A stretch of 64,000 nucleotides of DNA from Hirschia maritima DSM 19733. GTDB lineage: Bacteria; Pseudomonadota; Alphaproteobacteria; Caulobacterales; Hyphomonadaceae. Position 1 is the stretch's first letter. Every line of letters begins with the position of its first letter. The position numbers and the translations under genes were made by a program. This document shows, in pieces, positions 1 to 64,000 of this stretch. The notes below the pieces were generated by a model. The model had not been told where the DNA came from. It saw only the letters and a list, made by a program, of their open reading frames with translations, and searched no databases. The DNA lies in assembly GCF_000378345.1 (NCBI RefSeq), contig NZ_KB899544.1, positions 62,001 to 126,000 on the forward strand, read 5' to 3'.

Positions 1-697
1 AAAGCGCGGTTACCCAAAAGGAAAATTTCCAGGATGGGAGCAGTTTACGCGCGCATTTGTTTGGGCGATTCCGGGTTTGATGACGGCGATTATCATTATG
101 GGAGGGATCCTTTCCGGGATGTTCACGCCGACTGAGTCTTCGGCGATCGCAGTGATCTACACAATCGCTATTGGTCTTTTCGTTTATAGATCATTGGATT
201 TGAAAACATTCCTGGAGTGTGCGCAGCAATCAGTTCGTGTAACAGCAATGATCATGATGATTGTAGCTGCCGCCTCGGCCTTCGGTTACGCCGTCGCGAT
301 TTTGGAAGCGCCCACACATCTCGCCAACATGATCACGTCTTTGACTAGCCACCCAATTGGCGTTCTGCTCATCGTGAATTTGCTTTTGCTGATATTGGGG
401 ACGTTTATGGATATGTCTCCTTTGATTGTGATCACGACACCGATTTTCTTGCCCCTAGTAATGGCTGCAGGTGTCGACCCTACTCATTTCGGGATCATCA
501 TGATGATTAATCTCGGAATTGGCTTGGTCACGCCGCCAGTTGGAGCGGTTCTGTTTGTCGGTTCTGCAGTTGGGAAGGTACCAATTGAAAAAACGATCAA
601 GACAATTTGGCCGTTCTATTTGGCGCTTGTGATTGCGTTGCTTTTCATCACGTTTGTCCCTGCTTTGTCGATGACATTGCCAAATATGTTGGGGTGA
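1..697 (+). CDS. TRAP transporter large permease (DctM-like), 3' part
   Basis: The reading frame is open from the first bases (codons start at position 2) and ends at TGA 695-697, so only the last 231 or so residues of a membrane protein are visible and the start lies upstream. The visible part has several strongly hydrophobic segments, a GMFTPTESSAIAVIY stretch and an NLGIGLVTPPVGAVLF stretch, both typical of the C-terminal half of DctM-type large permeases of TRAP transporters. Such permeases form the channel of a sodium-driven uptake system with a small permease and a periplasmic binding protein, presumably encoded just upstream. Position directly before two alginate lyases suggests uronate or unsaturated oligouronate as substrate; that is inference from context. 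Confidence 0.9.
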   Translation, partial: KRGYPKGKFPGWEQFTRAFVWAIPGLMTAIIIMGGILSGMFTPTESSAIAVIYTIAIGLFVYRSLDLKTFLECAQQSVRVTAMIMMIVAAASAFGYAVAILEAPTHLANMITSLTSHPIGVLLIVNLLLLILGTFMDMSPLIVITTPIFLPLVMAAGVDPTHFGIIMMINLGIGLVTPPVGAVLFVGSAVGKVPIEKTIKTIWPFYLALVIALLFITFVPALSMTLPNMLG

Positions 698-750
698 CAG
701 GCGATGGATCTAAATTCTATAAAATACAATACGTTTCAGAGAGATATAAA

Positions 751-1842
751 ATGAAGATGTTTGGGAGAAAGTCTTTAGTTTGTGGGGTTGCTTTGCCGCT
801 TTTGAATACTGCGTGTGCACCGGCAACTGAGGAGGTTGTTGAGACCCCTAAAGAGATTGTAGAAAATGTTGTTGAAGAGGTCGTGTATCCGTCTTCAAAG
901 TTTGATTTGAGTCACTGGTCTCTTACATTGCCTATCGCGGAGCGTGGTGGTCCCGGCGCTGATGTGATTATTGTGCCGGAGCTGCAAAATTATGAGCACC
1001 CAGATTATTTTTATTTGAACGATAAGGGGCATCTTGTTTTTATGAGCCCGAACAAAGCTGCGACCGAGGTTACTTCAACGAATACACGTAGTGAATTGCG
1101 GTATGAGAGTCGTGGTGCAGACTATTCGATTGCAGAAGACTCGCCGAAAAACAACTGGGCCATTGCAGCGAAAGATGATGCAGAGGAGTTTGATGCTATT
1201 GGCGGAAAGCTTGAAGCATCTCTTTATGTTGACCACGTGTCACTAAATGCCGGCTATCCAAATAAATCACCGGCGTATTCAATCGTCGTTGGTCAAATTC
1301 ATGCATATCAATTCCCAACGCAGGATCACGGATATGGATGGGGGAATGAGCCGCTTAAAATCTCGTACAAAAAATGGCCAAACCATGAAAAAGGATCGGT
1401 TTTCTGGACGTATGAGCGAAACTTGGATTTTGATGATCCAGACCGTATCGACATTGAGTTTCCTGTCTGGGGGAGTTCATGGGACAGTCCGGAAGATCCG
1501 GGTGACGCAGGAATCGCATTAGGTGAAGAGTTTAGCTATACGGTAAACGTGCATGAAAACACTATGTATGTGACATTCGAGGCAGAAGGTCACCCGACGG
1601 TTGAGCATCAAGTTGATCTTTCGAAAAACTATGATGAACTGGATCACCCAAACGGATATACTGGAGACTACCTTTACTACAAAGCGGGTGGTTACAACCA
1701 GTGTAGCACGAAAAATGCGCCGACATTCCGCTACCCTGCATGCCCAGGAACAGGGGATTTAGAGCGAGACATTAAAGACGGAAACTACTCTCAAGTTACG
1801 TTTACCAATTTGGTGGTTAGTGATGCGGAGCCTGTAGATTAA
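751..1842 (+). CDS. PL7 family alginate lyase, probable lipoprotein
   Basis: A 363-residue secreted alginate lyase that should cleave the polymer by beta-elimination. The ATG at 751 is preferred because it follows a GAGAGA ribosome site and gives a signal-like N-terminus ending LLNTAC, an imperfect lipobox; the frame is open further upstream (to 607) but that part overlaps the TRAP gene and has no signal peptide. Three PL7 signatures are visible in order: NTRSELRYES (RxELR strand), VVGQIHAY (QIH) and YYKAGGYNQ (YxKAGxYxQ). These carry the family's catalytic Arg, His and Tyr. The next gene is a close paralogue starting within the stop codon, so the two are co-transcribed. Endo/exo mode and M/G preference cannot be read from the sequence; QIH often goes with G or mixed specificity, but weakly. 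Confidence 0.92.
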   Translation: MKMFGRKSLVCGVALPLLNTACAPATEEVVETPKEIVENVVEEVVYPSSKFDLSHWSLTLPIAERGGPGADVIIVPELQNYEHPDYFYLNDKGHLVFMSPNKAATEVTSTNTRSELRYESRGADYSIAEDSPKNNWAIAAKDDAEEFDAIGGKLEASLYVDHVSLNAGYPNKSPAYSIVVGQIHAYQFPTQDHGYGWGNEPLKISYKKWPNHEKGSVFWTYERNLDFDDPDRIDIEFPVWGSSWDSPEDPGDAGIALGEEFSYTVNVHENTMYVTFEAEGHPTVEHQVDLSKNYDELDHPNGYTGDYLYYKAGGYNQCSTKNAPTFRYPACPGTGDLERDIKDGNYSQVTFTNLVVSDAEPVD

Positions 1843-2954
1843 TGCACCTTTTTAAAGACCAAAAGGCATATGCAGTAGTTTCCGTTTTGCTCATGTCTAC
1901 CTCAATCTCATCCTGCGCCACGTCGTCTGGTGTTTTGGAAGAGAATACGACCGAGATAGACGCAGGTAAAATTAGTTTGCAAAACCCGGCTGACAAGTTT
2001 GATTTAAGTCACTGGTCGATTACTTTGCCGGTCGATGATGATGAAAACGGAAAAGTTGATGTTGTCAATGAAGTTGATATTCAGTCCTTTCACCATTCTG
2101 ACTACTTCTACATAGATGAAGATGGGTTCATGGTTTTCATGAGCCCTAATAAAGCATCCACAACTCCAAACTCGACAAATACTCGAAGCGAATTGCGTTT
2201 CGAAAGTCGAGGTGGGAACCTTTCAATTAAGGGAAATAATCCAAAGAATAATTTTGCGTTGGCTGCGAATGAAAATGCATCGGATTATGCTGCTGTTGGT
2301 GGAAAGTTAGAGGCGACTCTTAAGGTTGACCATGTATCTAGAAATGCGGGGTACCCAGATAAAGAACCCGCATATTCAGTCGTCATCGGGCAAATTCATG
2401 CAGGCAAGCTTAAAACGAAGGTTGATGGATTTGGTTGGGGAAATGAACCCCTCAAAATTTCTTTTAAAAAGTGGCCTGATCATGAGTACGGATCTGTTTA
2501 TTGGACTTATGAGAGAAATTTGGCGGTAGATAACCCGGATCGTATCGATATCGAATATCTGGTGTGGGGGAATTCTTGGGCTGATTCAGCTACTCCAGAA
2601 CTGAAAGGTATCAAGCTAGGTGAAGAATTTAGCTACACCGTAAATATTCATGAAAATACGATGTATTTGACTTTTGAGAATGAACGATTGGGAACCAAAA
2701 CATTCAAAATTAATTTGTCTAATAATGTAGATGCAAATGGTGAGATTGACTCGTTGGACCACCCTAATGGGTACACAGGTGACTATCTCTATTTCAAGGC
2801 TGGTGCCTATAATCAATGTAGTACCAAAGATGCGCCAAGTTTTAGATATCCTGCGTGTCCTGGCACGGGAAATCTAGAGCAGGATATTATTGATGGAAAT
2901 TACACTCAAGTTTCCTTTCGGAAACTGAGTGTGAGTGAAGCAACTCCAAATTAG
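1842..2954 (+). CDS. PL7 family alginate lyase, lipoprotein, tandem paralogue
   Basis: A 370-residue second PL7 lyase. Its ATG overlaps the final A of the upstream stop codon, implying translational coupling. The N-terminus is a signal peptide with a lipobox-like SISSC, so it is probably anchored in the outer membrane or periplasm. The same three signatures occur: NTRSELRFES, VIGQIHAGK and YFKAGAYNQ. Much of the body and the Cys-containing tail (YNQCSTK, FRYPACPGTG) match the first copy closely, showing a tandem duplication followed by divergence. The unconserved N-terminal linker is rich in Glu and Thr. The pair probably provides complementary endolytic activities feeding the receptor at 3954-7262. 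Confidence 0.92.
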   Translation: MHLFKDQKAYAVVSVLLMSTSISSCATSSGVLEENTTEIDAGKISLQNPADKFDLSHWSITLPVDDDENGKVDVVNEVDIQSFHHSDYFYIDEDGFMVFMSPNKASTTPNSTNTRSELRFESRGGNLSIKGNNPKNNFALAANENASDYAAVGGKLEATLKVDHVSRNAGYPDKEPAYSVVIGQIHAGKLKTKVDGFGWGNEPLKISFKKWPDHEYGSVYWTYERNLAVDNPDRIDIEYLVWGNSWADSATPELKGIKLGEEFSYTVNIHENTMYLTFENERLGTKTFKINLSNNVDANGEIDSLDHPNGYTGDYLYFKAGAYNQCSTKDAPSFRYPACPGTGNLEQDIIDGNYTQVSFRKLSVSEATPN

Positions 2955-3012
2955 TTTGATCTTGTTGGAGCTGTGGACAAATGAGGGAATCCCTTTTCCT
3001 TCATATGACTTA

Positions 3013-3050
3013 GGTAAGTAGTGGGCTGTGTTTTAATCTCACTACTTACC
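3013..3050. terminator. Hairpin between convergent genes
   Basis: GGTAAGTAGTG at 3013-3023 pairs perfectly with CACTACTTACC at 3040-3050 over a 16-base loop. It lies between the convergent PL7 and GntR genes, where a bidirectional terminator is expected. There is only a weak T-run on either side, so it may be Rho-assisted or an mRNA 3' stabiliser. Confidence 0.5.
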
Positions 3051-3125
3051 CATTTTGATTGTACTAGTTTGAGAGTGTTGGATGAAAGGGGCAACAGGCT
3101 TTGGTTTTCGTTTTGGAGAGGGCCC

Positions 3126-3878
3126 TTAATGTCTAACGGACGATTTAAGGAATTGTTCTCTATTGCTGGATGATCTTCGCTTTGCTTCTTCAATAGCTTG
3201 TTGTTCGGAGGCATCTAAAAGAGCTTCCAATAGTCTAGCGAAGTGCTCTCTCATAGTTTTGCGGGCTCTTTCAGGGTCGCGTGATTTAAGAGCTTCCAGA
3301 ATATCGACATGTTCTTTGACGCGATGAGCTGAGTCTTCAACACAAACAGCTGCATATACTTTCTTTACGCTGTCGATCTCAGTTCTCATTCGCCAAAGGT
3401 TTTCCATAAAAAATTCATTGGCTACATTGCGTGTGGCTTTTGTTATAAGGTGATGGAAATCTCGGTCAGCTTGTTCACCATCGGCTGATTGGCCGCTGGC
3501 TTCACCCATTTTGATGATTGTGTCTTCTAGTTTGGCGATCTGCTCATCAGTGATCATGGTAGCAGCGAGCGCGGCACATTCAGATTCAAACAATAGCCGA
3601 GTTTGGGTGAGTTCGAATGCGCTCATTGGTGGTAAAACTGGTTTGCCGTTGAGTGCTTGTTCAGGCTGCTTGACGTAAACCCCTGATCCAACTTTGATCT
3701 CTACGCGCCCAATGGCTTCGAGTGAAATTTCTGCTTCACGAATGACGACGCGGCTTACATTAAACTTTGTTGCTAATTCTCTTTCTCCTGGAAGACGTGT
3801 CCCCGGCGAGTATTGCCCAGAGTCAATCATCTCAAGGATTTCATTCGCAACTTTATTATATAATCTTTGTTCAGCCAT
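3126..3878 (-). CDS. GntR family transcriptional regulator, FadR subfamily (UxuR/ExuR-like)
   Basis: A 250-residue DNA-binding regulator. An N-terminal winged helix (about residues 5-70, with PGTRLPGERELATKFNVSR and VGSGVYV) is followed by an all-helical FCD ligand-binding domain (about 90-220). The FCD class senses organic acids or sugar acids. The gene lies between the alginate lyases and the alginate receptor and is transcribed in the same direction as the receptor, 75 bases after it. Candidate operators matching the UxuR/ExuR consensus occur in the divergent region 7355-7512 and before the DUF1838 gene, so it is the natural candidate to control this locus in response to an alginate breakdown product. 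The ligand is not known. Confidence 0.9.
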   Translation of the reverse strand: MAEQRLYNKVANEILEMIDSGQYSPGTRLPGERELATKFNVSRVVIREAEISLEAIGRVEIKVGSGVYVKQPEQALNGKPVLPPMSAFELTQTRLLFESECAALAATMITDEQIAKLEDTIIKMGEASGQSADGEQADRDFHHLITKATRNVANEFFMENLWRMRTEIDSVKKVYAAVCVEDSAHRVKEHVDILEALKSRDPERARKTMREHFARLLEALLDASEQQAIEEAKRRSSSNREQFLKSSVRH

Positions 3879-3906
3879 CTATTTTGAATAGTTTTGAGAA
3901 ATTCAG

Positions 3907-3940
3907 AGCTCTGCAATCTGAATTATCAAATTGCAGAGCT
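3907..3940 (-). terminator. Hairpin between TBDR and GntR genes
   Basis: AGCTCTGCAAT (3907-3917) and ATTGCAGAGCT (3930-3940) form a perfect 11-base-pair stem with a 12-base loop directly after the receptor stop codon. No clear U-run follows in the minus direction, so it may be a partial terminator that lowers regulator expression relative to the receptor, or a stabilising 3' hairpin. Confidence 0.5.
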
Positions 3941-3953
3941 TCTGATTTAGTTC

Positions 3954-6900
3954 CTAGAACTTTCCACGAAGTCCGAAGAATACGCGTGGGCCGTAGTCGT
4001 TGACCTCATAAAGGTCGTCAGTCACGAACGCATATTGTTCTTTAGGTTGGCTGAACAGGTTGATTGCTTCTACAGAAAGCTTCAAGTTTTCAGTCAACTC
4101 ATATGAGGCACGAGCTTCCCACACACCAACGTCTCCAACGAAACGAAGGCGAGTACCATCAGATGTGAATGGTTGGAAGTAATCATCACGATACTTGTAG
4201 TTAACTTGCATGTCCAGGGCACCGATTTGGTAGTAAACTTGGGCTGAAGCTGTATGTTTAGACAGTCCTGGTAGGCCTGCTGGAGCAATAATGCCTTGTG
4301 CAGTTTGGATTACAGTTCCGTCCAGTTGAGTTTGGAACGCGTCACCATAACGGCTGTCTTCAAACTCAAAGTCAGAGTCAGCATAGTTATAGCTAACTTT
4401 CACACCCAAACCACTCAAAGCACCTGGCAAGTAGCTAAAGTTATGTGTACCTGTGAATTCTAGACCCCAGAGAGTGCTTGTTTCTTCGCTTGTTTGTTGC
4501 ACGCTAACTGGGAAAACAACTTCAGTTCCACCAAAATTGTATGTCTCGTTTTGAATGACGTTAGCAAATCCACCTTGGAAGTCTTTGTAGTAAAGACCGA
4601 AAGCTAAAATTGAGTCATCGTTTGGATACCATTCAGCACTTGCATCATAGTTCCAAGATTCAAGTGGGTCGAAACTAGGGTTACCATTGGCAACAATACT
4701 TGTGATTAGTTCTTCTGGTGATGATGCTACATCATCATCATCTGTGCCAACTGTATTAATTGTGCGGCTGAAGCCCATGTCAGCTGGATCAGGACGAGAA
4801 ATCGCTTTGAAAACACCAAAACGAAGCAGCACATCGTCTCTTGGCTCCAAAATCGCTGTCGCGCTTGGGAGCACGCTAGTGTAGTCGTGAGATTCAGATA
4901 CAAAAGCACTGTCACCAATTTCTAGCGAGAATTCTCCGCCAGATTCATTGATGGTCAAAGAAGGTCTATAGCTTGTAGATTCAACTTCAGTCTGGACAAC
5001 ACGAACACCAAAGTTACCTGAGACTGGCATGCCGCCAAGCTCTGTTTCATATCCTGACATTGCGTAGAATGAAGTTGTTGTTTCTTCAACATCTATAGTG
5101 CGGCTGCTTTCTTCGATGAGCGCTGGAATTCCAGCAGAGAAGGCACCTAGGGCTTCGCTGAAGCTTGCTTCTTCTGCATCTGGGTTTGTCAAGTACGCGT
5201 TGATGTCCCCGAGAATAGCATTCAATGAGTTTACAGAAGTGTTTGCTACACATTCTGCATCAAATGTTCCCCAAGAATTTGTGGAGCTAAGCACAGTTCC
5301 ATCATCGTCAATGTTGGTTACTAGTGCACCATTGCTGACACTGCTTAAGAAGCTGTCTTCTGGGAAGGTTGTACGACAAGCTTCGTTTGTTGAACCAATA
5401 ATGCCAACGATGCTGTCTTGCAATGCGTTGAATTGGTCTTCCAAAACGCCGTCGTCATTTGAGTCGTCAATAACTTCGCGGTTGTTGACTGTAAGCTCAC
5501 CATCGTTCTCAATTTCAAAAGAGAAGCGTCCAGAAGTAACTGCTAGTGGGTTACCTGAATCTGCTCCACCCGGTAAATCAAGGTAGTTTTGCTTGGCATA
5601 TCTTACACCAGCTTCAAATGTCGTTAGCACACCGTAATCGACATCATATTTAACATCAAAACGTCCTGAATCGATCGTGTTTTCACGGTATAGGTCATTG
5701 TCGATGCGAACACGCAAACGGTCTACGTAATTGTCGTGATCGTTAACGTCGAATTCTTCATCCAAAAGCGTGTAAACCGGCACTTGGCCCTGTGTTTCAT
5801 CATAAACGATGACAGGTGAAATGTCAGATTGAATGCGGAATTCTTGGTTGTTTTCTGTACGTTCAGTTTTTGAGCGTGCAAAGTCTGCAGATAGTGAAAG
5901 GCGATCTGAAACTTCATAAGCTACGTTAAGGCCGACACCGAGATAGTTTTCAACACGCTCGTAATTACCACCCTGGACTTCAATAGTGTTGTCGGTAACT
6001 TGGTAATAAATTGCACCACTGTCAGTGTACCCAAGAGTATCTAGTGTTGTTGCGCTAGAGTCTCCACCGATACCTTGAAGGTTCAAGCTGGTGTCATTGC
6101 GACGGAAGCCATTGAATGTTAGATCGTTACGGAGTTCTGCTTGAGAGCGTTCGGAATACTGAGCGTCAAGATTGATATCTAGACGGTCGTTGGGCTGCCA
6201 TTGGAAGGCACCAAATACAGCATCGCGTGTGTCATGCGTGTCATTTTGACGGTAGTGGCGTTGAGAAGGTGCAAATACAAAAGGTACACCTGCATCGATT
6301 GCTTGACCTGTAGCTGGATCGATAGATGTATCAACACCTTCAGTGTCGGAGCCACGAGTATCTAAGTTTTCAGCATTTCTGCGGTCATTGAAGTCATCAC
6401 AGTCATCATCACCACGGTCAGTTGTTTCTGGGTTCGTTGAAAAACCAGTAAATGTTCCGCCATTTGTTTGGTCTGTGAATTGTGCCAAGCCATCAGAAAT
6501 TAGACATGCTGGACGCGAGTTACTGGTTGGACCTGTAGAGCGGCTTTCTGCTTCTGGCTGAGAGATGTCGCTGCGTTGAACACCAAGTGATACCCCAAAA
6601 GCACCGATACCGGTCTCAAATTGGTCAACATATGATACAGTTCCACGATATCCGATGTCGCCAGCTGTTGTGCCGTCTTGGTTGAGCTGATCTGGATTGA
6701 CGTTACCTTTTAAATCAAACTGGAAACGGCGCTTTCCAAACTCTAGAGGTTTAAGTGTTTCAAGTTGGATTTGTCCAGCAACTCCACCTTCAATTTGGCT
6801 TGCGTCTTGAGTTTTGAAGATCGCAAGCTTGTTCATCAACTCAGATGGGAATTGCGAAAAGTTTACGGAGCGATCTCCTGAACCGTTTGTTGTTGCACGG

Positions 6901-7262
6901 CCATTTACAACAGTAGAAGAAAGGTAGGGGCCTAGTCCACGAATTGAGATTTCGGTCGCGCCACCATTTTCTCTGTGGGAGGCAGCACCTGTAATGTTTT
7001 CAAGAGCCTCACCAATTGAAAGTGCAGGTAGATCACCGATTTCTTCTGCAGATAAACCATCTACAATCTGCGTGCTACTTCTTTTTAAGTCGATTGAGTT
7101 TTGAATAGTCGCGCGTGAGCCGGTTACAACTATCGTGTCGAGTTTTTTTGCTTCTTCTGTTTCGGTTTCTTGAGCTAACGCAGTGGTGCCGAGAGACAAT
7201 GTGGCGGAGCTGAGTAGCGCAATTTTAAACAGGCGTGATTTTGAGTTTGGGTTGTTAGCCAT
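3954..7262 (-). CDS. TonB-dependent receptor, probable alginate oligosaccharide importer
   Basis: A 1102-residue outer-membrane receptor. The start at 7262 (MANNPNSKSR) is chosen because it gives a proper signal peptide ending in ALA-QE; the open frame extends 34 codons upstream without one. After the signal comes a TonB box region (KKLDTIVVTGSR), the plug domain (about residues 60-200, with ISIRGLGPYLSSTVVNGRAT), and a long beta-barrel ending in FFGLRGKF with a terminal Phe, as barrels do. Length and style match the Xanthomonas/Caulobacter group of large receptors for carbohydrates. Its divergent neighbours are alginate lyases and it shares their regulatory region, so alginate oligomers are the likely cargo. 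It would need TonB-ExbBD, not present here. Confidence 0.92.
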   Translation of the reverse strand: MANNPNSKSRLFKIALLSSATLSLGTTALAQETETEEAKKLDTIVVTGSRATIQNSIDLKRSSTQIVDGLSAEEIGDLPALSIGEALENITGAASHRENGGATEISIRGLGPYLSSTVVNGRATTNGSGDRSVNFSQFPSELMNKLAIFKTQDASQIEGGVAGQIQLETLKPLEFGKRRFQFDLKGNVNPDQLNQDGTTAGDIGYRGTVSYVDQFETGIGAFGVSLGVQRSDISQPEAESRSTGPTSNSRPACLISDGLAQFTDQTNGGTFTGFSTNPETTDRGDDDCDDFNDRRNAENLDTRGSDTEGVDTSIDPATGQAIDAGVPFVFAPSQRHYRQNDTHDTRDAVFGAFQWQPNDRLDINLDAQYSERSQAELRNDLTFNGFRRNDTSLNLQGIGGDSSATTLDTLGYTDSGAIYYQVTDNTIEVQGGNYERVENYLGVGLNVAYEVSDRLSLSADFARSKTERTENNQEFRIQSDISPVIVYDETQGQVPVYTLLDEEFDVNDHDNYVDRLRVRIDNDLYRENTIDSGRFDVKYDVDYGVLTTFEAGVRYAKQNYLDLPGGADSGNPLAVTSGRFSFEIENDGELTVNNREVIDDSNDDGVLEDQFNALQDSIVGIIGSTNEACRTTFPEDSFLSSVSNGALVTNIDDDGTVLSSTNSWGTFDAECVANTSVNSLNAILGDINAYLTNPDAEEASFSEALGAFSAGIPALIEESSRTIDVEETTTSFYAMSGYETELGGMPVSGNFGVRVVQTEVESTSYRPSLTINESGGEFSLEIGDSAFVSESHDYTSVLPSATAILEPRDDVLLRFGVFKAISRPDPADMGFSRTINTVGTDDDDVASSPEELITSIVANGNPSFDPLESWNYDASAEWYPNDDSILAFGLYYKDFQGGFANVIQNETYNFGGTEVVFPVSVQQTSEETSTLWGLEFTGTHNFSYLPGALSGLGVKVSYNYADSDFEFEDSRYGDAFQTQLDGTVIQTAQGIIAPAGLPGLSKHTASAQVYYQIGALDMQVNYKYRDDYFQPFTSDGTRLRFVGDVGVWEARASYELTENLKLSVEAINLFSQPKEQYAFVTDDLYEVNDYGPRVFFGLRGKF

Positions 7263-7363
7263 GACCTTTTGAAATTCTCCCTTGAATCCTGTGGACCGCC
7301 ATTTGCTTTGTTTTTTTGTTGGCGTAGGTAAAGGAAGAACCAATAAGCAAAATGTGTCAACCA

Positions 7364-7399
7364 ATTGGTATGCGATTACGCATGAATTGGTATGCTAAA
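7364..7399. promoter_or_regulatory. Two UxuR/ExuR-like operator boxes, 22 bp apart
   Basis: ATTGGTATGCGATT (7364-7377) and ATTGGTATGCTAAA (7386-7399) each match 11 of 14 positions of ATTGGTATACCAAT, the operator known for enterobacterial UxuR/ExuR (GntR/FadR family). The 22 bp spacing is about two helical turns. A palindrome ATGCG-ATTA-CGCAT (7370-7383) lies between the half sites. They lie 100-140 bp upstream of the receptor start. Binding by the GntR protein at 3126-3878 is inferred. Confidence 0.55.
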
Positions 7400-7488
7400 G
7401 TTGGGATTATCCAAAATATGTAGCGAAAATGTCACAAATACCGGATGAAATAGAGGCGAATTGGGGCTTTTGATAAAATAGGCCGCAA

Positions 7489-7502
7489 ATTGGTAGGTCA
7501 AA
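7489..7502. promoter_or_regulatory. Third UxuR/ExuR-like box
   Basis: ATTGGTAGGTCAAA matches 10 of 14 consensus positions and lies just upstream of the TTGACA of the PL6 promoter. The following AATTGGTTGACA (7501-7512) is the exact reverse complement of TGTCAACCAATT at 7355-7366, so the divergent region is framed by mirror-image elements. Confidence 0.45.
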
Positions 7503-7506
7503 TTGG

Positions 7507-7534
7507 TTGACAAATTTGACTGTAGAGATACTGT
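7507..7534 (+). promoter_or_regulatory. Candidate promoter of the PL6-PL17-MFS operon
   Basis: TTGACA at 7507-7512 is followed after 16 bp by TACTGT (7529-7534). It lies about 60 bp before the PL6 start and overlaps the operator-like AATTGG repeats, so a repressor bound there would block it. Confidence 0.45.
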
Positions 7535-7592
7535 CCTCAAATTCAAAAATAAGAATAAGCAAAAAAAGTTGTTGAGTCGGGAGGTTTGAGAA

Positions 7593-9800
7593 GTGAAGCA
7601 TAGGTTTTTTCTAGTGACGGTGAGTGCTTTAGCGCTTGTTGCGTGTTCATCTCAAACCAACTCTGCAGGAGAAAACGCGTCAAGCAATACGCAAGTATCA
7701 GGTGAGCAAAGTGCACATAAAGAAGTGCTGGTTGCTGATGAAGCGCAATTTGAAAAAGCTGTAAAAGACGCGCAGCCAGGCGATGTAATTGTCTTAGCAA
7801 ATGGTGAATGGCGCGATTTTGATGCAGTCTTTAAAGGTGAAGGTACAAAAGAAGCACCTATTACTCTGAAGGCGGAAACTGAAGGAGGGGTAGCCCTCAC
7901 TGGTCAGTCCAGTTTGCGCTTAGGTGGTGAATATCTTGAAGTGTCGGGCCTTGTTTTTCAGGATGGGTTTACGGCACGAAATGAAGTTATCAGTTTTCGT
8001 GTAGATGAAGAAAATTTAGCTCATAATTCTCGTGTGTCTAACACGGTCATCAAAAATTATAGTAATCCTGATCGAACGCAGCGCGATACCTGGGTGGCGA
8101 TGTATGGAAAGAATAATGAGTTCAATCACAATCATCTTGAAGGAAAGTTGAATTCAGGTCCGACGATGATTATCCGTTTGAATACGGAAGAGAGTCAGGA
8201 AAACAACCATTTTGTACACCATAATTATTTTGGTCCGCGCCCAGTGCTTGGGTCAAACGGTGGTGAGACTTTCCGCATTGGAACCAGTCATTATTCGCTG
8301 ACGAACTCTAATTCTCGTGTCGAGCACAATTATTTTGATCGTTGCAGCGGCGAAGTAGAAATTATTTCCAATAAATCTGGTGGCAATACCTACCGCAACA
8401 ACACTTTTTTCTCTTCTCGTGGAACACTTACACTGCGTCACGGAAATGGAACTACAGTCGAAAACAATCTCTTTGATGGTAATGGTGCGCCATTTACGGG
8501 TGGTGTGCGTGTGATTAATGCGCGTCAATCAATCAAGAATAATTATTTCAAAGATCTTACAGGAGAGCGTTTCTCCGGTGGTCTTGTGGTTATGAATGGT
8601 GTGCCTAATTCTCCGATCAATAGGTATCATCAGGTCGATGGTGCTGCGATAGAGGGTAATGTATTCGAAAACATTGTGGCGATTGAGTTGGGGGAGGGGA
8701 GTGATACTGAGCGCTCTGCGGTTCCAATTAATTCGACTTTTAAAAACAACGTCTTACTGAATGAAAAAGAAGCTCCTTTCACATTACATGATGATATGAG
8801 TGGTATTGAATTTTCAGGGAATAAGGCAAACCAAGCTCCTCCCGAGGCGCTATCTTCTGGGTTCGAGGTTTCACCCGGCCTCACTCAGGAGGTGGATGCC
8901 TCGAAGTATGGGGTCGCCAAAGAAGAGACCGGTGTACGCTGGTTTCCGAAAGCTGACGCTGGAGATTTGTTTGATACTGGATCTGATGTTGTTGTCTCGC
9001 CAGGCGAAAATGCGATTTCTGATGCTTTGAAATCAGCGAAAGCTGGGGATCGCTTAATTCTGGAAGCAGGTGACTACAAAGAGTCAAAGATTGTAGACCT
9101 GAAAATTCCGGTGACAATCTCGGCTAAAGATGGCGTTGAAGTGAACCTATCTTTTGAACGTAAAAACATGTTTGTGTTTTCAAAAGATGCAGCTCTCAAG
9201 CTTGAGGGTGTATCTGTTACTGGTAAGCAAGCACCGGATAATGTGGGTAATAGCTTTATTACAACAACGTCCGTTGAAGGCGCACGCAATCATGTCCTTG
9301 TAATAAAAAATTCTAATTTTAAAGACTTTGTGGTGAACCGTAGCTTCTCAATCGTGAGTGCTGCAAAAGGAACATTGTTCAAGAAAATCAAGATTGAAGA
9401 TTCTTCTTTCTCGAACATTTCTGGATCAGTTGTGAAGCTGAATGGCGAAACAGATGATTATGGAATGTACAATGTTGAAACTTTAAAAGTTTCTGGTTCT
9501 AAATTTTCAGATATTCAGGGGCCAGCTCTAAACGTTTATCGTGGTGGTCGTGATGAAAGTACGTTTGGTCCTTTTGTTTGGGTAAAAGATTCAGAGTTCG
9601 TGAATGCCGCATCATCTGGTGGGCCTTCAGTGCTATTCCACGGTGTGCAAGTTTTGAAAATTGAAGGCAATTCAATTGAGAAATCAGAGCCATTTAAATT
9701 TATCATCACAACCGGCAAACCAGCACCCGTCGTTGAGGGGAATTCTCTAAACGGTGATGTCGCTGCAACGGTCCTAACAATAGAGGACTTGCGTAAGTAA
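7593..9800 (+). CDS. PL6 family alginate lyase, lipoprotein
   Basis: A 735-residue polysaccharide lyase of the chondroitinase-B/alginate PL6 family. It starts at GTG 7593 after a GGGAGG ribosome site. The N-terminus is a lipoprotein signal (ALALVAC). An N-terminal parallel beta-helix carries the conserved PL6 block: ISNKSGGNTYRNN with Lys261, then TLRHGNG with Arg282, corresponding to the Lys/Arg catalytic pair. From about residue 455 a second beta-helix-like domain follows (SPGENAISDALKSAKAGDRLIL repeats the opening theme of the first), so it is the two-domain type seen in exolytic or dimeric enzymes such as AlyGC. Stop and next start are adjacent, so it is coupled to the PL17 gene. It would shorten alginate or poly-G/poly-MG oligomers in the periplasm. 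Confidence 0.93.
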   Translation: MKHRFFLVTVSALALVACSSQTNSAGENASSNTQVSGEQSAHKEVLVADEAQFEKAVKDAQPGDVIVLANGEWRDFDAVFKGEGTKEAPITLKAETEGGVALTGQSSLRLGGEYLEVSGLVFQDGFTARNEVISFRVDEENLAHNSRVSNTVIKNYSNPDRTQRDTWVAMYGKNNEFNHNHLEGKLNSGPTMIIRLNTEESQENNHFVHHNYFGPRPVLGSNGGETFRIGTSHYSLTNSNSRVEHNYFDRCSGEVEIISNKSGGNTYRNNTFFSSRGTLTLRHGNGTTVENNLFDGNGAPFTGGVRVINARQSIKNNYFKDLTGERFSGGLVVMNGVPNSPINRYHQVDGAAIEGNVFENIVAIELGEGSDTERSAVPINSTFKNNVLLNEKEAPFTLHDDMSGIEFSGNKANQAPPEALSSGFEVSPGLTQEVDASKYGVAKEETGVRWFPKADAGDLFDTGSDVVVSPGENAISDALKSAKAGDRLILEAGDYKESKIVDLKIPVTISAKDGVEVNLSFERKNMFVFSKDAALKLEGVSVTGKQAPDNVGNSFITTTSVEGARNHVLVIKNSNFKDFVVNRSFSIVSAAKGTLFKKIKIEDSSFSNISGSVVKLNGETDDYGMYNVETLKVSGSKFSDIQGPALNVYRGGRDESTFGPFVWVKDSEFVNAASSGGPSVLFHGVQVLKIEGNSIEKSEPFKFIITTGKPAPVVEGNSLNGDVAATVLTIEDLRK

Positions 9801-11993
9801 ATGTCTCAGTTGCGCATCAATTCACTACTTAAATTCGGTTTGGCTTCCACGGCCATTGGATTAGTGTCTGGTTGTCAGACTTTGGGGGTGGAAAAAACAC
9901 AATCCGAGTCTGTATCAACAGAAGTGTCTAAAATTCAAGTCGCACAAGAATTGTCAAAATTCGATCTGCAAATGCAAGCATTGGAAACTAGCCTTGCAAA
10001 GCGGATGGAAAAGGGTGTGCCAGTGCCTGTGCCTGTCGATGCCGGTGGTGGGGTTGTTCATGAGCAGCATAAGGCAAATGGTAAGACCATTTATGAAGCT
10101 GGTATGTTGTATCAAGCAAATGGTGATGCAAAATACCGTGATTTCGCACGTGACATTCTTCTAGATTATGCGGAACTTTATCCAACACTCGGGCTTCACC
10201 CAGAGCACAAAAAATCGACTGCTGGTCGTTTGTTCTGGCAAGGACTGAACGAAGCTGTTTGGCTTGTTTATGTTATTCAAGGATACGAAACATTTCACGA
10301 TGAGTTGAGTGAAGAAGATCGCTCAAAGATCGAAGAGGGTGTACTGAACCCTATGGCAGATTTCTTATCTGAAGGTTCGCCGCAGACATTCGATCGAATT
10401 CATAATCACGGTACTTGGGCAGCGGCAGCTGTGGGCATGACGGGTTATGTGTTGGACCAGCAAGAACGTGTTGAGAAATCTCTATACGGTTTGAAGCAAG
10501 ATGGTGAAGCCGGCTTCCTAAAGCAGTTGGACCTACTTTTCTCTCCGGATGGATATTATGCTGAAGGCCCTTATTATCAGCGCTATGCGTTGATGCCGTT
10601 TGTATTGTTCTCACAAGCAATTGAGAAAAATGAGCCTGAACGTAAGATCTTTGAATATCGTGACGAAATTGTACTAAAGGCAATCACATCGACCGTTCAA
10701 CAAAGTTATGCTGGACGTTTCTTCCCAATTAATGATGCAATCCGCGAAAAAGGATTGAACACTGTTGAGCTGAAATATGGTTTAGCGATTGCGTATGATC
10801 TTACAAAAGATCCAACCCTATTAGGGGCAGTGCAGCTTCAGAAAGACGTGGTTCCTACGCCTGAAGGCCGCGCTCTACTTGATGATATTGAAGCTGGAAA
10901 AGCGAAGCCATTTAAATTTCAGTCTCAAATGTTCCGTGATGGGGCTTCAGGTGAAGAAGGTGCATTGCTTGTTCTTCGCTCTGGCGAACGCATAGACGAT
11001 GCCGCGGCAGTAATGAAAGCGACGACCCAAGGGTTGGGCCATGGTCACTTTGATAAACTGGGCATGCTCTATTACGACAATGGATATGAAGTCGTAGCTG
11101 ATTATGGTGCGGTACGTTTCCACAACATTGTCTCTAAGTTTGGTGGGCGCTACCTTCCAGAGAACAACTCTTGGGCAAAAGCCTCTATCGCGCACAATAC
11201 GCTCGTTGTGGATGAAGAAAATCACTATGGCGGTGATTGGAGGCATTCTCAAAAATTCAGTCCTGAGGTGCTTTTCTTTGGAAAAATCAATGGCGCTCAA
11301 GTAACTGCTGCTGAAGTTGACACAGCTTATGAAGGCGTGAACCTACAGCGTGTGTTTGTGATGGTGCCGCGCGGGGAAGGTGAACAGCCTTACTTTATTG
11401 ATATCATGCGCGGCATGAGTGAAGAGGGGCACCAATATGACCTGCCTGTTCACTACAAAGGTGATTTGATTGAGACTTCTTTCGCCGTTTCGTTTGAAAC
11501 GGAAAGCATATCGGCGCTTGGTGGCGCAAATGGATATCAACACCTATGGCAATCAGGTGCTTCTGAAGAACTCAGCGGAATGCAAGACGTATCGCTACGT
11601 TTGGGGGATTCATTTCAGACACTGACATTTGCATCTGATGCTCCTTTTCAGGCTGTTTTCACAGAGCTTGGAGCAAATGACCCAGACAATAATTTGCGTC
11701 CTGATCAAGGCATGGTTTTGCGAACTGCCTCTGATAGTGTGAGTTTTGTCTCTGTATATGAACGCAATGGATATTATGATTTTGATGATGAAGTTGCTGA
11801 GTTCGAGGGCTCTTCAATTGAATCGATCGAAATTTCAAATATCGACGATGCGGCTGTATTCAAAATTTCGACCGAGAGCTGCGAGACTATTACAGTATTG
11901 ATTGCAGACGATACTTCGGCAGAAGCAAATCACAAAATTACTTTGTCCGACCAAGAGATCGAATGGAACGGAGCTGTTCATGTGCTGCGTTAA
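9801..11993 (+). CDS. PL17 family oligoalginate lyase, lipoprotein
   Basis: A 730-residue exo-type oligoalginate lyase that should release unsaturated uronate monomers, which turn into DEH. ATG directly follows the PL6 stop codon. A lipoprotein signal ends LVSGC. An alpha/alpha-toroid N-terminal domain (about 80-370) contains HNHGTWAAAAVG with Asn202-His203 and GYYAEGPYYQRY with Tyr258/259, matching the catalytic residues of Alg17c. The C-terminal heparinase II/III-like beta-sheet domain contains GLGHGHFDKLGM, VADYGAVRF and HNTLVVDEENHYGG. Lipid anchoring suggests that the last depolymerisation step happens in the periplasm, with monomer then taken up by the MFS protein encoded next. Confidence 0.94.
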   Translation: MSQLRINSLLKFGLASTAIGLVSGCQTLGVEKTQSESVSTEVSKIQVAQELSKFDLQMQALETSLAKRMEKGVPVPVPVDAGGGVVHEQHKANGKTIYEAGMLYQANGDAKYRDFARDILLDYAELYPTLGLHPEHKKSTAGRLFWQGLNEAVWLVYVIQGYETFHDELSEEDRSKIEEGVLNPMADFLSEGSPQTFDRIHNHGTWAAAAVGMTGYVLDQQERVEKSLYGLKQDGEAGFLKQLDLLFSPDGYYAEGPYYQRYALMPFVLFSQAIEKNEPERKIFEYRDEIVLKAITSTVQQSYAGRFFPINDAIREKGLNTVELKYGLAIAYDLTKDPTLLGAVQLQKDVVPTPEGRALLDDIEAGKAKPFKFQSQMFRDGASGEEGALLVLRSGERIDDAAAVMKATTQGLGHGHFDKLGMLYYDNGYEVVADYGAVRFHNIVSKFGGRYLPENNSWAKASIAHNTLVVDEENHYGGDWRHSQKFSPEVLFFGKINGAQVTAAEVDTAYEGVNLQRVFVMVPRGEGEQPYFIDIMRGMSEEGHQYDLPVHYKGDLIETSFAVSFETESISALGGANGYQHLWQSGASEELSGMQDVSLRLGDSFQTLTFASDAPFQAVFTELGANDPDNNLRPDQGMVLRTASDSVSFVSVYERNGYYDFDDEVAEFEGSSIESIEISNIDDAAVFKISTESCETITVLIADDTSAEANHKITLSDQEIEWNGAVHVLR

Positions 11994-12038
11994 GTCCATC
12001 AATAACAATAATTATATAGAGGAGGCGGAGGCTGCATC

Positions 12039-13562
12039 ATGAAAATCTCCGGATTAAGATGGTGGGTTGTTGGGCTCGTCGCATTGGCGACAGTGATCAA
12101 CTATATCGACCGACAAACCATCAACGTTTTATGGCCGAACATCTCGAAAGAGATGTACCCAGATGTGTTGAATGCTCAGGAATTCGGTGTTCGCTTCCCA
12201 GATGCTCACGCTGACATCTATTCAACTGATTTAGCCGTTGTGGAGCAGATCAGTGATGCTGAGAAGAAGGCAGAAGCTTTGGATGCACTACCGCGTGTAG
12301 ATCTTCAAGCATTACAAGCTAGCCATCCTGCGATTTATCAGGAAATTCAGTCTGAAAAACACTATGAGAACGAAAACGCTGCACCAGATGTGCGTAAGCA
12401 GGCTCTAGCGACTATCTCAGTAATATTCATGTTTGCCTACGCTTTTGGTCAGGCGATATTCGGTAAGATATTCGATTGGGTAGGAACGCGTATCGGTTTT
12501 GCACTTTCTATTGGTGTATGGTCGATAGCAACAGCTGCTCACGCGCTTGCAAACACAGTAATGGGCTTTGGAATTTTCCGTACTATTCTTGGTGTAGCTG
12601 AAGCTGGAAACTGGCCGGGCGCAACTAAAGCCAATGCAGAATGGTTCCCGACAAAAGAACGCGCGCTTGCGCAAGGTATTTTTAACTCAGGTGCCGCAAT
12701 CGGTGGTTTGATTTCTATACCATTGATCGGTTTCCTTGCTGTGTATATGAGCTGGCAAGCTATCTTCATTCTAGTTGGTTTAATCGGTCTCTTATGGTTA
12801 TTGCCATGGTGGTTTATTGTGAAAGCACCACCTGAATCACATGACTGGCTGACTGATAGTGAGCGTGAATACATTCTAACTGGCCAGAAAAACCAGGACG
12901 TTGATCAGGATGGTGATCGTGATGAAGGCTACAATCCTGGAACAGGTGAAATGCTTTCTAAGAAACAAAGTTGGGGTGTGATAATTGCCTCAGCAGCGAT
13001 CGACCCAATCTGGTGGTTGTTCATTGTATGGATCCCGACATACCTATCCGAGGTCTATAACATGGATGTGAAGGGTATCGCGATCTATGGTTGGGTACCT
13101 TATGCAGGTGCTATGGTCGGTGCTTGGTTTGGTGGGTTGCTCGCTCAAAACCGCTTGAAAGCTGGTTGGTCGGTGAATGCTGCACGTAAGCTTACAATTA
13201 CAATTGGGTGTCTAGTGATGTTGCCAGCACTATTGGCTATGGCAAACCCAGGTAGCCCGACTGTTGCTGTGATGATCATGGCAGCCATCCTATTCGGTTT
13301 CCAAACCGCAATCGGTAATGTTCAAACATTGGCAAGTGACTTCTTCGGCGGGAAATCTGTTGGAACTCTTGCTGGGTTTGCCGGCATGGCGGCGAAACTA
13401 GCTGCAGCAGGACTAACGTTCTGGATCCCGCAACTAACATCTGGTGAGAACTATACTCCAGTATTCGTGATTGGTGCTGCATTGGCTTTGACCGCACTGG
13501 CAGCTGTTTGGCTTCTGTGTGGTCGGATTGAACCAATCAGACCTAACGCAAAATCTTCGTAA
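12039..13562 (+). CDS. MFS transporter, probable DEH/hexuronate permease, with enlarged TM1-TM2 loop
   Basis: A 507-residue inner-membrane carrier of the major facilitator family. It starts after a strong GAGGAGG site. TM1 contains VINYIDRQTINVLWP, close to the ExuT/anion-cation symporter group; the TM2-TM3 loop has IFDWVGTRIG and TM4 has the typical GVAEAGNWPGATKANAEWFP. The pathway position between PL17 and a DEH reductase makes DEH or another unsaturated uronate the likely substrate. Odd feature: the loop between TM1 and TM2 (about residues 40-118) is some 60-70 residues longer than usual, is highly charged and would lie in the periplasm. The central cytoplasmic loop has a DQDGDRDEG acidic stretch. 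Confidence 0.88.
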   Translation: MKISGLRWWVVGLVALATVINYIDRQTINVLWPNISKEMYPDVLNAQEFGVRFPDAHADIYSTDLAVVEQISDAEKKAEALDALPRVDLQALQASHPAIYQEIQSEKHYENENAAPDVRKQALATISVIFMFAYAFGQAIFGKIFDWVGTRIGFALSIGVWSIATAAHALANTVMGFGIFRTILGVAEAGNWPGATKANAEWFPTKERALAQGIFNSGAAIGGLISIPLIGFLAVYMSWQAIFILVGLIGLLWLLPWWFIVKAPPESHDWLTDSEREYILTGQKNQDVDQDGDRDEGYNPGTGEMLSKKQSWGVIIASAAIDPIWWLFIVWIPTYLSEVYNMDVKGIAIYGWVPYAGAMVGAWFGGLLAQNRLKAGWSVNAARKLTITIGCLVMLPALLAMANPGSPTVAVMIMAAILFGFQTAIGNVQTLASDFFGGKSVGTLAGFAGMAAKLAAAGLTFWIPQLTSGENYTPVFVIGAALALTALAAVWLLCGRIEPIRPNAKSS

Positions 13563-13598
13563 TTCATTATTTAAATTAGAAACTAAAGGACTCCCCAA

Positions 13599-14351
13599 AT
13601 GAGACTCCAAAACAAAGTAGCAATCGTATCAGGTGGTGCACGTGACATTGGTCGTAGCATCTCAGTAAAGCTTGCAAAAGAAGGTGCTAAAGTCGTTGTA
13701 AACTATTACGACAGCATTGAAGATGGAAACACTACTATGGACGCTATTAAAGCTGTCGGTGGTGAAGCTATCCTTGTTCAAGGTGACATGACTAAAAAAA
13801 CAGATGTGGACAAAGTTGTTGCTGAAACTCAAGCTGCTTTTGGTAAAGAGATTCACGTTCTTGCAAACGTAGTGGGCGGTATTGTTGCTCGTAAAATGCT
13901 TGCTGAAATGGACGAAGACTTCCTAAACTTGGTAATGCGTTTGAACGTGAACTCTACATTCTTGATGTCTCAAGCTGTTGTTCCACACATGCCTAAAGGC
14001 GGTTCTATTGTGAACTTTGCTTCTCAAGCTGCACGTGATGGCGGCGGCGGCGGGTCATGGGCATATGCTGCATCTAAAGGTGCGGTTATGACTTTCACTC
14101 GCTCATTGGCTAAAGAACTTGGACCAAAAGGTATCCGTGTTAACGCACTAAACCCAGGTCTTATCAACACAGCGTTCCACGACACTTTCTCTAAAGACGA
14201 AGTACGTGCGAAAATTGCTGGCATGACTGCACTTGGCCGTGAAGGTCACCCAGATGAAGTTGCTGATGTTGTTGCTTATCTTGCATCCGATGAGGCTTCG
14301 TTCCTCAACGGTGTAAACCTAGATGTGAATGGTGGTTTGGCTTTCTCGTAA
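13599..14351 (+). CDS. SDR family oxidoreductase, probable DEH reductase
   Basis: A 250-residue short-chain dehydrogenase. The cofactor motif is SGGARDIGRS near the N-terminus (Asp where many have Gly), with an NVVGG strand and a YAASKGA active site (Tyr-x3-Lys) preceded by the conserved Ser in NFASQAA. The C-terminal LNGVNLDVNGG is usual for classical SDRs. Placed between the uronate transporter and KDG kinase, it fits reduction of DEH to 2-keto-3-deoxy-D-gluconate with NAD(P)H, as A1-R of Sphingomonas does. The spacing from the transporter stop is 36 bases with AAAGGA as ribosome site. Codons are strikingly uniform (gct, aaa, ggt), suggesting high expression. A terminator follows it. Confidence 0.82.
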   Translation: MRLQNKVAIVSGGARDIGRSISVKLAKEGAKVVVNYYDSIEDGNTTMDAIKAVGGEAILVQGDMTKKTDVDKVVAETQAAFGKEIHVLANVVGGIVARKMLAEMDEDFLNLVMRLNVNSTFLMSQAVVPHMPKGGSIVNFASQAARDGGGGGSWAYAASKGAVMTFTRSLAKELGPKGIRVNALNPGLINTAFHDTFSKDEVRAKIAGMTALGREGHPDEVADVVAYLASDEASFLNGVNLDVNGGLAFS

Positions 14352-14381
14352 TAGCCGTCCCGGGCTACCAGTCCTAAACTT

Positions 14382-14420
14382 CATGACCCGCCTTTTCAGC
14401 GGGGCGGGTCATGTTTTTTT
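14382..14420 (+). terminator. Rho-independent terminator after the SDR gene
   Basis: CATGACCCGCC (14382-14392) and GGCGGGTCATG (14403-14413) form an 11-bp GC-rich stem with a 10-base loop, followed directly by seven T. It closes the PL6-PL17-MFS-SDR operon, or attenuates readthrough into kdgK. Confidence 0.9.
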
Positions 14421-14459
14421 ATTTGTGAACTTTCTTAGCGAAGTAGAAAGAATAGAAGA

Positions 14460-15479
14460 ATGAGTAAAGTAGTTGTTTCGCTTGGTGAGTTGATGATGAG
14501 GCTCAAGCCGGTCGATAAACTTCGTTTGCGTCAGGCGCAATCGTTTGAAGTTTGTCATGGCGGTGGTGAAGCTAATGTCGCTGTATCACTTGCGTGTATG
14601 GGCATTGATTCCCGCTTTGTATCTGCTCTTCCTCCAACAGAATTGGGTGAGCAAGCGACGATTTTCCTTCGTGGTTATGGCGTAGATGTTTCGCAAATAT
14701 CTCGTATAGAAGGACGCATGGGGCTATACTTCATGGAGGCCGGTGCAGATTATCGATCTGGCTGCGTTGTATATGACCGTGACAATAGTTCTTTCACGAA
14801 TCTAGAAGCTAGTTCAATCGATTGGGATGCAGCGTTTAAAGATGCAGGCTGGTTTCACATCAGCGGTATTACACCTGCAATAAGCATTGAGACACGTGAT
14901 CTGGCTGTTCAATCAGTAAAAGAGGCCAAAGCACGTGGGGTACATATTTCAGTCGATCTAAATCACCGCGAACGCTTGTGGCAATACGGTCAAAGTGCAG
15001 ATCAAGTGATGCCAGAGATTGTCGAGATGGCGGACACACTGATTGCAGGGCGAGGCGATTGTCGAGCGTGTTTAGGTTTTTCTCCTGAAGGAGATGGTAG
15101 CGAAGATGGCTGGTATGAAGAATTATCAGCAGAAGCGATGCGTCGCTATCCAAACCTTGAACGTGTCGCAGTGACGATTCGCAATTCAACTTCAGCGGAA
15201 CGCCATCATTGGAAAGCGCATATGCGCACGGCAACAGAATCCATTTTTTCTCGTGCGTATGACATGCAAAATGTAATTGATCGTGTGGGTACTGGTGACG
15301 CTTTCTCGGCCGGTTTTATCTACGGCTGCTTTACTGGCCGTTCTTCAGAAGACACATTAAATTTTGCTGCTGCGGCTAATTGTTTGAAACACACAATTAT
15401 TGGCGATGCTAATCTTGTGTCTGCTGCTGAAATTGATGAGTTAGCTAATTCCACGACATTGGGTAGATTGCGCCGTTAA
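14460..15479 (+). CDS. kdgK: 2-keto-3-deoxygluconate kinase (PfkB family)
   Basis: A 339-residue cytoplasmic sugar kinase. The N-terminus SLGELMMRLKP, the GGGEANVAVSLACMG substrate/Gly-rich segment, DLNHRERLW in the middle and GTGDAFSAGFIYG with the catalytic Asp are all characteristic of KDG kinases in the ribokinase/PfkB family. It would phosphorylate KDG to KDPG, which an Entner-Doudoroff aldolase (not in this window) splits. The gene follows the terminator at 14382-14420, so it may have its own weak promoter or depend on readthrough. Confidence 0.87.
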   Translation: MSKVVVSLGELMMRLKPVDKLRLRQAQSFEVCHGGGEANVAVSLACMGIDSRFVSALPPTELGEQATIFLRGYGVDVSQISRIEGRMGLYFMEAGADYRSGCVVYDRDNSSFTNLEASSIDWDAAFKDAGWFHISGITPAISIETRDLAVQSVKEAKARGVHISVDLNHRERLWQYGQSADQVMPEIVEMADTLIAGRGDCRACLGFSPEGDGSEDGWYEELSAEAMRRYPNLERVAVTIRNSTSAERHHWKAHMRTATESIFSRAYDMQNVIDRVGTGDAFSAGFIYGCFTGRSSEDTLNFAAAANCLKHTIIGDANLVSAAEIDELANSTTLGRLRR

Positions 15480-15503
15480 GGCTGACGAATTTACAAATTC
15501 CTC

Positions 15504-15519
15504 AAATGGTATATCATTT
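15504..15519. promoter_or_regulatory. Palindromic UxuR-like operator before the DUF1838-like gene
   Basis: AAATGGTATATCATTT is a near-perfect dyad and keeps the TGGTATA-Y-CA core of the UxuR/ExuR site ATTGGTATACCAAT. It lies 30 bp before the ribosome site of the next gene. A smaller dyad, GAATTT-AC-AAATTC, lies at 15487-15500. Confidence 0.45.
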
Positions 15520-15548
15520 ATGGGTGTGCTATTTGGAGGAGTTTGATC

Positions 15549-16412
15549 GTGAAGCTATTTATTGGCCTGGTTGCGCCGCTTGTTGTGATGGGATGTATGA
15601 ATTCATCTGCGTCAGAGCCAACCAAAACTGAAATTGAATCTGTTCATCAGGGGGCTGAAAAGGCGTCTTATAAAGCTGCGCCTGAAGCTTTGAAAACATG
15701 GGTTGATGGCCGTGCTGGAACTGGCGAACCTGTTCACTGGATTGCAGAAGGTGGGGTTTATGAATACCCATCTGGTAAAAAACTGTTTGGTATGATTGGT
15801 TTTGATAGTTCAACGGTTATCTGGCCAGATGAAGAAGATGGAGAAATTATTCATCTTACACGTAAGACATTCGCTTACACCGATCCAGAAACAGGAAAAG
15901 TACTTACTGAGTACAATGGTAATAAAGTTGAGCCGATTGCTTATCCATATCAGATGATAACTTATCGCTTAGAAGATAATCGTATTTTCGGTGACGTAGA
16001 GCAGGGGGTAGGCGACCGTGTTCAGAAAATTGATGCGGGGGAAGGGATTCCATACGAAAAATTGGGCGATACATACATCTATAATGCTGCTGTTTTCTTG
16101 GACTTCCCGCTTCCAAATGGCTCACAATATGAAGCTTGGGAAAATTATGATTTCTTCTTTCATCCTGAAGGAAGTGTAGAAGAACCTCACCAGATGGCGT
16201 GGCAACGCTATGGGAAACTTCCCAAATGGGCAGGAGCTGGTCCAGGGATTATTCGGTTATTGTCTTGGCGTGTGGAAAATCACGATCAATTTCCAGAAGA
16301 AATTCTAGAATGGGCTAAGGAATCTAAGCCGCAATGGTTAGCGCCTCCAAAAGATGTAGAAGAAGTTCGTGCTCTACAAAAAGGAGAAGGCGGTCCTGGT
16401 TGGAGCGACTAG
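15549..16412 (+). CDS. Putative lipoprotein, DUF1838-like
   Basis: A 287-residue exported protein of unknown function. GTG 15549 is preferred: GGAGGA at 15535-15540 lies 8 bases before it, whereas TTG 15543 would be only 2 bases away. The signal peptide ends VVMGC, a lipobox. The body is rich in aromatic and acidic residues; features include YEYPSGKKLFGMIGFD, EAWENYDFFFHPEG and WQRYGKLPKWAGAGPG, which resemble the DUF1838 family, recognised from memory. A UxuR-like box precedes it and kdgK lies 69 bases upstream, so it probably belongs to the alginate regulon. A bidirectional terminator follows. A sugar-binding or periplasmic accessory role is possible but unsupported. Confidence 0.75.
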   Translation: MKLFIGLVAPLVVMGCMNSSASEPTKTEIESVHQGAEKASYKAAPEALKTWVDGRAGTGEPVHWIAEGGVYEYPSGKKLFGMIGFDSSTVIWPDEEDGEIIHLTRKTFAYTDPETGKVLTEYNGNKVEPIAYPYQMITYRLEDNRIFGDVEQGVGDRVQKIDAGEGIPYEKLGDTYIYNAAVFLDFPLPNGSQYEAWENYDFFFHPEGSVEEPHQMAWQRYGKLPKWAGAGPGIIRLLSWRVENHDQFPEEILEWAKESKPQWLAPPKDVEEVRALQKGEGGPGWSD

Positions 16413-16432
16413 TACTTTGATAAATTGAAAAG

Positions 16433-16471
16433 AAAAGCCTCCGCTCTAAAATGAAGTGCGGAGGCTTTTTT
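16433..16471. terminator. Bidirectional Rho-independent terminator
   Basis: AAAAGCCTCCGC (16433-16444) pairs with GCGGAGGCTTTT (16458-16469), with A-run on one side and T-run on the other. It serves both the lipoprotein gene and the convergent VOC gene. Confidence 0.92.
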
Positions 16472-16479
16472 ATACTTTT

Positions 16480-16857
16480 TTATCCACGGTGCATGGCGCA
16501 AATTTTATTCCCTGCTGGGTCGCGTAGGTAGGCAAGGTACAAACGCAGACCACCGCCTTCGCGCCAACCAGGTGGGTCTTCGATCATCGTGCCACCTGCT
16601 TCTGCACCAGCTTTGTGCCAAGCATCTGCTTCTTCTGGGTTGGCTGCTGTAAAGCCTAGTGTCATGCCATTGCCTGGCGTTGCAGGTTGGCCGTCAATAG
16701 GCGGCGTGACCAAAAAGATGTTTCCAGCATGCATGTATACAATGCGACCTTTAGGGTCGATTACACCCGGTTTTCCTCCCAGAGCAGCAAAAAGTGCGTC
16801 ATAGAAAACTTTTGATTTTTCGATGTCATTTGCACCGACCATCATGTGGCTGAACAT
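16480..16857 (-). CDS. VOC (glyoxalase/bleomycin resistance-like) family protein
   Basis: A 125-residue cytoplasmic protein with the vicinal-oxygen-chelate fold. The N-terminus MFSHMMVGANDIEKSKVFYDALFAALG and the C-terminal YLAYLRDPAGNKICAMH are typical of single-domain VOC proteins, with His4 and the Glu/His positions of the second half as candidate metal ligands. The substrate cannot be inferred. It is transcribed towards the bidirectional terminator and lies just after an alcohol dehydrogenase fragment. Confidence 0.85.
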   Translation of the reverse strand: MFSHMMVGANDIEKSKVFYDALFAALGGKPGVIDPKGRIVYMHAGNIFLVTPPIDGQPATPGNGMTLGFTAANPEEADAWHKAGAEAGGTMIEDPPGWREGGGLRLYLAYLRDPAGNKICAMHRG

Positions 16858-16868
16858 TCAATTTTTCC

Positions 16869-17027
16869 CTATCTAAATGATAATTTATACCGAATAGACT
16901 TCCCTTCGAGCATGGCGTCAAACTCTTTATTTACATCACGTAGGGGCAATTTGCTCCTAATTGCATCAACTCTTACATGGGGTATTTTTATGTTGAACCG
17001 ATCCTTTGGGTACTCATTTTCTTTCAT
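16869..17027 (-). pseudogene. C-terminal remnant of a zinc alcohol dehydrogenase-like gene
   Basis: A 52-codon frame whose second half, SKLPLRDVNKEFDAMLEG then KSIRYKLSF, closely resembles the C-terminal tail of zinc-dependent alcohol/glutathione-formaldehyde dehydrogenases (typical pattern: LPLxxINxAFDxMxxGKSIRxVI). The catalytic and Rossmann domains are missing. It begins one codon after the stop of the BASS transporter gene and in the same frame, so the upstream part appears to have been replaced or deleted. Whether the short frame is translated is unknown. Confidence 0.5.
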
Positions 17028-17030
17028 GAA

Positions 17031-17945
17031 TTAAGCGGTGTTTTGAGTAAGTCGTTTCAAGAAATAGCGCGTGAAAGCTATAGTTGGAAGTGTCACAAAA
17101 TACACCGTCACAGAGTATATTCCTGATGGAAGACTCAAGGCTGAAATGCCTGTTTCAGACGACATTACGATCGAACCAATAGTGATTCCCAATGCGCTGT
17201 TTTGAACTCCGGTTTCAATGGAAAGCGTAATTTGATCAGCCGGTACAAGATTAAACAACTTTCCGATCAATACACCTACACCAAGCAATATGATGTTTAA
17301 GAGTATAAGGATGGGGCCAAGTTGCCAAAAGTTTTGAACGAAGACATCCCAATTAGCTATGATGCTTCCTAGTGCGATGATACCAAACAAAATTGCAGCA
17401 GCGAGGCTTACATATTTCTCTACTTTGAGGGCCAATCGACTAAAGTAGTTCCGGATTAGCAAGCCTAAAATGACTGGGGCTGCCGTCAGAACAAAGAGCT
17501 TTATACCTAATTGTGTTGTGTTGGTGGATATTGCGTCTTCACCCATAAAATAACCTGCGGAAATCGTAACTAATATCGGAATTGTTAAGATCGATAGTAG
17601 GCTGATTACACCTGTTAAACTGATTGATAAGGCAACTGTCCCACCAGCCATTTTTGTCATGATATTTGACATCACCCCTCCAGGGCAAAACGACAAAATC
17701 ATGATTCCGACGGCGATTTCTGGCGAAGGTTTTGTAATTAGGACAAGCATTAACGCCACAAATGGCACTAAGAGTGATTGAGCAATCGCGCCCGCAATTA
17801 TGGCTTTGGGAAAAGTAATAACTCTCGCGAAGTCTGAGAACTGCAAGCCTAGTCCCAACGAAAACATGATAAATGCCAAAACGAGGGGTAAGGCTTCAAA
17901 TAATATAGATGCGATTTTCTTCACTCCCAAATTAAAGAAATGCAC
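17031..17945 (-). CDS. Bile acid:sodium symporter (BASS) family transporter
   Basis: A 304-residue membrane protein with about nine or ten hydrophobic segments. The sequence ILSFCPGGVMSNIMTKMAGG is the conserved crossing region of BASS transporters, and ETGVQNSALGITIG near the C-terminus is the second one (E-x-x-x-QN). These carry sodium and substrate sites. In bacteria the family carries many organic anions, so the name does not imply bile acids. It lies 50 bases after the class II aldolase gene in the same direction, so it may import that enzyme's substrate or a related hydroxy acid. Its own region 17946-17995 shows only a small AT-rich gap. Confidence 0.88.
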   Translation of the reverse strand: MHFFNLGVKKIASILFEALPLVLAFIMFSLGLGLQFSDFARVITFPKAIIAGAIAQSLLVPFVALMLVLITKPSPEIAVGIMILSFCPGGVMSNIMTKMAGGTVALSISLTGVISLLSILTIPILVTISAGYFMGEDAISTNTTQLGIKLFVLTAAPVILGLLIRNYFSRLALKVEKYVSLAAAILFGIIALGSIIANWDVFVQNFWQLGPILILLNIILLGVGVLIGKLFNLVPADQITLSIETGVQNSALGITIGSIVMSSETGISALSLPSGIYSVTVYFVTLPTIAFTRYFLKRLTQNTA

Positions 17946-17995
17946 TACCTCAATTGAAGTAGTGCATTGATCTCATTTAAAGTTTTGTATTTAAA

Positions 17996-18838
17996 TTACT
18001 TGTCGTAACCTGGGTTCGTTCTCTTTAAATGTCTAATGAGGCCGGGCCAAACAAGATTGTCCCCCATACCTTGAACGAATGCAGGGGCGCTTTGTGTTCC
18101 GACACGATCGGCCATTTCTGAAGGCTCTTCATGCAATGCTTCGGTACTTCCGACTGATTGAGCTAAAATTTGAGCCTTACATGCGTTTTCCAAGAAATAC
18201 ATACGTAAGAACGCAATCGCGCAATTGGGACCCAAGGACAGTGTTCCGTGGTTTCTTAGCATTAGAAGGCTTTTGGTACCCATATCGTTGACGATGCGTT
18301 CGCGCTCATCAAGGTCGAGCGCTATGCCTTCATAATCATGATAGGCAAGATCATTGAAGACCTGCATTGAAAATTGAGAATAGCGACGTAACCCGTCTTT
18401 TTGTGCAGACACCGCGATCCCATAAGGTGTGTGTAGGTGTATTACGCAACCTGCGTCTTCGCGCGCCATGTGGACTGCGCTGTGAATTGTAAAACCAGCA
18501 GGATTAATGAAATATGGTGTGTCCTGACAGATATTCCCATTCAGATCGACTTTAACCAAGCTCGTTGCGGTGATCTCTTGAAATAGGAGCCCGTATGGGT
18601 TGATCAAGAAACGTTCTTCCATTTCACCTTTTGCATTTGGTTCATCAGGCAATCGAACGGAGATGTGTGTAAACACAAGGTCTGTCCAACCATATATTGC
18701 ACACAATCGATATACCGCAGCTAATTGACAACGAAGAGCCCATTCAGCCTCAGAAACTTTCCCCTGAATGCTTTCCAGGTCTTCAGGGTCAGGAATTCCA
18801 AAGCCCGGTTCAGTTTGCATTGCGTGTGGTTCTGACAT
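17996..18838 (-). CDS. Class II aldolase/adducin family protein
   Basis: A 280-residue cytoplasmic protein. The start at 18838 (MSEPHAMQ) is preferred over an ATG four codons earlier since the GAGG ribosome site lies in between. The zinc-site signature VIHLHTPYG (His-x-His) and the later LMLRNHGTLSLG (third His) are those of the fuculose-phosphate aldolase/adducin fold; FTHISVRLP and FLINPYGLLF are typical too. The subgroup acting without phosphate substrates often decarboxylates or cleaves small hydroxy acids. A LysR-type operator lies upstream, and LysR and a BASS transporter flank it, suggesting an inducible organic acid pathway. Exact reaction unknown. Confidence 0.88.
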   Translation of the reverse strand: MSEPHAMQTEPGFGIPDPEDLESIQGKVSEAEWALRCQLAAVYRLCAIYGWTDLVFTHISVRLPDEPNAKGEMEERFLINPYGLLFQEITATSLVKVDLNGNICQDTPYFINPAGFTIHSAVHMAREDAGCVIHLHTPYGIAVSAQKDGLRRYSQFSMQVFNDLAYHDYEGIALDLDERERIVNDMGTKSLLMLRNHGTLSLGPNCAIAFLRMYFLENACKAQILAQSVGSTEALHEEPSEMADRVGTQSAPAFVQGMGDNLVWPGLIRHLKRTNPGYDK

Positions 18839-18891
18839 TTGTGGCCTCATGCATAATGGAAATTTTCATTGTGGTTTAGTTTAGTGGAAAC

Positions 18892-18912
18892 AGTTGAACT
18901 GAAATGTCAACT
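18892..18912. promoter_or_regulatory. LysR-type operator and -35 box before the aldolase gene
   Basis: AGTTGA (18892-18897) and TCAACT (18907-18912) are a perfect inverted repeat with a 9-bp centre, i.e. the T-N11-A pattern of LysR regulators (TTGA-N9-TCAA). On the minus strand the same site contains TTGACA, a plausible -35 element for the aldolase-transporter operon. Confidence 0.55.
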
Positions 18913-18948
18913 ATTTTACATTTGTACCACTTGAATGGAATTTCAAGT

Positions 18949-19857
18949 TTACTCGAAAATTTCAGTGATACCGACCACTATGTTTCTGAGCCACTGATTG
19001 GCAGAATCTTCATCATTGTCTTTGTGCCAATAGATGTTCAGATCTATTGATGGCATGTGAAAGGGGACATCGTAAATATTGAATTGCTCTCCATTCGCCA
19101 TCACTTTGGCCAGCCTCCGTGGCATGGTGAGGACGTGGTCAGATCGTTCCACGACTGCGATTGCACCGTAATAGTTTTGGCATCTCACTCTCACATCTCT
19201 GTTGATGCCGAGTTTTTCGAGAGCGGGATCTTCTAGGATTGTCCCAACGGCACGGGTTGAAACGGCGACGTGCTCTTTTTCACAATATTCTTCGATAGAA
19301 TTAATTTTACGGCCTCTGGAAACAATACACCAAGAGTCGGATATTAAAGGAAACTGGCGCAGCTGTTTGGAAGTTGGAATTGTCACGTCGATACAAATAT
19401 CTAATGTGTGCCCAGACAAAGATGTATCCATTTCTTCGCGGACATACCGTGTACCTATTAGGCTTACATTGGGTGCCAGCTTTCTGACTCTATCTACTAA
19501 TTCAGGAAGAAGCATTATCTCGGTAGCATCCGGCATTCCGATTGAAAAAACAATTTTACTCGTTTCAGGATCAAATTGCCCCCAGCTGAGCAAAATTGAC
19601 CTCAGCCGACTGATTTCTTCCAGGAGTTCGGGAGCCATGCGCGCACAAACGGGAGTAGGGCGCATATTGCGTCCCTCCTTGACGAATAAGGGGTCATTCA
19701 AGTGTTCCCTTAGTCGGCGCAGTGCATGACTGATCGCAGAGGGACTAAGCGACAGGTGGTTGGCTGCGCGAGTTAGATTTTGTTCTCGATAAATTGCTTC
19801 AAAGACTTTTAGAAGGTTTAAGTCGAGTCTGTCTACGCTGTTATGAATTTTGTTCAT
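18949..19857 (-). CDS. LysR family transcriptional regulator
   Basis: A 302-residue regulator with an N-terminal winged helix (LDLNLLKVFEAIYREQNLTRAANHLSLS..., about residues 10-68) and a periplasmic-binding-protein-like effector domain from about 95 on. The N-terminal sequence is of the NodD/PcpR-like subgroup (RLDLNLLKVF). It precedes the aldolase and BASS genes in the same direction and faces the acyl-CoA ligase gene. The dyad at 18892-18912 is the best candidate site; the short dyad at 19881-19892 may be autoregulatory. Confidence 0.9.
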   Translation of the reverse strand: MNKIHNSVDRLDLNLLKVFEAIYREQNLTRAANHLSLSPSAISHALRRLREHLNDPLFVKEGRNMRPTPVCARMAPELLEEISRLRSILLSWGQFDPETSKIVFSIGMPDATEIMLLPELVDRVRKLAPNVSLIGTRYVREEMDTSLSGHTLDICIDVTIPTSKQLRQFPLISDSWCIVSRGRKINSIEEYCEKEHVAVSTRAVGTILEDPALEKLGINRDVRVRCQNYYGAIAVVERSDHVLTMPRRLAKVMANGEQFNIYDVPFHMPSIDLNIYWHKDNDEDSANQWLRNIVVGITEIFE

Positions 19858-19880
19858 AGTAACAGTTTAATATATATCAC

Positions 19881-19892
19881 TTGATTCATCAA
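19881..19892. promoter_or_regulatory. Short dyad in the LysR/fadD divergent region
   Basis: TTGAT-TC-ATCAA is a perfect inverted repeat 24 bp upstream of the LysR start codon within an AT-rich stretch. Its position fits autoregulation, but the short centre differs from the T-N11-A box at 18892. Confidence 0.3.
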
Positions 19893-19983
19893 ACAACCCG
19901 CGTGATTATAAATTAAAAAGAAGCCAAAATAGATAATAAGTGAATATGACAGCTTCAAATCAGGTATTCACGGGGAAGAAAAA

Positions 19984-21669
19984 ATGCAAACTAGCACAGA
20001 CGTGCAGAGTCCTTTTTGGACAAAAAATTACCCACAAGGTGTTCCAGAGACAGTAGATCTTGGAGAGAAAACTTTCATTGAAGTTGTCAATGAAAGTATG
20101 GTCAAATTTGCAGATCGTGACGCTGTTGAATGCCTTGGTGCCGTTTGGACATATAAACGTTTGGACGAAGAATCTGCTCAAATTGCAGCGTCATTGCAAA
20201 ATCTAGGACTATCCAAAGGTTCGCGTGTGGCGATTATGATGCCCACGATACCTCAATATCTGGTAACTCTTCTGGGAGTGTTCAGAGCAGGACTAACTGC
20301 CGTTAGCGTTAATCCGCTTTATACGCCGCGTGAATTGGATCATCAACTAAATGATAGTGGTGCAGAAGCAATTTTTGTTCTTGATACTTTTGCAGCGACT
20401 TTAGAAGAAGTTCTAGCGAAAACACCAATCAAGCATACTGTTGTGACATCCATTGGAGATACTATTGGTGGTTTGAAAGGTGTTGCAGCTAATTTTGTTC
20501 TGAAAAACGTCAAGAAAGCGGTACCTAACTGGAATATTCCAACAGCTATTCAATATTCTGCTTTTCTGAATGCGGGAAAAAAACTGACTTGGACACCTCA
20601 AGAACACAAAATGGATGATGTGGCTGTTCTGCAATACACTGGTGGAACAACAGGTGTTGCAAAAGGTGCAATTCTTCAACAAAAAAACATTCTTGCAGCG
20701 GCGGTTTGTTCCAGCGCTTGGTTGGATTACGGGTTAAGTTACGAACCCAAGATCGAAAATCCTGAATTGCTTATCCCACTGCCATTGTATCATGTATTCA
20801 CCCTATATGCTGTTTCTGTAGGTATATTCGAGGGCGCGCGATGCATTTTCATTCCTAACCCTCGAGATTTGGACGGCCTTGTTAAAACAATGGCAAATAC
20901 GCGTTTCAATCTAATGATTGGGTTGAATACATTGTATGCCGGAATACTAGCTCACAAAGATATTGATAAGGTGGATTTCTCACAATCCCGTATGTTCATT
21001 TCTGGTGGAACTGCAACGCACCGAAATACTGCTGAAAAGTGGAGAGAATTGACTGGTCAACCTATTCTTGAAGGATGGGGCATGACTGAAACAACGGGAG
21101 CGGGAACATGTAATCCGTATTCTCGTGATGAGTTCTCTGGGACTGTTGGTCTGCCAATTCCGTCTGTTCTTATCTCTATTCGCAATGATGATGGTAGCGA
21201 AGTACCAATTGGCTCTGAAGGTGAAATTTGGATCAAAGGTCCAAATGTTATGGCCGGTTATTGGAACCGACCAGAAGCCACTGCTGAAGCGATGGATGAG
21301 AACGGTTTTTTGGCTACAGGCGATATCGGTGTGCAGGATGACAGGGGGTATTTGAAGATTGTCGACCGTAAGAAAGACATGATTCTTGTCTCCGGTTTTA
21401 ATGTATACAGCAATGAAATTGAGAATGTTCTTTCTAGTCTAGAAGGAGTGTCTGAAGCTGCAGCTATTGGGGTTCCCGATGAAAAATCGGGTGAGGCGGT
21501 CAAAGTATTCATTATCAAGTCTGATCCAACGCTCACTAGCGATGACGTTAAAGAATACTGCCGCAAAGAGCTGACAGGATATAAGCGTCCGAAACATATT
21601 GTATTTGTTGAAGATTTGCCAAAATCACCTGTCGGGAAAATCTTGAGAAAAGATCTCAGAGACAATTAA
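19984..21669 (+). CDS. Long-chain fatty acid-CoA ligase (AMP-forming), FadD-like
   Basis: A 561-residue adenylate-forming enzyme that activates fatty acids with ATP and CoA. Signatures in order: the P-loop YTGGTTGVAKGA (about residue 216), GWGMTETTG, the ATGD region, DRKKDMILVSGFNVYSNEIE at the hinge and PKSPVGKILRKDLRDN with the catalytic C-terminal Lys. GGGGAAG precedes the ATG. Size and motif spelling fit long-chain FadD (VSGFNVYPNEIE-type). The gene heads a run of SDR, phosphotransferase, histidine phosphatase and SDR genes with short gaps. Confidence 0.9.
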   Translation: MQTSTDVQSPFWTKNYPQGVPETVDLGEKTFIEVVNESMVKFADRDAVECLGAVWTYKRLDEESAQIAASLQNLGLSKGSRVAIMMPTIPQYLVTLLGVFRAGLTAVSVNPLYTPRELDHQLNDSGAEAIFVLDTFAATLEEVLAKTPIKHTVVTSIGDTIGGLKGVAANFVLKNVKKAVPNWNIPTAIQYSAFLNAGKKLTWTPQEHKMDDVAVLQYTGGTTGVAKGAILQQKNILAAAVCSSAWLDYGLSYEPKIENPELLIPLPLYHVFTLYAVSVGIFEGARCIFIPNPRDLDGLVKTMANTRFNLMIGLNTLYAGILAHKDIDKVDFSQSRMFISGGTATHRNTAEKWRELTGQPILEGWGMTETTGAGTCNPYSRDEFSGTVGLPIPSVLISIRNDDGSEVPIGSEGEIWIKGPNVMAGYWNRPEATAEAMDENGFLATGDIGVQDDRGYLKIVDRKKDMILVSGFNVYSNEIENVLSSLEGVSEAAAIGVPDEKSGEAVKVFIIKSDPTLTSDDVKEYCRKELTGYKRPKHIVFVEDLPKSPVGKILRKDLRDN

Positions 21670-21750
21670 TTTATTGGGATGTCCGGCATCGATGGATCGT
21701 TGTTTAGAACGAGATCCAAAGAGTTGCATAGTGCATTTTAGGATAGTTTG

Positions 21751-22569
21751 ATGAGTAAAATAGAACGCATATTTATAACGGGTGGGAGCGCTGGTCTGGG
21801 GAAAGCGCTGGCTTTGAATTTTGCGCGCCAAGGTAAGAAGGTCTGCATAGCGGACATTAACGACGAAACTGGCAAATCGACTTTATCAGAATTGAAAGCT
21901 TTGAACCCTGCTTCTGAGTATCTTCATTGCGATGTCAGATCATCCGAGGACTTTATTAAATCGATTGAGTGGCTGGAAAGTAACTGGGACGGCGTTGATT
22001 TAGTGATCAATAATGCCGGAGTTGCCCAAATGGGGCCAATGGAGACAGTTTCGGATGAAGATTGGAATTGGATAGTAGACATCAACATGATGGGGATCGT
22101 CCGGTCTACTAAAGCCTTTTTGCCAGTGTTCCAAAAGCAAGGGACGGGACGGTTTTTAAATATTGCATCCATGGCAGGGTATTTATACATGCCCGACGCA
22201 GCTGCCTATAACGCCACAAAAGCTGCTGTCGTGGCTATTTCAGAAACACTCATGTTGGAATTTGAAAAGTATAATGTGGGTGTTCAAGTTGCTTGTCCTG
22301 CATTCTTTAGAACCGATCTGGCGAAAAATATGCGTTCCAGCTCTGAAGAATCAGAAATGATGACGAAACGCATGGTTGAACGTGCGAGAATTGGCGCCGA
22401 TGAAATCGCAGAAAAGATCGTGAAGGGTATTGAAAACAATGACTCGCACATCTTCACTCACCCAGAAGCAGAGCAAGCTTTACAAGCAAAAAAACAACTT
22501 GCTTTCAAAGATTTCTTAAATTTGATGCGCATGCAACTTGCTCAAATCGAAGAACGCATGAAGCGGTAA
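21751..22569 (+). CDS. SDR family oxidoreductase
   Basis: A 272-residue classical short-chain dehydrogenase. ATG 21751 with AGGATAG upstream is preferred over the adjacent TTG codon. It has ITGGSAGLGKALA for nucleotide binding, an NNAG strand (DLVINNAGVAQ) and NIASMAGYLYMPDAAAYNATKAAV with the Ser-Tyr-Lys triad. The C-terminus is a helical extension (about 235-272) with many charged residues. It lies six bases before the phosphotransferase gene, an arrangement that recurs at 59713-61556. Substrate unknown; context suggests a hydroxyacyl or fatty alcohol compound. Confidence 0.87.
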   Translation: MSKIERIFITGGSAGLGKALALNFARQGKKVCIADINDETGKSTLSELKALNPASEYLHCDVRSSEDFIKSIEWLESNWDGVDLVINNAGVAQMGPMETVSDEDWNWIVDINMMGIVRSTKAFLPVFQKQGTGRFLNIASMAGYLYMPDAAAYNATKAAVVAISETLMLEFEKYNVGVQVACPAFFRTDLAKNMRSSSEESEMMTKRMVERARIGADEIAEKIVKGIENNDSHIFTHPEAEQALQAKKQLAFKDFLNLMRMQLAQIEERMKR

Positions 22570-22575
22570 GTTGAT

Positions 22576-23646
22576 ATGAGCAATGCTGGAGTAATTGATG
22601 CCGCTGGGAAAGTGCGGGCAGGTGAAGAGTTAGACGTATCTTCACTTCGCAAATGGATGTCTTTGCATATGCCTGAAGTGCAAGGGGAGCCCGATGTCAC
22701 TCAGTATTCTGGTGGTGCTTCTAATTGGACATACCGATTGAAATTTGAAACGGATGACCTTGTTCTTCGTCGTCCTCCTGCGGGCACTAAGGCAAAAGGT
22801 GCTCATGATATGGGACGAGAATATCGGCTGCAAAAAGCGTTGGAGCCAGTGTTTTCCTACGTGCCAAAAATGCGCGGCTATTCAGATGATGAATCAGTAA
22901 TCGGTGCTGAATTTTATATGATGAATAGGGTCGCTGGCATCATTCCAAGACGTAATTTGCCTCGTGGGCTGGAGATGAATGCAGATCAAGTGCGTACGAT
23001 GTGTACCAATGTTCTAGATACATTAATCGCGTTGCATCAGGTTGATTATAAATCAGCGAACTTGGAAAATTTGGGTGCAGGAGAAGGCTATACGCGCAGG
23101 CAAATAGAGGGATGGAGCAAACGCTATTCGAATGCTCGCACCTGGAATGTGCCCAAAGGCAACAAAGTCATGAAATGGCTCGCGGAGAACATGCCTAAAA
23201 AGGAAACTCTCTGTATTACGCATAATGATTTTAGATTTGATAATGTCGTTTTGGATGAACAAGACCCTACAAAGGTAATCGGTGTGCTGGACTGGGAGCT
23301 TGCCACTATTGGTGATCCTTTGATGGATCTCGGGAACATGCTGGCATACTGGGTTGAGGCAGGTGATGACAAATTTTACCGTTCAACCAGGCGACAGCCC
23401 ACTACGCTTGATGGAATGATGACGCGAAATGAAGTCATCGAGTACTATTGTCAGAGAATGAATCTAGAAGTTAAAAATATAGCCTTTTATCAAGTGTATG
23501 GTCTATTTCGGTTAGCTGGCATCGCACAACAAATTTACTATCGATACCATCATAAGCAAACCAGAAATCCAGCTTTTAAGAACTACTGGATTTTCGTGAA
23601 TTACCTCAATCATCGTAGCTGTAAAATTATCAAAGAGAGCCGTTAG
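22576..23646 (+). CDS. Phosphotransferase family protein (ACAD10/aminoglycoside phosphotransferase-like)
   Basis: A 356-residue kinase-like protein of the APH fold. The sequence has LVLRRPPAGTKAKGAHDMGREYRL in the N-lobe, the catalytic loop CITHNDFRFDNVVLDE (HxDxxxxN) and VLDWELATIGDPLMDLG (metal-binding Asp). This combination is that of proteins related to the N-terminal domain of human ACAD10/11, which phosphorylate 4-hydroxy-acyl-CoA so that an acyl-CoA dehydrogenase can remove the group. A paralogue at 60483-61556 is followed by two acyl-CoA dehydrogenases. Role as a 4-hydroxyacyl-CoA kinase is plausible, inferred from family. Confidence 0.87.
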   Translation: MSNAGVIDAAGKVRAGEELDVSSLRKWMSLHMPEVQGEPDVTQYSGGASNWTYRLKFETDDLVLRRPPAGTKAKGAHDMGREYRLQKALEPVFSYVPKMRGYSDDESVIGAEFYMMNRVAGIIPRRNLPRGLEMNADQVRTMCTNVLDTLIALHQVDYKSANLENLGAGEGYTRRQIEGWSKRYSNARTWNVPKGNKVMKWLAENMPKKETLCITHNDFRFDNVVLDEQDPTKVIGVLDWELATIGDPLMDLGNMLAYWVEAGDDKFYRSTRRQPTTLDGMMTRNEVIEYYCQRMNLEVKNIAFYQVYGLFRLAGIAQQIYYRYHHKQTRNPAFKNYWIFVNYLNHRSCKIIKESR

Positions 23647-23648
23647 AT

Positions 23649-24323
23649 ATGCCAAGAATACACTTTGTGCGCCACGGACAAGCATCCTTTGGTGCGGAAG
23701 ATTATGACAACCTTTCTGACATTGGGCACATTCAGTCAAAAGTACTTGGCAAGGCAATGTGGAATGAAGGCGATGAGAGATTATTTTCCGGCACTTTAAA
23801 GCGTCACAGACAAACTGCTGAAGGGTTTGCGCCTGGTACAGAATATGAGCAGGACGGACGTTGGAACGAGTTTGATTATATAAACATCATCAGCGCATTG
23901 CATCCTGAATTAAACTCCTCAAAAGCAATTGGGGATGCGCTTAAAAGTTCTGAAAATGCTAATATTGATTTTCAGGCGATTTATGACAATTCAGTCGCGC
24001 GTTGGGCTTCTGGAGAATACGATGCAGACTATACAGAAAGTCGTTCTGATTTTCGTGAACGTATAAGGTCTGCTGTCGCCGATCTAGCTAGACAGCTCCC
24101 CAAGGATGGAAATGCTTATGTTTTCTCTTCTGGAGGCCCCATCAGTGCTGTTGTTCAAGAAGTAATGGCTCTGAGTGAAGATACAACGCGGCAAGTTGAG
24201 CGCGTTCTACACAATGCAAGTGTGACGACAATCTCTGTGTCATCAAATCGGATGCAAATGATTGCATTCAACCAACACCACCATTTGGAGGCAGAAAATG
24301 TCAACCTCATCACCCATCGCTGA
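23649..24323 (+). CDS. Histidine phosphatase family protein
   Basis: A 224-residue protein of the phosphoglycerate mutase-like superfamily. The catalytic RHG is at residues 8-10 (IHFVRHGQASFG), followed by a LSDIGHIQSKVLG segment and a late YVFSSGGPISAVVQ segment where a typical member has a second catalytic His; here the position reads SSGG, so that residue may differ. It starts two bases after the phosphotransferase stop codon and overlaps the next gene by 26 bases, so they are co-translated. A phosphatase next to a putative hydroxyacyl kinase is notable. Confidence 0.82.
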   Translation: MPRIHFVRHGQASFGAEDYDNLSDIGHIQSKVLGKAMWNEGDERLFSGTLKRHRQTAEGFAPGTEYEQDGRWNEFDYINIISALHPELNSSKAIGDALKSSENANIDFQAIYDNSVARWASGEYDADYTESRSDFRERIRSAVADLARQLPKDGNAYVFSSGGPISAVVQEVMALSEDTTRQVERVLHNASVTTISVSSNRMQMIAFNQHHHLEAENVNLITHR

Positions 24324-25089
24324 TACGAAGAAAAACAGACCTGTCATCTTGATCACGGGCGCTAGTTCAGGGCTTGGTGCTGGTATGGCAACGCGCTTTG
24401 CTAAAAAAGGATATGACCTAGCATTGTGCGCACGACGTGTCGAAAAACTTGAGGGGTTAAGGTCAGAGATCCTTGAAGCATCTCCTGAAACTAGAGTGGA
24501 ATTGGCTTCTTTAGATGTAAATGATCATGATGCGGTGTTTGCTGTCTTTGAAGATTTTCAACAGAGGTTTGGGAAAATTGATCGTGTTATTATTAATGCG
24601 GGAATTGGTGACGGAGCGCCTATCGGAAAAGGCGGTTTCCAGAAGAATAAGTTCGTTTTAGAGACTAACTTAATCGCTGCGCTAGCTCAAAGTGAAGCTG
24701 GGATGAAAATTTTCAGAGAACAAAAAGAAGGGCATTTGGTCATCATTTCTTCGACCAGCGCATTCCGTGGTTTGAGAAGTGGAATGAATTGTTATTCGAC
24801 TAGTAAAGCAGCGGTTGCGCATATGGCTGAAGGTATACGCGCTGACATGCTGAACAAGCCAAACATTGATGTCTCCACAATATTCCCTGGCTATATTGAA
24901 AGCGAGATGACTGTAAAAGCGCCGAATGGAAAGACACCATTTATCGTATCCAATGATAAAGGGTGTGATCTGTTGGTGAAGGCGATCGAGTCTAGAAAAG
25001 CAAAGGCGATCGTTCCCGCATGGCCTTGGACGGTTGTATGCTTTTTAATGAAAAGACTTCCGTTATCTTGGGTCATGAAATTGCTTTAA
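24298..25089 (+). CDS. SDR family oxidoreductase
   Basis: A 263-residue short-chain dehydrogenase. The start at 24298 follows GGAGG by 7-8 bases and overlaps the end of the phosphatase gene by 26 bases. It has ITGASSGLGAGMA for NAD(P) binding, RVIINAGIGDGAPIG, and ISSTSAFRGLRSGMNCYSTS with the Ser/Tyr and the following Lys. The C-terminus VVCFLMKRLPLSWVMKLL is amphipathic/hydrophobic and may touch the membrane, as in many SDRs acting on lipids. Confidence 0.87.
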   Translation: MSTSSPIADTKKNRPVILITGASSGLGAGMATRFAKKGYDLALCARRVEKLEGLRSEILEASPETRVELASLDVNDHDAVFAVFEDFQQRFGKIDRVIINAGIGDGAPIGKGGFQKNKFVLETNLIAALAQSEAGMKIFREQKEGHLVIISSTSAFRGLRSGMNCYSTSKAAVAHMAEGIRADMLNKPNIDVSTIFPGYIESEMTVKAPNGKTPFIVSNDKGCDLLVKAIESRKAKAIVPAWPWTVVCFLMKRLPLSWVMKLL

Positions 25090-25179
25090 AGCGATTGCTT
25101 GTCGCTACGGTACGTCTTGATGTGCGGCTGAGTTAGCGTATCTATTCACTGAAAGATTGATATTAAAAGAGATAAGACA

Positions 25180-26022
25180 ATGAAATTTACAGGTTCCGAT
25201 AATTACGTTGCTACCGACGATCTACAGGTTGCAGTGAACGCTGCCATAGCTTTGGAACGTCCTCTTTTGATCAAAGGAGAGCCGGGTACTGGGAAGACTG
25301 TGTTAGCGCATGAAGTTTCCAAGGCATTGGGTCGTCCACTTATTGAATGGCACATCAAGTCAACAACTAAAGCCCAACAAGGGCTGTATGAGTACGACGC
25401 GGTTTCTCGTTTGAGAGATTCTCAGCTTGGCGATCCCAAAGTTGCTGATGTAAGCAATTACATTAAACGCGGGAAGCTGTGGGAAGCATTTGTGGCAGAT
25501 GATCAGCCAATCTTGCTAATTGATGAGATCGATAAAGCAGATATCGAATTTCCAAATGATTTGCTTCAAGAGCTAGATCGTATGGAGTTCTTTGTTTACG
25601 AGACTGGCGAAACTATCAAAGCAAAAAAACGCCCGCTAGTAATCATCACCTCTAATAATGAGAAGGAATTGCCCGACGCTTTTCTGCGTCGTTGTTTCTT
25701 CCATTTTATCAAATTTCCAGATACCGAAACAATGGAATCTATTGTTGATGTGCACTTTCCTGAAATCAAAAAACGTTTGGTCTCAAATGCATTGACCACA
25801 TTTTATGAGTTGCGCGATGTTCCTGGGCTTAAAAAGAAGCCTTCAACGTCAGAATTGATCGATTGGTTGAAGCTTTTAATGTCAGAAGATATTGACCCGG
25901 AAACCTTGCGTTCGAGCGATACTCGCACATCAATTCCGCCATTGCATGGTGCGTTGTTGAAAAATGAACAAGATATCCATTTGTTTGAACGTTTGGCATT
26001 TATGGCACGTAGAGAACGCTAA
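25180..26022 (+). CDS. MoxR family AAA+ ATPase
   Basis: A 280-residue AAA+ ATPase. Walker A is GEPGTGKT (residues 33-40), Walker B ILLIDEIDKAD with Asp115-Glu116, followed by sensor 1 IITSNNEKELPDAFLRRC with the arginine finger. MoxR ATPases act with a VWA-domain partner as chaperones that mature or insert cofactors into enzyme complexes. The next gene encodes just such a VWA protein (26054-27235). The closest familiar pair is CoxD-CoxE, but no CO dehydrogenase genes are in the window, so the client is unknown. The 90 bases upstream show no clear promoter. Confidence 0.88.
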   Translation: MKFTGSDNYVATDDLQVAVNAAIALERPLLIKGEPGTGKTVLAHEVSKALGRPLIEWHIKSTTKAQQGLYEYDAVSRLRDSQLGDPKVADVSNYIKRGKLWEAFVADDQPILLIDEIDKADIEFPNDLLQELDRMEFFVYETGETIKAKKRPLVIITSNNEKELPDAFLRRCFFHFIKFPDTETMESIVDVHFPEIKKRLVSNALTTFYELRDVPGLKKKPSTSELIDWLKLLMSEDIDPETLRSSDTRTSIPPLHGALLKNEQDIHLFERLAFMARRER

Positions 26023-26053
26023 CCACCTATCTTGAAAGAGCGGGGCGAGCGCT

Positions 26054-27235
26054 ATGTTTACAAATTTTTTCTATGAATTGAAGGCGGCGGGAATTCCCGT
26101 CACTGTCAAGGAATACCTCATGTTTCTTGAGGTGATGGAAGCTGACTTGGCAAACAAGAAGGTAGAAAATTTCTATTATCTGTCGCGCGCCAGTCTTGTG
26201 AAAGACGAACGCAATCTTGATAAGTTTGACCGAGTATTCGGATCAACCTTTAAGGGGCTAGAAAATGTCGATGAAGGGATGGAAAAGGAAATCCCTGAAG
26301 AGTGGCTACGCAAGCTAACCGAAAAATATCTCACCGAGGAAGAAAAAGCTGAAATTGAAGCCTTGGGTGGTTGGGATAAGCTCATGGAGACGCTTAAAAA
26401 ACGGCTCGAAGAGCAAAAAGAACGACACGAAGGCGGCAATAAATGGATCGGTACAGGTGGAACTTCTCCCTTTGGTGCCAATGGGTACAATCCCGAAGGT
26501 ATTCGTATTGGGCAAGATAAAAGTCGTCACAAGCGCGCTGTAAAGGTCTGGGATAAACGTGAGTTTAAAGATCTCGACGATAGCGTTGAGTTAGGCACGC
26601 GAAACATAAAAATGGCACTTCGCAAACTTCGTCATTTTGCGCGTACAGGTGCGGATGAAGAATTTGATTTAAAGAGCACAATCGATTCAACGGCGAAGTC
26701 TGGTTATCTCGATATTAAAATGCGTCCTGAACGCCGCAATGTTGTAAAGGTCCTGATCTTTTTTGATGTCGGGGGCTCAATGGACCCCTATGTTAAAATG
26801 GTTGAAGAGCTGTTCTCTGCCGCGCGGGCTGAATTCAAACACATGGAATATTTTTATTTCCACAATTGTTTGTACGACTACGTTTGGAAAGACAATTCCC
26901 GCCGTTGGACAGATAAGCTCAACACGTGGGATATCTTGCATACCTATCCAGCAGATTACAAAGTAATTGTTGTGGGAGATGCAGCTATGTCACCCTATGA
27001 GATCGCTATGCCGGGTGGCGCTTCTGAATTCATGAACGAAGAGGCTGGTGCAGTTTGGCTGCAGCGGCTGACGGAAGTCTATTCAAAGTTATCCTGGCTC
27101 AACCCTGAGCCAGAAAAGCATTGGAACTACACTCAGTCCAATCAGATGATAAGAGAAATTATTGGTGACCGCATGTATCCGCTCACTGTCGAGGGGATTG
27201 AACGCGGGATCACCAATTTACGTGGATCCAGGTAA
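26054..27235 (+). CDS. VWA domain protein, CoxE-like
   Basis: A 393-residue cytoplasmic protein, partner of the preceding MoxR ATPase. The N-terminal half is helical and charged (MFTNFFYELKAAGIPVTVKEY is characteristic of the family), with a long Glu/Lys-rich helix at about 95-130. The C-terminal half has a von Willebrand A fold with the MIDAS-like VLIFFDVGGSMDPYVKM. Here the usual DxSxS reads DVGGS, so one metal-binding Ser is Gly; this variant is seen in CoxE-like proteins. The second VWA half includes VIVVGDAAMSPYEI. A chaperone role for a metalloenzyme is inferred. Confidence 0.85.
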   Translation: MFTNFFYELKAAGIPVTVKEYLMFLEVMEADLANKKVENFYYLSRASLVKDERNLDKFDRVFGSTFKGLENVDEGMEKEIPEEWLRKLTEKYLTEEEKAEIEALGGWDKLMETLKKRLEEQKERHEGGNKWIGTGGTSPFGANGYNPEGIRIGQDKSRHKRAVKVWDKREFKDLDDSVELGTRNIKMALRKLRHFARTGADEEFDLKSTIDSTAKSGYLDIKMRPERRNVVKVLIFFDVGGSMDPYVKMVEELFSAARAEFKHMEYFYFHNCLYDYVWKDNSRRWTDKLNTWDILHTYPADYKVIVVGDAAMSPYEIAMPGGASEFMNEEAGAVWLQRLTEVYSKLSWLNPEPEKHWNYTQSNQMIREIIGDRMYPLTVEGIERGITNLRGSR

Positions 27236-27240
27236 TGTAT

Positions 27241-27260
27241 GGCGAGCTATGTCGCTCGCC
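27241..27260. terminator. Hairpin between convergent genes
   Basis: GGCGAGC (27241-27247) and GCTCGCC (27254-27260) form a perfect 7-bp GC-rich stem with a 6-base loop in the 34-base space between the convergent VWA and enoyl-CoA hydratase genes. The T-run is poor on both sides. Confidence 0.5.
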
Positions 27261-27269
27261 AGGTCTCGT

Positions 27270-28028
27270 TTATTTGTAGACTGGTTTACGTTTTTGCATT
27301 TTAGCAGCGATGCTTTCAGCAAATTCTGGTGATTTTAATTGAGCGCCAAAATCTGCAAACTCAGCATTCATATGGGTAGTCATATCGCCACGACGATTGC
27401 GGATCAGGTCTTTTGATTTTCTCATTGATATTGGTGCTGAATCGGCAATGTGTTGAGCTAATTCTTTAATAGAAGCACTATATTCTGCGTCGTTGAACAC
27501 TCTTGATACAAGTCCGAAGTCTAGAGCCTCTTTGGCGTTCAGTGTTCTGCCGGCAAGCAAGATGTCATTTGCGACTGCCATGCCTACCGCTTGAGGCAGT
27601 AGAATAGAAGAGGCCGCCTCTGGCACGACGCCAAGCTTTACAAAAGGGGCACCAAAAGTCGCGTTTTCATGAGCATACACAAGGTCGCAGTGAAGCAACA
27701 TTGTTAGGCCAATGCCGATTGCGTGTGCATTTACTGCGGCGATCACAGGCTTTGGGCATTCACGTAGAGCATCAAGAAAGCGAACAACAGGTGGTTTTTC
27801 ATTTCCTGTCAATTCTGTGGTGAAGTCAGAGATGTCATTGCCGGATGTGAACATATCTCCGGCACCTGTAATAACAAAAGCGCGCGCATTGTCATCTGCT
27901 GTGTAAGCCAGAATGGCATCAGCCATAGCTGCATACATTGCTTTTGTGATCGCATTTTTTTTGTCGGTACGTGAGATGGTCAATGTGGTGACGCGCTCAT
28001 CGTGGGTTACGATTATAAATTCACTCAT
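27270..28028 (-). CDS. Enoyl-CoA hydratase/isomerase family protein
   Basis: A 252-residue crotonase-fold enzyme of fatty acid oxidation. The oxyanion-hole regions are visible as GDMFTSGNDISDF and VNAHAIGIGLTMLLHCDLVYAHENATFGAPFVKLGVVPEAASS. The catalytic Glu of the first is not obvious; the second (Val-Pro-Glu-Ala) has Glu at the position of one catalytic acid, suggesting an isomerase or a subgroup with one Glu. A SxSxKxxxR helix, ISMRKSKDLIRN, follows. It overlaps the MarR gene by 4 bases (ATGA), so the regulator is translated just before it. Confidence 0.9.
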   Translation of the reverse strand: MSEFIIVTHDERVTTLTISRTDKKNAITKAMYAAMADAILAYTADDNARAFVITGAGDMFTSGNDISDFTTELTGNEKPPVVRFLDALRECPKPVIAAVNAHAIGIGLTMLLHCDLVYAHENATFGAPFVKLGVVPEAASSILLPQAVGMAVANDILLAGRTLNAKEALDFGLVSRVFNDAEYSASIKELAQHIADSAPISMRKSKDLIRNRRGDMTTHMNAEFADFGAQLKSPEFAESIAAKMQKRKPVYK

Positions 28029-28495
28029 TTTTTTGACCTTTGATTGTAGATTTTTTCAATTTCTGCAGAAACGATTTCGGCTGAATTGCTAGAAACATGC
28101 TCAAGGAAACGTTCTATAATTGCTTGCTCTTTGGCATTAAACGGTTCGAGGATAGCGGAATTGATTTGCCGCGTACCAGTCAGCGAGGATTCGCCAACCT
28201 GTCGACCCAAATCCTCCAAATACACTTCATAGCTTCTTGCGTCTGTTTTGCTTTGGGCGCGACGCAGAAAACCTTTTTCGCTCATGCGATCGATCAGGCC
28301 GGTCAAACTGGATTTGCCCATGTTCAACTCATCCGCGATGGCGGAAATAGGCGCACCGTCTTGCCTCAGCAGGATAAATAAAACCGCGTGCTGTGTTGCG
28401 GTTAGGCCTTCATAATCTTTTAGAGCATGATCGGCTGCTCGAAAAAGCGCACAGTGGGCTTTTTGGATTAGGTGAAATACTGGAAACTGGCGCAT
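28025..28495 (-). CDS. MarR family transcriptional regulator
   Basis: A 156-residue winged-helix regulator. The core GLTATQHAVLFILLRQDGAPISAIADELNMGKSSLTGLIDRMSEKGFLRRAQSKTDARSYEVYL is diagnostic of MarR (DNA-binding helix and the DxR wing). It forms an operon with the enoyl-CoA hydratase and faces the acyl-CoA dehydrogenase gene. The short TTCGTAT repeats in the 223-base divergent region (28495-28501 and 28524-28530) are candidate operator parts. An acyl-CoA effector would fit the neighbours but is inference. Confidence 0.9.
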   Translation of the reverse strand: MRQFPVFHLIQKAHCALFRAADHALKDYEGLTATQHAVLFILLRQDGAPISAIADELNMGKSSLTGLIDRMSEKGFLRRAQSKTDARSYEVYLEDLGRQVGESSLTGTRQINSAILEPFNAKEQAIIERFLEHVSSNSAEIVSAEIEKIYNQRSKK

Positions 28496-28535
28496 TCGTA
28501 TCTTTCATTGCTCTATAACTAATTTCGTATGCGAA
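28495..28535. promoter_or_regulatory. Candidate MarR operator
   Basis: TTCGTAT occurs twice (28495 and 28524), the second in a dyad TTCG-TATG-CGAA (28524-28535). The first copy overlaps the MarR start codon, which would suit autorepression. Confidence 0.3.
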
Positions 28536-28718
28536 GCAAAATTGGGTGTCAATAATTCCGCTAGGTCACATGATTTTATGAAAAAATAGAGGAGAAGATC
28601 CCAGCAAGAGTTGGAATGAATAAGTGCCGCAAGGTGAGGATTGATCTCATCCCTTATTCTGGTACATATGTTAAAAAAGGCTGGTCAGCCAAAACTCTAT
28701 TTTGAGGTAGTTGTTAAA

Positions 28719-30527
28719 ATGTCCCTGATTGCAAACCGTCGTGACGTTGATTTTATGATGTATGAATTTCTGAATCTGGATAAAGTATTTCAGACAGAAC
28801 GGTATCAATCATATGATCGAGAAGCTGTGTCAGCCATTTTGGATACTGCTGAAGCTATCGCAGAAGACAAATATCTACCATGTGCAGCCAAGCTTGATGC
28901 AAATGAACCCAGTTTCGATGGCGAAAAAGTATCTATCATTCCCGAGGTTGGGGAGGGGCTTCAGGCTTTCGCTGAGGCGGGATTTTACGCAGCTAGTTTT
29001 GATGAGGATGTTGGTGGAGCTCAGTTGCCTGGCATCGTAAATCTTACTTTGGCTGGCTTTTTCTCTGCTGCTAATCCCGGAATTAATTCTTACGCCTTTT
29101 TGACGGTTGGCGCTGCCAATATGTTGAATGCAGTAGGAACACAGGAGCAAAAAGACAAATATCTCGGTCCAATGCTAGAAGGAAAGTGGTCTGGGACTAT
29201 GTGTCTTTCAGAGCCTCAAGCTGGATCTTCACTTTCAGATATTCGGACTAAGGCCACACCAACTGAAGAGGGGCATTATTTGATCGAAGGATCGAAAATG
29301 TGGATTTCAGGGGGTGACCATGAATTGACAGAAAATATTGTTGAAATGGTCCTGGCAAAAATACCGGGTGGCCCTCCGGGGGTACGCGGAATTTCACTAT
29401 TCATTGTTCCAAAATATCGCGTGAACGATGATGGTAGCCTTGGCGCTAAGAATGATATTTCACTAGCTGGCTTGAACCACAAGATGGGACACCGTGGGAC
29501 AACCAATTGTCTTTTGAATTTTGGTGAAAACGGTGATTGTCACGGATACTTACTAGGGAAACCGCATGAGGGGCTGAAGAATATGTTCCACATGATGAAT
29601 GAGGCACGTATTGGGGTTGGGCATGGTGCAACTATGAGTGCCTTAGCAGGTTTCTTATATTCTACTAAATATGCAGGCGAACGTCTTCAGGGGCGGCATC
29701 CTCAGGACAAAGATCCGTCCACGCCTCAGTTGCCAATTATCGAACACACAGACATTAAGCGTCTTCTAATGGCGCAGAAAGCTGCGGTAGAGGGGGCGTC
29801 AGCACTTCTATACTATTGTACTGATTTGGTGGAAGAGCAAAAGCTTACTGATGATAAAGACGCTCAGAACCGCCTTGCTTTGTTGTTGGAGATACTAACT
29901 CCAATAGCAAAATCATGGCCGTCAGAATTCTGCCTGGAAGCAAATAAACATGCGATTCAAGTGCTTGGAGGGTATGGATACACACGTGAATTCCCTGTTG
30001 AGCGCTTGTATCGGGATAACCGCTTGAACCACATTCACGAAGGTACACATGCGATTCATGGAATAGATTTGCTAGGACGCAAAGTTTCTATGTTTGATGG
30101 CGCTGCGCTGAAGCTTCTTCTGCAAGAAGTTCAAGCGACTTTGAGTGCAACTTCAGAAATGAGTGCGCTGGGTGAATACAACAAAGATCTAGAGCAAGCG
30201 CTCAAAGTGTTGGTTGAGACTACTGAAACAGTTAAAGCTCATGAAAACGTCAATACGCAATTGGCGAACGCAACAATTTACCTTGATGCTTTCGGGCATG
30301 TTGTGATTGCGTGGCTTTGGTTGAGGCAAGCTCAAATCGCAACAAATGCTTTGGCAAATGCTCAGGGAGATGATGTGGCTTTCTATCAGGGTAAATTAGC
30401 GGCATGTCGTTATTTCTTCCGCTATGAGCTGCCAAAGGCATTGGTTCAGTTCAAACTAGTATCTGATTTAGATGAAACATGTATGGATTTAAAACCTGAA
30501 CATTTGACAGGTAACAATCCACTTTAA
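28719..30527 (+). CDS. Acyl-CoA dehydrogenase (large type, with C-terminal extension)
   Basis: A 602-residue flavoenzyme. The start at 28719 (MSLIANRRDVDFMMYEF) is the usual N-terminus of this class; the frame is open for 26 more codons upstream. Domain order: N-terminal helical domain, middle sheet domain with TMCLSEPQAGSSLSDIRTKA and MWISGGDHEL, C-terminal helical FAD domain with NEARIGVGHGATMSALAGFLYS and QVLGGYGYTREFPVERLYRDNRLNHIHEGTHAIHG (Glu in IHEGT as base), and an extra helical tail of about 110 residues. The extended form is typical of long-chain or dimethylsulfoniopropionate-type enzymes; substrate not determinable. It is divergent from MarR and followed by a strong terminator. 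Confidence 0.9.
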   Translation: MSLIANRRDVDFMMYEFLNLDKVFQTERYQSYDREAVSAILDTAEAIAEDKYLPCAAKLDANEPSFDGEKVSIIPEVGEGLQAFAEAGFYAASFDEDVGGAQLPGIVNLTLAGFFSAANPGINSYAFLTVGAANMLNAVGTQEQKDKYLGPMLEGKWSGTMCLSEPQAGSSLSDIRTKATPTEEGHYLIEGSKMWISGGDHELTENIVEMVLAKIPGGPPGVRGISLFIVPKYRVNDDGSLGAKNDISLAGLNHKMGHRGTTNCLLNFGENGDCHGYLLGKPHEGLKNMFHMMNEARIGVGHGATMSALAGFLYSTKYAGERLQGRHPQDKDPSTPQLPIIEHTDIKRLLMAQKAAVEGASALLYYCTDLVEEQKLTDDKDAQNRLALLLEILTPIAKSWPSEFCLEANKHAIQVLGGYGYTREFPVERLYRDNRLNHIHEGTHAIHGIDLLGRKVSMFDGAALKLLLQEVQATLSATSEMSALGEYNKDLEQALKVLVETTETVKAHENVNTQLANATIYLDAFGHVVIAWLWLRQAQIATNALANAQGDDVAFYQGKLAACRYFFRYELPKALVQFKLVSDLDETCMDLKPEHLTGNNPL

Positions 30528-30533
30528 ACTGGA

Positions 30534-30581
30534 AAAATAGTGCACTCCCCCACGCAATGCGGGAGGGGAGTGCACTATTTT
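30534..30581. terminator. Bidirectional terminator, 17-bp stem
   Basis: AAAATAGTGCACTCCCC (30534-30550) pairs perfectly with GGGGAGTGCACTATTTT (30565-30581), giving A/T-runs at both ends. It separates the convergent acyl-CoA dehydrogenase and amidohydrolase genes. Confidence 0.93.
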
Positions 30582-30592
30582 GTTATTGGTTT

Positions 30593-31885
30593 TTATTCAG
30601 ACAATTCGTTTTTGTAGATGACGCCGTCTTTCATTACAAAGTCGACGTGCTCTAATTCTGTTACATCATTTAATGGGTTGAGCGGGACGGCTATCATGTC
30701 CGCGTATTTTCCGACTTCTATTGAGCCCGTCATGTCTTGAGTTCCAAAGAGGGTTGCATTCCCGATTGTTGAGGCCTGAATTGCCTGCATGGGAGACATG
30801 CCCCATTTGACCATCTTTTTGAATTGACGCCCATTTAGTCCGTGGGTGTATACACCTGCGTCTGTGCCATAAGCTATGTTCGCACCTGCTTTTACAGCTG
30901 CTTGAAAACGTTCTCTTTGGATGCGCCCAACTTTACGTTCTTTCGCTAGGGACTCTTCCAATATGCCGGCTTTTTCGCCTTCAGATAGTATGAAGTCAGA
31001 TACATAGATATCCATTGAGAGGTATGTACCTTGCTCCACAGCTTGTTCTATTGCGGCATCTGTAATCATGCTGGCATGTTCGATAGAATCTACGCCTGCA
31101 TTCAGCGCTGTTGCGATTCCACTTGAGCCATGTGCATGAACTGCAACCTTAAGCCCTAAAAGATGCGCTTCATCTACAATGGCTGACATTTCTTCTTGGG
31201 TGAATTGTTGCGCTCCAAGCTTTGTACCTTTGGAGAGTACACCGCCTGTACCGCAGAATTTTATGACTTCAGCACCATACTTATTATTTTGACGAACTTT
31301 GGTTCTGACAGCCCAAGGGCCATCGGCAACTCCTTCTGCTTTTTGTTTGTATTCAAACGGAAGTAAGTTGGAGTCGCAGTGACCGCCTGTAATACCAATG
31401 GACGGACCGGAAGCGATTATACGCGGGCCAATGACGGTACCATCATCAATTGCTTCCTTTAAAGCAATGTCTGCATATCCGGGAGCACCCAAATTACGGA
31501 CACTTGTAAATCCAGCTAGAAGCGTTTTGTTGGCATTTTTTACACCATTGATTGCTGAGCGAGGTGTCGAGACGGCTAATCTGCGATATCCATGATCATT
31601 GGCATTTGATGTAAGGTGAACGTGACTATCTGACAGGCCGGGGAGAAGGGTAGCACCTTTGAGGTCTATGTTATTCCAATTGCCCTCAGGAGCATTATTT
31701 TTTGAGCCAACATAAATAATTTTGTTCCCTTGAATCACAATTGTCTGATCTTTGAGAAGCTTGCCATCCATAACGTCAACTAAATTGCTGTTTGTGATCA
31801 GGATGCCATCAGTGCTGGTTTCTGCCGCGGCTTGACTGCAAAACAACAAGCTCGCGCTAAGAAAAAGGGATTGTATGGTTTTCAT
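30593..31885 (-). CDS. Exported amidohydrolase family protein
   Basis: A 430-residue metal-dependent hydrolase. The start at 31885 gives a clean signal peptide (MKTIQSLFLSASLLFCSQAAAET); the frame is open 23 codons further. Metal ligands are visible as LSDSHVHLTS (HxH), VIKFCGTGGVLSKG (Lys to be carbamylated), VAVHAHGSSGI (His-x-His), SIEHASM and YGTDAGVY (catalytic Asp). The pattern matches the imidazolonepropionase-like/Xaa-Pro dipeptidase subgroup of periplasmic amidohydrolases. Substrate unknown. It is divergent from the YghU-type gene. Confidence 0.88.
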   Translation of the reverse strand: MKTIQSLFLSASLLFCSQAAAETSTDGILITNSNLVDVMDGKLLKDQTIVIQGNKIIYVGSKNNAPEGNWNNIDLKGATLLPGLSDSHVHLTSNANDHGYRRLAVSTPRSAINGVKNANKTLLAGFTSVRNLGAPGYADIALKEAIDDGTVIGPRIIASGPSIGITGGHCDSNLLPFEYKQKAEGVADGPWAVRTKVRQNNKYGAEVIKFCGTGGVLSKGTKLGAQQFTQEEMSAIVDEAHLLGLKVAVHAHGSSGIATALNAGVDSIEHASMITDAAIEQAVEQGTYLSMDIYVSDFILSEGEKAGILEESLAKERKVGRIQRERFQAAVKAGANIAYGTDAGVYTHGLNGRQFKKMVKWGMSPMQAIQASTIGNATLFGTQDMTGSIEVGKYADMIAVPLNPLNDVTELEHVDFVMKDGVIYKNELSE

Positions 31886-32091
31886 AAGATGGCTCTGTCT
31901 AAATTGGAATTTTAGTTTCCATGTTAGTTTTGTGCGCAAACTTTGTTTTGCCAAGTTCTGATACGCAAATATTTTTACTTCGATTGAGTTTCATGCCTAA
32001 TTATTTTGAGCAATATGCTGGAAGTCTTGAGCTGTTCTCTTATCTATAAATCTATAACTGTCCTCCTAGTGACTTGATATTGGATAAAAAC

Positions 32092-32931
32092 ATGACGAAT
32101 GAAGCTTATTCTCCCGCCAAAGTTTGGAAATGGAAACCAGGAAATGGAGGAAAATTTGCATCAATAAATCGTCCAATATCTGGTGAAACTCATGAGAAAG
32201 AATTGCCAGTCGGAGAGCATCCGTTTCAACTTTATTCACTCGCAACACCAAATGGTGTGAAGGCAACAGTCATGTTCGAGGAATTGTTGGAGCTTGGGTA
32301 TAAAGACGCTGAATATGATGCTTGGATTATTGATATTACAGAAGGTGATCAATTCTCATCTGGTTTTGTCGAGATGAATCCAAACTCGAAAATACCTGCA
32401 CTTTGGGACAATAGCAGCGAAGAGCCTGTGCGTATTTTTGAATCGGCATCAATACTCTTTCACTTGGCAGAAAAATTTGGCGAGTTTTTACCTGAACAGG
32501 GCGCTTCACGGACTGAGGTTATGAATTGGGTTTTTTGGCAGATGGGATCTGCACCTTATCTTGGTGGAGGGTTTGGGCATTTTTACGCCTATGCGCCAGA
32601 AAAGTTTGAGTATCCAATTGAGCGTTTTTCAATGGAAGTAAAGCGTCAGCTAGATGTTTTGGATAAGACGCTCTCTCAGCGTCAGTATATTGCTGGTAAT
32701 GATTACACGATCGCAGATATCGCGATCTGGCCTTGGTATGGTGCGCTAGCATTGGGGCGTTTGTATGAGGCGGCAGAATTTCTGTCTGTGCATGAATATG
32801 AACATGTGCAGCGTTGGGCCAATGAGATTAATGAGCGTCCCGCTGTGAAAAGAGGGTGCCGTGTCAATCGGGTTTGGGGTGAAGAAAGTACACAACTAAA
32901 AGAACGTCATTCAGCGACTGATTTCGATTGA
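32092..32931 (+). CDS. yghU: YghU-like glutathione S-transferase / disulfide-bond oxidoreductase
   Basis: A 279-residue thioredoxin-fold protein. The start at 32092 (MTNEAYSPAKVW) matches the N-terminus of E. coli YghU. Near-identical stretches include LPVGEHPFQLYSLATPNG, FSSGFVEMNPNSKIPAL and ESASILFHLAEKFG. YghU binds two glutathiones and reduces organic peroxides and disulfides. The C-terminal helical domain includes YTIADIAIWPWYG. It stands alone, facing away from the amidohydrolase; no specific control signal was recognised in the 206-base gap. Confidence 0.9.
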   Translation: MTNEAYSPAKVWKWKPGNGGKFASINRPISGETHEKELPVGEHPFQLYSLATPNGVKATVMFEELLELGYKDAEYDAWIIDITEGDQFSSGFVEMNPNSKIPALWDNSSEEPVRIFESASILFHLAEKFGEFLPEQGASRTEVMNWVFWQMGSAPYLGGGFGHFYAYAPEKFEYPIERFSMEVKRQLDVLDKTLSQRQYIAGNDYTIADIAIWPWYGALALGRLYEAAEFLSVHEYEHVQRWANEINERPAVKRGCRVNRVWGEESTQLKERHSATDFD

Positions 32932-33257
32932 AAGATTTGAATTGTACTGAATGAAATTTTTTGTGAAAGGCCACAAATTACAGAAAACTTTCTAGTTTAT
33001 GCGCGATATTTTAAGGGTTATATTGGGTTAGTGAAGTAAAGTTTTTGTGTCCAGGTCCGATCTTTGTTACTCATTTAGCCGCCTGTATTTGATCGTATTT
33101 TGAAGTTACGACTAGACTGTATTTTTGTAGTTGCTAACAATTATCTCTCATATGAAATGGAGAAAATTGAACGAGATTGTGACAAAAAAGCCAACATTCA
33201 AAAAATCTGAAATGTGAGAGTTGCCTCATTTGCTGTTTGCATGATAGGGCTAACATA
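32932..33257. other. AT-rich non-coding region before the second receptor
   Basis: About 330 bases of AT-rich sequence with no convincing frame. A long-range inverted pair CTCTCATAT / ATGTGAGAG (33145-33153 and 33212-33220, one mismatch) is the only visible structure; otherwise it is the upstream leader of the receptor promoter. Confidence 0.5.
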
Positions 33258-33293
33258 TGACAACGATATCAATAATAATTGACAACGATATCA
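33258..33293. promoter_or_regulatory. Tandem LacI-type operators
   Basis: TGACAACGATATCA occurs twice exactly (33258-33271 and 33280-33293), 22 bp apart. The pattern TGACA-N-CG-N-T-R-TCA is that of LacI-family sites controlling TonB receptors in proteobacteria (NagR-type TGACAACGTTGTCA). No LacI gene is in the window. Confidence 0.6.
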
Positions 33294-33307
33294 GTTCGGT
33301 TTTCAAT
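33279..33307 (+). promoter_or_regulatory. Candidate promoter of the second receptor
   Basis: TTGACA (33279-33284) and TTCAAT (33302-33307) are 17 bp apart. The -35 box overlaps the second operator, so repression by occlusion is likely. The start codon follows GGGAGGAG. Confidence 0.45.
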
Positions 33308-33327
33308 TTGACTTCTGGGAGGAGCAT

Positions 33328-36300
33328 ATGAAGAAAATTAATAGAGGTGGAGTAGGGCAATTTCAGTTGCAGTTCGGGGCATCTTTGATTGCGCTATCAA
33401 CTGTATTGTCTGCACCAGCAATGGCGCAAGATGTTGCAGAAGCAGCTGAAGACACTAAAACTTTGGATACTATTGTTGTAACAGGTATCCGTCAGGCTCT
33501 TACAGACGGTATGAACGTCAAGCGTAAATCGAATGGTGTTGTTGATGCCATTAACGCAGAAGATATTGGTAAGTTTCCTGATTCAAACCTAGCTGAATCA
33601 TTGCAGCGAATTCCAGGTGTATCTATCAACCGCCAAAACGGAGAGGGTTCTCAAATCACGGTGCGTGGTTTTGGGCCAGGCTTTAATGCTGTAACTCTAA
33701 ATGGTCGTTCAATGCCGACTGCTGACATTCCACTGATTGGTGGTAACGGAAGCGGAACTGGTGGTTCTAGTCGTGCGTTCGATTTTTCTAACTTGGCTGC
33801 TGAGAGTGTAAGTGCACTGGAGGTTACTAAAACGGGGCGTGCTGATGTTGCATCTGGCGGTATCGGAGCAACAGTAAATGTTGTTACAGCAAGACCTCTT
33901 GATTCTGATGGGTTGGTCGCCTCTGTGGGTGTTAAGGGTGTTGTAGACACATCTGTAGACACTGGCGATGAAATTACACCTGAACTGAATGGTATTGTCA
34001 GCTGGTCAAACGAAGCTGGCACATTTGGTGTGGGTGTAACAGGGAGCTATTCGAAGCGCGACAGTGCGGCTCCAAGTGTTGAATCTGCTAGCTGGAACAT
34101 TGAGGATATTGATTCATTCCTTGATCCTGCGAATGGTCGTGTAACTGCTGCTACAAATGTTGTGAACGCTCCTTCATCAGGGAACATTGCACTGCCGCGT
34201 GATAGTCGTGCAAACTTCTCTGAGTTCTCAAGTGAGAGAATTAACGGTCAAATAGTCATGCAGTTTGCTCCAACGGAACGTTTGGAAATGACAGCTGACT
34301 ACACGTTCGCAACGAATGAAGGTGAAGAAAACCGCACGCAGGTTTCAAACTGGTTCAGTCGTCCTTTTTCAGAAGTAATCTTTGATGACAGTCCTGTTCC
34401 GACTACTGTTGGTTTGACAGAAGTCATTTCGGGAACAAAAGACTGGGCGCTTCAGCAAACAACTCGCGCCACTAAGGATGAGCTTCAGTCATTTGGTTTT
34501 AACACAAAATTCCAAGCTACTGATAATTTTGAAATCGTTTTTGATGCTCACACATCTGAAGCAGAAGTAACTCCAAACGGAATTAGTATCGTTGCTAACG
34601 ACGGTCAAACACACCAACTTTCAGAAGTTAATGTTGGTATGGCTTGGCCAATTGTTGTGTCTCACTCGGTTGATTACTCAGGTGATGCGCCAATTCAAAC
34701 ACTAATTGATGCTCAAGATACTGCTATTTCAAATGACGGTGTGTTTGACCGTTATGATGTTGCTACAAACATCGCGAACGGTATCCGTTCGGTATCTCAG
34801 AAGAACGAAATCGACCAGTTCGACCTTCGTGCAAATTGGGATCTGGATGACATGTCTCGTTTGACTGTTGGTGCAAATTATCGCACGCAGTCTAACAGAA
34901 CTACAAACGCAACATTCCAGCAAACATTGGGTAACTGGGGGCTGGCAAACCCAGGTGATGTTCAAGCGATTGCTCCGGATGCGCTTGAAGAATTCTGTTT
35001 GTCTTGTCAGTTTGATGACTACAATGTTGGTGATTTGCAGGGTGTTCGTGGCGATGCGGCAACTTTGTTCCAAGCTATTTCTTCAGCTTACATCAATAAC
35101 AATATTCCGGGTTACACTGGTGCCGTGTTTGCTAGCGACACATCTATTCGTCCGCAGGGGTCAGCTGATGACACTGTAGAAGAAGATGTGCTGTCTTTAT
35201 ATGCGCAATTCTCCACAGAGTTTGAAGTGGCGAACCGTCCTGCGTATCTAAATGTTGGTCTGCGCTATGAAGATACAGAAGTAACGGCTAAAACTGCTAC
35301 TGTGCCGCCTTCACAGCTTATCTGGACAGGTAACAACGACTTCACATTGGCGATTGGCTCTGGTGATGGTCTGACTCTGCAATCTTCATACGACAACTGG
35401 TTGCCGAATGTTGATTTTGCAGTAGACATTACTGACTCTCTAAAAGCACGTGCGTCTTACTCCAAGACAATTGCGCGCACAGCATACAACAACTTGTTTG
35501 CTTCAGATGCACTTCAGGGAACTCCAGCTGGTCCAACTGCATTCGACAACATTGCGAGTGCGACACAAGGTGACCCAGGTCTCCTACCGCTCGAGTCAGA
35601 CAACTTTGATCTATCCGTTGAATATTACTTCGGTGAATCAAGTTATGTATCTGTAGGTATCTTTGAAAAAGTTGTGCGTAACTTTGTTGGTACTGAAACT
35701 TACGAAGGCAACCTATTCGGTCTTCGTGACGCTACGACAGATGATGCAGGAACACGAACAGGTATAGCACGTGGGCTTCTAGACACCGTTGGAGCTGATC
35801 CAAACGACAACAACTTGTTCGCAATGGCTGTTTTCGTTGATCAAAACCCTGGTGACACAGCTGCTGCAGTTGCTGCATTCCAAGCAGTTCAAGGTGCAGA
35901 TGGAAACATCATTACAAGTGAATACGACAATATTGAAACATTGTATGATCTTGTACCAAATGCTGATGACCCGCTTTATGTGTTTGACATCAACAGACCT
36001 GTGAACAACGAGCAGGCCACTATCAACGGTATTGAAATTCAAGGTCAGCACTTCTTTGGTGATACTGGTTTTGGTATCATGGGTAGCTATACTCTAGTTG
36101 AAGGTGATGTTGGATATGACGTAACTGGTGACCCATCTGCGTCCCAATTTGCCCTGACTGGTCTAAGTGATACTGCTAACTTGACATTTATCTATGAGAA
36201 CTACGGTTTCTCTGGTCGTCTTGCTTATAACTGGCGTGATGAGTTCTTGCTGAATGCAAATGCTGGTGGTGGTTTCAACAACCCAGTATTCGTAGAAGCT

Positions 36301-36477
36301 TATGGCCAGGTAGATGCCAGTCTGAACTATGATTTGACAGACAATATTGCTCTGTCTCTTGACGCAATTAACCTGACTGGAGAAAGCTCACGTTGGTTTG
36401 GTCGCTCAACAACAAACCTATGGTTTGCTCGTGAGAGTTCACCGCGTTACTATCTAGGTGCACGCTATAAGTTCTAG
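33328..36477 (+). CDS. TonB-dependent receptor (Xanthomonas/Caulobacter type)
   Basis: A 1049-residue outer-membrane receptor. The signal peptide runs to PAMAQ-DVAEA; TonB-box region KTLDTIVVTGIRQAL; plug with ESLQRIPGVSINRQNGEG and ITVRGFGPGFNAVTLNGRSMP; then a 22-strand-type barrel ending YYLGARYKF with a terminal Phe. The opening and length match the subgroup whose genes in Caulobacterales and Xanthomonadales neighbour tryptophan-halogenase-like genes. Its cargo is unknown; the LacI-like operators upstream favour a sugar. It does not form a tight operon with the genes behind it, since a terminator lies in the 139-base gap. Confidence 0.93.
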   Translation: MKKINRGGVGQFQLQFGASLIALSTVLSAPAMAQDVAEAAEDTKTLDTIVVTGIRQALTDGMNVKRKSNGVVDAINAEDIGKFPDSNLAESLQRIPGVSINRQNGEGSQITVRGFGPGFNAVTLNGRSMPTADIPLIGGNGSGTGGSSRAFDFSNLAAESVSALEVTKTGRADVASGGIGATVNVVTARPLDSDGLVASVGVKGVVDTSVDTGDEITPELNGIVSWSNEAGTFGVGVTGSYSKRDSAAPSVESASWNIEDIDSFLDPANGRVTAATNVVNAPSSGNIALPRDSRANFSEFSSERINGQIVMQFAPTERLEMTADYTFATNEGEENRTQVSNWFSRPFSEVIFDDSPVPTTVGLTEVISGTKDWALQQTTRATKDELQSFGFNTKFQATDNFEIVFDAHTSEAEVTPNGISIVANDGQTHQLSEVNVGMAWPIVVSHSVDYSGDAPIQTLIDAQDTAISNDGVFDRYDVATNIANGIRSVSQKNEIDQFDLRANWDLDDMSRLTVGANYRTQSNRTTNATFQQTLGNWGLANPGDVQAIAPDALEEFCLSCQFDDYNVGDLQGVRGDAATLFQAISSAYINNNIPGYTGAVFASDTSIRPQGSADDTVEEDVLSLYAQFSTEFEVANRPAYLNVGLRYEDTEVTAKTATVPPSQLIWTGNNDFTLAIGSGDGLTLQSSYDNWLPNVDFAVDITDSLKARASYSKTIARTAYNNLFASDALQGTPAGPTAFDNIASATQGDPGLLPLESDNFDLSVEYYFGESSYVSVGIFEKVVRNFVGTETYEGNLFGLRDATTDDAGTRTGIARGLLDTVGADPNDNNLFAMAVFVDQNPGDTAAAVAAFQAVQGADGNIITSEYDNIETLYDLVPNADDPLYVFDINRPVNNEQATINGIEIQGQHFFGDTGFGIMGSYTLVEGDVGYDVTGDPSASQFALTGLSDTANLTFIYENYGFSGRLAYNWRDEFLLNANAGGGFNNPVFVEAYGQVDASLNYDLTDNIALSLDAINLTGESSRWFGRSTTNLWFARESSPRYYLGARYKF

Positions 36478-36496
36478 TATTTTAAGAACTTAGAGG

Positions 36497-36530
36497 AAGG
36501 GGCTACATTCTGTGTGGCCCCTTTTTTTCT
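36497..36530 (+). terminator. Terminator/attenuator between receptor and SapC gene
   Basis: AAGGGGC (36497-36503) pairs with GCCCCTT (36517-36523), extended by G-U and A-U pairs (GGCTAC with GTGGCC), and is followed by a run of T up to 36528. It should make receptor mRNA more abundant than the four downstream genes. Confidence 0.8.
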
Positions 36531-36616
36531 TTAAGCTATTGCGGATTAGGCACTTAGGTGCGTTGATAGTGAAGTCGTATCTGACTTTAAATAATGAATT
36601 TTGGTGGGATCTAACC

Positions 36617-37348
36617 ATGTCTAAAATTGTTGTTCTGGATAATGTTGAACACAAGGATTTAAAGGTTCAAATTCATCACAGCGAAGAGTTCGGTGATAAC
36701 ATTAATCAGGCGCTTGTTTTTCCCACAGAATTTATGGAATTGCAGCGTGAGTACCCAATATTTTTCCGCAAATCCCCTGAGGGAGATTTTTACGCGGTTG
36801 TGTTGCTGGGGTTGGACCGAGAAGAGAATTTATTCTTGAATTCAGACGGATGGCAGGCTCGTTATGTGCCGGCTATTCAGGATCGTGGACCTTTTTCTAT
36901 TGCTTTACATGAGCGGCAAATAGACGGAGTGCGTCATGTGGAACCCATAATAAATATTGATTTAGAGCATCCGCGGTTGAATGGGGATATTGGTGAAAAT
37001 GTCTTTCTTCCACAGGGAGGTAACTCTCCATATCTTCAGCAGGTTTCTCAAGTTCTTCAGCGGATCCATGTTGGTGCAAACGCCGCAAAAGCGTTTTTCT
37101 CAGAATTGGACGCGTTGGGTTTGATCGAGCCCATTGCATTGGATATCAGTTTGTCTGATACGGCAAAATATACCGTGCCTGATGTGTTCACCATCAGCAA
37201 AGAAAAGATGATTTCATTGAGCGGCAACGATTTAGCTAAACTGAATTCGCTAGGGCTATTGGAGCATTGTTTCGCAGTGATGTCTTCGGCGGGGAATGTG
37301 TCTCGCCTTATAGAACTTAAAACTATTAAAAACGCTCAAACTGTATAG
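36617..37348 (+). CDS. SapC family protein
   Basis: A 243-residue protein. The start at 36617 (MSKIVVLDNVEHKDLKV) has GGTGGGA upstream; a longer frame begins inside the terminator and is not used. FPTEFMELQREYPIFFRKSPEGDFYAVVLLGLDREENLF and the GWQARYVPAIQDRGPFSI segment are characteristic of the SapC family (PF07277). SapC was named as a Campylobacter surface-layer protein factor, but homologues in Caulobacterales regularly follow TonB receptors and lie with halogenases. No signal peptide is present, so it appears to be cytoplasmic. Function unknown. Confidence 0.87.
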   Translation: MSKIVVLDNVEHKDLKVQIHHSEEFGDNINQALVFPTEFMELQREYPIFFRKSPEGDFYAVVLLGLDREENLFLNSDGWQARYVPAIQDRGPFSIALHERQIDGVRHVEPIINIDLEHPRLNGDIGENVFLPQGGNSPYLQQVSQVLQRIHVGANAAKAFFSELDALGLIEPIALDISLSDTAKYTVPDVFTISKEKMISLSGNDLAKLNSLGLLEHCFAVMSSAGNVSRLIELKTIKNAQTV

Positions 37349-37361
37349 TTGGAGGAGTGTT

Positions 37362-38402
37362 TTGGTTGAGAGCTTAGAAATTACACGTAAAACGGAGGTC
37401 ATCGAAGGGGCCTCACTTTCTGATGTCGATTTTCAATCTCTAATCAAAAATGCTAAGCCAGTCATTTTAAAGGGCATAATGGAGCACACGCCTATATGCC
37501 AAAAAGCCAAGAGCTCTGCCAAAGATGTCATGTCTTTTTTGCTCGATCATTATAATGGTAGACCAGTTACAAGATTTGTCGCTGAACCTGAAATAGGCGG
37601 GCGCTTTTTTTACAATTGGGATATATCTGGTTTTAATTACAAGTCCGACACGATTGACCTAGGTGAGGCTTTCTCGCAGATGGAGCAACTCCAGCCGACG
37701 AATGAAACAAAAGCGCAATATATTGGGTCAACGAGTATTGATGGTTTTTTTTCAGATCTGATGACTGAAGCTGAACTTATTATTTCAGAAAAGCTTTTCG
37801 AACAATTCAAATTACACGTCAGCATATGGATGGGCAATGAGACCACTGCGGCAGCACATTACGATTTTTCGAACAATATTGCTGCTTGTTTAGCAGGGCG
37901 TCGTCGTTTTACTTTGTTTCCTCCTGATCAAACTGCAAACCTTTATCCAGGCCCCTTAGAGCCTACGCCCGGTGGGCAAGTGGTTAGTATGGTGAATTTT
38001 CAGGAGCCGGATTTTGAAGCGCATCCAAATTTTGAAAAAGCGGTGCAGGTTGGTGAGATCGCTGAGCTAGGAGCGGGTGATGTACTCGTATACCCTGCAA
38101 TGTGGTGGCATCAAGTAGAGGCGTTAGACCCGTTCAATGTGCTGGTTAATTACTGGTGGAATGAAGTGGCTTCTTTTATCGATGACCCCGTGAATATGCT
38201 TTATCAAGGAATGTTGTCCCTACGAGATCGGCCAGATTATGAAAAGGAAGCCTGGCGAGAATTGCTCGATTACTATGTATTTGGCGATGCAAACCTTCCT
38301 CGTCAGCATTTGCCTAAGCACGCTCAAGGCCCTTTGGCACCGTTGGATGACCTTAATGCACGCAGGTTACGTGCGCGGTTGTTGCAGCGATTAAATAGAT
38401 AG
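37362..38402 (+). CDS. Cupin-like (JmjC/Cupin_8) Fe(II)/2-oxoglutarate oxygenase-like protein
   Basis: A 346-residue cytoplasmic protein. TTG 37362 is the likely start, five bases after GGAGGA. The core is a cupin fold with HYD (His166, Asp168) in AAAHYDFSNNIAACLAGRRR, and a distal His250 in YPAMWWHQVEAL, the HxD...H iron triad. RRRFTLFPPDQTANLYPGP is typical of Cupin_8 asparaginyl/lysyl hydroxylase-like enzymes. It could oxidise a peptide or a small molecule. Gene order SapC-cupin-halogenase-halogenase recurs in relatives, so it probably works in the same process as its neighbours. Substrate unknown. Confidence 0.87.
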   Translation: MVESLEITRKTEVIEGASLSDVDFQSLIKNAKPVILKGIMEHTPICQKAKSSAKDVMSFLLDHYNGRPVTRFVAEPEIGGRFFYNWDISGFNYKSDTIDLGEAFSQMEQLQPTNETKAQYIGSTSIDGFFSDLMTEAELIISEKLFEQFKLHVSIWMGNETTAAAHYDFSNNIAACLAGRRRFTLFPPDQTANLYPGPLEPTPGGQVVSMVNFQEPDFEAHPNFEKAVQVGEIAELGAGDVLVYPAMWWHQVEALDPFNVLVNYWWNEVASFIDDPVNMLYQGMLSLRDRPDYEKEAWRELLDYYVFGDANLPRQHLPKHAQGPLAPLDDLNARRLRARLLQRLNR

Positions 38403-38428
38403 AAAATTACGATAGGGGAGTAAGCTCA

Positions 38429-39919
38429 ATGGAGCAGAAGGTAAAAAAGGTGGTTATTGCTGGCGGTGGAACTGCTGGTTGGGTTGCTGCTGCAATGCTC
38501 TCTGGTCAGTTGGGGAAATTGCTCGATGTGACTTTGGTCGAGTCTGAAGCAATTGGAACTGTGGGAGTCGGCGAAGCTACAATTCCTACCCACAAAGCTT
38601 ATCATCGACTATTGGGCATAAACGAACAAGATTTCATGCGCGCGACGAGGGCCACCTTCAAGTTAGGCATTGCTTTTGAAAACTGGGGTAAATTGGGCGA
38701 TCGTTATTTTCACTCATTTGGAAGTATAGGCCCTTCCACATGGATGACGGATTTTCAGCACATGTGGTATCAGGCGCGCTCGGAAGGGTGGGCTGGTGAG
38801 ATGGATGATTATTGCTTTGAACTCCAAGCGGCTGAAGCTGGAAAGTTTGCCACATCAGAACAATCAAATCTCAATTATGCATACCATTTAGATGCCAGCC
38901 TCTATGCGCAGTTTTTGCGTCGGTATAGTGAACAAAAAGGTGCAAAGCGTATTGAAGGCAAAATCTCCAATGTCACACTTGCTCCCGAGACTGGAGACAT
39001 TAGCTCTCTGCAATTAGAAGACGGGCAAGTAATAGAAGGTGATCTGTTTATAGATTGTACCGGGTTTAGAGCGCTTTTAATCGATAAGGCGCTTGGCGTG
39101 GGGTATGAAGATTGGAGTGATCACCTGCCGATGAATAGTGCTTTGGCTGTTCAAACAAAGGTGTCTCAAGAAATTGTGCCCTATACGCGTTCAATTGCGC
39201 GTAAAGCTGGCTGGCAGTGGCGTATTCCACTTCAACACAGGGTTGGAAATGGTCACGTATATTGTAGTGATTTTATGAGTGATGATGAGGCTCATTCCAT
39301 TCTAATGGATAACATTGAAGGGGAACTGGTTTCAGAGCCACGTCCTATTCGATTTGTAACGGGTCGTCGTAAAGAGTGTTGGACTAAAAACTGTATTGCA
39401 CTCGGCCTTTCGAGTGGGTTTCTTGAACCATTGGAATCTACAAGTATTCACTTGTTCCAGATCGGCGTGACTCGCCTTGTTCAAATGTTTCCGTTTGGTG
39501 GCGCAAATGATGCTTTACGTAATCAGTACAATCGCTATGCGAGAGAAGAACTTGAAAGTATTCGGGACTTTTTAATTCTTCACTACAAGCTTAATCAGCG
39601 TACAGATTCAGATTTTTGGAAACAGCGCGCAGAAATGGATATTCCAGAATCTCTTCAGCATCGAATTGACCTGTATACGAAAAATGGAATTGCCTTCCAG
39701 GAAGGGTTGGATTTATTCCGAATAGATTCTTGGTTGCAGGTATTTAGGGGGCAAGGATTGGAGAGTAATGGGTATCATCTTGTTGGGCAAATGTTGCCAA
39801 ACGGGCAGCTAAAACAGGCGATGACCGACCTTAAGCAAAACATCGTAAAAAACGTTTCGAATATGCCAAAGCACAGTGATTTCATCAGGCAATATTGTGG
39901 AATAGATAATGTCCAGTAG
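38429..39919 (+). CDS. Flavin-dependent tryptophan halogenase family protein
   Basis: A 496-residue FAD-binding protein. The N-terminal GGGTAGW dinucleotide motif, GVGEATIPT, the catalytic lysine Lys78 in TFKLGIAFENW (PrnA Lys79), and FLEPLESTSIH with the catalytic Glu match flavin-dependent halogenases. The WxWxIP signature that separates halogenases from monooxygenases is intact (GWQWRIP). Such enzymes use FADH2, O2 and halide to make hypohalous acid and halogenate an indole or similar ring; a flavin reductase would be required from elsewhere. The gene is part of the receptor cassette and not of a secondary-metabolite cluster, so a free tryptophan substrate is not assured. It overlaps the second halogenase gene by 11 bases. 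Confidence 0.9.
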   Translation: MEQKVKKVVIAGGGTAGWVAAAMLSGQLGKLLDVTLVESEAIGTVGVGEATIPTHKAYHRLLGINEQDFMRATRATFKLGIAFENWGKLGDRYFHSFGSIGPSTWMTDFQHMWYQARSEGWAGEMDDYCFELQAAEAGKFATSEQSNLNYAYHLDASLYAQFLRRYSEQKGAKRIEGKISNVTLAPETGDISSLQLEDGQVIEGDLFIDCTGFRALLIDKALGVGYEDWSDHLPMNSALAVQTKVSQEIVPYTRSIARKAGWQWRIPLQHRVGNGHVYCSDFMSDDEAHSILMDNIEGELVSEPRPIRFVTGRRKECWTKNCIALGLSSGFLEPLESTSIHLFQIGVTRLVQMFPFGGANDALRNQYNRYAREELESIRDFLILHYKLNQRTDSDFWKQRAEMDIPESLQHRIDLYTKNGIAFQEGLDLFRIDSWLQVFRGQGLESNGYHLVGQMLPNGQLKQAMTDLKQNIVKNVSNMPKHSDFIRQYCGIDNVQ

Positions 39920-41441
39920 GCCGATTAAGTCTGTCTTGATTGTTGGGGGAGGTACGGCTGGTTGGCTGACCGCTGCTATTCTAGCAAGCAAGCATAAATC
40001 GGAAGGTGAGAGTGGATTAAAAATCACTCTAATTGAAGCTTCCGACATTCCGATAATAGGAGTGGGTGAGGGCACTTGGCCGGGAATGAAGGCTACTTTG
40101 CGCAATGCCGGAATTGATGAAAACGAATTTTTGCGAGAATGTCAGGCGTCTTTTAAGCAAGCATCCAAATTTGTAGGATGGAAAGATGGCAGCGCAGACG
40201 ATTTCTACTATCACCCCTTCGAGTTGCCTGAGGGGTTTTATCAGGGAAATCTGGCTCAATATTGGGTGGATGCTGGCAAGACAGATACTTTCTCATCAAT
40301 TGCATGTGCGCAGGAAGCGGTTTGTGAGAAGCATTTATCCCCGAAGCTTATAACAACGCCTCAATATGGTGGGGCGCTGAATTATGGATACCATTTGGAT
40401 GCCGGAAAATTTTCTGGGTTTCTAAGACAACATTGCACACAAAAAATGGGCGTGAATCTTGTTTTGGATAAGGTTCTTAATGTGCGATTTCGTGAGAACG
40501 GAGATATTGAAGCCGTTACTACGGAAAACAATGGCGATATCGATGCTGACTTGTTTGTGGATTGCACAGGGTTTCGGTCATTATTGTTGGGACAACACTT
40601 AGGTGTTGAGTTTAAAGACAAAAGCGCTGAAATGCCGATAAACTCTGCTTTGGCTGTTCAAGTGCCTTATCAAGAGAATGAGCCTATTCAATCTGCGACA
40701 ATATCCACCGCACAGGAAGCTGGTTGGGTTTGGGATATTGGTTTGTACAATCGTCGCGGTGTTGGGCATGTATACAGCTCCAACCATGTTTCTGATGAGG
40801 AAGCTGCGCGGCAATTGCAAAAATATTTGGGTGTAACAGAGGTTGAATTCTCTGATTTAACACCAAGAAAAATTGATATAAATCCGGGATATCGAGAGAA
40901 GTTTTGGCATAAAAATTGTGTCGCGATAGGACTGTCAGCAGGATTTTTAGAGCCGTTGGAAGCCTCAGCGATGATGGTGATTGAAGCTTCGGCTGCATTA
41001 TTAGCTGATCACATGCCAGCAAATAGAAGTGCAATGGATTTTATAGCTGATCGGTTCAATAAACGCTTTGGTTTTCGATGGCAGAGAATAATCGATTTTC
41101 TTAAATTGCACTATGTGATGTCCAATCGAGACGGAATGTTTTGGAAGGATAGCGCGGACCCAGCTACAATTTCAGAGAGATTGAAAGCGGATTTGGAGCT
41201 GTGGAAAGCGCAGGTACCTAATAAAGCTGAATTTGATAGTGTGGATGAAGCGTTTCCAACAGCAAGCTATCAATATGTGCTGTATGGAATGGGCTACAAA
41301 ACGGCTCCTCGAGGTGTCGGAGTGTCGCCAGATGAAGAACGTTTTGCTTTATCTGCGTTTTCAAATGTTGAAAGAAACATATCTTTGATGTCTACAAAAT
41401 TGAAAACCAATCGTGAGATATTAGATATAATCAACGGATAG
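39909..41441 (+). CDS. Flavin-dependent tryptophan halogenase family protein, variant motif
   Basis: A 510-residue paralogue of the preceding gene. It has GGGTAGWLTA, GVGEGTWPG (Gly for Ala in the usual GEAT), catalytic Lys83 in SFKQASKFVGW and FLEPLEASAM with the Glu. The WxWxIP signature reads GWVWDIG: the final Pro is Gly. The active-site tunnel and substrate may therefore differ from the first halogenase. It ends the cassette; the following 474 bases are non-coding. The two enzymes may act in sequence or as a pair on one substrate, which is inference. Confidence 0.88.
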   Translation: MSSRPIKSVLIVGGGTAGWLTAAILASKHKSEGESGLKITLIEASDIPIIGVGEGTWPGMKATLRNAGIDENEFLRECQASFKQASKFVGWKDGSADDFYYHPFELPEGFYQGNLAQYWVDAGKTDTFSSIACAQEAVCEKHLSPKLITTPQYGGALNYGYHLDAGKFSGFLRQHCTQKMGVNLVLDKVLNVRFRENGDIEAVTTENNGDIDADLFVDCTGFRSLLLGQHLGVEFKDKSAEMPINSALAVQVPYQENEPIQSATISTAQEAGWVWDIGLYNRRGVGHVYSSNHVSDEEAARQLQKYLGVTEVEFSDLTPRKIDINPGYREKFWHKNCVAIGLSAGFLEPLEASAMMVIEASAALLADHMPANRSAMDFIADRFNKRFGFRWQRIIDFLKLHYVMSNRDGMFWKDSADPATISERLKADLELWKAQVPNKAEFDSVDEAFPTASYQYVLYGMGYKTAPRGVGVSPDEERFALSAFSNVERNISLMSTKLKTNREILDIING

Positions 41442-41616
41442 CTTGACGTTTGTGAATAGAGCTTTCGAAATTAGGAATTTTTTGGAAATTGAAAGCAGCT
41501 TTTGATGTTGCGTCCAAATGCAACTTCGCAGAATTAAGCCGTTTTACTGAAGCTTAAATACTGGCCCAAAAAAACGATATTTATCTATAAAGTGCAAGTG
41601 GTGGGCCGATTGGAGC

Positions 41617-41636
41617 GCCAAACTACTTAGTTTGGC
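41617..41636. promoter_or_regulatory. Perfect 20-bp dyad
   Basis: GCCAAACTA-CT-TAGTTTGGC is an exact inverted repeat with 9-base arms and a two-base centre. It resembles a repressor or regulator operator rather than a terminator. Confidence 0.4.
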
Positions 41637-41651
41637 TGTGTTCATTTTGAA

Positions 41652-41681
41652 TGCTCCGGATTAATTCGTTAATTCGGAGTA
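41652..41681 (+). ncRNA. UUCG-capped stem, structured RNA or terminator
   Basis: CTCCGGATTAA (41654-41664) and TTAATTCGGAG (41669-41679) form an 11-bp stem (one G-U pair, extendable by two) closed by TTCG at 41665-41668, a stabilising tetraloop. There is no U-run on the plus side. It may be the processed 3' end of the halogenase transcript or part of the leader of the chemotaxis operon. Confidence 0.4.
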
Positions 41682-41865
41682 AATGCATTTCCTAATATTT
41701 TAAGCAAATTTCGTAATCATTATTCACCGTTAAGTAGTTGTTATTACTTCTGGGCGTACAAATTCTTACCAAATATCGTCAATTGGGTAACCTTTTGCTT
41801 TTAGCAGGATAATGAATATTGCGTTTGTGCCTACACAGATAATTCAAATCCTGAAGTAAAATAAG

Positions 41866-41880
41866 TATTCGTGACGAATA
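41866..41880. promoter_or_regulatory. Dyad before the STAS-che operon
   Basis: TATTCG-TGA-CGAATA is a perfect inverted repeat 35 bp before the STAS start codon, well placed for an operator. Confidence 0.4.
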
Positions 41881-41915
41881 GATATTTAAGTCTGTATTGA
41901 GGATTTAAGAATTTA

Positions 41916-42230
41916 ATGTCGGATGATGTAGCTATATTAAGCTTCGCTGAAAAAATTGAACTAGAAGCGCGATTAATTGGCGGTGCTGTTGATGACCTTC
42001 ATTCCAATTTATTGGAAATAAGTGAAGGTGAGCAAGACATTCTTCTTGATGCTGAGCAAGTTGACGTAATCGACACGACAGCGATCCAAGTTCTGCTAAG
42101 CGCGGCGAAAACTTGTCAGTTACAAAATAAGAAATTCCAAATCCAAAATATGAGCAATGAATTTTTGCATGCAATGAAAGTCCTGGGACTGGGGGCAGTT
42201 GCTGAAGAGTGGGAGCTGGGAAATGGCTAA
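41916..42230 (+). CDS. STAS domain protein, anti-sigma-antagonist-like
   Basis: A 104-residue cytoplasmic protein of the STAS fold. LDAEQVDVIDTTAIQVLLSAAKTC is the conserved region; where SpoIIAA-type members have DSxGxG with a phosphorylated Ser, this one has D53-T54-T55, so Thr would be the acceptor if it is phosphorylated. It starts the chemotaxis operon and overlaps the CheY gene by 8 bases. STAS proteins recur in the group of chemosensory clusters that resemble Vibrio cluster III. It may be a partner of the HATPase kinase/phosphatase at 52080-54158. Confidence 0.82.
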   Translation: MSDDVAILSFAEKIELEARLIGGAVDDLHSNLLEISEGEQDILLDAEQVDVIDTTAIQVLLSAAKTCQLQNKKFQIQNMSNEFLHAMKVLGLGAVAEEWELGNG

Positions 42231-42588
42231 ACGTGTTCTTGTCGTGGATGATTCAAAGACAATGAGAGATATGGTTTCTTTCACACTTAAGCGTGAAGGG
42301 TATGAAACCGTTGAGGCCGAAGACGGCATGGATGCACTTCAATCAAGTACCGTTGGAAATTTTGATTTAGTGATTTCTGATGTGAACATGCCGCGTATGG
42401 ATGGTATCACACTGACCAAAGAGTTGCGTACCAAACCCCAATTTCGATCAACGCCCATTCTCATACTTACGACCGAAGCTGACGGTACAAAAAAGGCAGC
42501 AGGTAAGGCTGCGGGTGCAACAGGCTGGATCGTGAAACCGTTTGATCCCGATCAATTGCTTGGCGTCGTCAAGCGCGTATGTAGATAG
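42223..42588 (+). CDS. cheY: Single-domain response regulator CheY
   Basis: A 121-residue receiver. The start at 42223 (MAKRVLVVDDSKTMR) overlaps the preceding gene. Acidic pair Asp9-Asp10, phosphoacceptor Asp53 in LVISDVNMPRMDG, Thr in LTTEA and Lys105 in IVKPFDPD are all present. It is the phosphorylated output of CheA. No motor switch genes are in the window, so whether it targets the flagellum is unknown. Confidence 0.93.
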   Translation: MAKRVLVVDDSKTMRDMVSFTLKREGYETVEAEDGMDALQSSTVGNFDLVISDVNMPRMDGITLTKELRTKPQFRSTPILILTTEADGTKKAAGKAAGATGWIVKPFDPDQLLGVVKRVCR

Positions 42589-42607
42589 CAATCTGGGGGG
42601 ATGCAAA

Positions 42608-44674
42608 TTGAGTGATTTTGAACAATTTCGTCAGACGTTTTTTGAAGAATGTGATGAGTTGCTTCAGCGTTTTGAAGAAGTTGCGGGAAATCTGCAACCT
42701 GATGAAAACGACAATGAAACACTCAATGAGTTATTTAGGGCGGTTCATTCAATCAAAGCTGGAGCTGGCGCTTTTAAGTTAGAGCGTCTGGTCACTTTTG
42801 CTCATGAATTGGAAGACTTTTTAGATCAAGTCCGAAGCGGCACAATTCATCTACAAACTGGTGATCCCGATCTAATTGTTCAATCCGGTGATATTCTTCA
42901 CACTCTCATCGAATATGCTCAGGCTAGAGAGGAGGCACCGGAAAATCTCGAAGCAGATGTGTTAGAGCAGGTGCGTCAGCGCAATCCAAAAGGAGGACAA
43001 TTTTCCGAAGTTCAAAGCGCCGAAAAACCAAGACAATCGGGAAAGATCAAATATACAGTAAAATTTCGTCCACATCGCGAGCTCTATGAAGCAGCAAATG
43101 AGCCCCAGTTACTGCTTGAGGCATTAACTGATCTTGGTGAAACTGAAATTGAAATAGACACCTCAAGAATCGTCGAACTGTCTAAGACAGATCCAATGGA
43201 GAGTTACTTTGATTGGATAATTACACTAGAAACAGAGAGTGGCATTGAAGATATAGAAGCCATTTTCGAATTTGTTGATGGTGATTGTGATTTATCCATA
43301 ATTCCTGATGAAACAATCGCAGAAGAAACCGATGATGGTGAAGTTTTAACGTCACAAAACCCGATTGAAGTTTCGACAACTCCTCAAAATCAAAATGACA
43401 AAGCTGACGGAGAAAAAGCAAAACCCTCCAAAGGTTCTATCCGTGTCGATCTCGAACGTGTCGATCAATTGGTCAATATGGTTGGCGAATTAGTCATCGC
43501 TCAAGCAATGGCGTTAGAGAGTATTTCATCAGAAATTGGAATTGAACAAATCAATCAGTTGCAAGCTCTTGAAGATCTGACGATGCGAACACGTCAGCTA
43601 CAAGAAGGCGTGATGGCAATTCGTATGCAGCCGATTAAGGCTCTGTTCTCGCGATATCCAAGGTTAGTACGCGATCTGTCCAAGAAGCTTGATAAGAATG
43701 TGAACCTCATCCTGGAGGGCGAAGCTACTGAAGTAGATAAGACTATTATTGAAGAGTTGGCAGACCCGCTCACGCACATGATCCGTAATTGTATGGATCA
43801 TGGAATTGAAATGCCTGCTGATCGTGTTGGGATGGGTAAGCCTGAAGAAGGTACAGTTCGTCTTAGTGCCGAGCAACGAAATGGGCGTATATTGATCCGC
43901 GTGAGCGATGATGGTCGAGGGCTCGATCCTGATAAAGTCGTCGCCAAAGCTGTTAAACAGGGCTTGATCCAAGAAGGCGAAGAGCTTTCCAAAGAAGAAA
44001 TCGAGATGTTGATTTTCCGTCCTGGTTTTTCAACGGCGAGTGAAGTGAGCGATGTTTCTGGTCGTGGCGTTGGCATGGACGTTGTTCGCAGAAATATTCA
44101 AAAACTTGGTGGCCGGATTACACTTGAATCTCAAAAAGGGAAGGGATCTTGTTTTACCTTGGCTCTTCCTTTGACGCTGGCCGTGCTTGATGGAATGCTG
44201 GTTGCCACTGCGGATGAAAGGTATGTTATACCGCTGTCTTCGATAGTAGAAACGGTCTGCCCAGCAGCAAATCAAATAAAAGAAATGCCCGATGGTGGAT
44301 CCGTATTGTCTTTACGCGGAAATGCCATTCGCTTGATAGACTTATGCGGTTGTATGGGGCTTTCACGCAAAGGATTAACCGAGCCGCTTAGGAAGCTAGC
44401 AGTTATCGTCGAAACCGAATTTGGCCGTCATGTTGGTATTGTTGTCGATGAGCTTCTTGGGCAACAGCAAGTGGTCATTAAGAGCCTTGAAACAAACTAT
44501 TATCGTATTCCCGGCGTAGCTGGGTCTGCCATTTTGGGAGATGGGCGTGTTCGCCTCATTCTCGATGTGGATGGGCTTTCGGCTTTGCTACCCAAATCTC
44601 CAATTTCAAAATCAAAAACGGTTTCAGAAATACCTGCTGAAAACGAAATTCAAACTATTGCGTCAGGAGGATAG
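42608..44674 (+). CDS. cheA: Chemotaxis histidine kinase CheA
   Basis: A 688-residue kinase. TTG 42608 is the likely start after a GGGGGGATG-like site; the longer frame runs through the cheY end. P1 has the phosphorylated His47 in FRAVHSIKAGAGAFKLERL; then a linker and a second small domain; P3 dimerisation helices near residue 285 (SIRVDLERVDQLVNMVGELVIAQAM), P4 HATPase with N-box DPLTHMIRNCMDHGIE, DDGRGLDPD and GRGVGMDVVRRN, and a CheW-like P5 from about 550. The variant H-S-I-K-A-G-A around the phosphosite (usually KGGA or KGSA) is slight. All domains appear functional. Confidence 0.93.
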   Translation: MSDFEQFRQTFFEECDELLQRFEEVAGNLQPDENDNETLNELFRAVHSIKAGAGAFKLERLVTFAHELEDFLDQVRSGTIHLQTGDPDLIVQSGDILHTLIEYAQAREEAPENLEADVLEQVRQRNPKGGQFSEVQSAEKPRQSGKIKYTVKFRPHRELYEAANEPQLLLEALTDLGETEIEIDTSRIVELSKTDPMESYFDWIITLETESGIEDIEAIFEFVDGDCDLSIIPDETIAEETDDGEVLTSQNPIEVSTTPQNQNDKADGEKAKPSKGSIRVDLERVDQLVNMVGELVIAQAMALESISSEIGIEQINQLQALEDLTMRTRQLQEGVMAIRMQPIKALFSRYPRLVRDLSKKLDKNVNLILEGEATEVDKTIIEELADPLTHMIRNCMDHGIEMPADRVGMGKPEEGTVRLSAEQRNGRILIRVSDDGRGLDPDKVVAKAVKQGLIQEGEELSKEEIEMLIFRPGFSTASEVSDVSGRGVGMDVVRRNIQKLGGRITLESQKGKGSCFTLALPLTLAVLDGMLVATADERYVIPLSSIVETVCPAANQIKEMPDGGSVLSLRGNAIRLIDLCGCMGLSRKGLTEPLRKLAVIVETEFGRHVGIVVDELLGQQQVVIKSLETNYYRIPGVAGSAILGDGRVRLILDVDGLSALLPKSPISKSKTVSEIPAENEIQTIASGG

Positions 44675-44679
44675 AGCAC

Positions 44680-45225
44680 ATGGGCCAACCTCAGATGATA
44701 TCTGATATTTCAAATGAAAACGAAGCAAATGTGGAGATGCTGTCTCCTCCGAAGCAGTACGTTAGTTTTACTGTGGATGAAGCTTATTATGCCGTCGATA
44801 TAATGTCGGTACGGGAGATAAAAGGTTGGGACGACATAACCAGTCTGCCAAACCAACCCCAGTATATTCGAGGCGTTTTGAATTTACGTGGCGCTGTGCT
44901 GCCAATAGTCGATTTGAAGTGTCGATTGGGTGACAGCATGACTGATCCAACAAAACGTCATGTCATTGTTATCGTAGCAATAAATGATCGACAAATAGGT
45001 CTGCTTGTTGATGCTGTATCAGATATTTTGATGGTGTCAGACGATCAAATTAAACCCGTTCCAGAAACTAATGCCAAGACAGATGCCAATGTGTTTACGG
45101 GTTTTTTGACCGATAAAGAGCAGATGGTCGCCATGCTCGATCTAGAAAACCTTTTCATTCCTGAGATCCACGAATTGGATGGATCTGAAATCCCAACAAA
45201 TCAATTAAATGCGCTGAAGGAATAA
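44680..45225 (+). CDS. cheW: Chemotaxis coupling protein CheW
   Basis: A 181-residue adaptor with the CheW beta-barrel fold: [50 protein letters not shown] and [12 protein letters not shown] are all characteristic. It links chemoreceptor and CheA. It lies six bases after cheA and five before the MCP gene, so the four proteins are made together. Confidence 0.93.
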
Positions 45226-45229
45226 TCAG

Positions 45230-48097
45230 ATGAACAAGAATTCCTCCCCAATTAATACTTCAACAACTAAAGATAAAAGACAGCAATTAATGTCATCAGC
45301 AGCGCTTTTTGCTGGTGGATTGGTTGGATTTGCCGGTGTGTCATTTGTTAGTTCTCAGTTTGGTTTAGGTGCGGCACTTGCTCTTTGTGTTCCGGCTGCG
45401 GCGGCTGTAGGTGCTTTAGCATTCAAGAAAAATGGCAATCATCTTGGCCAGCGCGCGCAAATGCGAGAAATGACGGCCAAGCTAAATGCGATTGATAAAG
45501 TGCAAGCTGTAATCGAGTTTGATTTGAATGGAACTATTTTGGATGCCAATGATAACTTCTGCGAAACAGTAGGATATCGCAAGGAAGAAATCGTTGGACA
45601 GCACCATTCTATGTTTGTGGATCAAGCTGTGGCAAAGGGTGCTGAATATGAAAATTTCTGGCGTCAATTAAGACGTGGAGAGTTTGTTGCTGGTGAGTTT
45701 CCGCGAGTTGGGAAAAACGGCAAAGATATTTGGATCGTCGCTTCATACAATCCTGTATTTGACGATGTGGGCAAGCCCTACAAAGTAATCAAATATGCAA
45801 CTGACGTGACAGATCAGAAAATAAAATCTTCTGATATGGGCGCTCAAATAAAAGCCATCGGCCAGTCTCAAGCTGTCATTGAATTTGATATGACTGGTAA
45901 GATATTAAATGCGAACGAGAATTTCTGCAAAACAGTGGGGTATTCATTGGCAGATATTCAGGGGCAGCATCACTCAATGTTTGCGGATGACGAGCTAGCG
46001 GCATCTGATGAATATCGTCAATTTTGGGAGAAGTTGAATAGAGGGGAGTTCGTATCGGGTGAATTTCCTCGCGTTGGTAAAAATGGCAAAGAAATATGGA
46101 TTGTTGCTTCCTATAATCCAATTTTCGATTTGAATGGTAAACCATACAAAGTTGTAAAATTTGCAAGTGACATCACGCAGGAAAAAATCAAATCTGCGGA
46201 TATGATTGCCCAGATAAATGCCATTAGCCAATCACAAGCTGTTATTGAATTTGACCTCACTGGGCGCATTCTGACGGCAAATGAAAACTTCTGTAAAACA
46301 ATGGGTTACCCATTGGAGCAGATCCAAGGCAAACATCACTCAATGTTTGCTGACCCTAAATACGCAAATTCCATTGAATATCGCCAATTTTGGGAAAAAC
46401 TGGGGCGCGGCGAATTTGATGAGGGTGAGTATGAGCGTGTAGCTGCGGGCGGTCGGAAAGTTCTGCTGCAAGCTTCATACAATCCAATCTACGACACAAA
46501 AGGGCGACCTTTTAAAGTTGTAAAATATGCTTCTGACCTTTCACAGAGTGAGCGAATGAAAGAGAACGCTCGAATTCGTTCTGCGCTCGATGTTGCTACA
46601 ACAAATGTCATGATTGCAGATGACGATTTCAACATTGTGTATCTTAACGCCGCGCAACAAAAGATGATGAGTGTCGCTGAGTCGGATCTTAAAAAGGAAC
46701 TGCCTAATTTCGATAGCCAAAAATTGCATGGGGCCAATATCGATATATTCCATAAAAATCCAGCTCATCAACGGACTATGTTGGCACGATTAACATCTAC
46801 ATTTGAGACGGATATTAAAGTTGGAGAAAGACGGTTTCATCTGATCGCTACACCCGTCTTTGATGATGATAAACAGCGTGTCGGAACTGTTGTGGAATGG
46901 CGTGATGATACGGCTGAGAAAGCGGTTGAATTAGAGGTTCAAGGCGTTGTTGAAGCCGTTTCCCGTGGCGATTTCAGCAAACAACTGTCTACAGAAAACA
47001 AAGATGGCTTCATGTTGGTACTAGCGGAAAGTATCAACATTCTTTCCGGGCGAGTTTCGATAGTGTTGGATGCTTTGGGGATGATGCTGACAGCAATGTC
47101 GCAAGGCGATTTAACAAAACGTATTGAAGATGATTTTGAAGGCGTTTACGGCAAACTAAAAGAAGACGCCAACTCAACAGCTGCCAAATTGCAAGATACG
47201 GTATTGGCCATTTCTCATGCTTCAGTTGAGGTGTCTAGCGGCGCTGAGGAGATTTCCTCTGGAGCTACAGACCTATCACAACGTACTGAACAGCAGGCTG
47301 CAAACCTTGAAGAAACGGCCTCATCAATGCAGCAGATGGCTGCTACCATTAAGCAAAATGCGGACAATTCTCAGCATGCAAGTCAATTGGCGATTACAGC
47401 TAGAGAATCTGCAGTATCTGGTGGTGAAATCGTTCATAATGCTGTCCATTCAATGGGTAAGATTGAAGAGTCTTCGCGTCGGATCTCAGATATTATCGGA
47501 GTAATTGATGAGATTGCTTTCCAGACAAACCTATTGGCATTGAACGCTGCGGTGGAGGCAGCTCGTGCTGGTGATGCTGGTCGTGGGTTCGCAGTTGTGG
47601 CTTCAGAAGTGCGCTCTCTGGCGCAGCGCTCGGCGCAAGCTGCCAAAGATATTAAAGACCTTATTGTTGACTCAAGCGCACAAGTTGAAGGTGGTGTTGA
47701 GTTAGTAAATCAAACTGGTGAAGCACTAAATGGTATTGTTGATGGCATTAAGAAAGTAGCTGATATTGTTGCCGAAATTAGCGCTGCTTCAGGTGAACAG
47801 GCAACTGGTGCAGAGGAAATAAACAGAGCCATCACGCAAATGGATGAGATGACGCAGCAAAACTCTGCTCTCGTCGAAGAAAATGCATCTGCCGCCAAAA
47901 CCATGACAGACCAAGCTCAAAACATGAGGGACCGTATGGGTTTTTTCGATGTGGGCGAACAAACTGAGCAACGATCATTTGCATCAAACTCAACTCCTCA
48001 AAGAGTACCTGCTGTAGCCAATACAGGCGGTGCAAGGGTGCTTCAATCCGCTTTGGCCGAAAGCATTGAAGAAGACGATGACTGGAGTGAATTCTAA
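45230..48097 (+). CDS. Methyl-accepting chemotaxis protein with three tandem PAS repeats
   Basis: A 955-residue chemoreceptor. Residues 20-67 are hydrophobic (two segments without a periplasmic domain), anchoring it to the inner membrane. Three very similar PAS domains follow with a 122-residue period (about 80-200, 202-322, 324-444; QAVIEFD and NPxxD anchors), then a fourth, divergent PAS (about 450-570) and a HAMP-like linker. The methyl-accepting domain includes [35 protein letters not shown] and [36 protein letters not shown]. The C-terminus is DDDWSEF, matching the xWxxF pentapeptide that tethers CheR/CheB. PAS domains suggest redox, oxygen or ligand sensing inside the cell. Confidence 0.93.
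45488..46585 (+). repeat. Three 366-bp tandem PAS-coding repeats
   Basis: The repeat anchors at 45488, 45854 and 46220 encode I-x-x-x-QAVIEFD with 366 bp (122 codons) period. The second and third copies are the most alike. They show internal duplication of the PAS domain inside the receptor gene. Confidence 0.85.
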
Positions 48098-48128
48098 AGC
48101 TGCCGGAAGGCTAGGTTGGGTATAAATT

Positions 48129-49004
48129 ATGACTGCTCTTGCAAATGAAAATGTACAAGAAGACCGTGAATTCTCGATGGATGATGCGGCATTCAAAACA
48201 ATCTCTGAAGCAATCTATAAGCAAGCAGGGATTGTTATTGATGAGACAAAGCGGGAGTTGGTCTATGCTCGAGTTGTGAGACGGTTGAGAGCATTGTCTT
48301 TGCCGGATTTCGAAAGCTATGCTCAACTCTTGCAAGGGGCAAATGCGGTCAAGGAATCCAAGGATTTTATCAATGCTTTGACGACCAATCACACGCGTTT
48401 TTTCAGAGAACCACATCATTTTGAGTTCTTGCAGAATACGATAATTCCGTACTGGAAAAAACGGGCTAAATTCACCGGAAATAAGCGCATAAGAGTGTGG
48501 TCATCCGCAAGCTCATCAGGTGAAGAACCATATACATTGGCTATGGTACTTGCTGATGCGTTTGATAGGGGCGAAGGCTGGGACTGGAAAATTTTGGCAA
48601 CAGATATTGATACCAATATCCTCAATAAAGCCAAGCAGGGTCGCTATGATGATTTGGGCCTAGAAGAAATTCCACCGGGTTATAAAGCCCGGTATTTGAA
48701 GCAGAACGATGATAAGAGTTTTATTGTTAATTCTGAACTTAAAAATCATATAACTTTCAATAGATTAAATCTTCATAGTGCATGGCCAATAAAAACTGAA
48801 TTTGATGTGATTTTTTGCCGAAACGTATTCATTTATTTTGATCCACCATCGAAAAAATCCCTCGTCGACCGGTTTGCAAAAACCTTATCCAATGATGGTT
48901 GGCTATTTTTAGGTCACTCGGAGTCCATATTGGGTGACAGGTCGCCGTTTAAGTTAGTTGGGCGGACAATCTATGAGCCCCGTCATGTGGAGAGAACCAT
49001 ATGA
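48129..49004 (+). CDS. cheR: Chemotaxis protein methyltransferase CheR
   Basis: A 291-residue SAM-dependent methyltransferase that methylates receptor glutamates. ALTTNHTRFFREPHHFEFL, the SAM-binding RVWSSASSSGEEPYTLAMVL, and VIFCRNVFIYFDPPSKKSLVDRF are characteristic. It lies 31 bases after the receptor gene, whose DWSEF tail could recruit it. The 3' end overlaps cheD by 4 bases (ATGA). Confidence 0.93.
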   Translation: MTALANENVQEDREFSMDDAAFKTISEAIYKQAGIVIDETKRELVYARVVRRLRALSLPDFESYAQLLQGANAVKESKDFINALTTNHTRFFREPHHFEFLQNTIIPYWKKRAKFTGNKRIRVWSSASSSGEEPYTLAMVLADAFDRGEGWDWKILATDIDTNILNKAKQGRYDDLGLEEIPPGYKARYLKQNDDKSFIVNSELKNHITFNRLNLHSAWPIKTEFDVIFCRNVFIYFDPPSKKSLVDRFAKTLSNDGWLFLGHSESILGDRSPFKLVGRTIYEPRHVERTI

Positions 49005-49609
49005 GTGTGGCAGAAAAACTCCAGAGGTCAGACAATCAAGTATCTCGATTTTATGATCGGCAAAAGCAAAGATACATCGTCACGGTGTTGCCCGGCGCAC
49101 AATATGTTTCTTCTGATCCCGAAGAAATTGTTGTGACTGTCCTTGGGTCCTGCGTAGCAGCTTGCATTTGGGATAGCCAAAGTAGAATAGGTGGATTGAA
49201 CCACTTTATGCTGCCCAATGATGATGCTGGTTTGTGGTCCGGTGCCAGTTTGGCATTGAGATTCGGCAATCATGCGATGGATGCATTGATCAATGATTTA
49301 TTGCAATTGGGAGCCGAGAAACATCGATTGAATTGCAAATTTTTCGGGGGCGGAAATGTCGTTCAAGGAATGGGAAAGGTAGGCTCCAAGAATGCGCTGT
49401 TCGCCAAAGAATATGCTGCAGTTGAACGTTTGAATGTTGCAAAAATGGATTTGGGCGGAGAACGCGGACGAAGAATTATGTTTGAGCCCGTCACAGGACG
49501 CGCTTGGCGTAAGTTTCTTGATCCAGTTGCTGGGCTCGAAGTTATTCGGCAAGAGGCAGAATTTGTGCCTGAGAAAAAAGCTGAACTTGGTTCAGTGGAG
49601 TTGTTCTAA
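49001..49609 (+). CDS. cheD: Chemoreceptor glutamine deamidase CheD
   Basis: A 202-residue deamidase. VTVLGSCVAACIWDSQSRIGGLNHFMLP holds the catalytic Cys (VLGSC) and His (NHF), and KFFGGGNVVQGM is the conserved middle. It deamidates receptor Gln residues to Glu. It starts inside the cheR stop and its stop overlaps cheB by one base. Its last residues, GSVELF, resemble the end of the MCP-like protein at 50706-51752 (GDIELF). Confidence 0.92.
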   Translation: MSVAEKLQRSDNQVSRFYDRQKQRYIVTVLPGAQYVSSDPEEIVVTVLGSCVAACIWDSQSRIGGLNHFMLPNDDAGLWSGASLALRFGNHAMDALINDLLQLGAEKHRLNCKFFGGGNVVQGMGKVGSKNALFAKEYAAVERLNVAKMDLGGERGRRIMFEPVTGRAWRKFLDPVAGLEVIRQEAEFVPEKKAELGSVELF

Positions 49610-50667
49610 TGGGTAAAAAAATCAAAGTTGTAGTCGTGGATGATAGCGCTTTAATGCGCCGGCTAATTCCGAGTTTGTTGGAACAGTCAGATGATATCGT
49701 TGTTGCAGCAACTGCACCAGACCCAATGATAGCACGACAGAAAATCAAATTAACCAATCCTGATGTCATCACACTTGATGTAGAAATGCCCAAAATGGAC
49801 GGTATCTCCTTTTTGGAGAAGGTGATGGCCCTTCGTCCCATGCCGGTGGTTATGATCTCTTCTCTGACAACAAAAAGCGCGGATGTTACTTTAAGAGCCC
49901 TAGAGTTGGGGGCAGTTGATTTTGTAACTAAACCAGCTTTGGACCTTTCATCGAATATGAAAGAAATGGCGGATGAACTCATTGAAAAGGTCAAAATAGC
50001 GGCGAACTCAAATGTACGCCACAAAAGGCCAATGCCTAATGTAGGTGTTTTTCAAAATCGTGCGTCATTCGAAACAACTGAATCTATCGTTGCCATAGGT
50101 GCATCAACTGGCGGCGTAGAGACGCTCGGGCGGATGTTGCCTCATCTTCCTGCAAATGCTCCAGGAATGGTGATAGCGCAGCATATGCCACCCAATTTTA
50201 CGCGCCAATTTGCTGACCGATTGCATAAGTCATGCGCTGTAACTGTAAGAGAAGCTGAAAACAATCAACGTATCCGGCCAGGGGAGGTGTGGATTGCCCC
50301 CGGAAATAAACATCTGACCCTAAAGAGGTCGGGGGCGGATTATGTCTGTAAACTTGAAGATTGGCCGTTAGTAAACGGTCATCGTCCTTCGGTTGATGTG
50401 TTGTTTGATTCTGTCGCTCAAAATTGCGGACCCAAGGCTATCGGCGTGCTTTTGACCGGTATGGGGAAAGATGGAGCCAAAGGGCTTTTAAATATGAAGG
50501 AAGTCGGTGCTGTCACGATCGGGCAGAATGAAGCATCCAGTGTCGTTTATGGAATGCCGCGAGCCGCTTTTGAGATGGGTGCAGTAATGCATCAATTACC
50601 TGAAGATCAGATCATTTCCGCAGTGTTGGACGAAGCAAGCAATCATTCAAATGCAATTCGAATTTAA
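49609..50667 (+). CDS. cheB: Chemotaxis response regulator protein-glutamate methylesterase CheB
   Basis: A 352-residue two-domain enzyme. The receiver domain has Asp11-Asp12 and phosphoacceptor Asp57 (VITLDVEMPKMDG); the C-terminal methylesterase has IVAIGASTGGVETL with the catalytic Ser, VIAQHMPPNFTRQFADRL with His and LLTGMGKDGAKGL with Asp. It removes receptor methyl groups when phosphorylated by CheA. It completes the adaptation set (CheR, CheD, CheB). Confidence 0.94.
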   Translation: MGKKIKVVVVDDSALMRRLIPSLLEQSDDIVVAATAPDPMIARQKIKLTNPDVITLDVEMPKMDGISFLEKVMALRPMPVVMISSLTTKSADVTLRALELGAVDFVTKPALDLSSNMKEMADELIEKVKIAANSNVRHKRPMPNVGVFQNRASFETTESIVAIGASTGGVETLGRMLPHLPANAPGMVIAQHMPPNFTRQFADRLHKSCAVTVREAENNQRIRPGEVWIAPGNKHLTLKRSGADYVCKLEDWPLVNGHRPSVDVLFDSVAQNCGPKAIGVLLTGMGKDGAKGLLNMKEVGAVTIGQNEASSVVYGMPRAAFEMGAVMHQLPEDQIISAVLDEASNHSNAIRI

Positions 50668-50705
50668 ACGCAGATAGTAATTTTTATTATAGAATAGAGA
50701 TAGTT

Positions 50706-51752
50706 ATGCCATTTGAGCTGGACACATTGGAAGAGTTGGAGGAGGGGGTGAATGTTTCACCATTCTCCAAAATCTTGCTTGGGACGGTTGAGAGTGCAAA
50801 TCGAATATTAAAAGAAACCTCTCTAGATGTTGAGCAGCAGGCAGCCCAGTTGAGTGACTTGTTTGCAAAGTTAACCAATTCTACCGAAGGGCAGGCAGGA
50901 CGTTTGTCACAACTTGTTCGACAAGTTTCTAAAGTCGAACATGAAGGCGAGGAAATGGACCTCGCGACCATTCCTGAGTTTTTGAAAGAGTCATTAGAGG
51001 AGGTTTCAAATCGCGTCCTTGTCTTGTCAAAGCAAGGCGTGGGTTTGATTTATTCATTAGATCAAATTCTAAGAGAAATGAGCGAGCTTGATGATTGTAT
51101 TCGAGACATCGAGAAAATAAACCGGCAAACAAGGTTGCTGTCTCTGAATGCTCAAATTGAATCTGCAAGAGCTGGAGAAGTTGCGAGTGGATTTCAAGTT
51201 GTCTCCAAAGAAATGCTCAAAGTTTCTGAGGGTATTGATGAGCTTGCAACTCGAATGCTGAATAGTACTCAAACAGTCACCAACAGCATAAAAGAAGTGA
51301 TTGGTTCTATCAAAGACGAATATCAGGAGTTGAGCCGCATTGGTGCTCTTGATTTCTCTGTGCAGATTGATGCCAGAAAAAGTCTCGAAATTTTGATGGA
51401 TGCATTGGTCAGTCGCAATTCCGACATCCAAGAAATTTTGGGTGATTCAACGGATGAAGCCCAAGCGATAGCCAGTGATATTCGCGAAGTGATCATGACG
51501 ATGCAATTTCAGGATCGCATGAAACAACGCACAGACGCCATTGTAAATGTAATGGAAAATCTATCTGATTTTGTTCAACGAGATGCTTCAGAGATGAACA
51601 GTGAAGATAGTTGTGAGGCGCTAGCTCAGACAATTATTGATGGGATAACTCTTACGGAAGTCCGAAATGAATTTCAAAAAACTTACTTCGGAGAAACTGC
51701 TGAGACCGAAGAAATTGGTGCTGAGGCAAATGGTGATATCGAATTATTCTAA
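50706..51752 (+). CDS. Soluble MCP-like protein with CheZ-like D-x3-Q motif
   Basis: A 348-residue cytoplasmic, mostly helical protein. Residues about 125-185 hold the tip of an MCP signalling hairpin: IRDIEKINRQTRLLSLNAQI then ESARAGEVASGFQVVSKEM, the usual CheW/CheA-contact sequence. It has no sensor or membrane domain. Residues 266-275 read MQFQDRMKQR; Asp270 and Gln274 have the D-x3-Q spacing of the CheZ catalytic pair (QDLTGQ in enteric CheZ). The C-terminus is acidic, ending GDIELF. It could be a receptor-cluster-bound CheY phosphatase. That is inference; the motif occurs in several MCP-like proteins and may be structural. Confidence 0.8.
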   Translation: MPFELDTLEELEEGVNVSPFSKILLGTVESANRILKETSLDVEQQAAQLSDLFAKLTNSTEGQAGRLSQLVRQVSKVEHEGEEMDLATIPEFLKESLEEVSNRVLVLSKQGVGLIYSLDQILREMSELDDCIRDIEKINRQTRLLSLNAQIESARAGEVASGFQVVSKEMLKVSEGIDELATRMLNSTQTVTNSIKEVIGSIKDEYQELSRIGALDFSVQIDARKSLEILMDALVSRNSDIQEILGDSTDEAQAIASDIREVIMTMQFQDRMKQRTDAIVNVMENLSDFVQRDASEMNSEDSCEALAQTIIDGITLTEVRNEFQKTYFGETAETEEIGAEANGDIELF

Positions 51753-51764
51753 CAGGAGTAGACA

Positions 51765-52070
51765 ATGAAATACAGATTTGATGTGAGAGGGGACACTCTA
51801 CACGTGAACGTATCTGATGTTTTGACATTTGAGGATCACGAAGCATTTAATCCCGTGGTTCGTGAAATAGAAAATGGTCCAGATCCAAATGTTATAATGA
51901 ATTTGCAAGAGTTAAAAATGGTGGACTCTGCGGGCATCGGATTGCTGCTTCTTGCAAGTGATCGGGCTAAGAAAAAAGGCAAATCTCTAAAAGTTTCTAA
52001 CTTGACTGGGCATGTCGCTGTTGTGGCGGAGCTATTCAAATTTGATCAATTGGTTGACGTTGTAAATTAG
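51765..52070 (+). CDS. STAS domain protein (SpoIIAA/RsbV-like)
   Basis: A 101-residue cytoplasmic protein of the anti-sigma factor antagonist type. LKMVDSAGIGLLLLASDRAKKKG contains Ser55 in the DSxGIG motif that is phosphorylated by HATPase anti-sigma kinases and dephosphorylated by PP2C enzymes. The next gene encodes a protein with both activities, nine bases after its stop. It is thus the expected partner-switch substrate. The target it controls (sigma factor or other protein) is not in this window. Confidence 0.88.
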   Translation: MKYRFDVRGDTLHVNVSDVLTFEDHEAFNPVVREIENGPDPNVIMNLQELKMVDSAGIGLLLLASDRAKKKGKSLKVSNLTGHVAVVAELFKFDQLVDVVN

Positions 52071-52079
52071 GATAGATTT

Positions 52080-54158
52080 ATGCCTAAACAAGCCTTGCAA
52101 AATCTCGCTGTTGTTTCCAGAGAGTTCCAATCTAAATTAGAAGATGCCAGCATCCTGATCATCACAAATGAAGAATTGGCACGTGATAGAGTTGCTAGGG
52201 TTTTGTTGAATGCTGACCTGCAGTGCCTTGAGTTTGCAGAAAATTTTTCGAGTGCATCGATTGCTGTGAATGAACATATTCCAGATCTAGTTATTTTGAA
52301 TACCGACTTGGATGCCGAAGCAAACCTTGAAATATGCCGGAGGCTGCGGAGTTTGTTGGACGAGCAAATTCCAATCATCCTTCAGCTCCCACGAGATGAC
52401 CAGTTAACAAGGTTGAAGGCGTTTAGAGCTGGCGCAACTGAAATAATAACGGACCCTTCTTCGGAAGGGGAATTTATTCTTAGAGTAAAACGGGCTTTGG
52501 AGCGCAAAAACCTTGTGAACCAATTGCGTAAGGATCAGTCGAGGCTACAGCAAGATCTACAAGCCGCCCAGAATATGCAAAGTGCATTATTGCCCTCAGA
52601 GAAAAATATCGCAAAGTTTTCGGAAGCTCGAAATGTTGAAATAGAGTCCTTTTACGAGGCTTCCAATATGTTGGGAGGGGATTGGTGGTACGCAGCAGCT
52701 ATTGATAATAGTCGATTGGGGATTTTCCTTTTTGATTTGTCTGGCCATGGCGTGACTGCAGCTATCAATGCCTTTCGCTTACAATTATTGGTTCGAAGTC
52801 TTAAAGAATATAAAGCTGAACCCGGTTTGTGGATGTCCACACTAAACAATGAGTTGGAAAAGATCCTTCCAGCCGAGCAATTTTCCACTGGATTTTATGG
52901 AATATACCACAAGCGCAAACAAACCTTAGAGTATGTTAATGCAGGAAGCCCGTGTCCATTTGTGTTTCGCAAAAATGGGAAAACTTTTCAAAAACTAGAC
53001 TCAACCGGACCGATTTTGGGGTGCGTGTCTGAGATTGAATATGAAGCCAAAACAGTGACACTCAAATCCAACGACCGCGTTTTTCTCTACAGCGATGCTT
53101 TGTATGAAGACTTTGACAATCCAGACAACTCTTTATCTTCTCAAGAGCTTGGTGAGCAAATATCAGATATACTTGTAAATCAAAAAGTTGAAGAAGGTAA
53201 GTTTGTAGAAGCGGTTATCCAGAGAATGGTAGACCGCACCGGGAAGTCAAAATTTGATGACGACCTAACCGTTCTGTCGATGAAAGTTTTGCCACCAAAA
53301 TCTATTCAAGAATATTGCCGAACAGAGGCCGTTAAAGATTGTGTTTGGATCGCTTCCCCCCAATGCGATACGATTTCAGAAGAGCTGATAGAGTATCTTT
53401 ATGGAGAATATGGCGCTTCACTTCACCTCGGTGAAGAATTGCCTCCAGGCAGTCAGGTGGATTTTGTTATCACCGATGAAGCAAATCTTGATAAGCTGCA
53501 GATAGCAAAAGAAAATTCAACCGAGTTTCTGAGTTCTATAGTCATCGCATCAAGTGCAGTGAACCAAGATATCGCAGACTTCGTCTTACCTGAAACCGCA
53601 GATATCGAAATGTTGAAAACAGTCTGTCGTGCGTGTCGTGAGATTAGTCAACAATCCCAGAACCTTCGTCAAGAAGTATCGCTTCGCAAGTCGGCTATTG
53701 GAACGATTAATAATGGCGAATTTTCTTTCAAAACATTGATTGAAGCGCGAAACCTTTCAACCATGCTCGCTATAGCATGTCCCAATGCTGACCTTGTTGC
53801 AATAGGGCTACGGGAGTTGATGGTAAATGCTGTTGAGCATGGTAATTTAGAAATAACATCTGAACAAAAACAAAAGCTCATAATGTCGGGCAGCTGGAAA
53901 GCAGAAATTGATCGTCGTCTTGAAATGCCTCAATACGTCAATCGAGAAGTCGTCATCAGATATGCACGCTCATCAAAGCGCATAACTTTTACCATTGAAG
54001 ATGAAGGGGCGGGCTTTGATTATGCTGCGTTGGATCAAGAGACGCCTTCAGAAACAACATATCGAGGGCGCGGTATTGCTCTCGCCAAGCAATTAGCTTT
54101 CCCAGACATTGAATATCTGGGCTGCGGTAACAAGGTACGAGCTTCTATTGATCTTTAG
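52080..54158 (+). CDS. Pseudo-receiver / PP2C (SpoIIE) phosphatase / HATPase fusion, partner-switch controller
   Basis: A 692-residue cytoplasmic protein. Residues 22-140 fold like a receiver, but the acidic pair reads T29-N30 and the phosphoacceptor position is N74 (LVILNTD), so it is a pseudo-receiver. A coiled helix (140-170) leads to a PP2C/SpoIIE domain with GGDWWYAA (D201), FDLSGHG (D219), YSDALYED (D339) and DDDLTVL (D394/395), the metal Asp set. A segment of about 420-530 looks like a second degenerate receiver. A HATPase-c domain follows (about 550-692) with GLRELMVNAVEHGNL, DEGAGFD and RGRGIALAKQL. It could both phosphorylate and dephosphorylate the STAS proteins. Confidence 0.87.
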   Translation: MPKQALQNLAVVSREFQSKLEDASILIITNEELARDRVARVLLNADLQCLEFAENFSSASIAVNEHIPDLVILNTDLDAEANLEICRRLRSLLDEQIPIILQLPRDDQLTRLKAFRAGATEIITDPSSEGEFILRVKRALERKNLVNQLRKDQSRLQQDLQAAQNMQSALLPSEKNIAKFSEARNVEIESFYEASNMLGGDWWYAAAIDNSRLGIFLFDLSGHGVTAAINAFRLQLLVRSLKEYKAEPGLWMSTLNNELEKILPAEQFSTGFYGIYHKRKQTLEYVNAGSPCPFVFRKNGKTFQKLDSTGPILGCVSEIEYEAKTVTLKSNDRVFLYSDALYEDFDNPDNSLSSQELGEQISDILVNQKVEEGKFVEAVIQRMVDRTGKSKFDDDLTVLSMKVLPPKSIQEYCRTEAVKDCVWIASPQCDTISEELIEYLYGEYGASLHLGEELPPGSQVDFVITDEANLDKLQIAKENSTEFLSSIVIASSAVNQDIADFVLPETADIEMLKTVCRACREISQQSQNLRQEVSLRKSAIGTINNGEFSFKTLIEARNLSTMLAIACPNADLVAIGLRELMVNAVEHGNLEITSEQKQKLIMSGSWKAEIDRRLEMPQYVNREVVIRYARSSKRITFTIEDEGAGFDYAALDQETPSETTYRGRGIALAKQLAFPDIEYLGCGNKVRASIDL

Positions 54159-54163
54159 TCGGT

Positions 54164-56260
54164 TTAAGCCGTTTCAACGATTTCTAATTTAGATATTTGA
54201 ACAGGGATTCCATTAAGGACAGCATTTCCGGAAAGAGGATCTTTTTCGGCTGGGTCTGTAAGATCGTTGATGGAAACTCCAGGCCTTTCAGCGGCGATGG
54301 AAAGTTTGGTGCCTTTTCGAGCGTGTCCGTAGCCATGTGGAATAGAGACGACACCTTTCATGACATCATCGGTTACTTCAGCGACTATTTCCACCTGTCC
54401 AATATGGTTGCTTACTCTTACCATGTCATCTGATTGGATGTTATAGTTTTTCGCATCATCAGGATGAAGCATCAGAGTACAACGGTCGGGGCCTTTGACG
54501 AGGCGGCGGCTATTGTGGAGCCAACTATTGTTGGACCTCACATGCCTGCGGCCAATCAAAGTGATTTCGGGAATTTGGGTATTTGCGAGGTCTGTAGCAA
54601 AGCGTTCTAAATCTTTCATGCACTCTTCCGGTGCACAGTGAATTTTCTTATCAGGTGTGCATAGACGTTCTGGAAGTTGAGGAAATAGAGGGCCGAGATC
54701 TATACCATTTGGGCTCTCTTTGAGCTGCTTGAGAGAAAGATCGTATGAGGATGCTTTCAACATGGCATCTAGAGCGACTTGGGGATGCACTGGCTCTGGT
54801 GTGTCTTTGCCCATTGCATGGTTGATAGCTGCTGTTAGGCCAGCAATAATTTCCCAATCCTTTCTCTCATCTTCAGCTCTCTCAAGCAAGGCGGGGGAGT
54901 AAGCTGCGAAGTTGCGCACAGCCATCGGCGCCAGCAAAAGAGGGTAGTGATCATTTTCTAAAGGGCCGCAAGGGGGCAGGATATAATCTGCGTGACGAGA
55001 TGTTTCAGTAACATACATATCGATACTGACTAGAAGGTCCAACGATTCAAGGGCTGTATCAATTTGTTGTCCGGCCGGAGCAGAAATTACTGGATTTCCA
55101 GCTACGGTTATAAGGGCACCGATCTGACCTTCGCCTTCGGTAAGTATTTCATCGGCTAGTTCGACGGTAGGCAGTTCCCCAAGAACTTCCGGGCTGTTTT
55201 TCAATCTGGTGGAGTAGCGTCCATATGAACCCGTGCCAGCATTGGCTACTGGATCAATGGCGGGTTTACCAAATAATACGCCGCCTTCGCGATCAAGATT
55301 TCCAGTAGCAATATTGAGTAGTTGGATCAGCCACTGATTTACTGTGCCAAATGTCTGTACGGAAACACCCATGCGGCCATAAACAATCGCAGGCTTGCCG
55401 CTACCGATTTCCAAAGCAATTTCATGCATGGATTCAATCGATACGCCGCAATGATTGCTAAGTGTCTCAATGTCGAACTTTTCAATTGCATTCCAAGCCT
55501 CTGCCCAGCCATCATCGAGCATTCCAGACAGGTGTTTGGGGGATACTAAGTCAGCGTTTTTAAGTGAAATGAGTAATCCCAAGAAGAAGGCGGTGTCGCT
55601 TCCTGGACGAATGAAATGATGCTGGTCAGCAATTTTGGCGGTTTCAGTTTTGCGAGGATCAACTACGACTAGTTTCCCTCCGCGTTCTTGCATGCGCTTG
55701 ATGCGATTTCGGACATTGGGAACAGTCCACAAGCTGCCGTTTGAGGCCAGTGGGTTTCCGCCTACGATCAGCATGTATTGGCTTCGATCAATATCCGCTA
55801 CAGGAAACATAGCGTTGTGGCCGTAAACCCATTTCTGGGTAATCATGTGAGGGAGTTGATCAAGGGTAGAAGCAGAATAAATGCCTTCCACGCCAGTCGC
55901 TTTTATGAAATTTCGAACCTGCGTCGTCTTGGAATAGTCGTGCGTGCCTGGGTTCCCTAGGTATAATGCGGGCACTTTGGGGCCGAACACGACGTCGGCA
56001 AAACGTTGACCAATTTCAGAAAAAGCTGTGTCCCAATCAATTTCTTGCCAACCATTTTTTGTTTTCTTTTGTGGTTTGCGTAGGCGATCCGGATCATCCT
56101 GAATATCTGGAATAGCAGTGGCTTTGGGGCAAATATAACCTTCACTAAGGACATGATCAGGATTGCCTTTAATAGATACAACTCGACGCTCATCCATCTC
56201 CACTAATATACCGCAATTAGCTTCGCATATATGGCAAGTCTTGGCATGAATAGTTGTCAT
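54164..56260 (-). CDS. Molybdopterin-dependent oxidoreductase with one [4Fe-4S] cluster
   Basis: A 698-residue enzyme of the DMSO reductase/formate dehydrogenase superfamily. The N-terminus has a cysteine set C9-x2-C12-x3-C16-x27-C44 for a 4Fe-4S cluster. PALYLGNPGTHDY, LIVGGNPLASNGSLW, VVVDPRKTETAKIADQHHFIRPGSDTAFFLG and the C-terminal MLHPDDAKNYNIQSDDMVRVSN are molybdopterin-dinucleotide-binding signatures. No Tat or other signal is seen, so it is cytoplasmic. No electron-transfer subunit is adjacent. It converges with the PP2C gene with only five bases between stop codons. Substrate unknown. Confidence 0.88.
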   Translation of the reverse strand: MTTIHAKTCHICEANCGILVEMDERRVVSIKGNPDHVLSEGYICPKATAIPDIQDDPDRLRKPQKKTKNGWQEIDWDTAFSEIGQRFADVVFGPKVPALYLGNPGTHDYSKTTQVRNFIKATGVEGIYSASTLDQLPHMITQKWVYGHNAMFPVADIDRSQYMLIVGGNPLASNGSLWTVPNVRNRIKRMQERGGKLVVVDPRKTETAKIADQHHFIRPGSDTAFFLGLLISLKNADLVSPKHLSGMLDDGWAEAWNAIEKFDIETLSNHCGVSIESMHEIALEIGSGKPAIVYGRMGVSVQTFGTVNQWLIQLLNIATGNLDREGGVLFGKPAIDPVANAGTGSYGRYSTRLKNSPEVLGELPTVELADEILTEGEGQIGALITVAGNPVISAPAGQQIDTALESLDLLVSIDMYVTETSRHADYILPPCGPLENDHYPLLLAPMAVRNFAAYSPALLERAEDERKDWEIIAGLTAAINHAMGKDTPEPVHPQVALDAMLKASSYDLSLKQLKESPNGIDLGPLFPQLPERLCTPDKKIHCAPEECMKDLERFATDLANTQIPEITLIGRRHVRSNNSWLHNSRRLVKGPDRCTLMLHPDDAKNYNIQSDDMVRVSNHIGQVEIVAEVTDDVMKGVVSIPHGYGHARKGTKLSIAAERPGVSINDLTDPAEKDPLSGNAVLNGIPVQISKLEIVETA

Positions 56261-56289
56261 GATGAGCCTCGAGTTTTTTAGCTTCTATA

Positions 56290-57288
56290 TTATTTTGTTG
56301 TGACGACGACTTTACCAATCGCTTTGCGGTCAATGAGCCATTGAATGGCTTCACCACCTTGCTCAAGAGGCCAAGTTTTGCTGACAAGTGGATTGATTTT
56401 TCCGTCTGACCACATGGTCATCAGCTTGTCGATACTTTCGCGGTTTGCTTTTGGATCACGAGCGGCATGTGCTCCCCAAAAGACACCGCGAATGTCACAC
56501 CCTTTGAGAAGTGTAAGATTTAGTGGGGGGGTAGGGATGCCGGCAGGAAAACCTACAACTAGATAACGTCCTTCCCAAGCACAAGCGCGAAGGGCTGGTT
56601 CACAATAGTCGCCGCCAACAGGGTCATAGATCACGTCGGCGCCATTGGGGCCAACTGCTTGCTTAAATTGTTTTGCAAGTTGCTTGGATTGATCTTTGTC
56701 AAACGGTTGTCTTCCGTAAATGAGTGTTTCATCAGCTCCAGCATTTTTGGCTGCTTGTGCTTTTTCTTCACTAGAAACAGCGGCGACAACGCGTGCACCC
56801 ATTGCTTTACCTAACTCAACAGCAGCAAGGCCAACACCACCTGCGGCACCTAGTACAAGTAAAGTTTCGCCTTCTTTTAAATCACCGCGATCGGCAAGGG
56901 CGTGATAAGTAGTTGCGTATACCAGCAGAAGGCCCGCTGCTTGGTCGAGATCTCTATCTTTGGGGACAGGAAATGCTGCTTCAGCTGGAACGACAATTTG
57001 TTCTGCATATCCGCCATGAGGAATAGTTGCCACAACGTGGTCGCCGACAGTCCAGCCAGAAACTTCTGACCCAACTTCAGCTACAACACCTGAAATTTCA
57101 GCGCCCGGAGCAAATGGACGAGGTGGTTTAAACTGATACCGATCTTGGATAATGAGTGAGTCTGGAAAATTGACACCGCATGCGTGAATATTGATGAGAA
57201 GGCCATCTTTGGTGAGTTCCGGAGTTGGCAATTCGGTTAGTTCTAGCGTATCTGGTCCGCCCGGCGTTTTTGAAACTAGCGCTCTCAT
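56290..57288 (-). CDS. NADPH:quinone oxidoreductase-like protein (MDR family)
   Basis: A 332-residue medium-chain reductase. GVNFPDSLI, GAEISGVVAEVG and LLVLGAAGGVGLAAVELGKAMGARV (nucleotide-binding AAGGVG) are typical of zinc-free quinone oxidoreductases; zinc Cys residues are absent. It lies 30 bases upstream of the molybdopterin enzyme in the same direction, so the two are probably co-transcribed. Similar proteins also reduce enoyl-CoA, which would fit the nearby acyl-CoA genes. Confidence 0.9.
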   Translation of the reverse strand: MRALVSKTPGGPDTLELTELPTPELTKDGLLINIHACGVNFPDSLIIQDRYQFKPPRPFAPGAEISGVVAEVGSEVSGWTVGDHVVATIPHGGYAEQIVVPAEAAFPVPKDRDLDQAAGLLLVYATTYHALADRGDLKEGETLLVLGAAGGVGLAAVELGKAMGARVVAAVSSEEKAQAAKNAGADETLIYGRQPFDKDQSKQLAKQFKQAVGPNGADVIYDPVGGDYCEPALRACAWEGRYLVVGFPAGIPTPPLNLTLLKGCDIRGVFWGAHAARDPKANRESIDKLMTMWSDGKINPLVSKTWPLEQGGEAIQWLIDRKAIGKVVVTTK

Positions 57289-57466
57289 GGATGTTTCCTC
57301 TTTTGTCCCGTTTAGTCTGCGTTTTGCTTATGTTTAGCGTTATAATTGCACGCATTCATGTATCAAGCTATGTTATCCCAAGGTTAGTTGAGGCAGAGTA
57401 TTTCTAGGTTTGTATGAAGAAATGTAGCTGCTCTCCGTGTCTGGAGGGGAGGCTGACACAATTTGT

Positions 57467-57483
57467 ACATATGTTCAATATGT
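57467..57483. promoter_or_regulatory. Candidate TetR-type operator before the double-TetR gene
   Basis: ACATAT-GTTCA-ATATGT is a perfect dyad 46 bp before the GTG start. It shares the TATGTG-TTTGTTGG context with the dyad at 58848-58865, so one regulator may bind both. Confidence 0.4.
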
Positions 57484-57528
57484 GTTTTGTTGGGGAGGTT
57501 GATCAAATTATTTTGACGGAGGTCGTGT

Positions 57529-58779
57529 GTGTTAAAAGATAACGATAATAAAGAGACGGTCTCTAGATCAGCCAAGATGCGTCAGAAATTACGGGAAGCA
57601 GTGATCGAGGATATCGCTGAGTTTGGAATATCTCGCACCACTCATAGAAGTGTTGCAAAGCGGGCAAATGTTTCTTTAGCATCAACAACTTATTACTATG
57701 AAACTAAGATCGATATGATCAAGGATGCTTCATTTGTGTTGGCAAAAACACATCTGGAAAACATAAATTCTTTATCTCGGCGTCGCAGAAACGACCCGGC
57801 TTTTGTAACAAATTTCCGAGACTTCTGTGTGCGCTCTATTGCAGCAAGTTTATCACAAAACCTTAGAGTTCAAACAGTTGCGTGGCAGGAAATCATGATT
57901 GCGGCTGCGCGCGATGAAAGCCTGCGATCTGTTGCTGTTCAGTGGTTTGATGGGTTGGAGAAAATATGGCTTGAGGTTGCTGAAGGGTTGTCTGAAGATG
58001 TTGATGAGGCTTCAATTCGGTCGGCTTTGGATTGTGCGGCTGGCCAGATTTTTCTCGCGCAGCAATTTGGTTTTTCTTCCGAGGATGTTTTCAAATTACT
58101 TGATTATGGACAAGATATTGTCGATAGAATTGATAAAATAGGAAGTAATAACAGTAATTTGCTTGATATTCCGGACAAAAAGAGCGGTAAGAAGGCTCAG
58201 GCAACTCGAGCAAAAATTATAGATGCAGCGATTTCTCTTATTGAAGAAGGTGGGGTGGCAAATGTGACCCACAGAGCTATTGCTGCTAAGGCGGGATTGG
58301 CACCTACTGCGCCAGTTTATTATTACAAAACTCTGGGTAGCTTACTGCAAGCGACACAGGTTCAAATCTTTGCGCGAGCTAAGGAGCGGTACCGTTCTGT
58401 GATGGCTGGTATTGATTATGATGCACTGAATGTGGACCAGTTGGCCGATTTGACCAGCGCAGTATTTATGCGTGAAGTCACCGAGTTTAAGGGCGTCAAT
58501 ATGGCTGAATTTTCCGTTTATATGGACTTTCAAAGAAACCCCGCGCTTGAACCAGTCATGCGGGATGTCAGTTTAGATCAACACCGTGCTTGGGATCGGT
58601 TGTTGAAGAAAATTGGAGATGGTTCGCGATCGTTGGATGCGTATCTAATTTATGGATTATTCATTGGGAAGAAGCTTCGTATTTTGGCGACCGGCGTCAG
58701 GACATCTGACCTTGGGAGGGTGCGTCATGAGTTCTGCCAAGACCTAGAAGCGATGTCCCGAGGGAAATATTTAATTTAA
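57529..58779 (+). CDS. Fused double TetR family regulator
   Basis: A 416-residue protein with two TetR units in tandem. GTG 57529 follows GACGGAGG by six bases. The first DNA-binding domain is about residues 17-64 (FGISRTTHRSVAKRANVSLASTTYYYETK); the second is about 213-265 (GGVANVTHRAIAAKAGLAPT). Each is followed by a helical ligand domain. Such fusions may act as a single-chain pseudo-dimer. Divergent from the quinone-oxidoreductase gene and upstream of SDR, phosphotransferase and acyl-CoA dehydrogenase genes, it is a likely regulator of that acyl-CoA operon. The ligand is unknown. Confidence 0.88.
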   Translation: MLKDNDNKETVSRSAKMRQKLREAVIEDIAEFGISRTTHRSVAKRANVSLASTTYYYETKIDMIKDASFVLAKTHLENINSLSRRRRNDPAFVTNFRDFCVRSIAASLSQNLRVQTVAWQEIMIAAARDESLRSVAVQWFDGLEKIWLEVAEGLSEDVDEASIRSALDCAAGQIFLAQQFGFSSEDVFKLLDYGQDIVDRIDKIGSNNSNLLDIPDKKSGKKAQATRAKIIDAAISLIEEGGVANVTHRAIAAKAGLAPTAPVYYYKTLGSLLQATQVQIFARAKERYRSVMAGIDYDALNVDQLADLTSAVFMREVTEFKGVNMAEFSVYMDFQRNPALEPVMRDVSLDQHRAWDRLLKKIGDGSRSLDAYLIYGLFIGKKLRILATGVRTSDLGRVRHEFCQDLEAMSRGKYLI

Positions 58780-58812
58780 CAATTTCGAATTGGTACGATT
58801 GTTAAAAAACGT

Positions 58813-58865
58813 TTGACTTTATCATTTTCCCGATAGAATATTCTAGGCAAACATATGTGTGTTTG
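58813..58865 (+). promoter_or_regulatory. Promoter and dyad operator before the SDR/acyl-CoA operon
   Basis: TTGACT (58813-58818) and TAGAAT (58834-58839) are 15 bp apart; the spacing is short. Just downstream CAAACA-TATGTG-TGTTTG (58848-58865) is a perfect inverted repeat well placed for repression by the double-TetR protein. Confidence 0.4.
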
Positions 58866-58890
58866 TTGGATATCAGATGGGAGAGTGGTT

Positions 58891-59685
58891 ATGGACTGGA
58901 GCCAAAAAGTCGCAATTGTCACGGGCGGTAGTCGTGGAATTGGGAAGGCCTATGCTGAAGCTCTTCATGCTGCCGGAGCTAAAGTTGCTGTTGCAGACTT
59001 GGATAGAGACCAAGCAAATGCAGTCGGCGAAGCTTGTGGTGGGTTTGGAGCTAGAGTTGATGTTTCCAATGAGGGACAAGTAGCTGCATTCATTACAGAA
59101 ACTGAAAAGCGACTGGGGCCAGTTGATATCTACGTTTCGAATGCGGGAATTGGGTCGTCTGACGGCCCACTATTTGGAGCTGCTTCTGCACCAAACACGG
59201 CCTGGGAAGATTCGTGGCAAGTCAATGTGATGGGATCAGTCTATGCTGCTCGTCATGTTATTCCGGGAATGGTTAGTCGCGGCGGTGGTAGTTTTGTTAT
59301 CGTTGCATCTGCTGCGGGACTTCTCGCTCAACTAGGGTGCGCACCATACACGGTTACTAAACACGCGGCTGTAGCTTTTGCTGAAAGTCTCGCGGTCGCG
59401 CATGGTGACGAAGGCATCAAAGTCGCATGTGCATGTCCTCAAGCCGTTAATACACGCATGATTGAAGGTGCTAAAGATAGTCTATTGGCTGTTGGCGGGG
59501 TGGTGGAGCCTGAAACCGTAGCTCAACTCACATTGAAGTCGCTAGACGAAGGTAAATTCTTCGTATTCCCACATGAAGAAGTTGCAGATTACATTCAAGG
59601 AAAAGCGGCAGAACCCGATCGTTGGTTGGGCGGGATGCGCAAACTACGGCGTGGATTAGTCGAGAAAAATGGGCGTCCGCTTTAA
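58891..59685 (+). CDS. SDR family oxidoreductase
   Basis: A 264-residue short-chain dehydrogenase. ATG 58891 (MDWSQKVAIVTGG) follows a GGGAGAG site; an ATG 36 bases earlier lies within the operator-like dyad and is less likely. It has VTGGSRGIGKAYA, YVSNAGIGSSDGP and VASAAGLLAQLGCAPYTVTKHAAV with the Ser-Tyr-Lys set. Its C-terminal domain resembles the 3-oxoacyl or hydroxyacyl type. It leads an operon with a second SDR, a phosphotransferase and acyl-CoA dehydrogenases. Confidence 0.88.
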   Translation: MDWSQKVAIVTGGSRGIGKAYAEALHAAGAKVAVADLDRDQANAVGEACGGFGARVDVSNEGQVAAFITETEKRLGPVDIYVSNAGIGSSDGPLFGAASAPNTAWEDSWQVNVMGSVYAARHVIPGMVSRGGGSFVIVASAAGLLAQLGCAPYTVTKHAAVAFAESLAVAHGDEGIKVACACPQAVNTRMIEGAKDSLLAVGGVVEPETVAQLTLKSLDEGKFFVFPHEEVADYIQGKAAEPDRWLGGMRKLRRGLVEKNGRPL

Positions 59686-59712
59686 AACAATAATATAATA
59701 GGGAGAAGTGTC

Positions 59713-60486
59713 ATGGCACGTTTGGATTTGACTGGAAAAGTTGCGCTGATTGCTGGTGCAAGCCGTGGTATCGGAGAAGAAACAGCGATGGCCTTTGCAG
59801 AGCAAGGGGCGACGGTAATCGTCACAAGCCGTAAGCTTGAGGCTTGTGCTGAAGTAGCTGAAAAAATTGTCGCTGCAGGTGGCAAAGCGCGCGCTATGAA
59901 GCTTCACTTAGGAGAGCTTTCTGATCATGAAGAAGTGATCTCTTCGATTGAGCAAGAAGAAGGTCGTTTAGATATACTCGTCAACAATGGAGCAACAAAC
60001 CCTCACTTTGGGCCAGCTACTGAAACGCCAGTTGAAGCTTGGGATAAAACCGTCGAAGTGAATTTGAGGGGGCCTTATTATCTCACGGTAAAAGCAGCGC
60101 CATTGATGAAGAAATCTGGCGGCGGATCTGTCGTAAATGTAGCATCTGTCAACGGTATTCAACCTGGGTTTGGGCAGGGCGTTTATTCCATGACTAAAGC
60201 CGCATTGATAAGCATGACGCAGGTTTTTGCGCAGGAATTGGGGGATCAGAATATTCGTGTAAATGCGCTTGCTCCAGGATTGACCCAAACAAAAATCGCA
60301 TCTGCTTTAATGGCGAATGAAGAGGCCACGAAGAGCATGGTTGAACGTAATTTCTCTTTAAAACGTGTTGGGCAGCCTCAAGACATGGCAGAGGCCATTT
60401 TGTACCTTGCATCTGACGCATCGTCATACGTTACAGGTCATACACTAGTTGTTGACGGCGGACTTACGCAGCGAGGCGCTCTATGA
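59713..60486 (+). CDS. SDR family oxidoreductase
   Basis: A 257-residue classical SDR. It has LIAGASRGIGEETAM, ILVNNGATNPHFGP, NVASVNGIQPGFGQGVYSMTKAAL (Ser-Tyr-Lys) and LASDASSYVTGHTLVVDGG. The NNGATNP motif in place of NNAG is typical of DHRS4/FabG-like enzymes. The 3' end overlaps the phosphotransferase gene by 4 bases, so they are coupled; the same pairing of SDR and phosphotransferase exists at 21751-23646. Confidence 0.89.
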   Translation: MARLDLTGKVALIAGASRGIGEETAMAFAEQGATVIVTSRKLEACAEVAEKIVAAGGKARAMKLHLGELSDHEEVISSIEQEEGRLDILVNNGATNPHFGPATETPVEAWDKTVEVNLRGPYYLTVKAAPLMKKSGGGSVVNVASVNGIQPGFGQGVYSMTKAALISMTQVFAQELGDQNIRVNALAPGLTQTKIASALMANEEATKSMVERNFSLKRVGQPQDMAEAILYLASDASSYVTGHTLVVDGGLTQRGAL

Positions 60487-61556
60487 GCCAAGAGGCAGAA
60501 AATATAGGATCTGATGTGCGTGCTGAGGATGCATTTGATGTTGCCTTAGTGGATGCTGAGTTAAAAAAGGAGATTGTTGGTCTTGAGGGGCAACCCGAGG
60601 TTCGACAATTTTCAAGCGGTGCTTCCAATTTAACATTTATGCTGCGCTATCCTGACCGGGATTTGGTGCTGCGGCGTCCTCCCAGTGGTGCGAAGCCAAA
60701 GTCGGGTCACTCTATGATCCGCGAATATAGCGTGATGAAAGCGCTTCAACCTAAATATCCTAAAGTGCCAGAGGTGTTTTATTACGCTTCACATGAAGAC
60801 TCGGTGATCGGTGCTGAGTTCTATGTGATGGAAAAAGTGCCTGGCCGCTTGGTGTTGGATGCCTTTCCCAAAGAATGGGGATGGGGAGCTGAAGAAGTCA
60901 GAAGCTTCTGCGAACGTTTTTGGGATAAACTGATCGAGCTTCATTCGGTTGATCCTAAGAGCGTCGGGTTGGAGAATTTTGGAAAATCACAAGGTTATGT
61001 TGAACGTCAAATTCTCGGCTGGAATAGCCGATATGAACGGGCACTAACACCTGATGCAGACCCATTTGAAGACGTGCGCCAATGGTTAGAGGACAATCGT
61101 CCGTCAACTGAATCTGGTAGTGCTATTCTTCATGGTGATTTTCGTATCGACAACATGATCCTAGATGAAAAAGAGCCTCACGAAATTCGTGCGGTGCTGG
61201 ACTGGGAGATTTCCGCGCTAGGCGATCCTCTCATGGATTTGGGAGCTAGCCTGGCTTATTGGATTCAAGCTGACGACCCTCCGGAGCTTCAGGTTTTGAA
61301 ACGTCAGCCTTCTGACGTGGAAGGAATGATGACGCGAGATGAAATTGTTGATTATTACGCAAAAAAATCAGGTCGTAAAATAGATAACTATTTGTTTTAT
61401 TACGTTTATGGGCAGTTTCGCCTCGCGGGTATCGCCCAACAAATTTACTATAGATATTACCACAAACAAACAACAAACAAGAGATACGCTCTCTTTGGTC
61501 CAGGGGCAAAGAATTTAGGAAATTATGTCCGGAAATTGATCCGGAAACAGACATAA
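60483..61556 (+). CDS. Phosphotransferase family protein (ACAD10-like), paralogue
   Basis: A 357-residue APH-fold kinase-like protein. LVLRRPPSGAKPKSGHSMIREY, the catalytic AILHGDFRIDNMILDE, and VLDWEISALGDPLMDLG are visible; the C-terminal FRLAGIAQQIYYRYYHKQT matches the paralogue at 22576-23646 almost exactly. The following two genes are acyl-CoA dehydrogenases, the pair of activities fused in animal ACAD10/ACAD11, which degrade 4-hydroxy fatty acids. The same function is likely here. Confidence 0.89.
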   Translation: MSQEAENIGSDVRAEDAFDVALVDAELKKEIVGLEGQPEVRQFSSGASNLTFMLRYPDRDLVLRRPPSGAKPKSGHSMIREYSVMKALQPKYPKVPEVFYYASHEDSVIGAEFYVMEKVPGRLVLDAFPKEWGWGAEEVRSFCERFWDKLIELHSVDPKSVGLENFGKSQGYVERQILGWNSRYERALTPDADPFEDVRQWLEDNRPSTESGSAILHGDFRIDNMILDEKEPHEIRAVLDWEISALGDPLMDLGASLAYWIQADDPPELQVLKRQPSDVEGMMTRDEIVDYYAKKSGRKIDNYLFYYVYGQFRLAGIAQQIYYRYYHKQTTNKRYALFGPGAKNLGNYVRKLIRKQT

Positions 61557-61612
61557 ATAAGCAATCGGGATCACGCCCAGATTGCGATAAATAGAATTAG
61601 AAGGAAACGTAA

Positions 61613-62854
61613 ATGACTAGTATGGATTTAGGACAGAGCGAAAAAGTTAAACCACTTATTGCCGCTGTACGTGAAATTGTTCGCGAAAAAGTTCTTCCTT
61701 TAGAACATGAATATTTGTCCGAAGTTGGTAAAGCTGAAGGTGGTCGTTTTGCATTCACGCAACGTCAAAAAGATATCCTCGCTGAACTAAAAGGCATGGC
61801 TAAAGAAAAAGGGCTTTGGAACTTTTGGCTTACAGACTCTGATCGTGGCTACGGCCTTTCAACTGTAGAATATGCTTATCTTGCAGAAGAGATGGGGTGG
61901 TCTCCTCAATTAGGTGCTGAAACATTCAATTGTTCTGCGCCTGACACGGGAAACATGGAAGTATTGGAACGTTATGGTTCTGATGCTCACAAAGAACAGT
62001 GGTTGGGTGAGTTGCTTGAAGGCAAGATCCGCTCAGCATACCTTATGACTGAACCAGATGTAGCATCATCTGATGCAACTGCATTGGCGTTCAAGGCCGA
62101 ACTTGATGGCGATGAGTGGGTGTTGAATGGTGAGAAGCACTGGTCATCAGGTGCTGGTGACCCTCGCTGTAAAGTATACATCTTGATGGCCAAAACAGAA
62201 GGTGATGACGCTGCTCGTCACTCACGTCACTCAATGTTTGCAATCTCAGCTGAACATGAGGGCATTGAGATCCTGCGCCCAATGATGGTGTTCGGTAACG
62301 ATGATGCACCACACGGTCACATGCATATCCGCTTTACAAATGTTCGCGTACCAAAAGATGCATTGTTGCTTGGTCGTGGTCGTGGATTTGAAGTGAGCCA
62401 AGGGCGTTTGGGGCCTGGTCGTATCCACCATTGCATGCGTTCTATCGGTCAGGCTGAACGTGCACTTGAGTTGCTATGTAAGCGTGCAACTTCGCGTGAA
62501 GCTTTCGGACGTCCATTGCACAAACTAGGTGCAAACTACGACATCATTGCTGAATGCCGTATCTCGATTGAACAAGCGCGTCTTCTTTGTCTGAAAGCAG
62601 CATGGATGATGGATCAAGGCGATATGAAAGCGGCAAGTATCTATATCAGTCAGATCAAAGTTGAAGCTCCGCGCATGGCATTGAAAGTCATCGATGAAGC
62701 AATGCAGATGCATGGTGGATTAGGTGTTTCTCAAGATACACCGCTGGCTGAAATGTATTCAGGCGTAAGAACTCTACGTTATGCGGATGGTCCTGATGCC
62801 GTGCACCGCATGGTGATCGCACGTGATGAATTGAAGAGATACACAAATAGGTAA
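61613..62854 (+). CDS. Acyl-CoA dehydrogenase
   Basis: A 413-residue FAD-dependent dehydrogenase. AYLMTEPDVASSDATALAFKAE, WVLNGEKHWSSGAGDPRCKV and MHIRFTNVRVPKDALLLGRGRGFE are in the middle domain; MRSIGQAERALELLCKRATSREAFGRPL and MQMHGGLGVSQDTPLAEMYSGVRTLRYADGPDAVHRMVIARDEL in the C-terminal domain. The GPDAVH sequence matches the ACAD11 type, with Asp where many have Glu. AAGGAAA precedes the ATG. Highly biased codons suggest strong expression. Confidence 0.92.
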   Translation: MTSMDLGQSEKVKPLIAAVREIVREKVLPLEHEYLSEVGKAEGGRFAFTQRQKDILAELKGMAKEKGLWNFWLTDSDRGYGLSTVEYAYLAEEMGWSPQLGAETFNCSAPDTGNMEVLERYGSDAHKEQWLGELLEGKIRSAYLMTEPDVASSDATALAFKAELDGDEWVLNGEKHWSSGAGDPRCKVYILMAKTEGDDAARHSRHSMFAISAEHEGIEILRPMMVFGNDDAPHGHMHIRFTNVRVPKDALLLGRGRGFEVSQGRLGPGRIHHCMRSIGQAERALELLCKRATSREAFGRPLHKLGANYDIIAECRISIEQARLLCLKAAWMMDQGDMKAASIYISQIKVEAPRMALKVIDEAMQMHGGLGVSQDTPLAEMYSGVRTLRYADGPDAVHRMVIARDELKRYTNR

Positions 62855-62928
62855 TTTGTGAGCCAAGGCGGGCGCTTGTTTAAGCGTCCGTCATCCCAAT
62901 TTGGCAAATAGAGGAAGGAAGCAGTGAT

Positions 62929-64000
62929 ATGGATCTAGCATTCACTGAAGAAAATGAACAATTCCGTCAGGAAATTAGAGATTTTCTTGATGAAAACTGG
63001 CCAGAAGAAAAGCGTTCAGGCGAAGTGACCGAATTTGGTCGTGATGAGTACATAACGTGGCATAAAAAATTGGCTGATAAAGGTTGGGTAGCTCCTTCAT
63101 GGCCGAAGGAATATGGTGGCCCTGGTTGGACACCAACCCAGAAATACATTTTTGCCGAAGAAATGGCTAAGGCCGAGACATTTAATGTTTTGCCGTTCAA
63201 TATTGGAATGGTTGGGCCGGTTATCTACACGTTCGGAAATGAAGAGCAAAAGAAACGCTTTTTACCTCCAACACTGAATTGTGACATTTGGTGGTGTCAG
63301 GGATATTCCGAGCCTGGTTCTGGTTCTGATCTTGCTTCTCTGCGCACTAAGGCTGTTCGTGAAGGGGATCATTATATTGTGAATGGTTCCAAGACTTGGA
63401 CGACTTTGGCTCAGCATGCAGATTGGATTTTCTGTCTGGTAAAGACTGATACTGAAGCCAAGGCGCAAGAGGGTATTTCATTCTTGCTCATCGACATGAA
63501 AACACCAGGTATCACTGTGCGTCCAATCATCACTATGGGTGGCGATCATGAAGTGAACGAAGTGTTCCTTGAAGATGTGAAAGTACCAGCTGAAAACCTG
63601 ATTGGTCAGGAAAACAAAGGTTGGACCTACGCAAAATTCTTGTTGATGCATGAACGTTCTGGAATTGCCGGCACGCACGTTTGTAAGAAAGCACTGTCTC
63701 GTTTGCGCGAAGTAGCCAGCGACAAGAGCCTATATGGTGATGCGCCAATCCTTATGGATGATGCGGAATTCCGCCGTAAAGTATCCGAGATCGAAATGGA
63801 CCTTATGGCGCTTGAGTATACTGAATTGCGTGCACTTGCTGGTGAAGAAGCCGGTAAAGGGCCAGGAGCTGAAAGTTCCATTTTGAAAATTCGTGGTACT
63901 GAGATTCAGCAGCGTATTTCGCATCTCGCTGTTGAAGTTGCTGGTTATTACGCCATGCCATTCCAACGTGAATTGACTGGGAATGAAACACCATCCGGAC
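62929..64000 (+). CDS. Acyl-CoA dehydrogenase, 5' part
   Basis: The frame opens at ATG 62929 after GAGGAAGGAAG and runs off the window, giving 357 residues. MDLAFTEENEQFRQEIRDFL is a classical acyl-CoA dehydrogenase N-terminus; WCQGYSEPGSGSDLASLRTKA and TWTTLAQHADWIFCLVKTD are the middle domain; NEVFLEDVKVPAENLIGQENKGW the active-site approach; and EHRSGIAG-like HERSGIAGTH the dimer region. It resembles the FadE-type enzymes of steroid and fatty acid catabolism. The C-terminal end is outside the window. Confidence 0.92.
   Translation, partial: MDLAFTEENEQFRQEIRDFLDENWPEEKRSGEVTEFGRDEYITWHKKLADKGWVAPSWPKEYGGPGWTPTQKYIFAEEMAKAETFNVLPFNIGMVGPVIYTFGNEEQKKRFLPPTLNCDIWWCQGYSEPGSGSDLASLRTKAVREGDHYIVNGSKTWTTLAQHADWIFCLVKTDTEAKAQEGISFLLIDMKTPGITVRPIITMGGDHEVNEVFLEDVKVPAENLIGQENKGWTYAKFLLMHERSGIAGTHVCKKALSRLREVASDKSLYGDAPILMDDAEFRRKVSEIEMDLMALEYTELRALAGEEAGKGPGAESSILKIRGTEIQQRISHLAVEVAGYYAMPFQRELTGNETPSG

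What the first reader, a model, noticed from the sequence alone, without database searches (positions are those of the whole stretch)
39909..41441. Second halogenase has the WxWxIP signature changed to WVWDIG
The signature usually distinguishes halogenases from monooxygenases. The first halogenase keeps it (GWQWRIP); the second has Gly instead of Pro, and Gly in GVGEGT in place of GEAT, while the catalytic Lys83 and the FLEPLE glutamate remain. This suggests altered substrate access or a non-halogenating flavoenzyme paired with a true halogenase.
Basis: partly seen in the sequence, partly recalled or inferred. Interest (0 to 1): 0.5.

Follow-up and report, generated by a model that had tools for sequence, protein, structure and literature searches.

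The report
Halogenase with subfamily-wide altered signature
The second of two neighbouring halogenase-like genes really does carry an altered signature, but this is the normal signature of a large branch of the family, apparently untested in the laboratory, that usually sits beside an outer-membrane uptake receptor, so the change itself is ordinary while the job of that branch remains unknown.

Summary
ORF 39909-41441 (510 aa) has WVWDIG (aa 273-278), GVGEGT (51-56), K83 and FLEPLE (346-351).

It is not an aberrant gene. Of 173 non-redundant aligned family members, 89 share GEGT plus a non-Pro sixth residue (85 Gly) and form one clade (support 0.995). All 89 have WxWD, FKQ and the catalytic Glu. 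Four of this genome's nine halogenases are of this type. So, by signature, is PDB 2pyx (TM 0.97, 47% identity), a structural-genomics entry for which I saw no activity report. Pro is the least conserved of the motif's four named positions (77 of 173); the two Trp are 173 and 168 of 173.

Most of these genes lie beside a TonB-dependent receptor and SapC, about half with an FIH-like Cupin_8 gene. A halogenase with Pro is within 6.5 kb in only 24 of 80 loci, and one genome (99% complete) holds this type alone.

Most likely: an FADH2-dependent halogenase with a different substrate pocket. Halogenation versus oxygenation cannot be decided from sequence, and I found no characterised member. New member of a known kind.

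The parts
39909..41441 (+). PF04820 flavin-dependent halogenase family protein of the GEGT/WxWDIG clade (510 aa)
   Evidence: (Pfam 409 bits)
40059..40076 (+). GVGEGT (aa 51-56), followed by W57-P58; flank of the FAD-binding loop and start of the substrate loop
   Evidence: position of the flanking Glu after PMC7336383 section 13
40155..40157 (+). Catalytic Lys K83 (FKQ context)
40725..40742 (+). WVWDIG (aa 273-278), in place of WxWxIP
40944..40970 (+). FLEPLE-ASA (aa 346-354): catalytic Glu E351 kept; halide-loop residues Ala-Ser-Ala instead of Ser-Thr-Gly/Ser
   Evidence: halide site described in PMC5945002 and PMC7336383
38429..39919 (+). Upstream PF04820 halogenase (496 aa), GEAT/WQWRIP/EPLESTS; closest solved structures 6y1w (Xcc4156, 569 bits), 9luq (508 bits) and 6frl (BrvH, 451 bits)
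37362..38402 (+). Cupin_8 protein (346 aa from a TTG start), similar to FIH and JMJD5
   Evidence: (231 bits)
36617..37348 (+). SapC family protein (PF07277); likely ATG start at 36617 inside the longer ORF 36512-37348
   Evidence: confident model without a PDB match
33328..36477 (+). TonB-dependent receptor of the TIGR01782 (Xanthomonas/Caulobacter) type, 1049 aa
   Evidence: 632 bits for TIGR01782

Best explanation
The gene is an ordinary member of a large, conserved clade of the PF04820 flavin-dependent halogenase family. The clade is marked by co-varying residues: GEGTW in place of GEATI, FKQ in place of FKL, WxWD[I/V]G in place of WxWR-IP, and EPLE-[A/S]-[S/T]-A in place of EPLE-S-T-S/G. 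The clade and its signature are shown by computation. Inferred mechanism: FADH2 supplied by a flavin reductase reacts with O2 and halide; hypohalous acid passes to K83; E351 positions or activates the aromatic substrate; W273 and W275 keep the substrate away from the flavin, as proposed for known family members. The changed residues lie in the substrate, flavin and halide regions, so they probably set a different substrate or halide preference from the WxWxIP partner. The substrate is probably not free tryptophan. It is more likely a larger aromatic or peptide-like molecule tied to the co-encoded TonB-dependent receptor, SapC and FIH-like Cupin_8 protein; this last step is inference from gene order only.
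For: Signature set in 89 non-redundant members: Glu351, both Trp, Asp276 and Gln84 are 89 of 89. Lys was a filter for that set, but no GEGT row among all 92 lacks it. One clade of exactly these 89, support 0.995. Four of nine halogenases of this genome are of this type. Fold: AlphaFold model pLDDT 94.7; TM 0.97 to 2pyx, 0.90 to 9ltb, 0.88-0.91 to PrnA, Thal, PyrH and RebH. The halide site is made of backbone NH, so Thr/Gly to Ser/Ala need not abolish it, and BrvH, with Ser at the Gly place, is a brominating enzyme (PMC5945002 passages). VDEAFPTAS stands where Tar14 has the tryptophan-binding YYHGLPPYS. One PF01613 flavin reductase in the genome. Receptor association: all nine own halogenases lie within 3.5 kb of a TIGR01782 receptor; of 80 loci, 67 have a TBDR on the same strand within 1.5 kb upstream and 76 have SapC within 5 kb; halogenase and TIGR01782 in 120 Pseudomonadota genomes: both 8, halogenase only 1, receptor only 4, neither 107, Fisher P 5e-9.
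Against: No member of the clade has an activity that I could find in print. Fx.Px.Sx.G, said to be (with variants at G) in all active FDHs (PMC8407142 passage), is not kept at canonical spacing (A352, A354). 2pyx, 9ltb and 9lu2 are solved, but I saw no activity data for them. L174, the only halogenase of its genome, has no receptor or SapC within the 14 kb fetched, so the receptor link is not universal; G153 has a full-length halogenase (WTWRVP type) and no TIGR01782 receptor.
Confidence: 0.68

Rival explanations
1. The GEGT/WxWDIG clade are flavin monooxygenases or oxidases that descended from halogenases: the flavin hydroperoxide is used on the substrate directly and halide is no longer needed.
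For: In the clade the loop residue at the place of the motif's Ser is Ala in 79 of 89 and that at the place of its Gly is Ala in 84 of 89; Pro is lost; an invariant Asp follows the second Trp. No published halogenating member found.
Against: Glu351 and both Trp are 89 of 89 and no GEGT row lacks the Lys. The Lys serves HOX handling in known enzymes (PMC7336383 passage); a monooxygenase would not be expected to keep it and the Trp shield. Monooxygenase models (QhpG, UbiH) score far below their cut-offs.
Confidence: 0.22
2. The second halogenase is a specialised partner that acts with the WxWxIP halogenase on the same substrate (for example a second position or second halide). This does not exclude the best explanation; it adds a fixed partnership.
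For: Tandem, overlapping genes in the window; a halogenase with Pro within 6.5 kb in 24 of 80 loci, 22 of them of the WxWxIP kind with GEAT, GEAA or a cut N-terminus.
Against: 56 of 80 loci have no such gene within 6.5 kb (some loci are cut by contig ends). G027 (99% complete) has only the WxWDIG type. In the own genome L014, L016 and L017 show it without another halogenase in the 16-18 kb fetched.
Confidence: 0.25
3. Relaxed or decaying duplicate: the substitutions are drift in a dying copy.
For: Nine paralogues in one genome, and paralogues without the Lys do exist in other genomes.
Against: Intact frame; catalytic residues kept; the same substitutions in alpha-, beta- and gammaproteobacteria (organism titles).
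Confidence: 0.01

Closest known systems
PDB 2pyx, Shewanella frigidimarina 'tryptophan halogenase' (structural genomics, released 2007)
   Same: GEGT, WIWDIG, EPLEASA; 533 bits, 47% identity, TM 0.97
   Different: Nothing notable; by signature it belongs to the same clade (not placed in my trees). Function not reported in what I saw (PMC7336383 calls it an unnamed halogenase, unpublished).
PDB 9ltb (Altererythrobacter sp. S1-5) and 9lu2 (Pseudoalteromonas sp. L11-2), released Feb 2026
   Same: WxWDI-, FKQ, GEG loop; 466 and 449 bits, 43-44% identity
   Different: Ala in place of Gly at the sixth position (WLWDIA, WIWDIA); 9ltb has GEGS. Not placed in my trees; whether a paper describes them is unknown (the search was swamped by another sense of a term)
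BrvH (6frl) and Xcc4156 (6y1w)
   Same: Same family; catalytic Lys; non-Gly residue in the halide loop (Ser, Asn); closest characterised relatives of the upstream partner
   Different: BrvH has WxWxIP; both have AT in place of GT and Thr in the halide loop; [quoted passage not shown]
PrnA / RebH / Thal / PyrH tryptophan halogenases
   Same: Fold (TM about 0.9) and family
   Different: About 30% identity; Pro to Gly, S-T-G to A-S-A, different substrate loops; no Trp4 motif of the Tar14 kind

Membership tests
PF04820 flavin-dependent halogenases | Profile match over curated cut-off | tested here: met
   409 bits against a cut-off of 21
PF04820 flavin-dependent halogenases | GxGxxG FAD-binding motif | tested here: met
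   IVGGGTAGW, aa 11-19
PF04820 flavin-dependent halogenases | Catalytic Lys and Glu (PrnA K79, E346; K79 recalled, E346 in PMC5945002) | tested here: met
   K83 and E351; conserved in the clade
PF04820 flavin-dependent halogenases | WxWxI core of WxWxIP | tested here: met
   WVWDI, aa 273-277; a 2026 preprint's annotation pipeline uses WxWxI, writing the Pro in brackets (PMC12871659 passages)
PF04820 flavin-dependent halogenases | Pro of WxWxIP | tested here: not met
   Gly278; but only 77 of 173 non-redundant members in a set enriched for GEGT have Pro, and 17 of 21 in an evenly drawn sample
PF04820 flavin-dependent halogenases | Fx.Px.Sx.G at canonical spacing | tested here: not met
   F346, P349, A352, A354. 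BrvH has Ser and Xcc4156 Asn at the Gly position (PMC7336383)
PF04820 flavin-dependent halogenases | Halogenase fold | tested here: met
   Predicted model, pLDDT 94.7; TM 0.88-0.97 to solved halogenases
PF04820 flavin-dependent halogenases | Halide-dependent product formation | not testable with these tools
   Needs an assay
Free-tryptophan halogenases (groups A and B of PMC8269204) | Trp1 ATIP/ATVP/ATFS and Trp4 motifs | tested here: not met
   GTWP in place of Trp1; VDEAFPTAS aligned to YYHGLPPYS of Tar14 (motifs). The group A Trp4 motif was not aligned
Flavin monooxygenases of this superfamily (QhpG, UbiH) | Match over the NCBIfam equivalog cut-off | tested here: not met
   QhpG 44 bits against a cut-off of 240; UbiH 19 against 392

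The most novel reading that the evidence does not exclude
The receptor-linked set (TonB-dependent receptor, SapC, FIH/JMJD5-like Cupin_8, WxWxIP halogenase, WxWDIG flavoenzyme) is a dedicated oxidative tailoring module acting on a polypeptide, either the receptor itself or its peptide cargo. In it the WxWDIG enzyme is a chemically distinct halogenase or halogenase-derived oxygenase. An outer-membrane receptor system that halogenates or hydroxylates aromatic side chains would be new to me.
Probability: 0.1. Interest if true: 0.75.

Novelty: new member of a known kind. Interest (0 to 1): 0.27.

Why it matters
A review states that the function of certain residues within WxWxIP remains unclear and suggests engineering of the motif (PMC10696468 passages). 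This clade is a natural experiment: both Trp kept, Pro and halide-loop residues changed, 89 members seen here and probably many more (at least 587 relatives in the scan, signatures of most not read), one solved structure with the same signature and two close ones. One assay of a clade member beside its WxWxIP neighbour would tell whether Pro and the S-T-G loop matter for halogenation. It would also give a handle on what halogenases do in receptor operons; I saw no reported substrate for such a gene.

Tried and rejected
Rejected: the gene as an isolated oddity or decaying copy.

Rejected as a requirement: pairing with a true halogenase.

Tried, inconclusive: the receptor as protein substrate. 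Comparing 93 halogenase- or SapC-adjacent TBDRs with 14 others, the best discriminating column among the aromatic and polar residues scanned was Trp at window-TBDR residue 969: 78 of 93 against 3 of 14. Two of those three (L166, L172) in fact sit in halogenase loci that my 600-bp rule missed, and the third (L075) is a tandem receptor of such a locus; moved over, the two would make it 80 of 95 against 1 of 12. But 7 of the 15 exceptions lie directly beside WxWDIG halogenases and carry Tyr, Gln or Asn, the groups are related, and one column was picked from many. This is a hint, not a case.

Tried, empty: a peptide-sized gene in the operon gaps; only short, unconvincing ORFs were seen and their conservation was not tested. 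Promoter- and terminator-like sites were no more frequent than in shuffles (10 against 17.9, 7 against 8.3). SapC fold search gave no match. No coordinates of the model could be read, so distances around the motif were not measured.

Literature: no held paper has 'halogenase' with 'WxWxIG' or 'WxWxIA'. No listed paper looked like a description of a TBDR-SapC-halogenase operon: one search listed 30 of 154, 14 of 14, 25 of 34, 25 of 126, 30 of 168 (titles and abstract starts only). PMC1790865, PMC5943477 and PMC6952198 do not use the word halogenase in the main text. Papers on Xanthomonas xylan loci that name halogenase- and SapC-related genes are recalled and were not seen, so I claim no novelty for the operon.

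Sampling caveats: the 80 loci were picked with the patterns [IV]GVGEGTW and NY[GA]YHLDA, so GEGT is enriched by design (the W motif and halide loop were not selected on). Of 186 aligned rows, 13 were dropped before the final counts: 6 without the Lys or with a motif gap, 1 short, 6 near-duplicates. In some searches at most 12 and 7 candidates per genome were scored, so gene counts there are lower bounds.
Full report
OBSERVATION. The second ORF runs 39909-41441 (510 aa) and overlaps the end of the first (38429-39919) by 11 bp. It reads GVGEGT at 51-56, K83, WVWDIG at 273-278 and FLEPLE at 346-351. The first reads GEAT, WQWRIP and FLEPLESTS. One point was missed: the halide loop after EPLE is Ala352-Ser353-Ala354. 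Literature places the halide on the backbone NH of Thr359 and Gly360 in RebH (PMC5945002, passages). It describes Fx.Px.Sx.G as a further halogenase motif (PMC7336383, passages and section 13; PMC8407142, passages). At canonical spacing the second enzyme has neither the Ser nor the Gly.

HOW COMMON IS IT. The own genome (3.34 Mb, 10 contigs) has nine full-length PF04820 genes. The signatures of all nine were read: four are GEGT with W[VI]WDIG (this gene and those in L014, L016 and L017), three are WQWRIP, one WAWTIP, one WRWEIQ. Together with own and relatives' loci and a phylum sample, 186 halogenase rows were aligned; 13 were dropped, leaving 173 that are non-redundant at 98%. Conservation over the motif: first Trp 173 of 173, second Trp 168, Ile 162, Pro 77 (Gly 85). 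Eighty-nine carry GEGT and a non-Pro sixth residue (85 Gly, 2 Ala, 1 Ser, 1 Cys). In those 89, both Trp, the Asp after the second Trp, the Gln after the catalytic Lys and the catalytic Glu are each 89 of 89; Trp57 is 88; the last loop residue is Ala in 84. The Lys was a filter of the set, but none of the 92 GEGT rows lacks it. In the other 84 the residue after the Lys is Leu in 72, position 57 is Ile in 63, and the loop keeps Ser in 73 and Thr in 83. The set is enriched for GEGT by the search patterns, so the proportions are not natural frequencies.

EVOLUTION. The 89 form one clade with support 0.995 (earlier versions of the set gave 88 of 88 and 89 of 89). The nearest outside tips are one EGT/WTWDIP sequence (placement support 0.32), then two EAT sequences with WIWDIV and WIWDIA (0.95) and one with WLWDIN (0.94), all three with S-T-G loops. 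So the Asp and the loss of Pro also occur in neighbours that still have GEAT and S-T-G. In an evenly drawn sample of 120 Pseudomonadota genomes (at most 12 candidates scored per genome), eight genomes besides the own hold 23 matches over 100 bits; two lack the Lys and look degenerate; of the other 21, 17 have Pro, two Ala, one Ser, one Gly. Pro is thus not fixed outside the clade either.

STRUCTURE. AlphaFold2 with 54 sequences gave pLDDT 94.7. Best solved matches: 2pyx (TM 0.97, rmsd 1.5, 47% identity), 9ltb, 9lu2, then Thal, PrnA and PyrH at TM about 0.9. 2pyx has WIWDIG, GEGT and EPLEASA. I could not read coordinates, so no distances around the motif were measured.

IS IT A HALOGENASE. For: the catalytic apparatus named in the literature (GxGxxG, Lys, Glu, WxW) is kept and conserved in the clade. 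Against: two of the three recognition motifs are altered in part, and no characterised enzyme with GEGT or WxWxIG was found. The 34 enzymes in Table 1 of PMC8269204 (section 8; one of them, MHal1, was inactive) have AT or ST where this clade has GT. A 2026 preprint writes the motif as WxWxI(P) (PMC12871659, passages). NCBIfam monooxygenase models match only far below cut-off. I put halogenation ahead of oxygenation, but sequence cannot settle it.

CONTEXT. In the window the order is TBDR, SapC, Cupin_8, WxWxIP halogenase, WxWDIG halogenase. The Cupin_8 protein's best solved matches are FIH and JMJD5, known as protein hydroxylases (recalled). All nine own halogenases lie within 3.5 kb of a TIGR01782 receptor, in six loci, five of the nine within 0.2 kb; the genome also has TIGR01782 receptors without a halogenase beside them. 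In the 80 loci: TBDR on the same strand within 1.5 kb upstream 67; SapC within 5 kb 76; Cupin_8 within 6.5 kb 41; a halogenase with Pro within 6.5 kb 24, of which one is the EGT/WTWDIP sister and one a GEGS type. Some loci are cut by contig ends, so these are lower bounds. Of the 14 phylum-sample loci, 13 hold a TBDR, one of them about 2 kb away. Co-occurrence in the 120-genome sample (same handles in both calls): both 8, halogenase over 100 bits only 1 (G153), receptor over cut-off only 4, neither 107; Fisher P 5e-9, not corrected for relatedness, and the own genome is one of the 8. Other own loci of this kind hold GH97 and alpha-amylase, agarase-like, sulfatase or keto-deoxy-galactonokinase genes, as in carbohydrate-uptake loci; the window's operon is flanked by amidohydrolase, GST and chemotaxis genes instead.

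AGAINST THE PAIR IDEA. The own loci L014, L016 and L017 show the WxWDIG type without another halogenase in the 16-18 kb fetched, 56 of 80 loci have no halogenase with Pro within 6.5 kb, and G027 (99% complete, 0% contamination) has one PF04820 match only (17 of 17 candidates scored), L174, of the WxWDIG type, with no receptor or SapC found in the 14 kb fetched.

WORKING MODEL. Shown: clade membership, conserved catalytic residues, predicted fold, gene neighbourhood. Inferred: FADH2-dependent hypohalous-acid chemistry with K83 and E351, Trp shield kept, substrate pocket changed; substrate not free Trp (no Trp4 motif of the Tar14 kind). Speculative: a peptide or receptor-linked substrate, following the proposal for BrvH and Xcc4156 that they may act on peptides (PMC7336383 section 13) and the FIH-like neighbour. 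A direct look for a receptor Trp that tracks the halogenases gave only a leaky correlation.

VERDICT. Real observation, ordinary for its clade.

Noticed in passing
window 36617-37348: The SapC-family protein (PF07277) of the operon gives a very confident model (pLDDT 96.8) but has no PDB relative by sequence (E up to 1) and no fold match by Foldseek (none at E 0.001) or VIA-align (none at Z 2 among the 997 chains aligned). Possibly an unsolved fold.
   Followed up: partly
L157:6041-7528, L160:10035-11531, L113:72-1505, L126:2846-4279 (477-498 aa) and L110:350-1501 (383 aa): Halogenase-like proteins without the catalytic Lys, GEAT or WxW, next to intact halogenases. Those of L113 and L126, from two genomes of one genus, are 49% identical over 470 aa with open frames, so they look like conserved pseudoenzymes.
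   Followed up: partly
window 33328-36477 (residue 969) and relatives: Trp in AYNWRDEFL: 78 of 93 halogenase- or SapC-adjacent receptors against 3 of 14 others, with exceptions directly beside WxWDIG halogenases.
   Followed up: partly
L013, L014, L015, L016, L017 (own genome): Other halogenase-receptor loci of this genome sit among agarase-like, GH97 and amylase, sulfatase or sugar-acid genes, which links these halogenases to polysaccharide uptake loci; L016 has an ECF sigma factor and L017 a FecR-type gene upstream of the receptor.
   Followed up: partly
L015:6568-7245: DUF6445 protein (248 bits) beside a convergent pair of WxWxIP halogenases.
   Followed up: no
L172:4666-5794: About 1.1 kb gap between receptor and WxWDIG halogenase in an otherwise standard TBDR-hal-SapC-Cupin_8-hal locus.
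   Followed up: no
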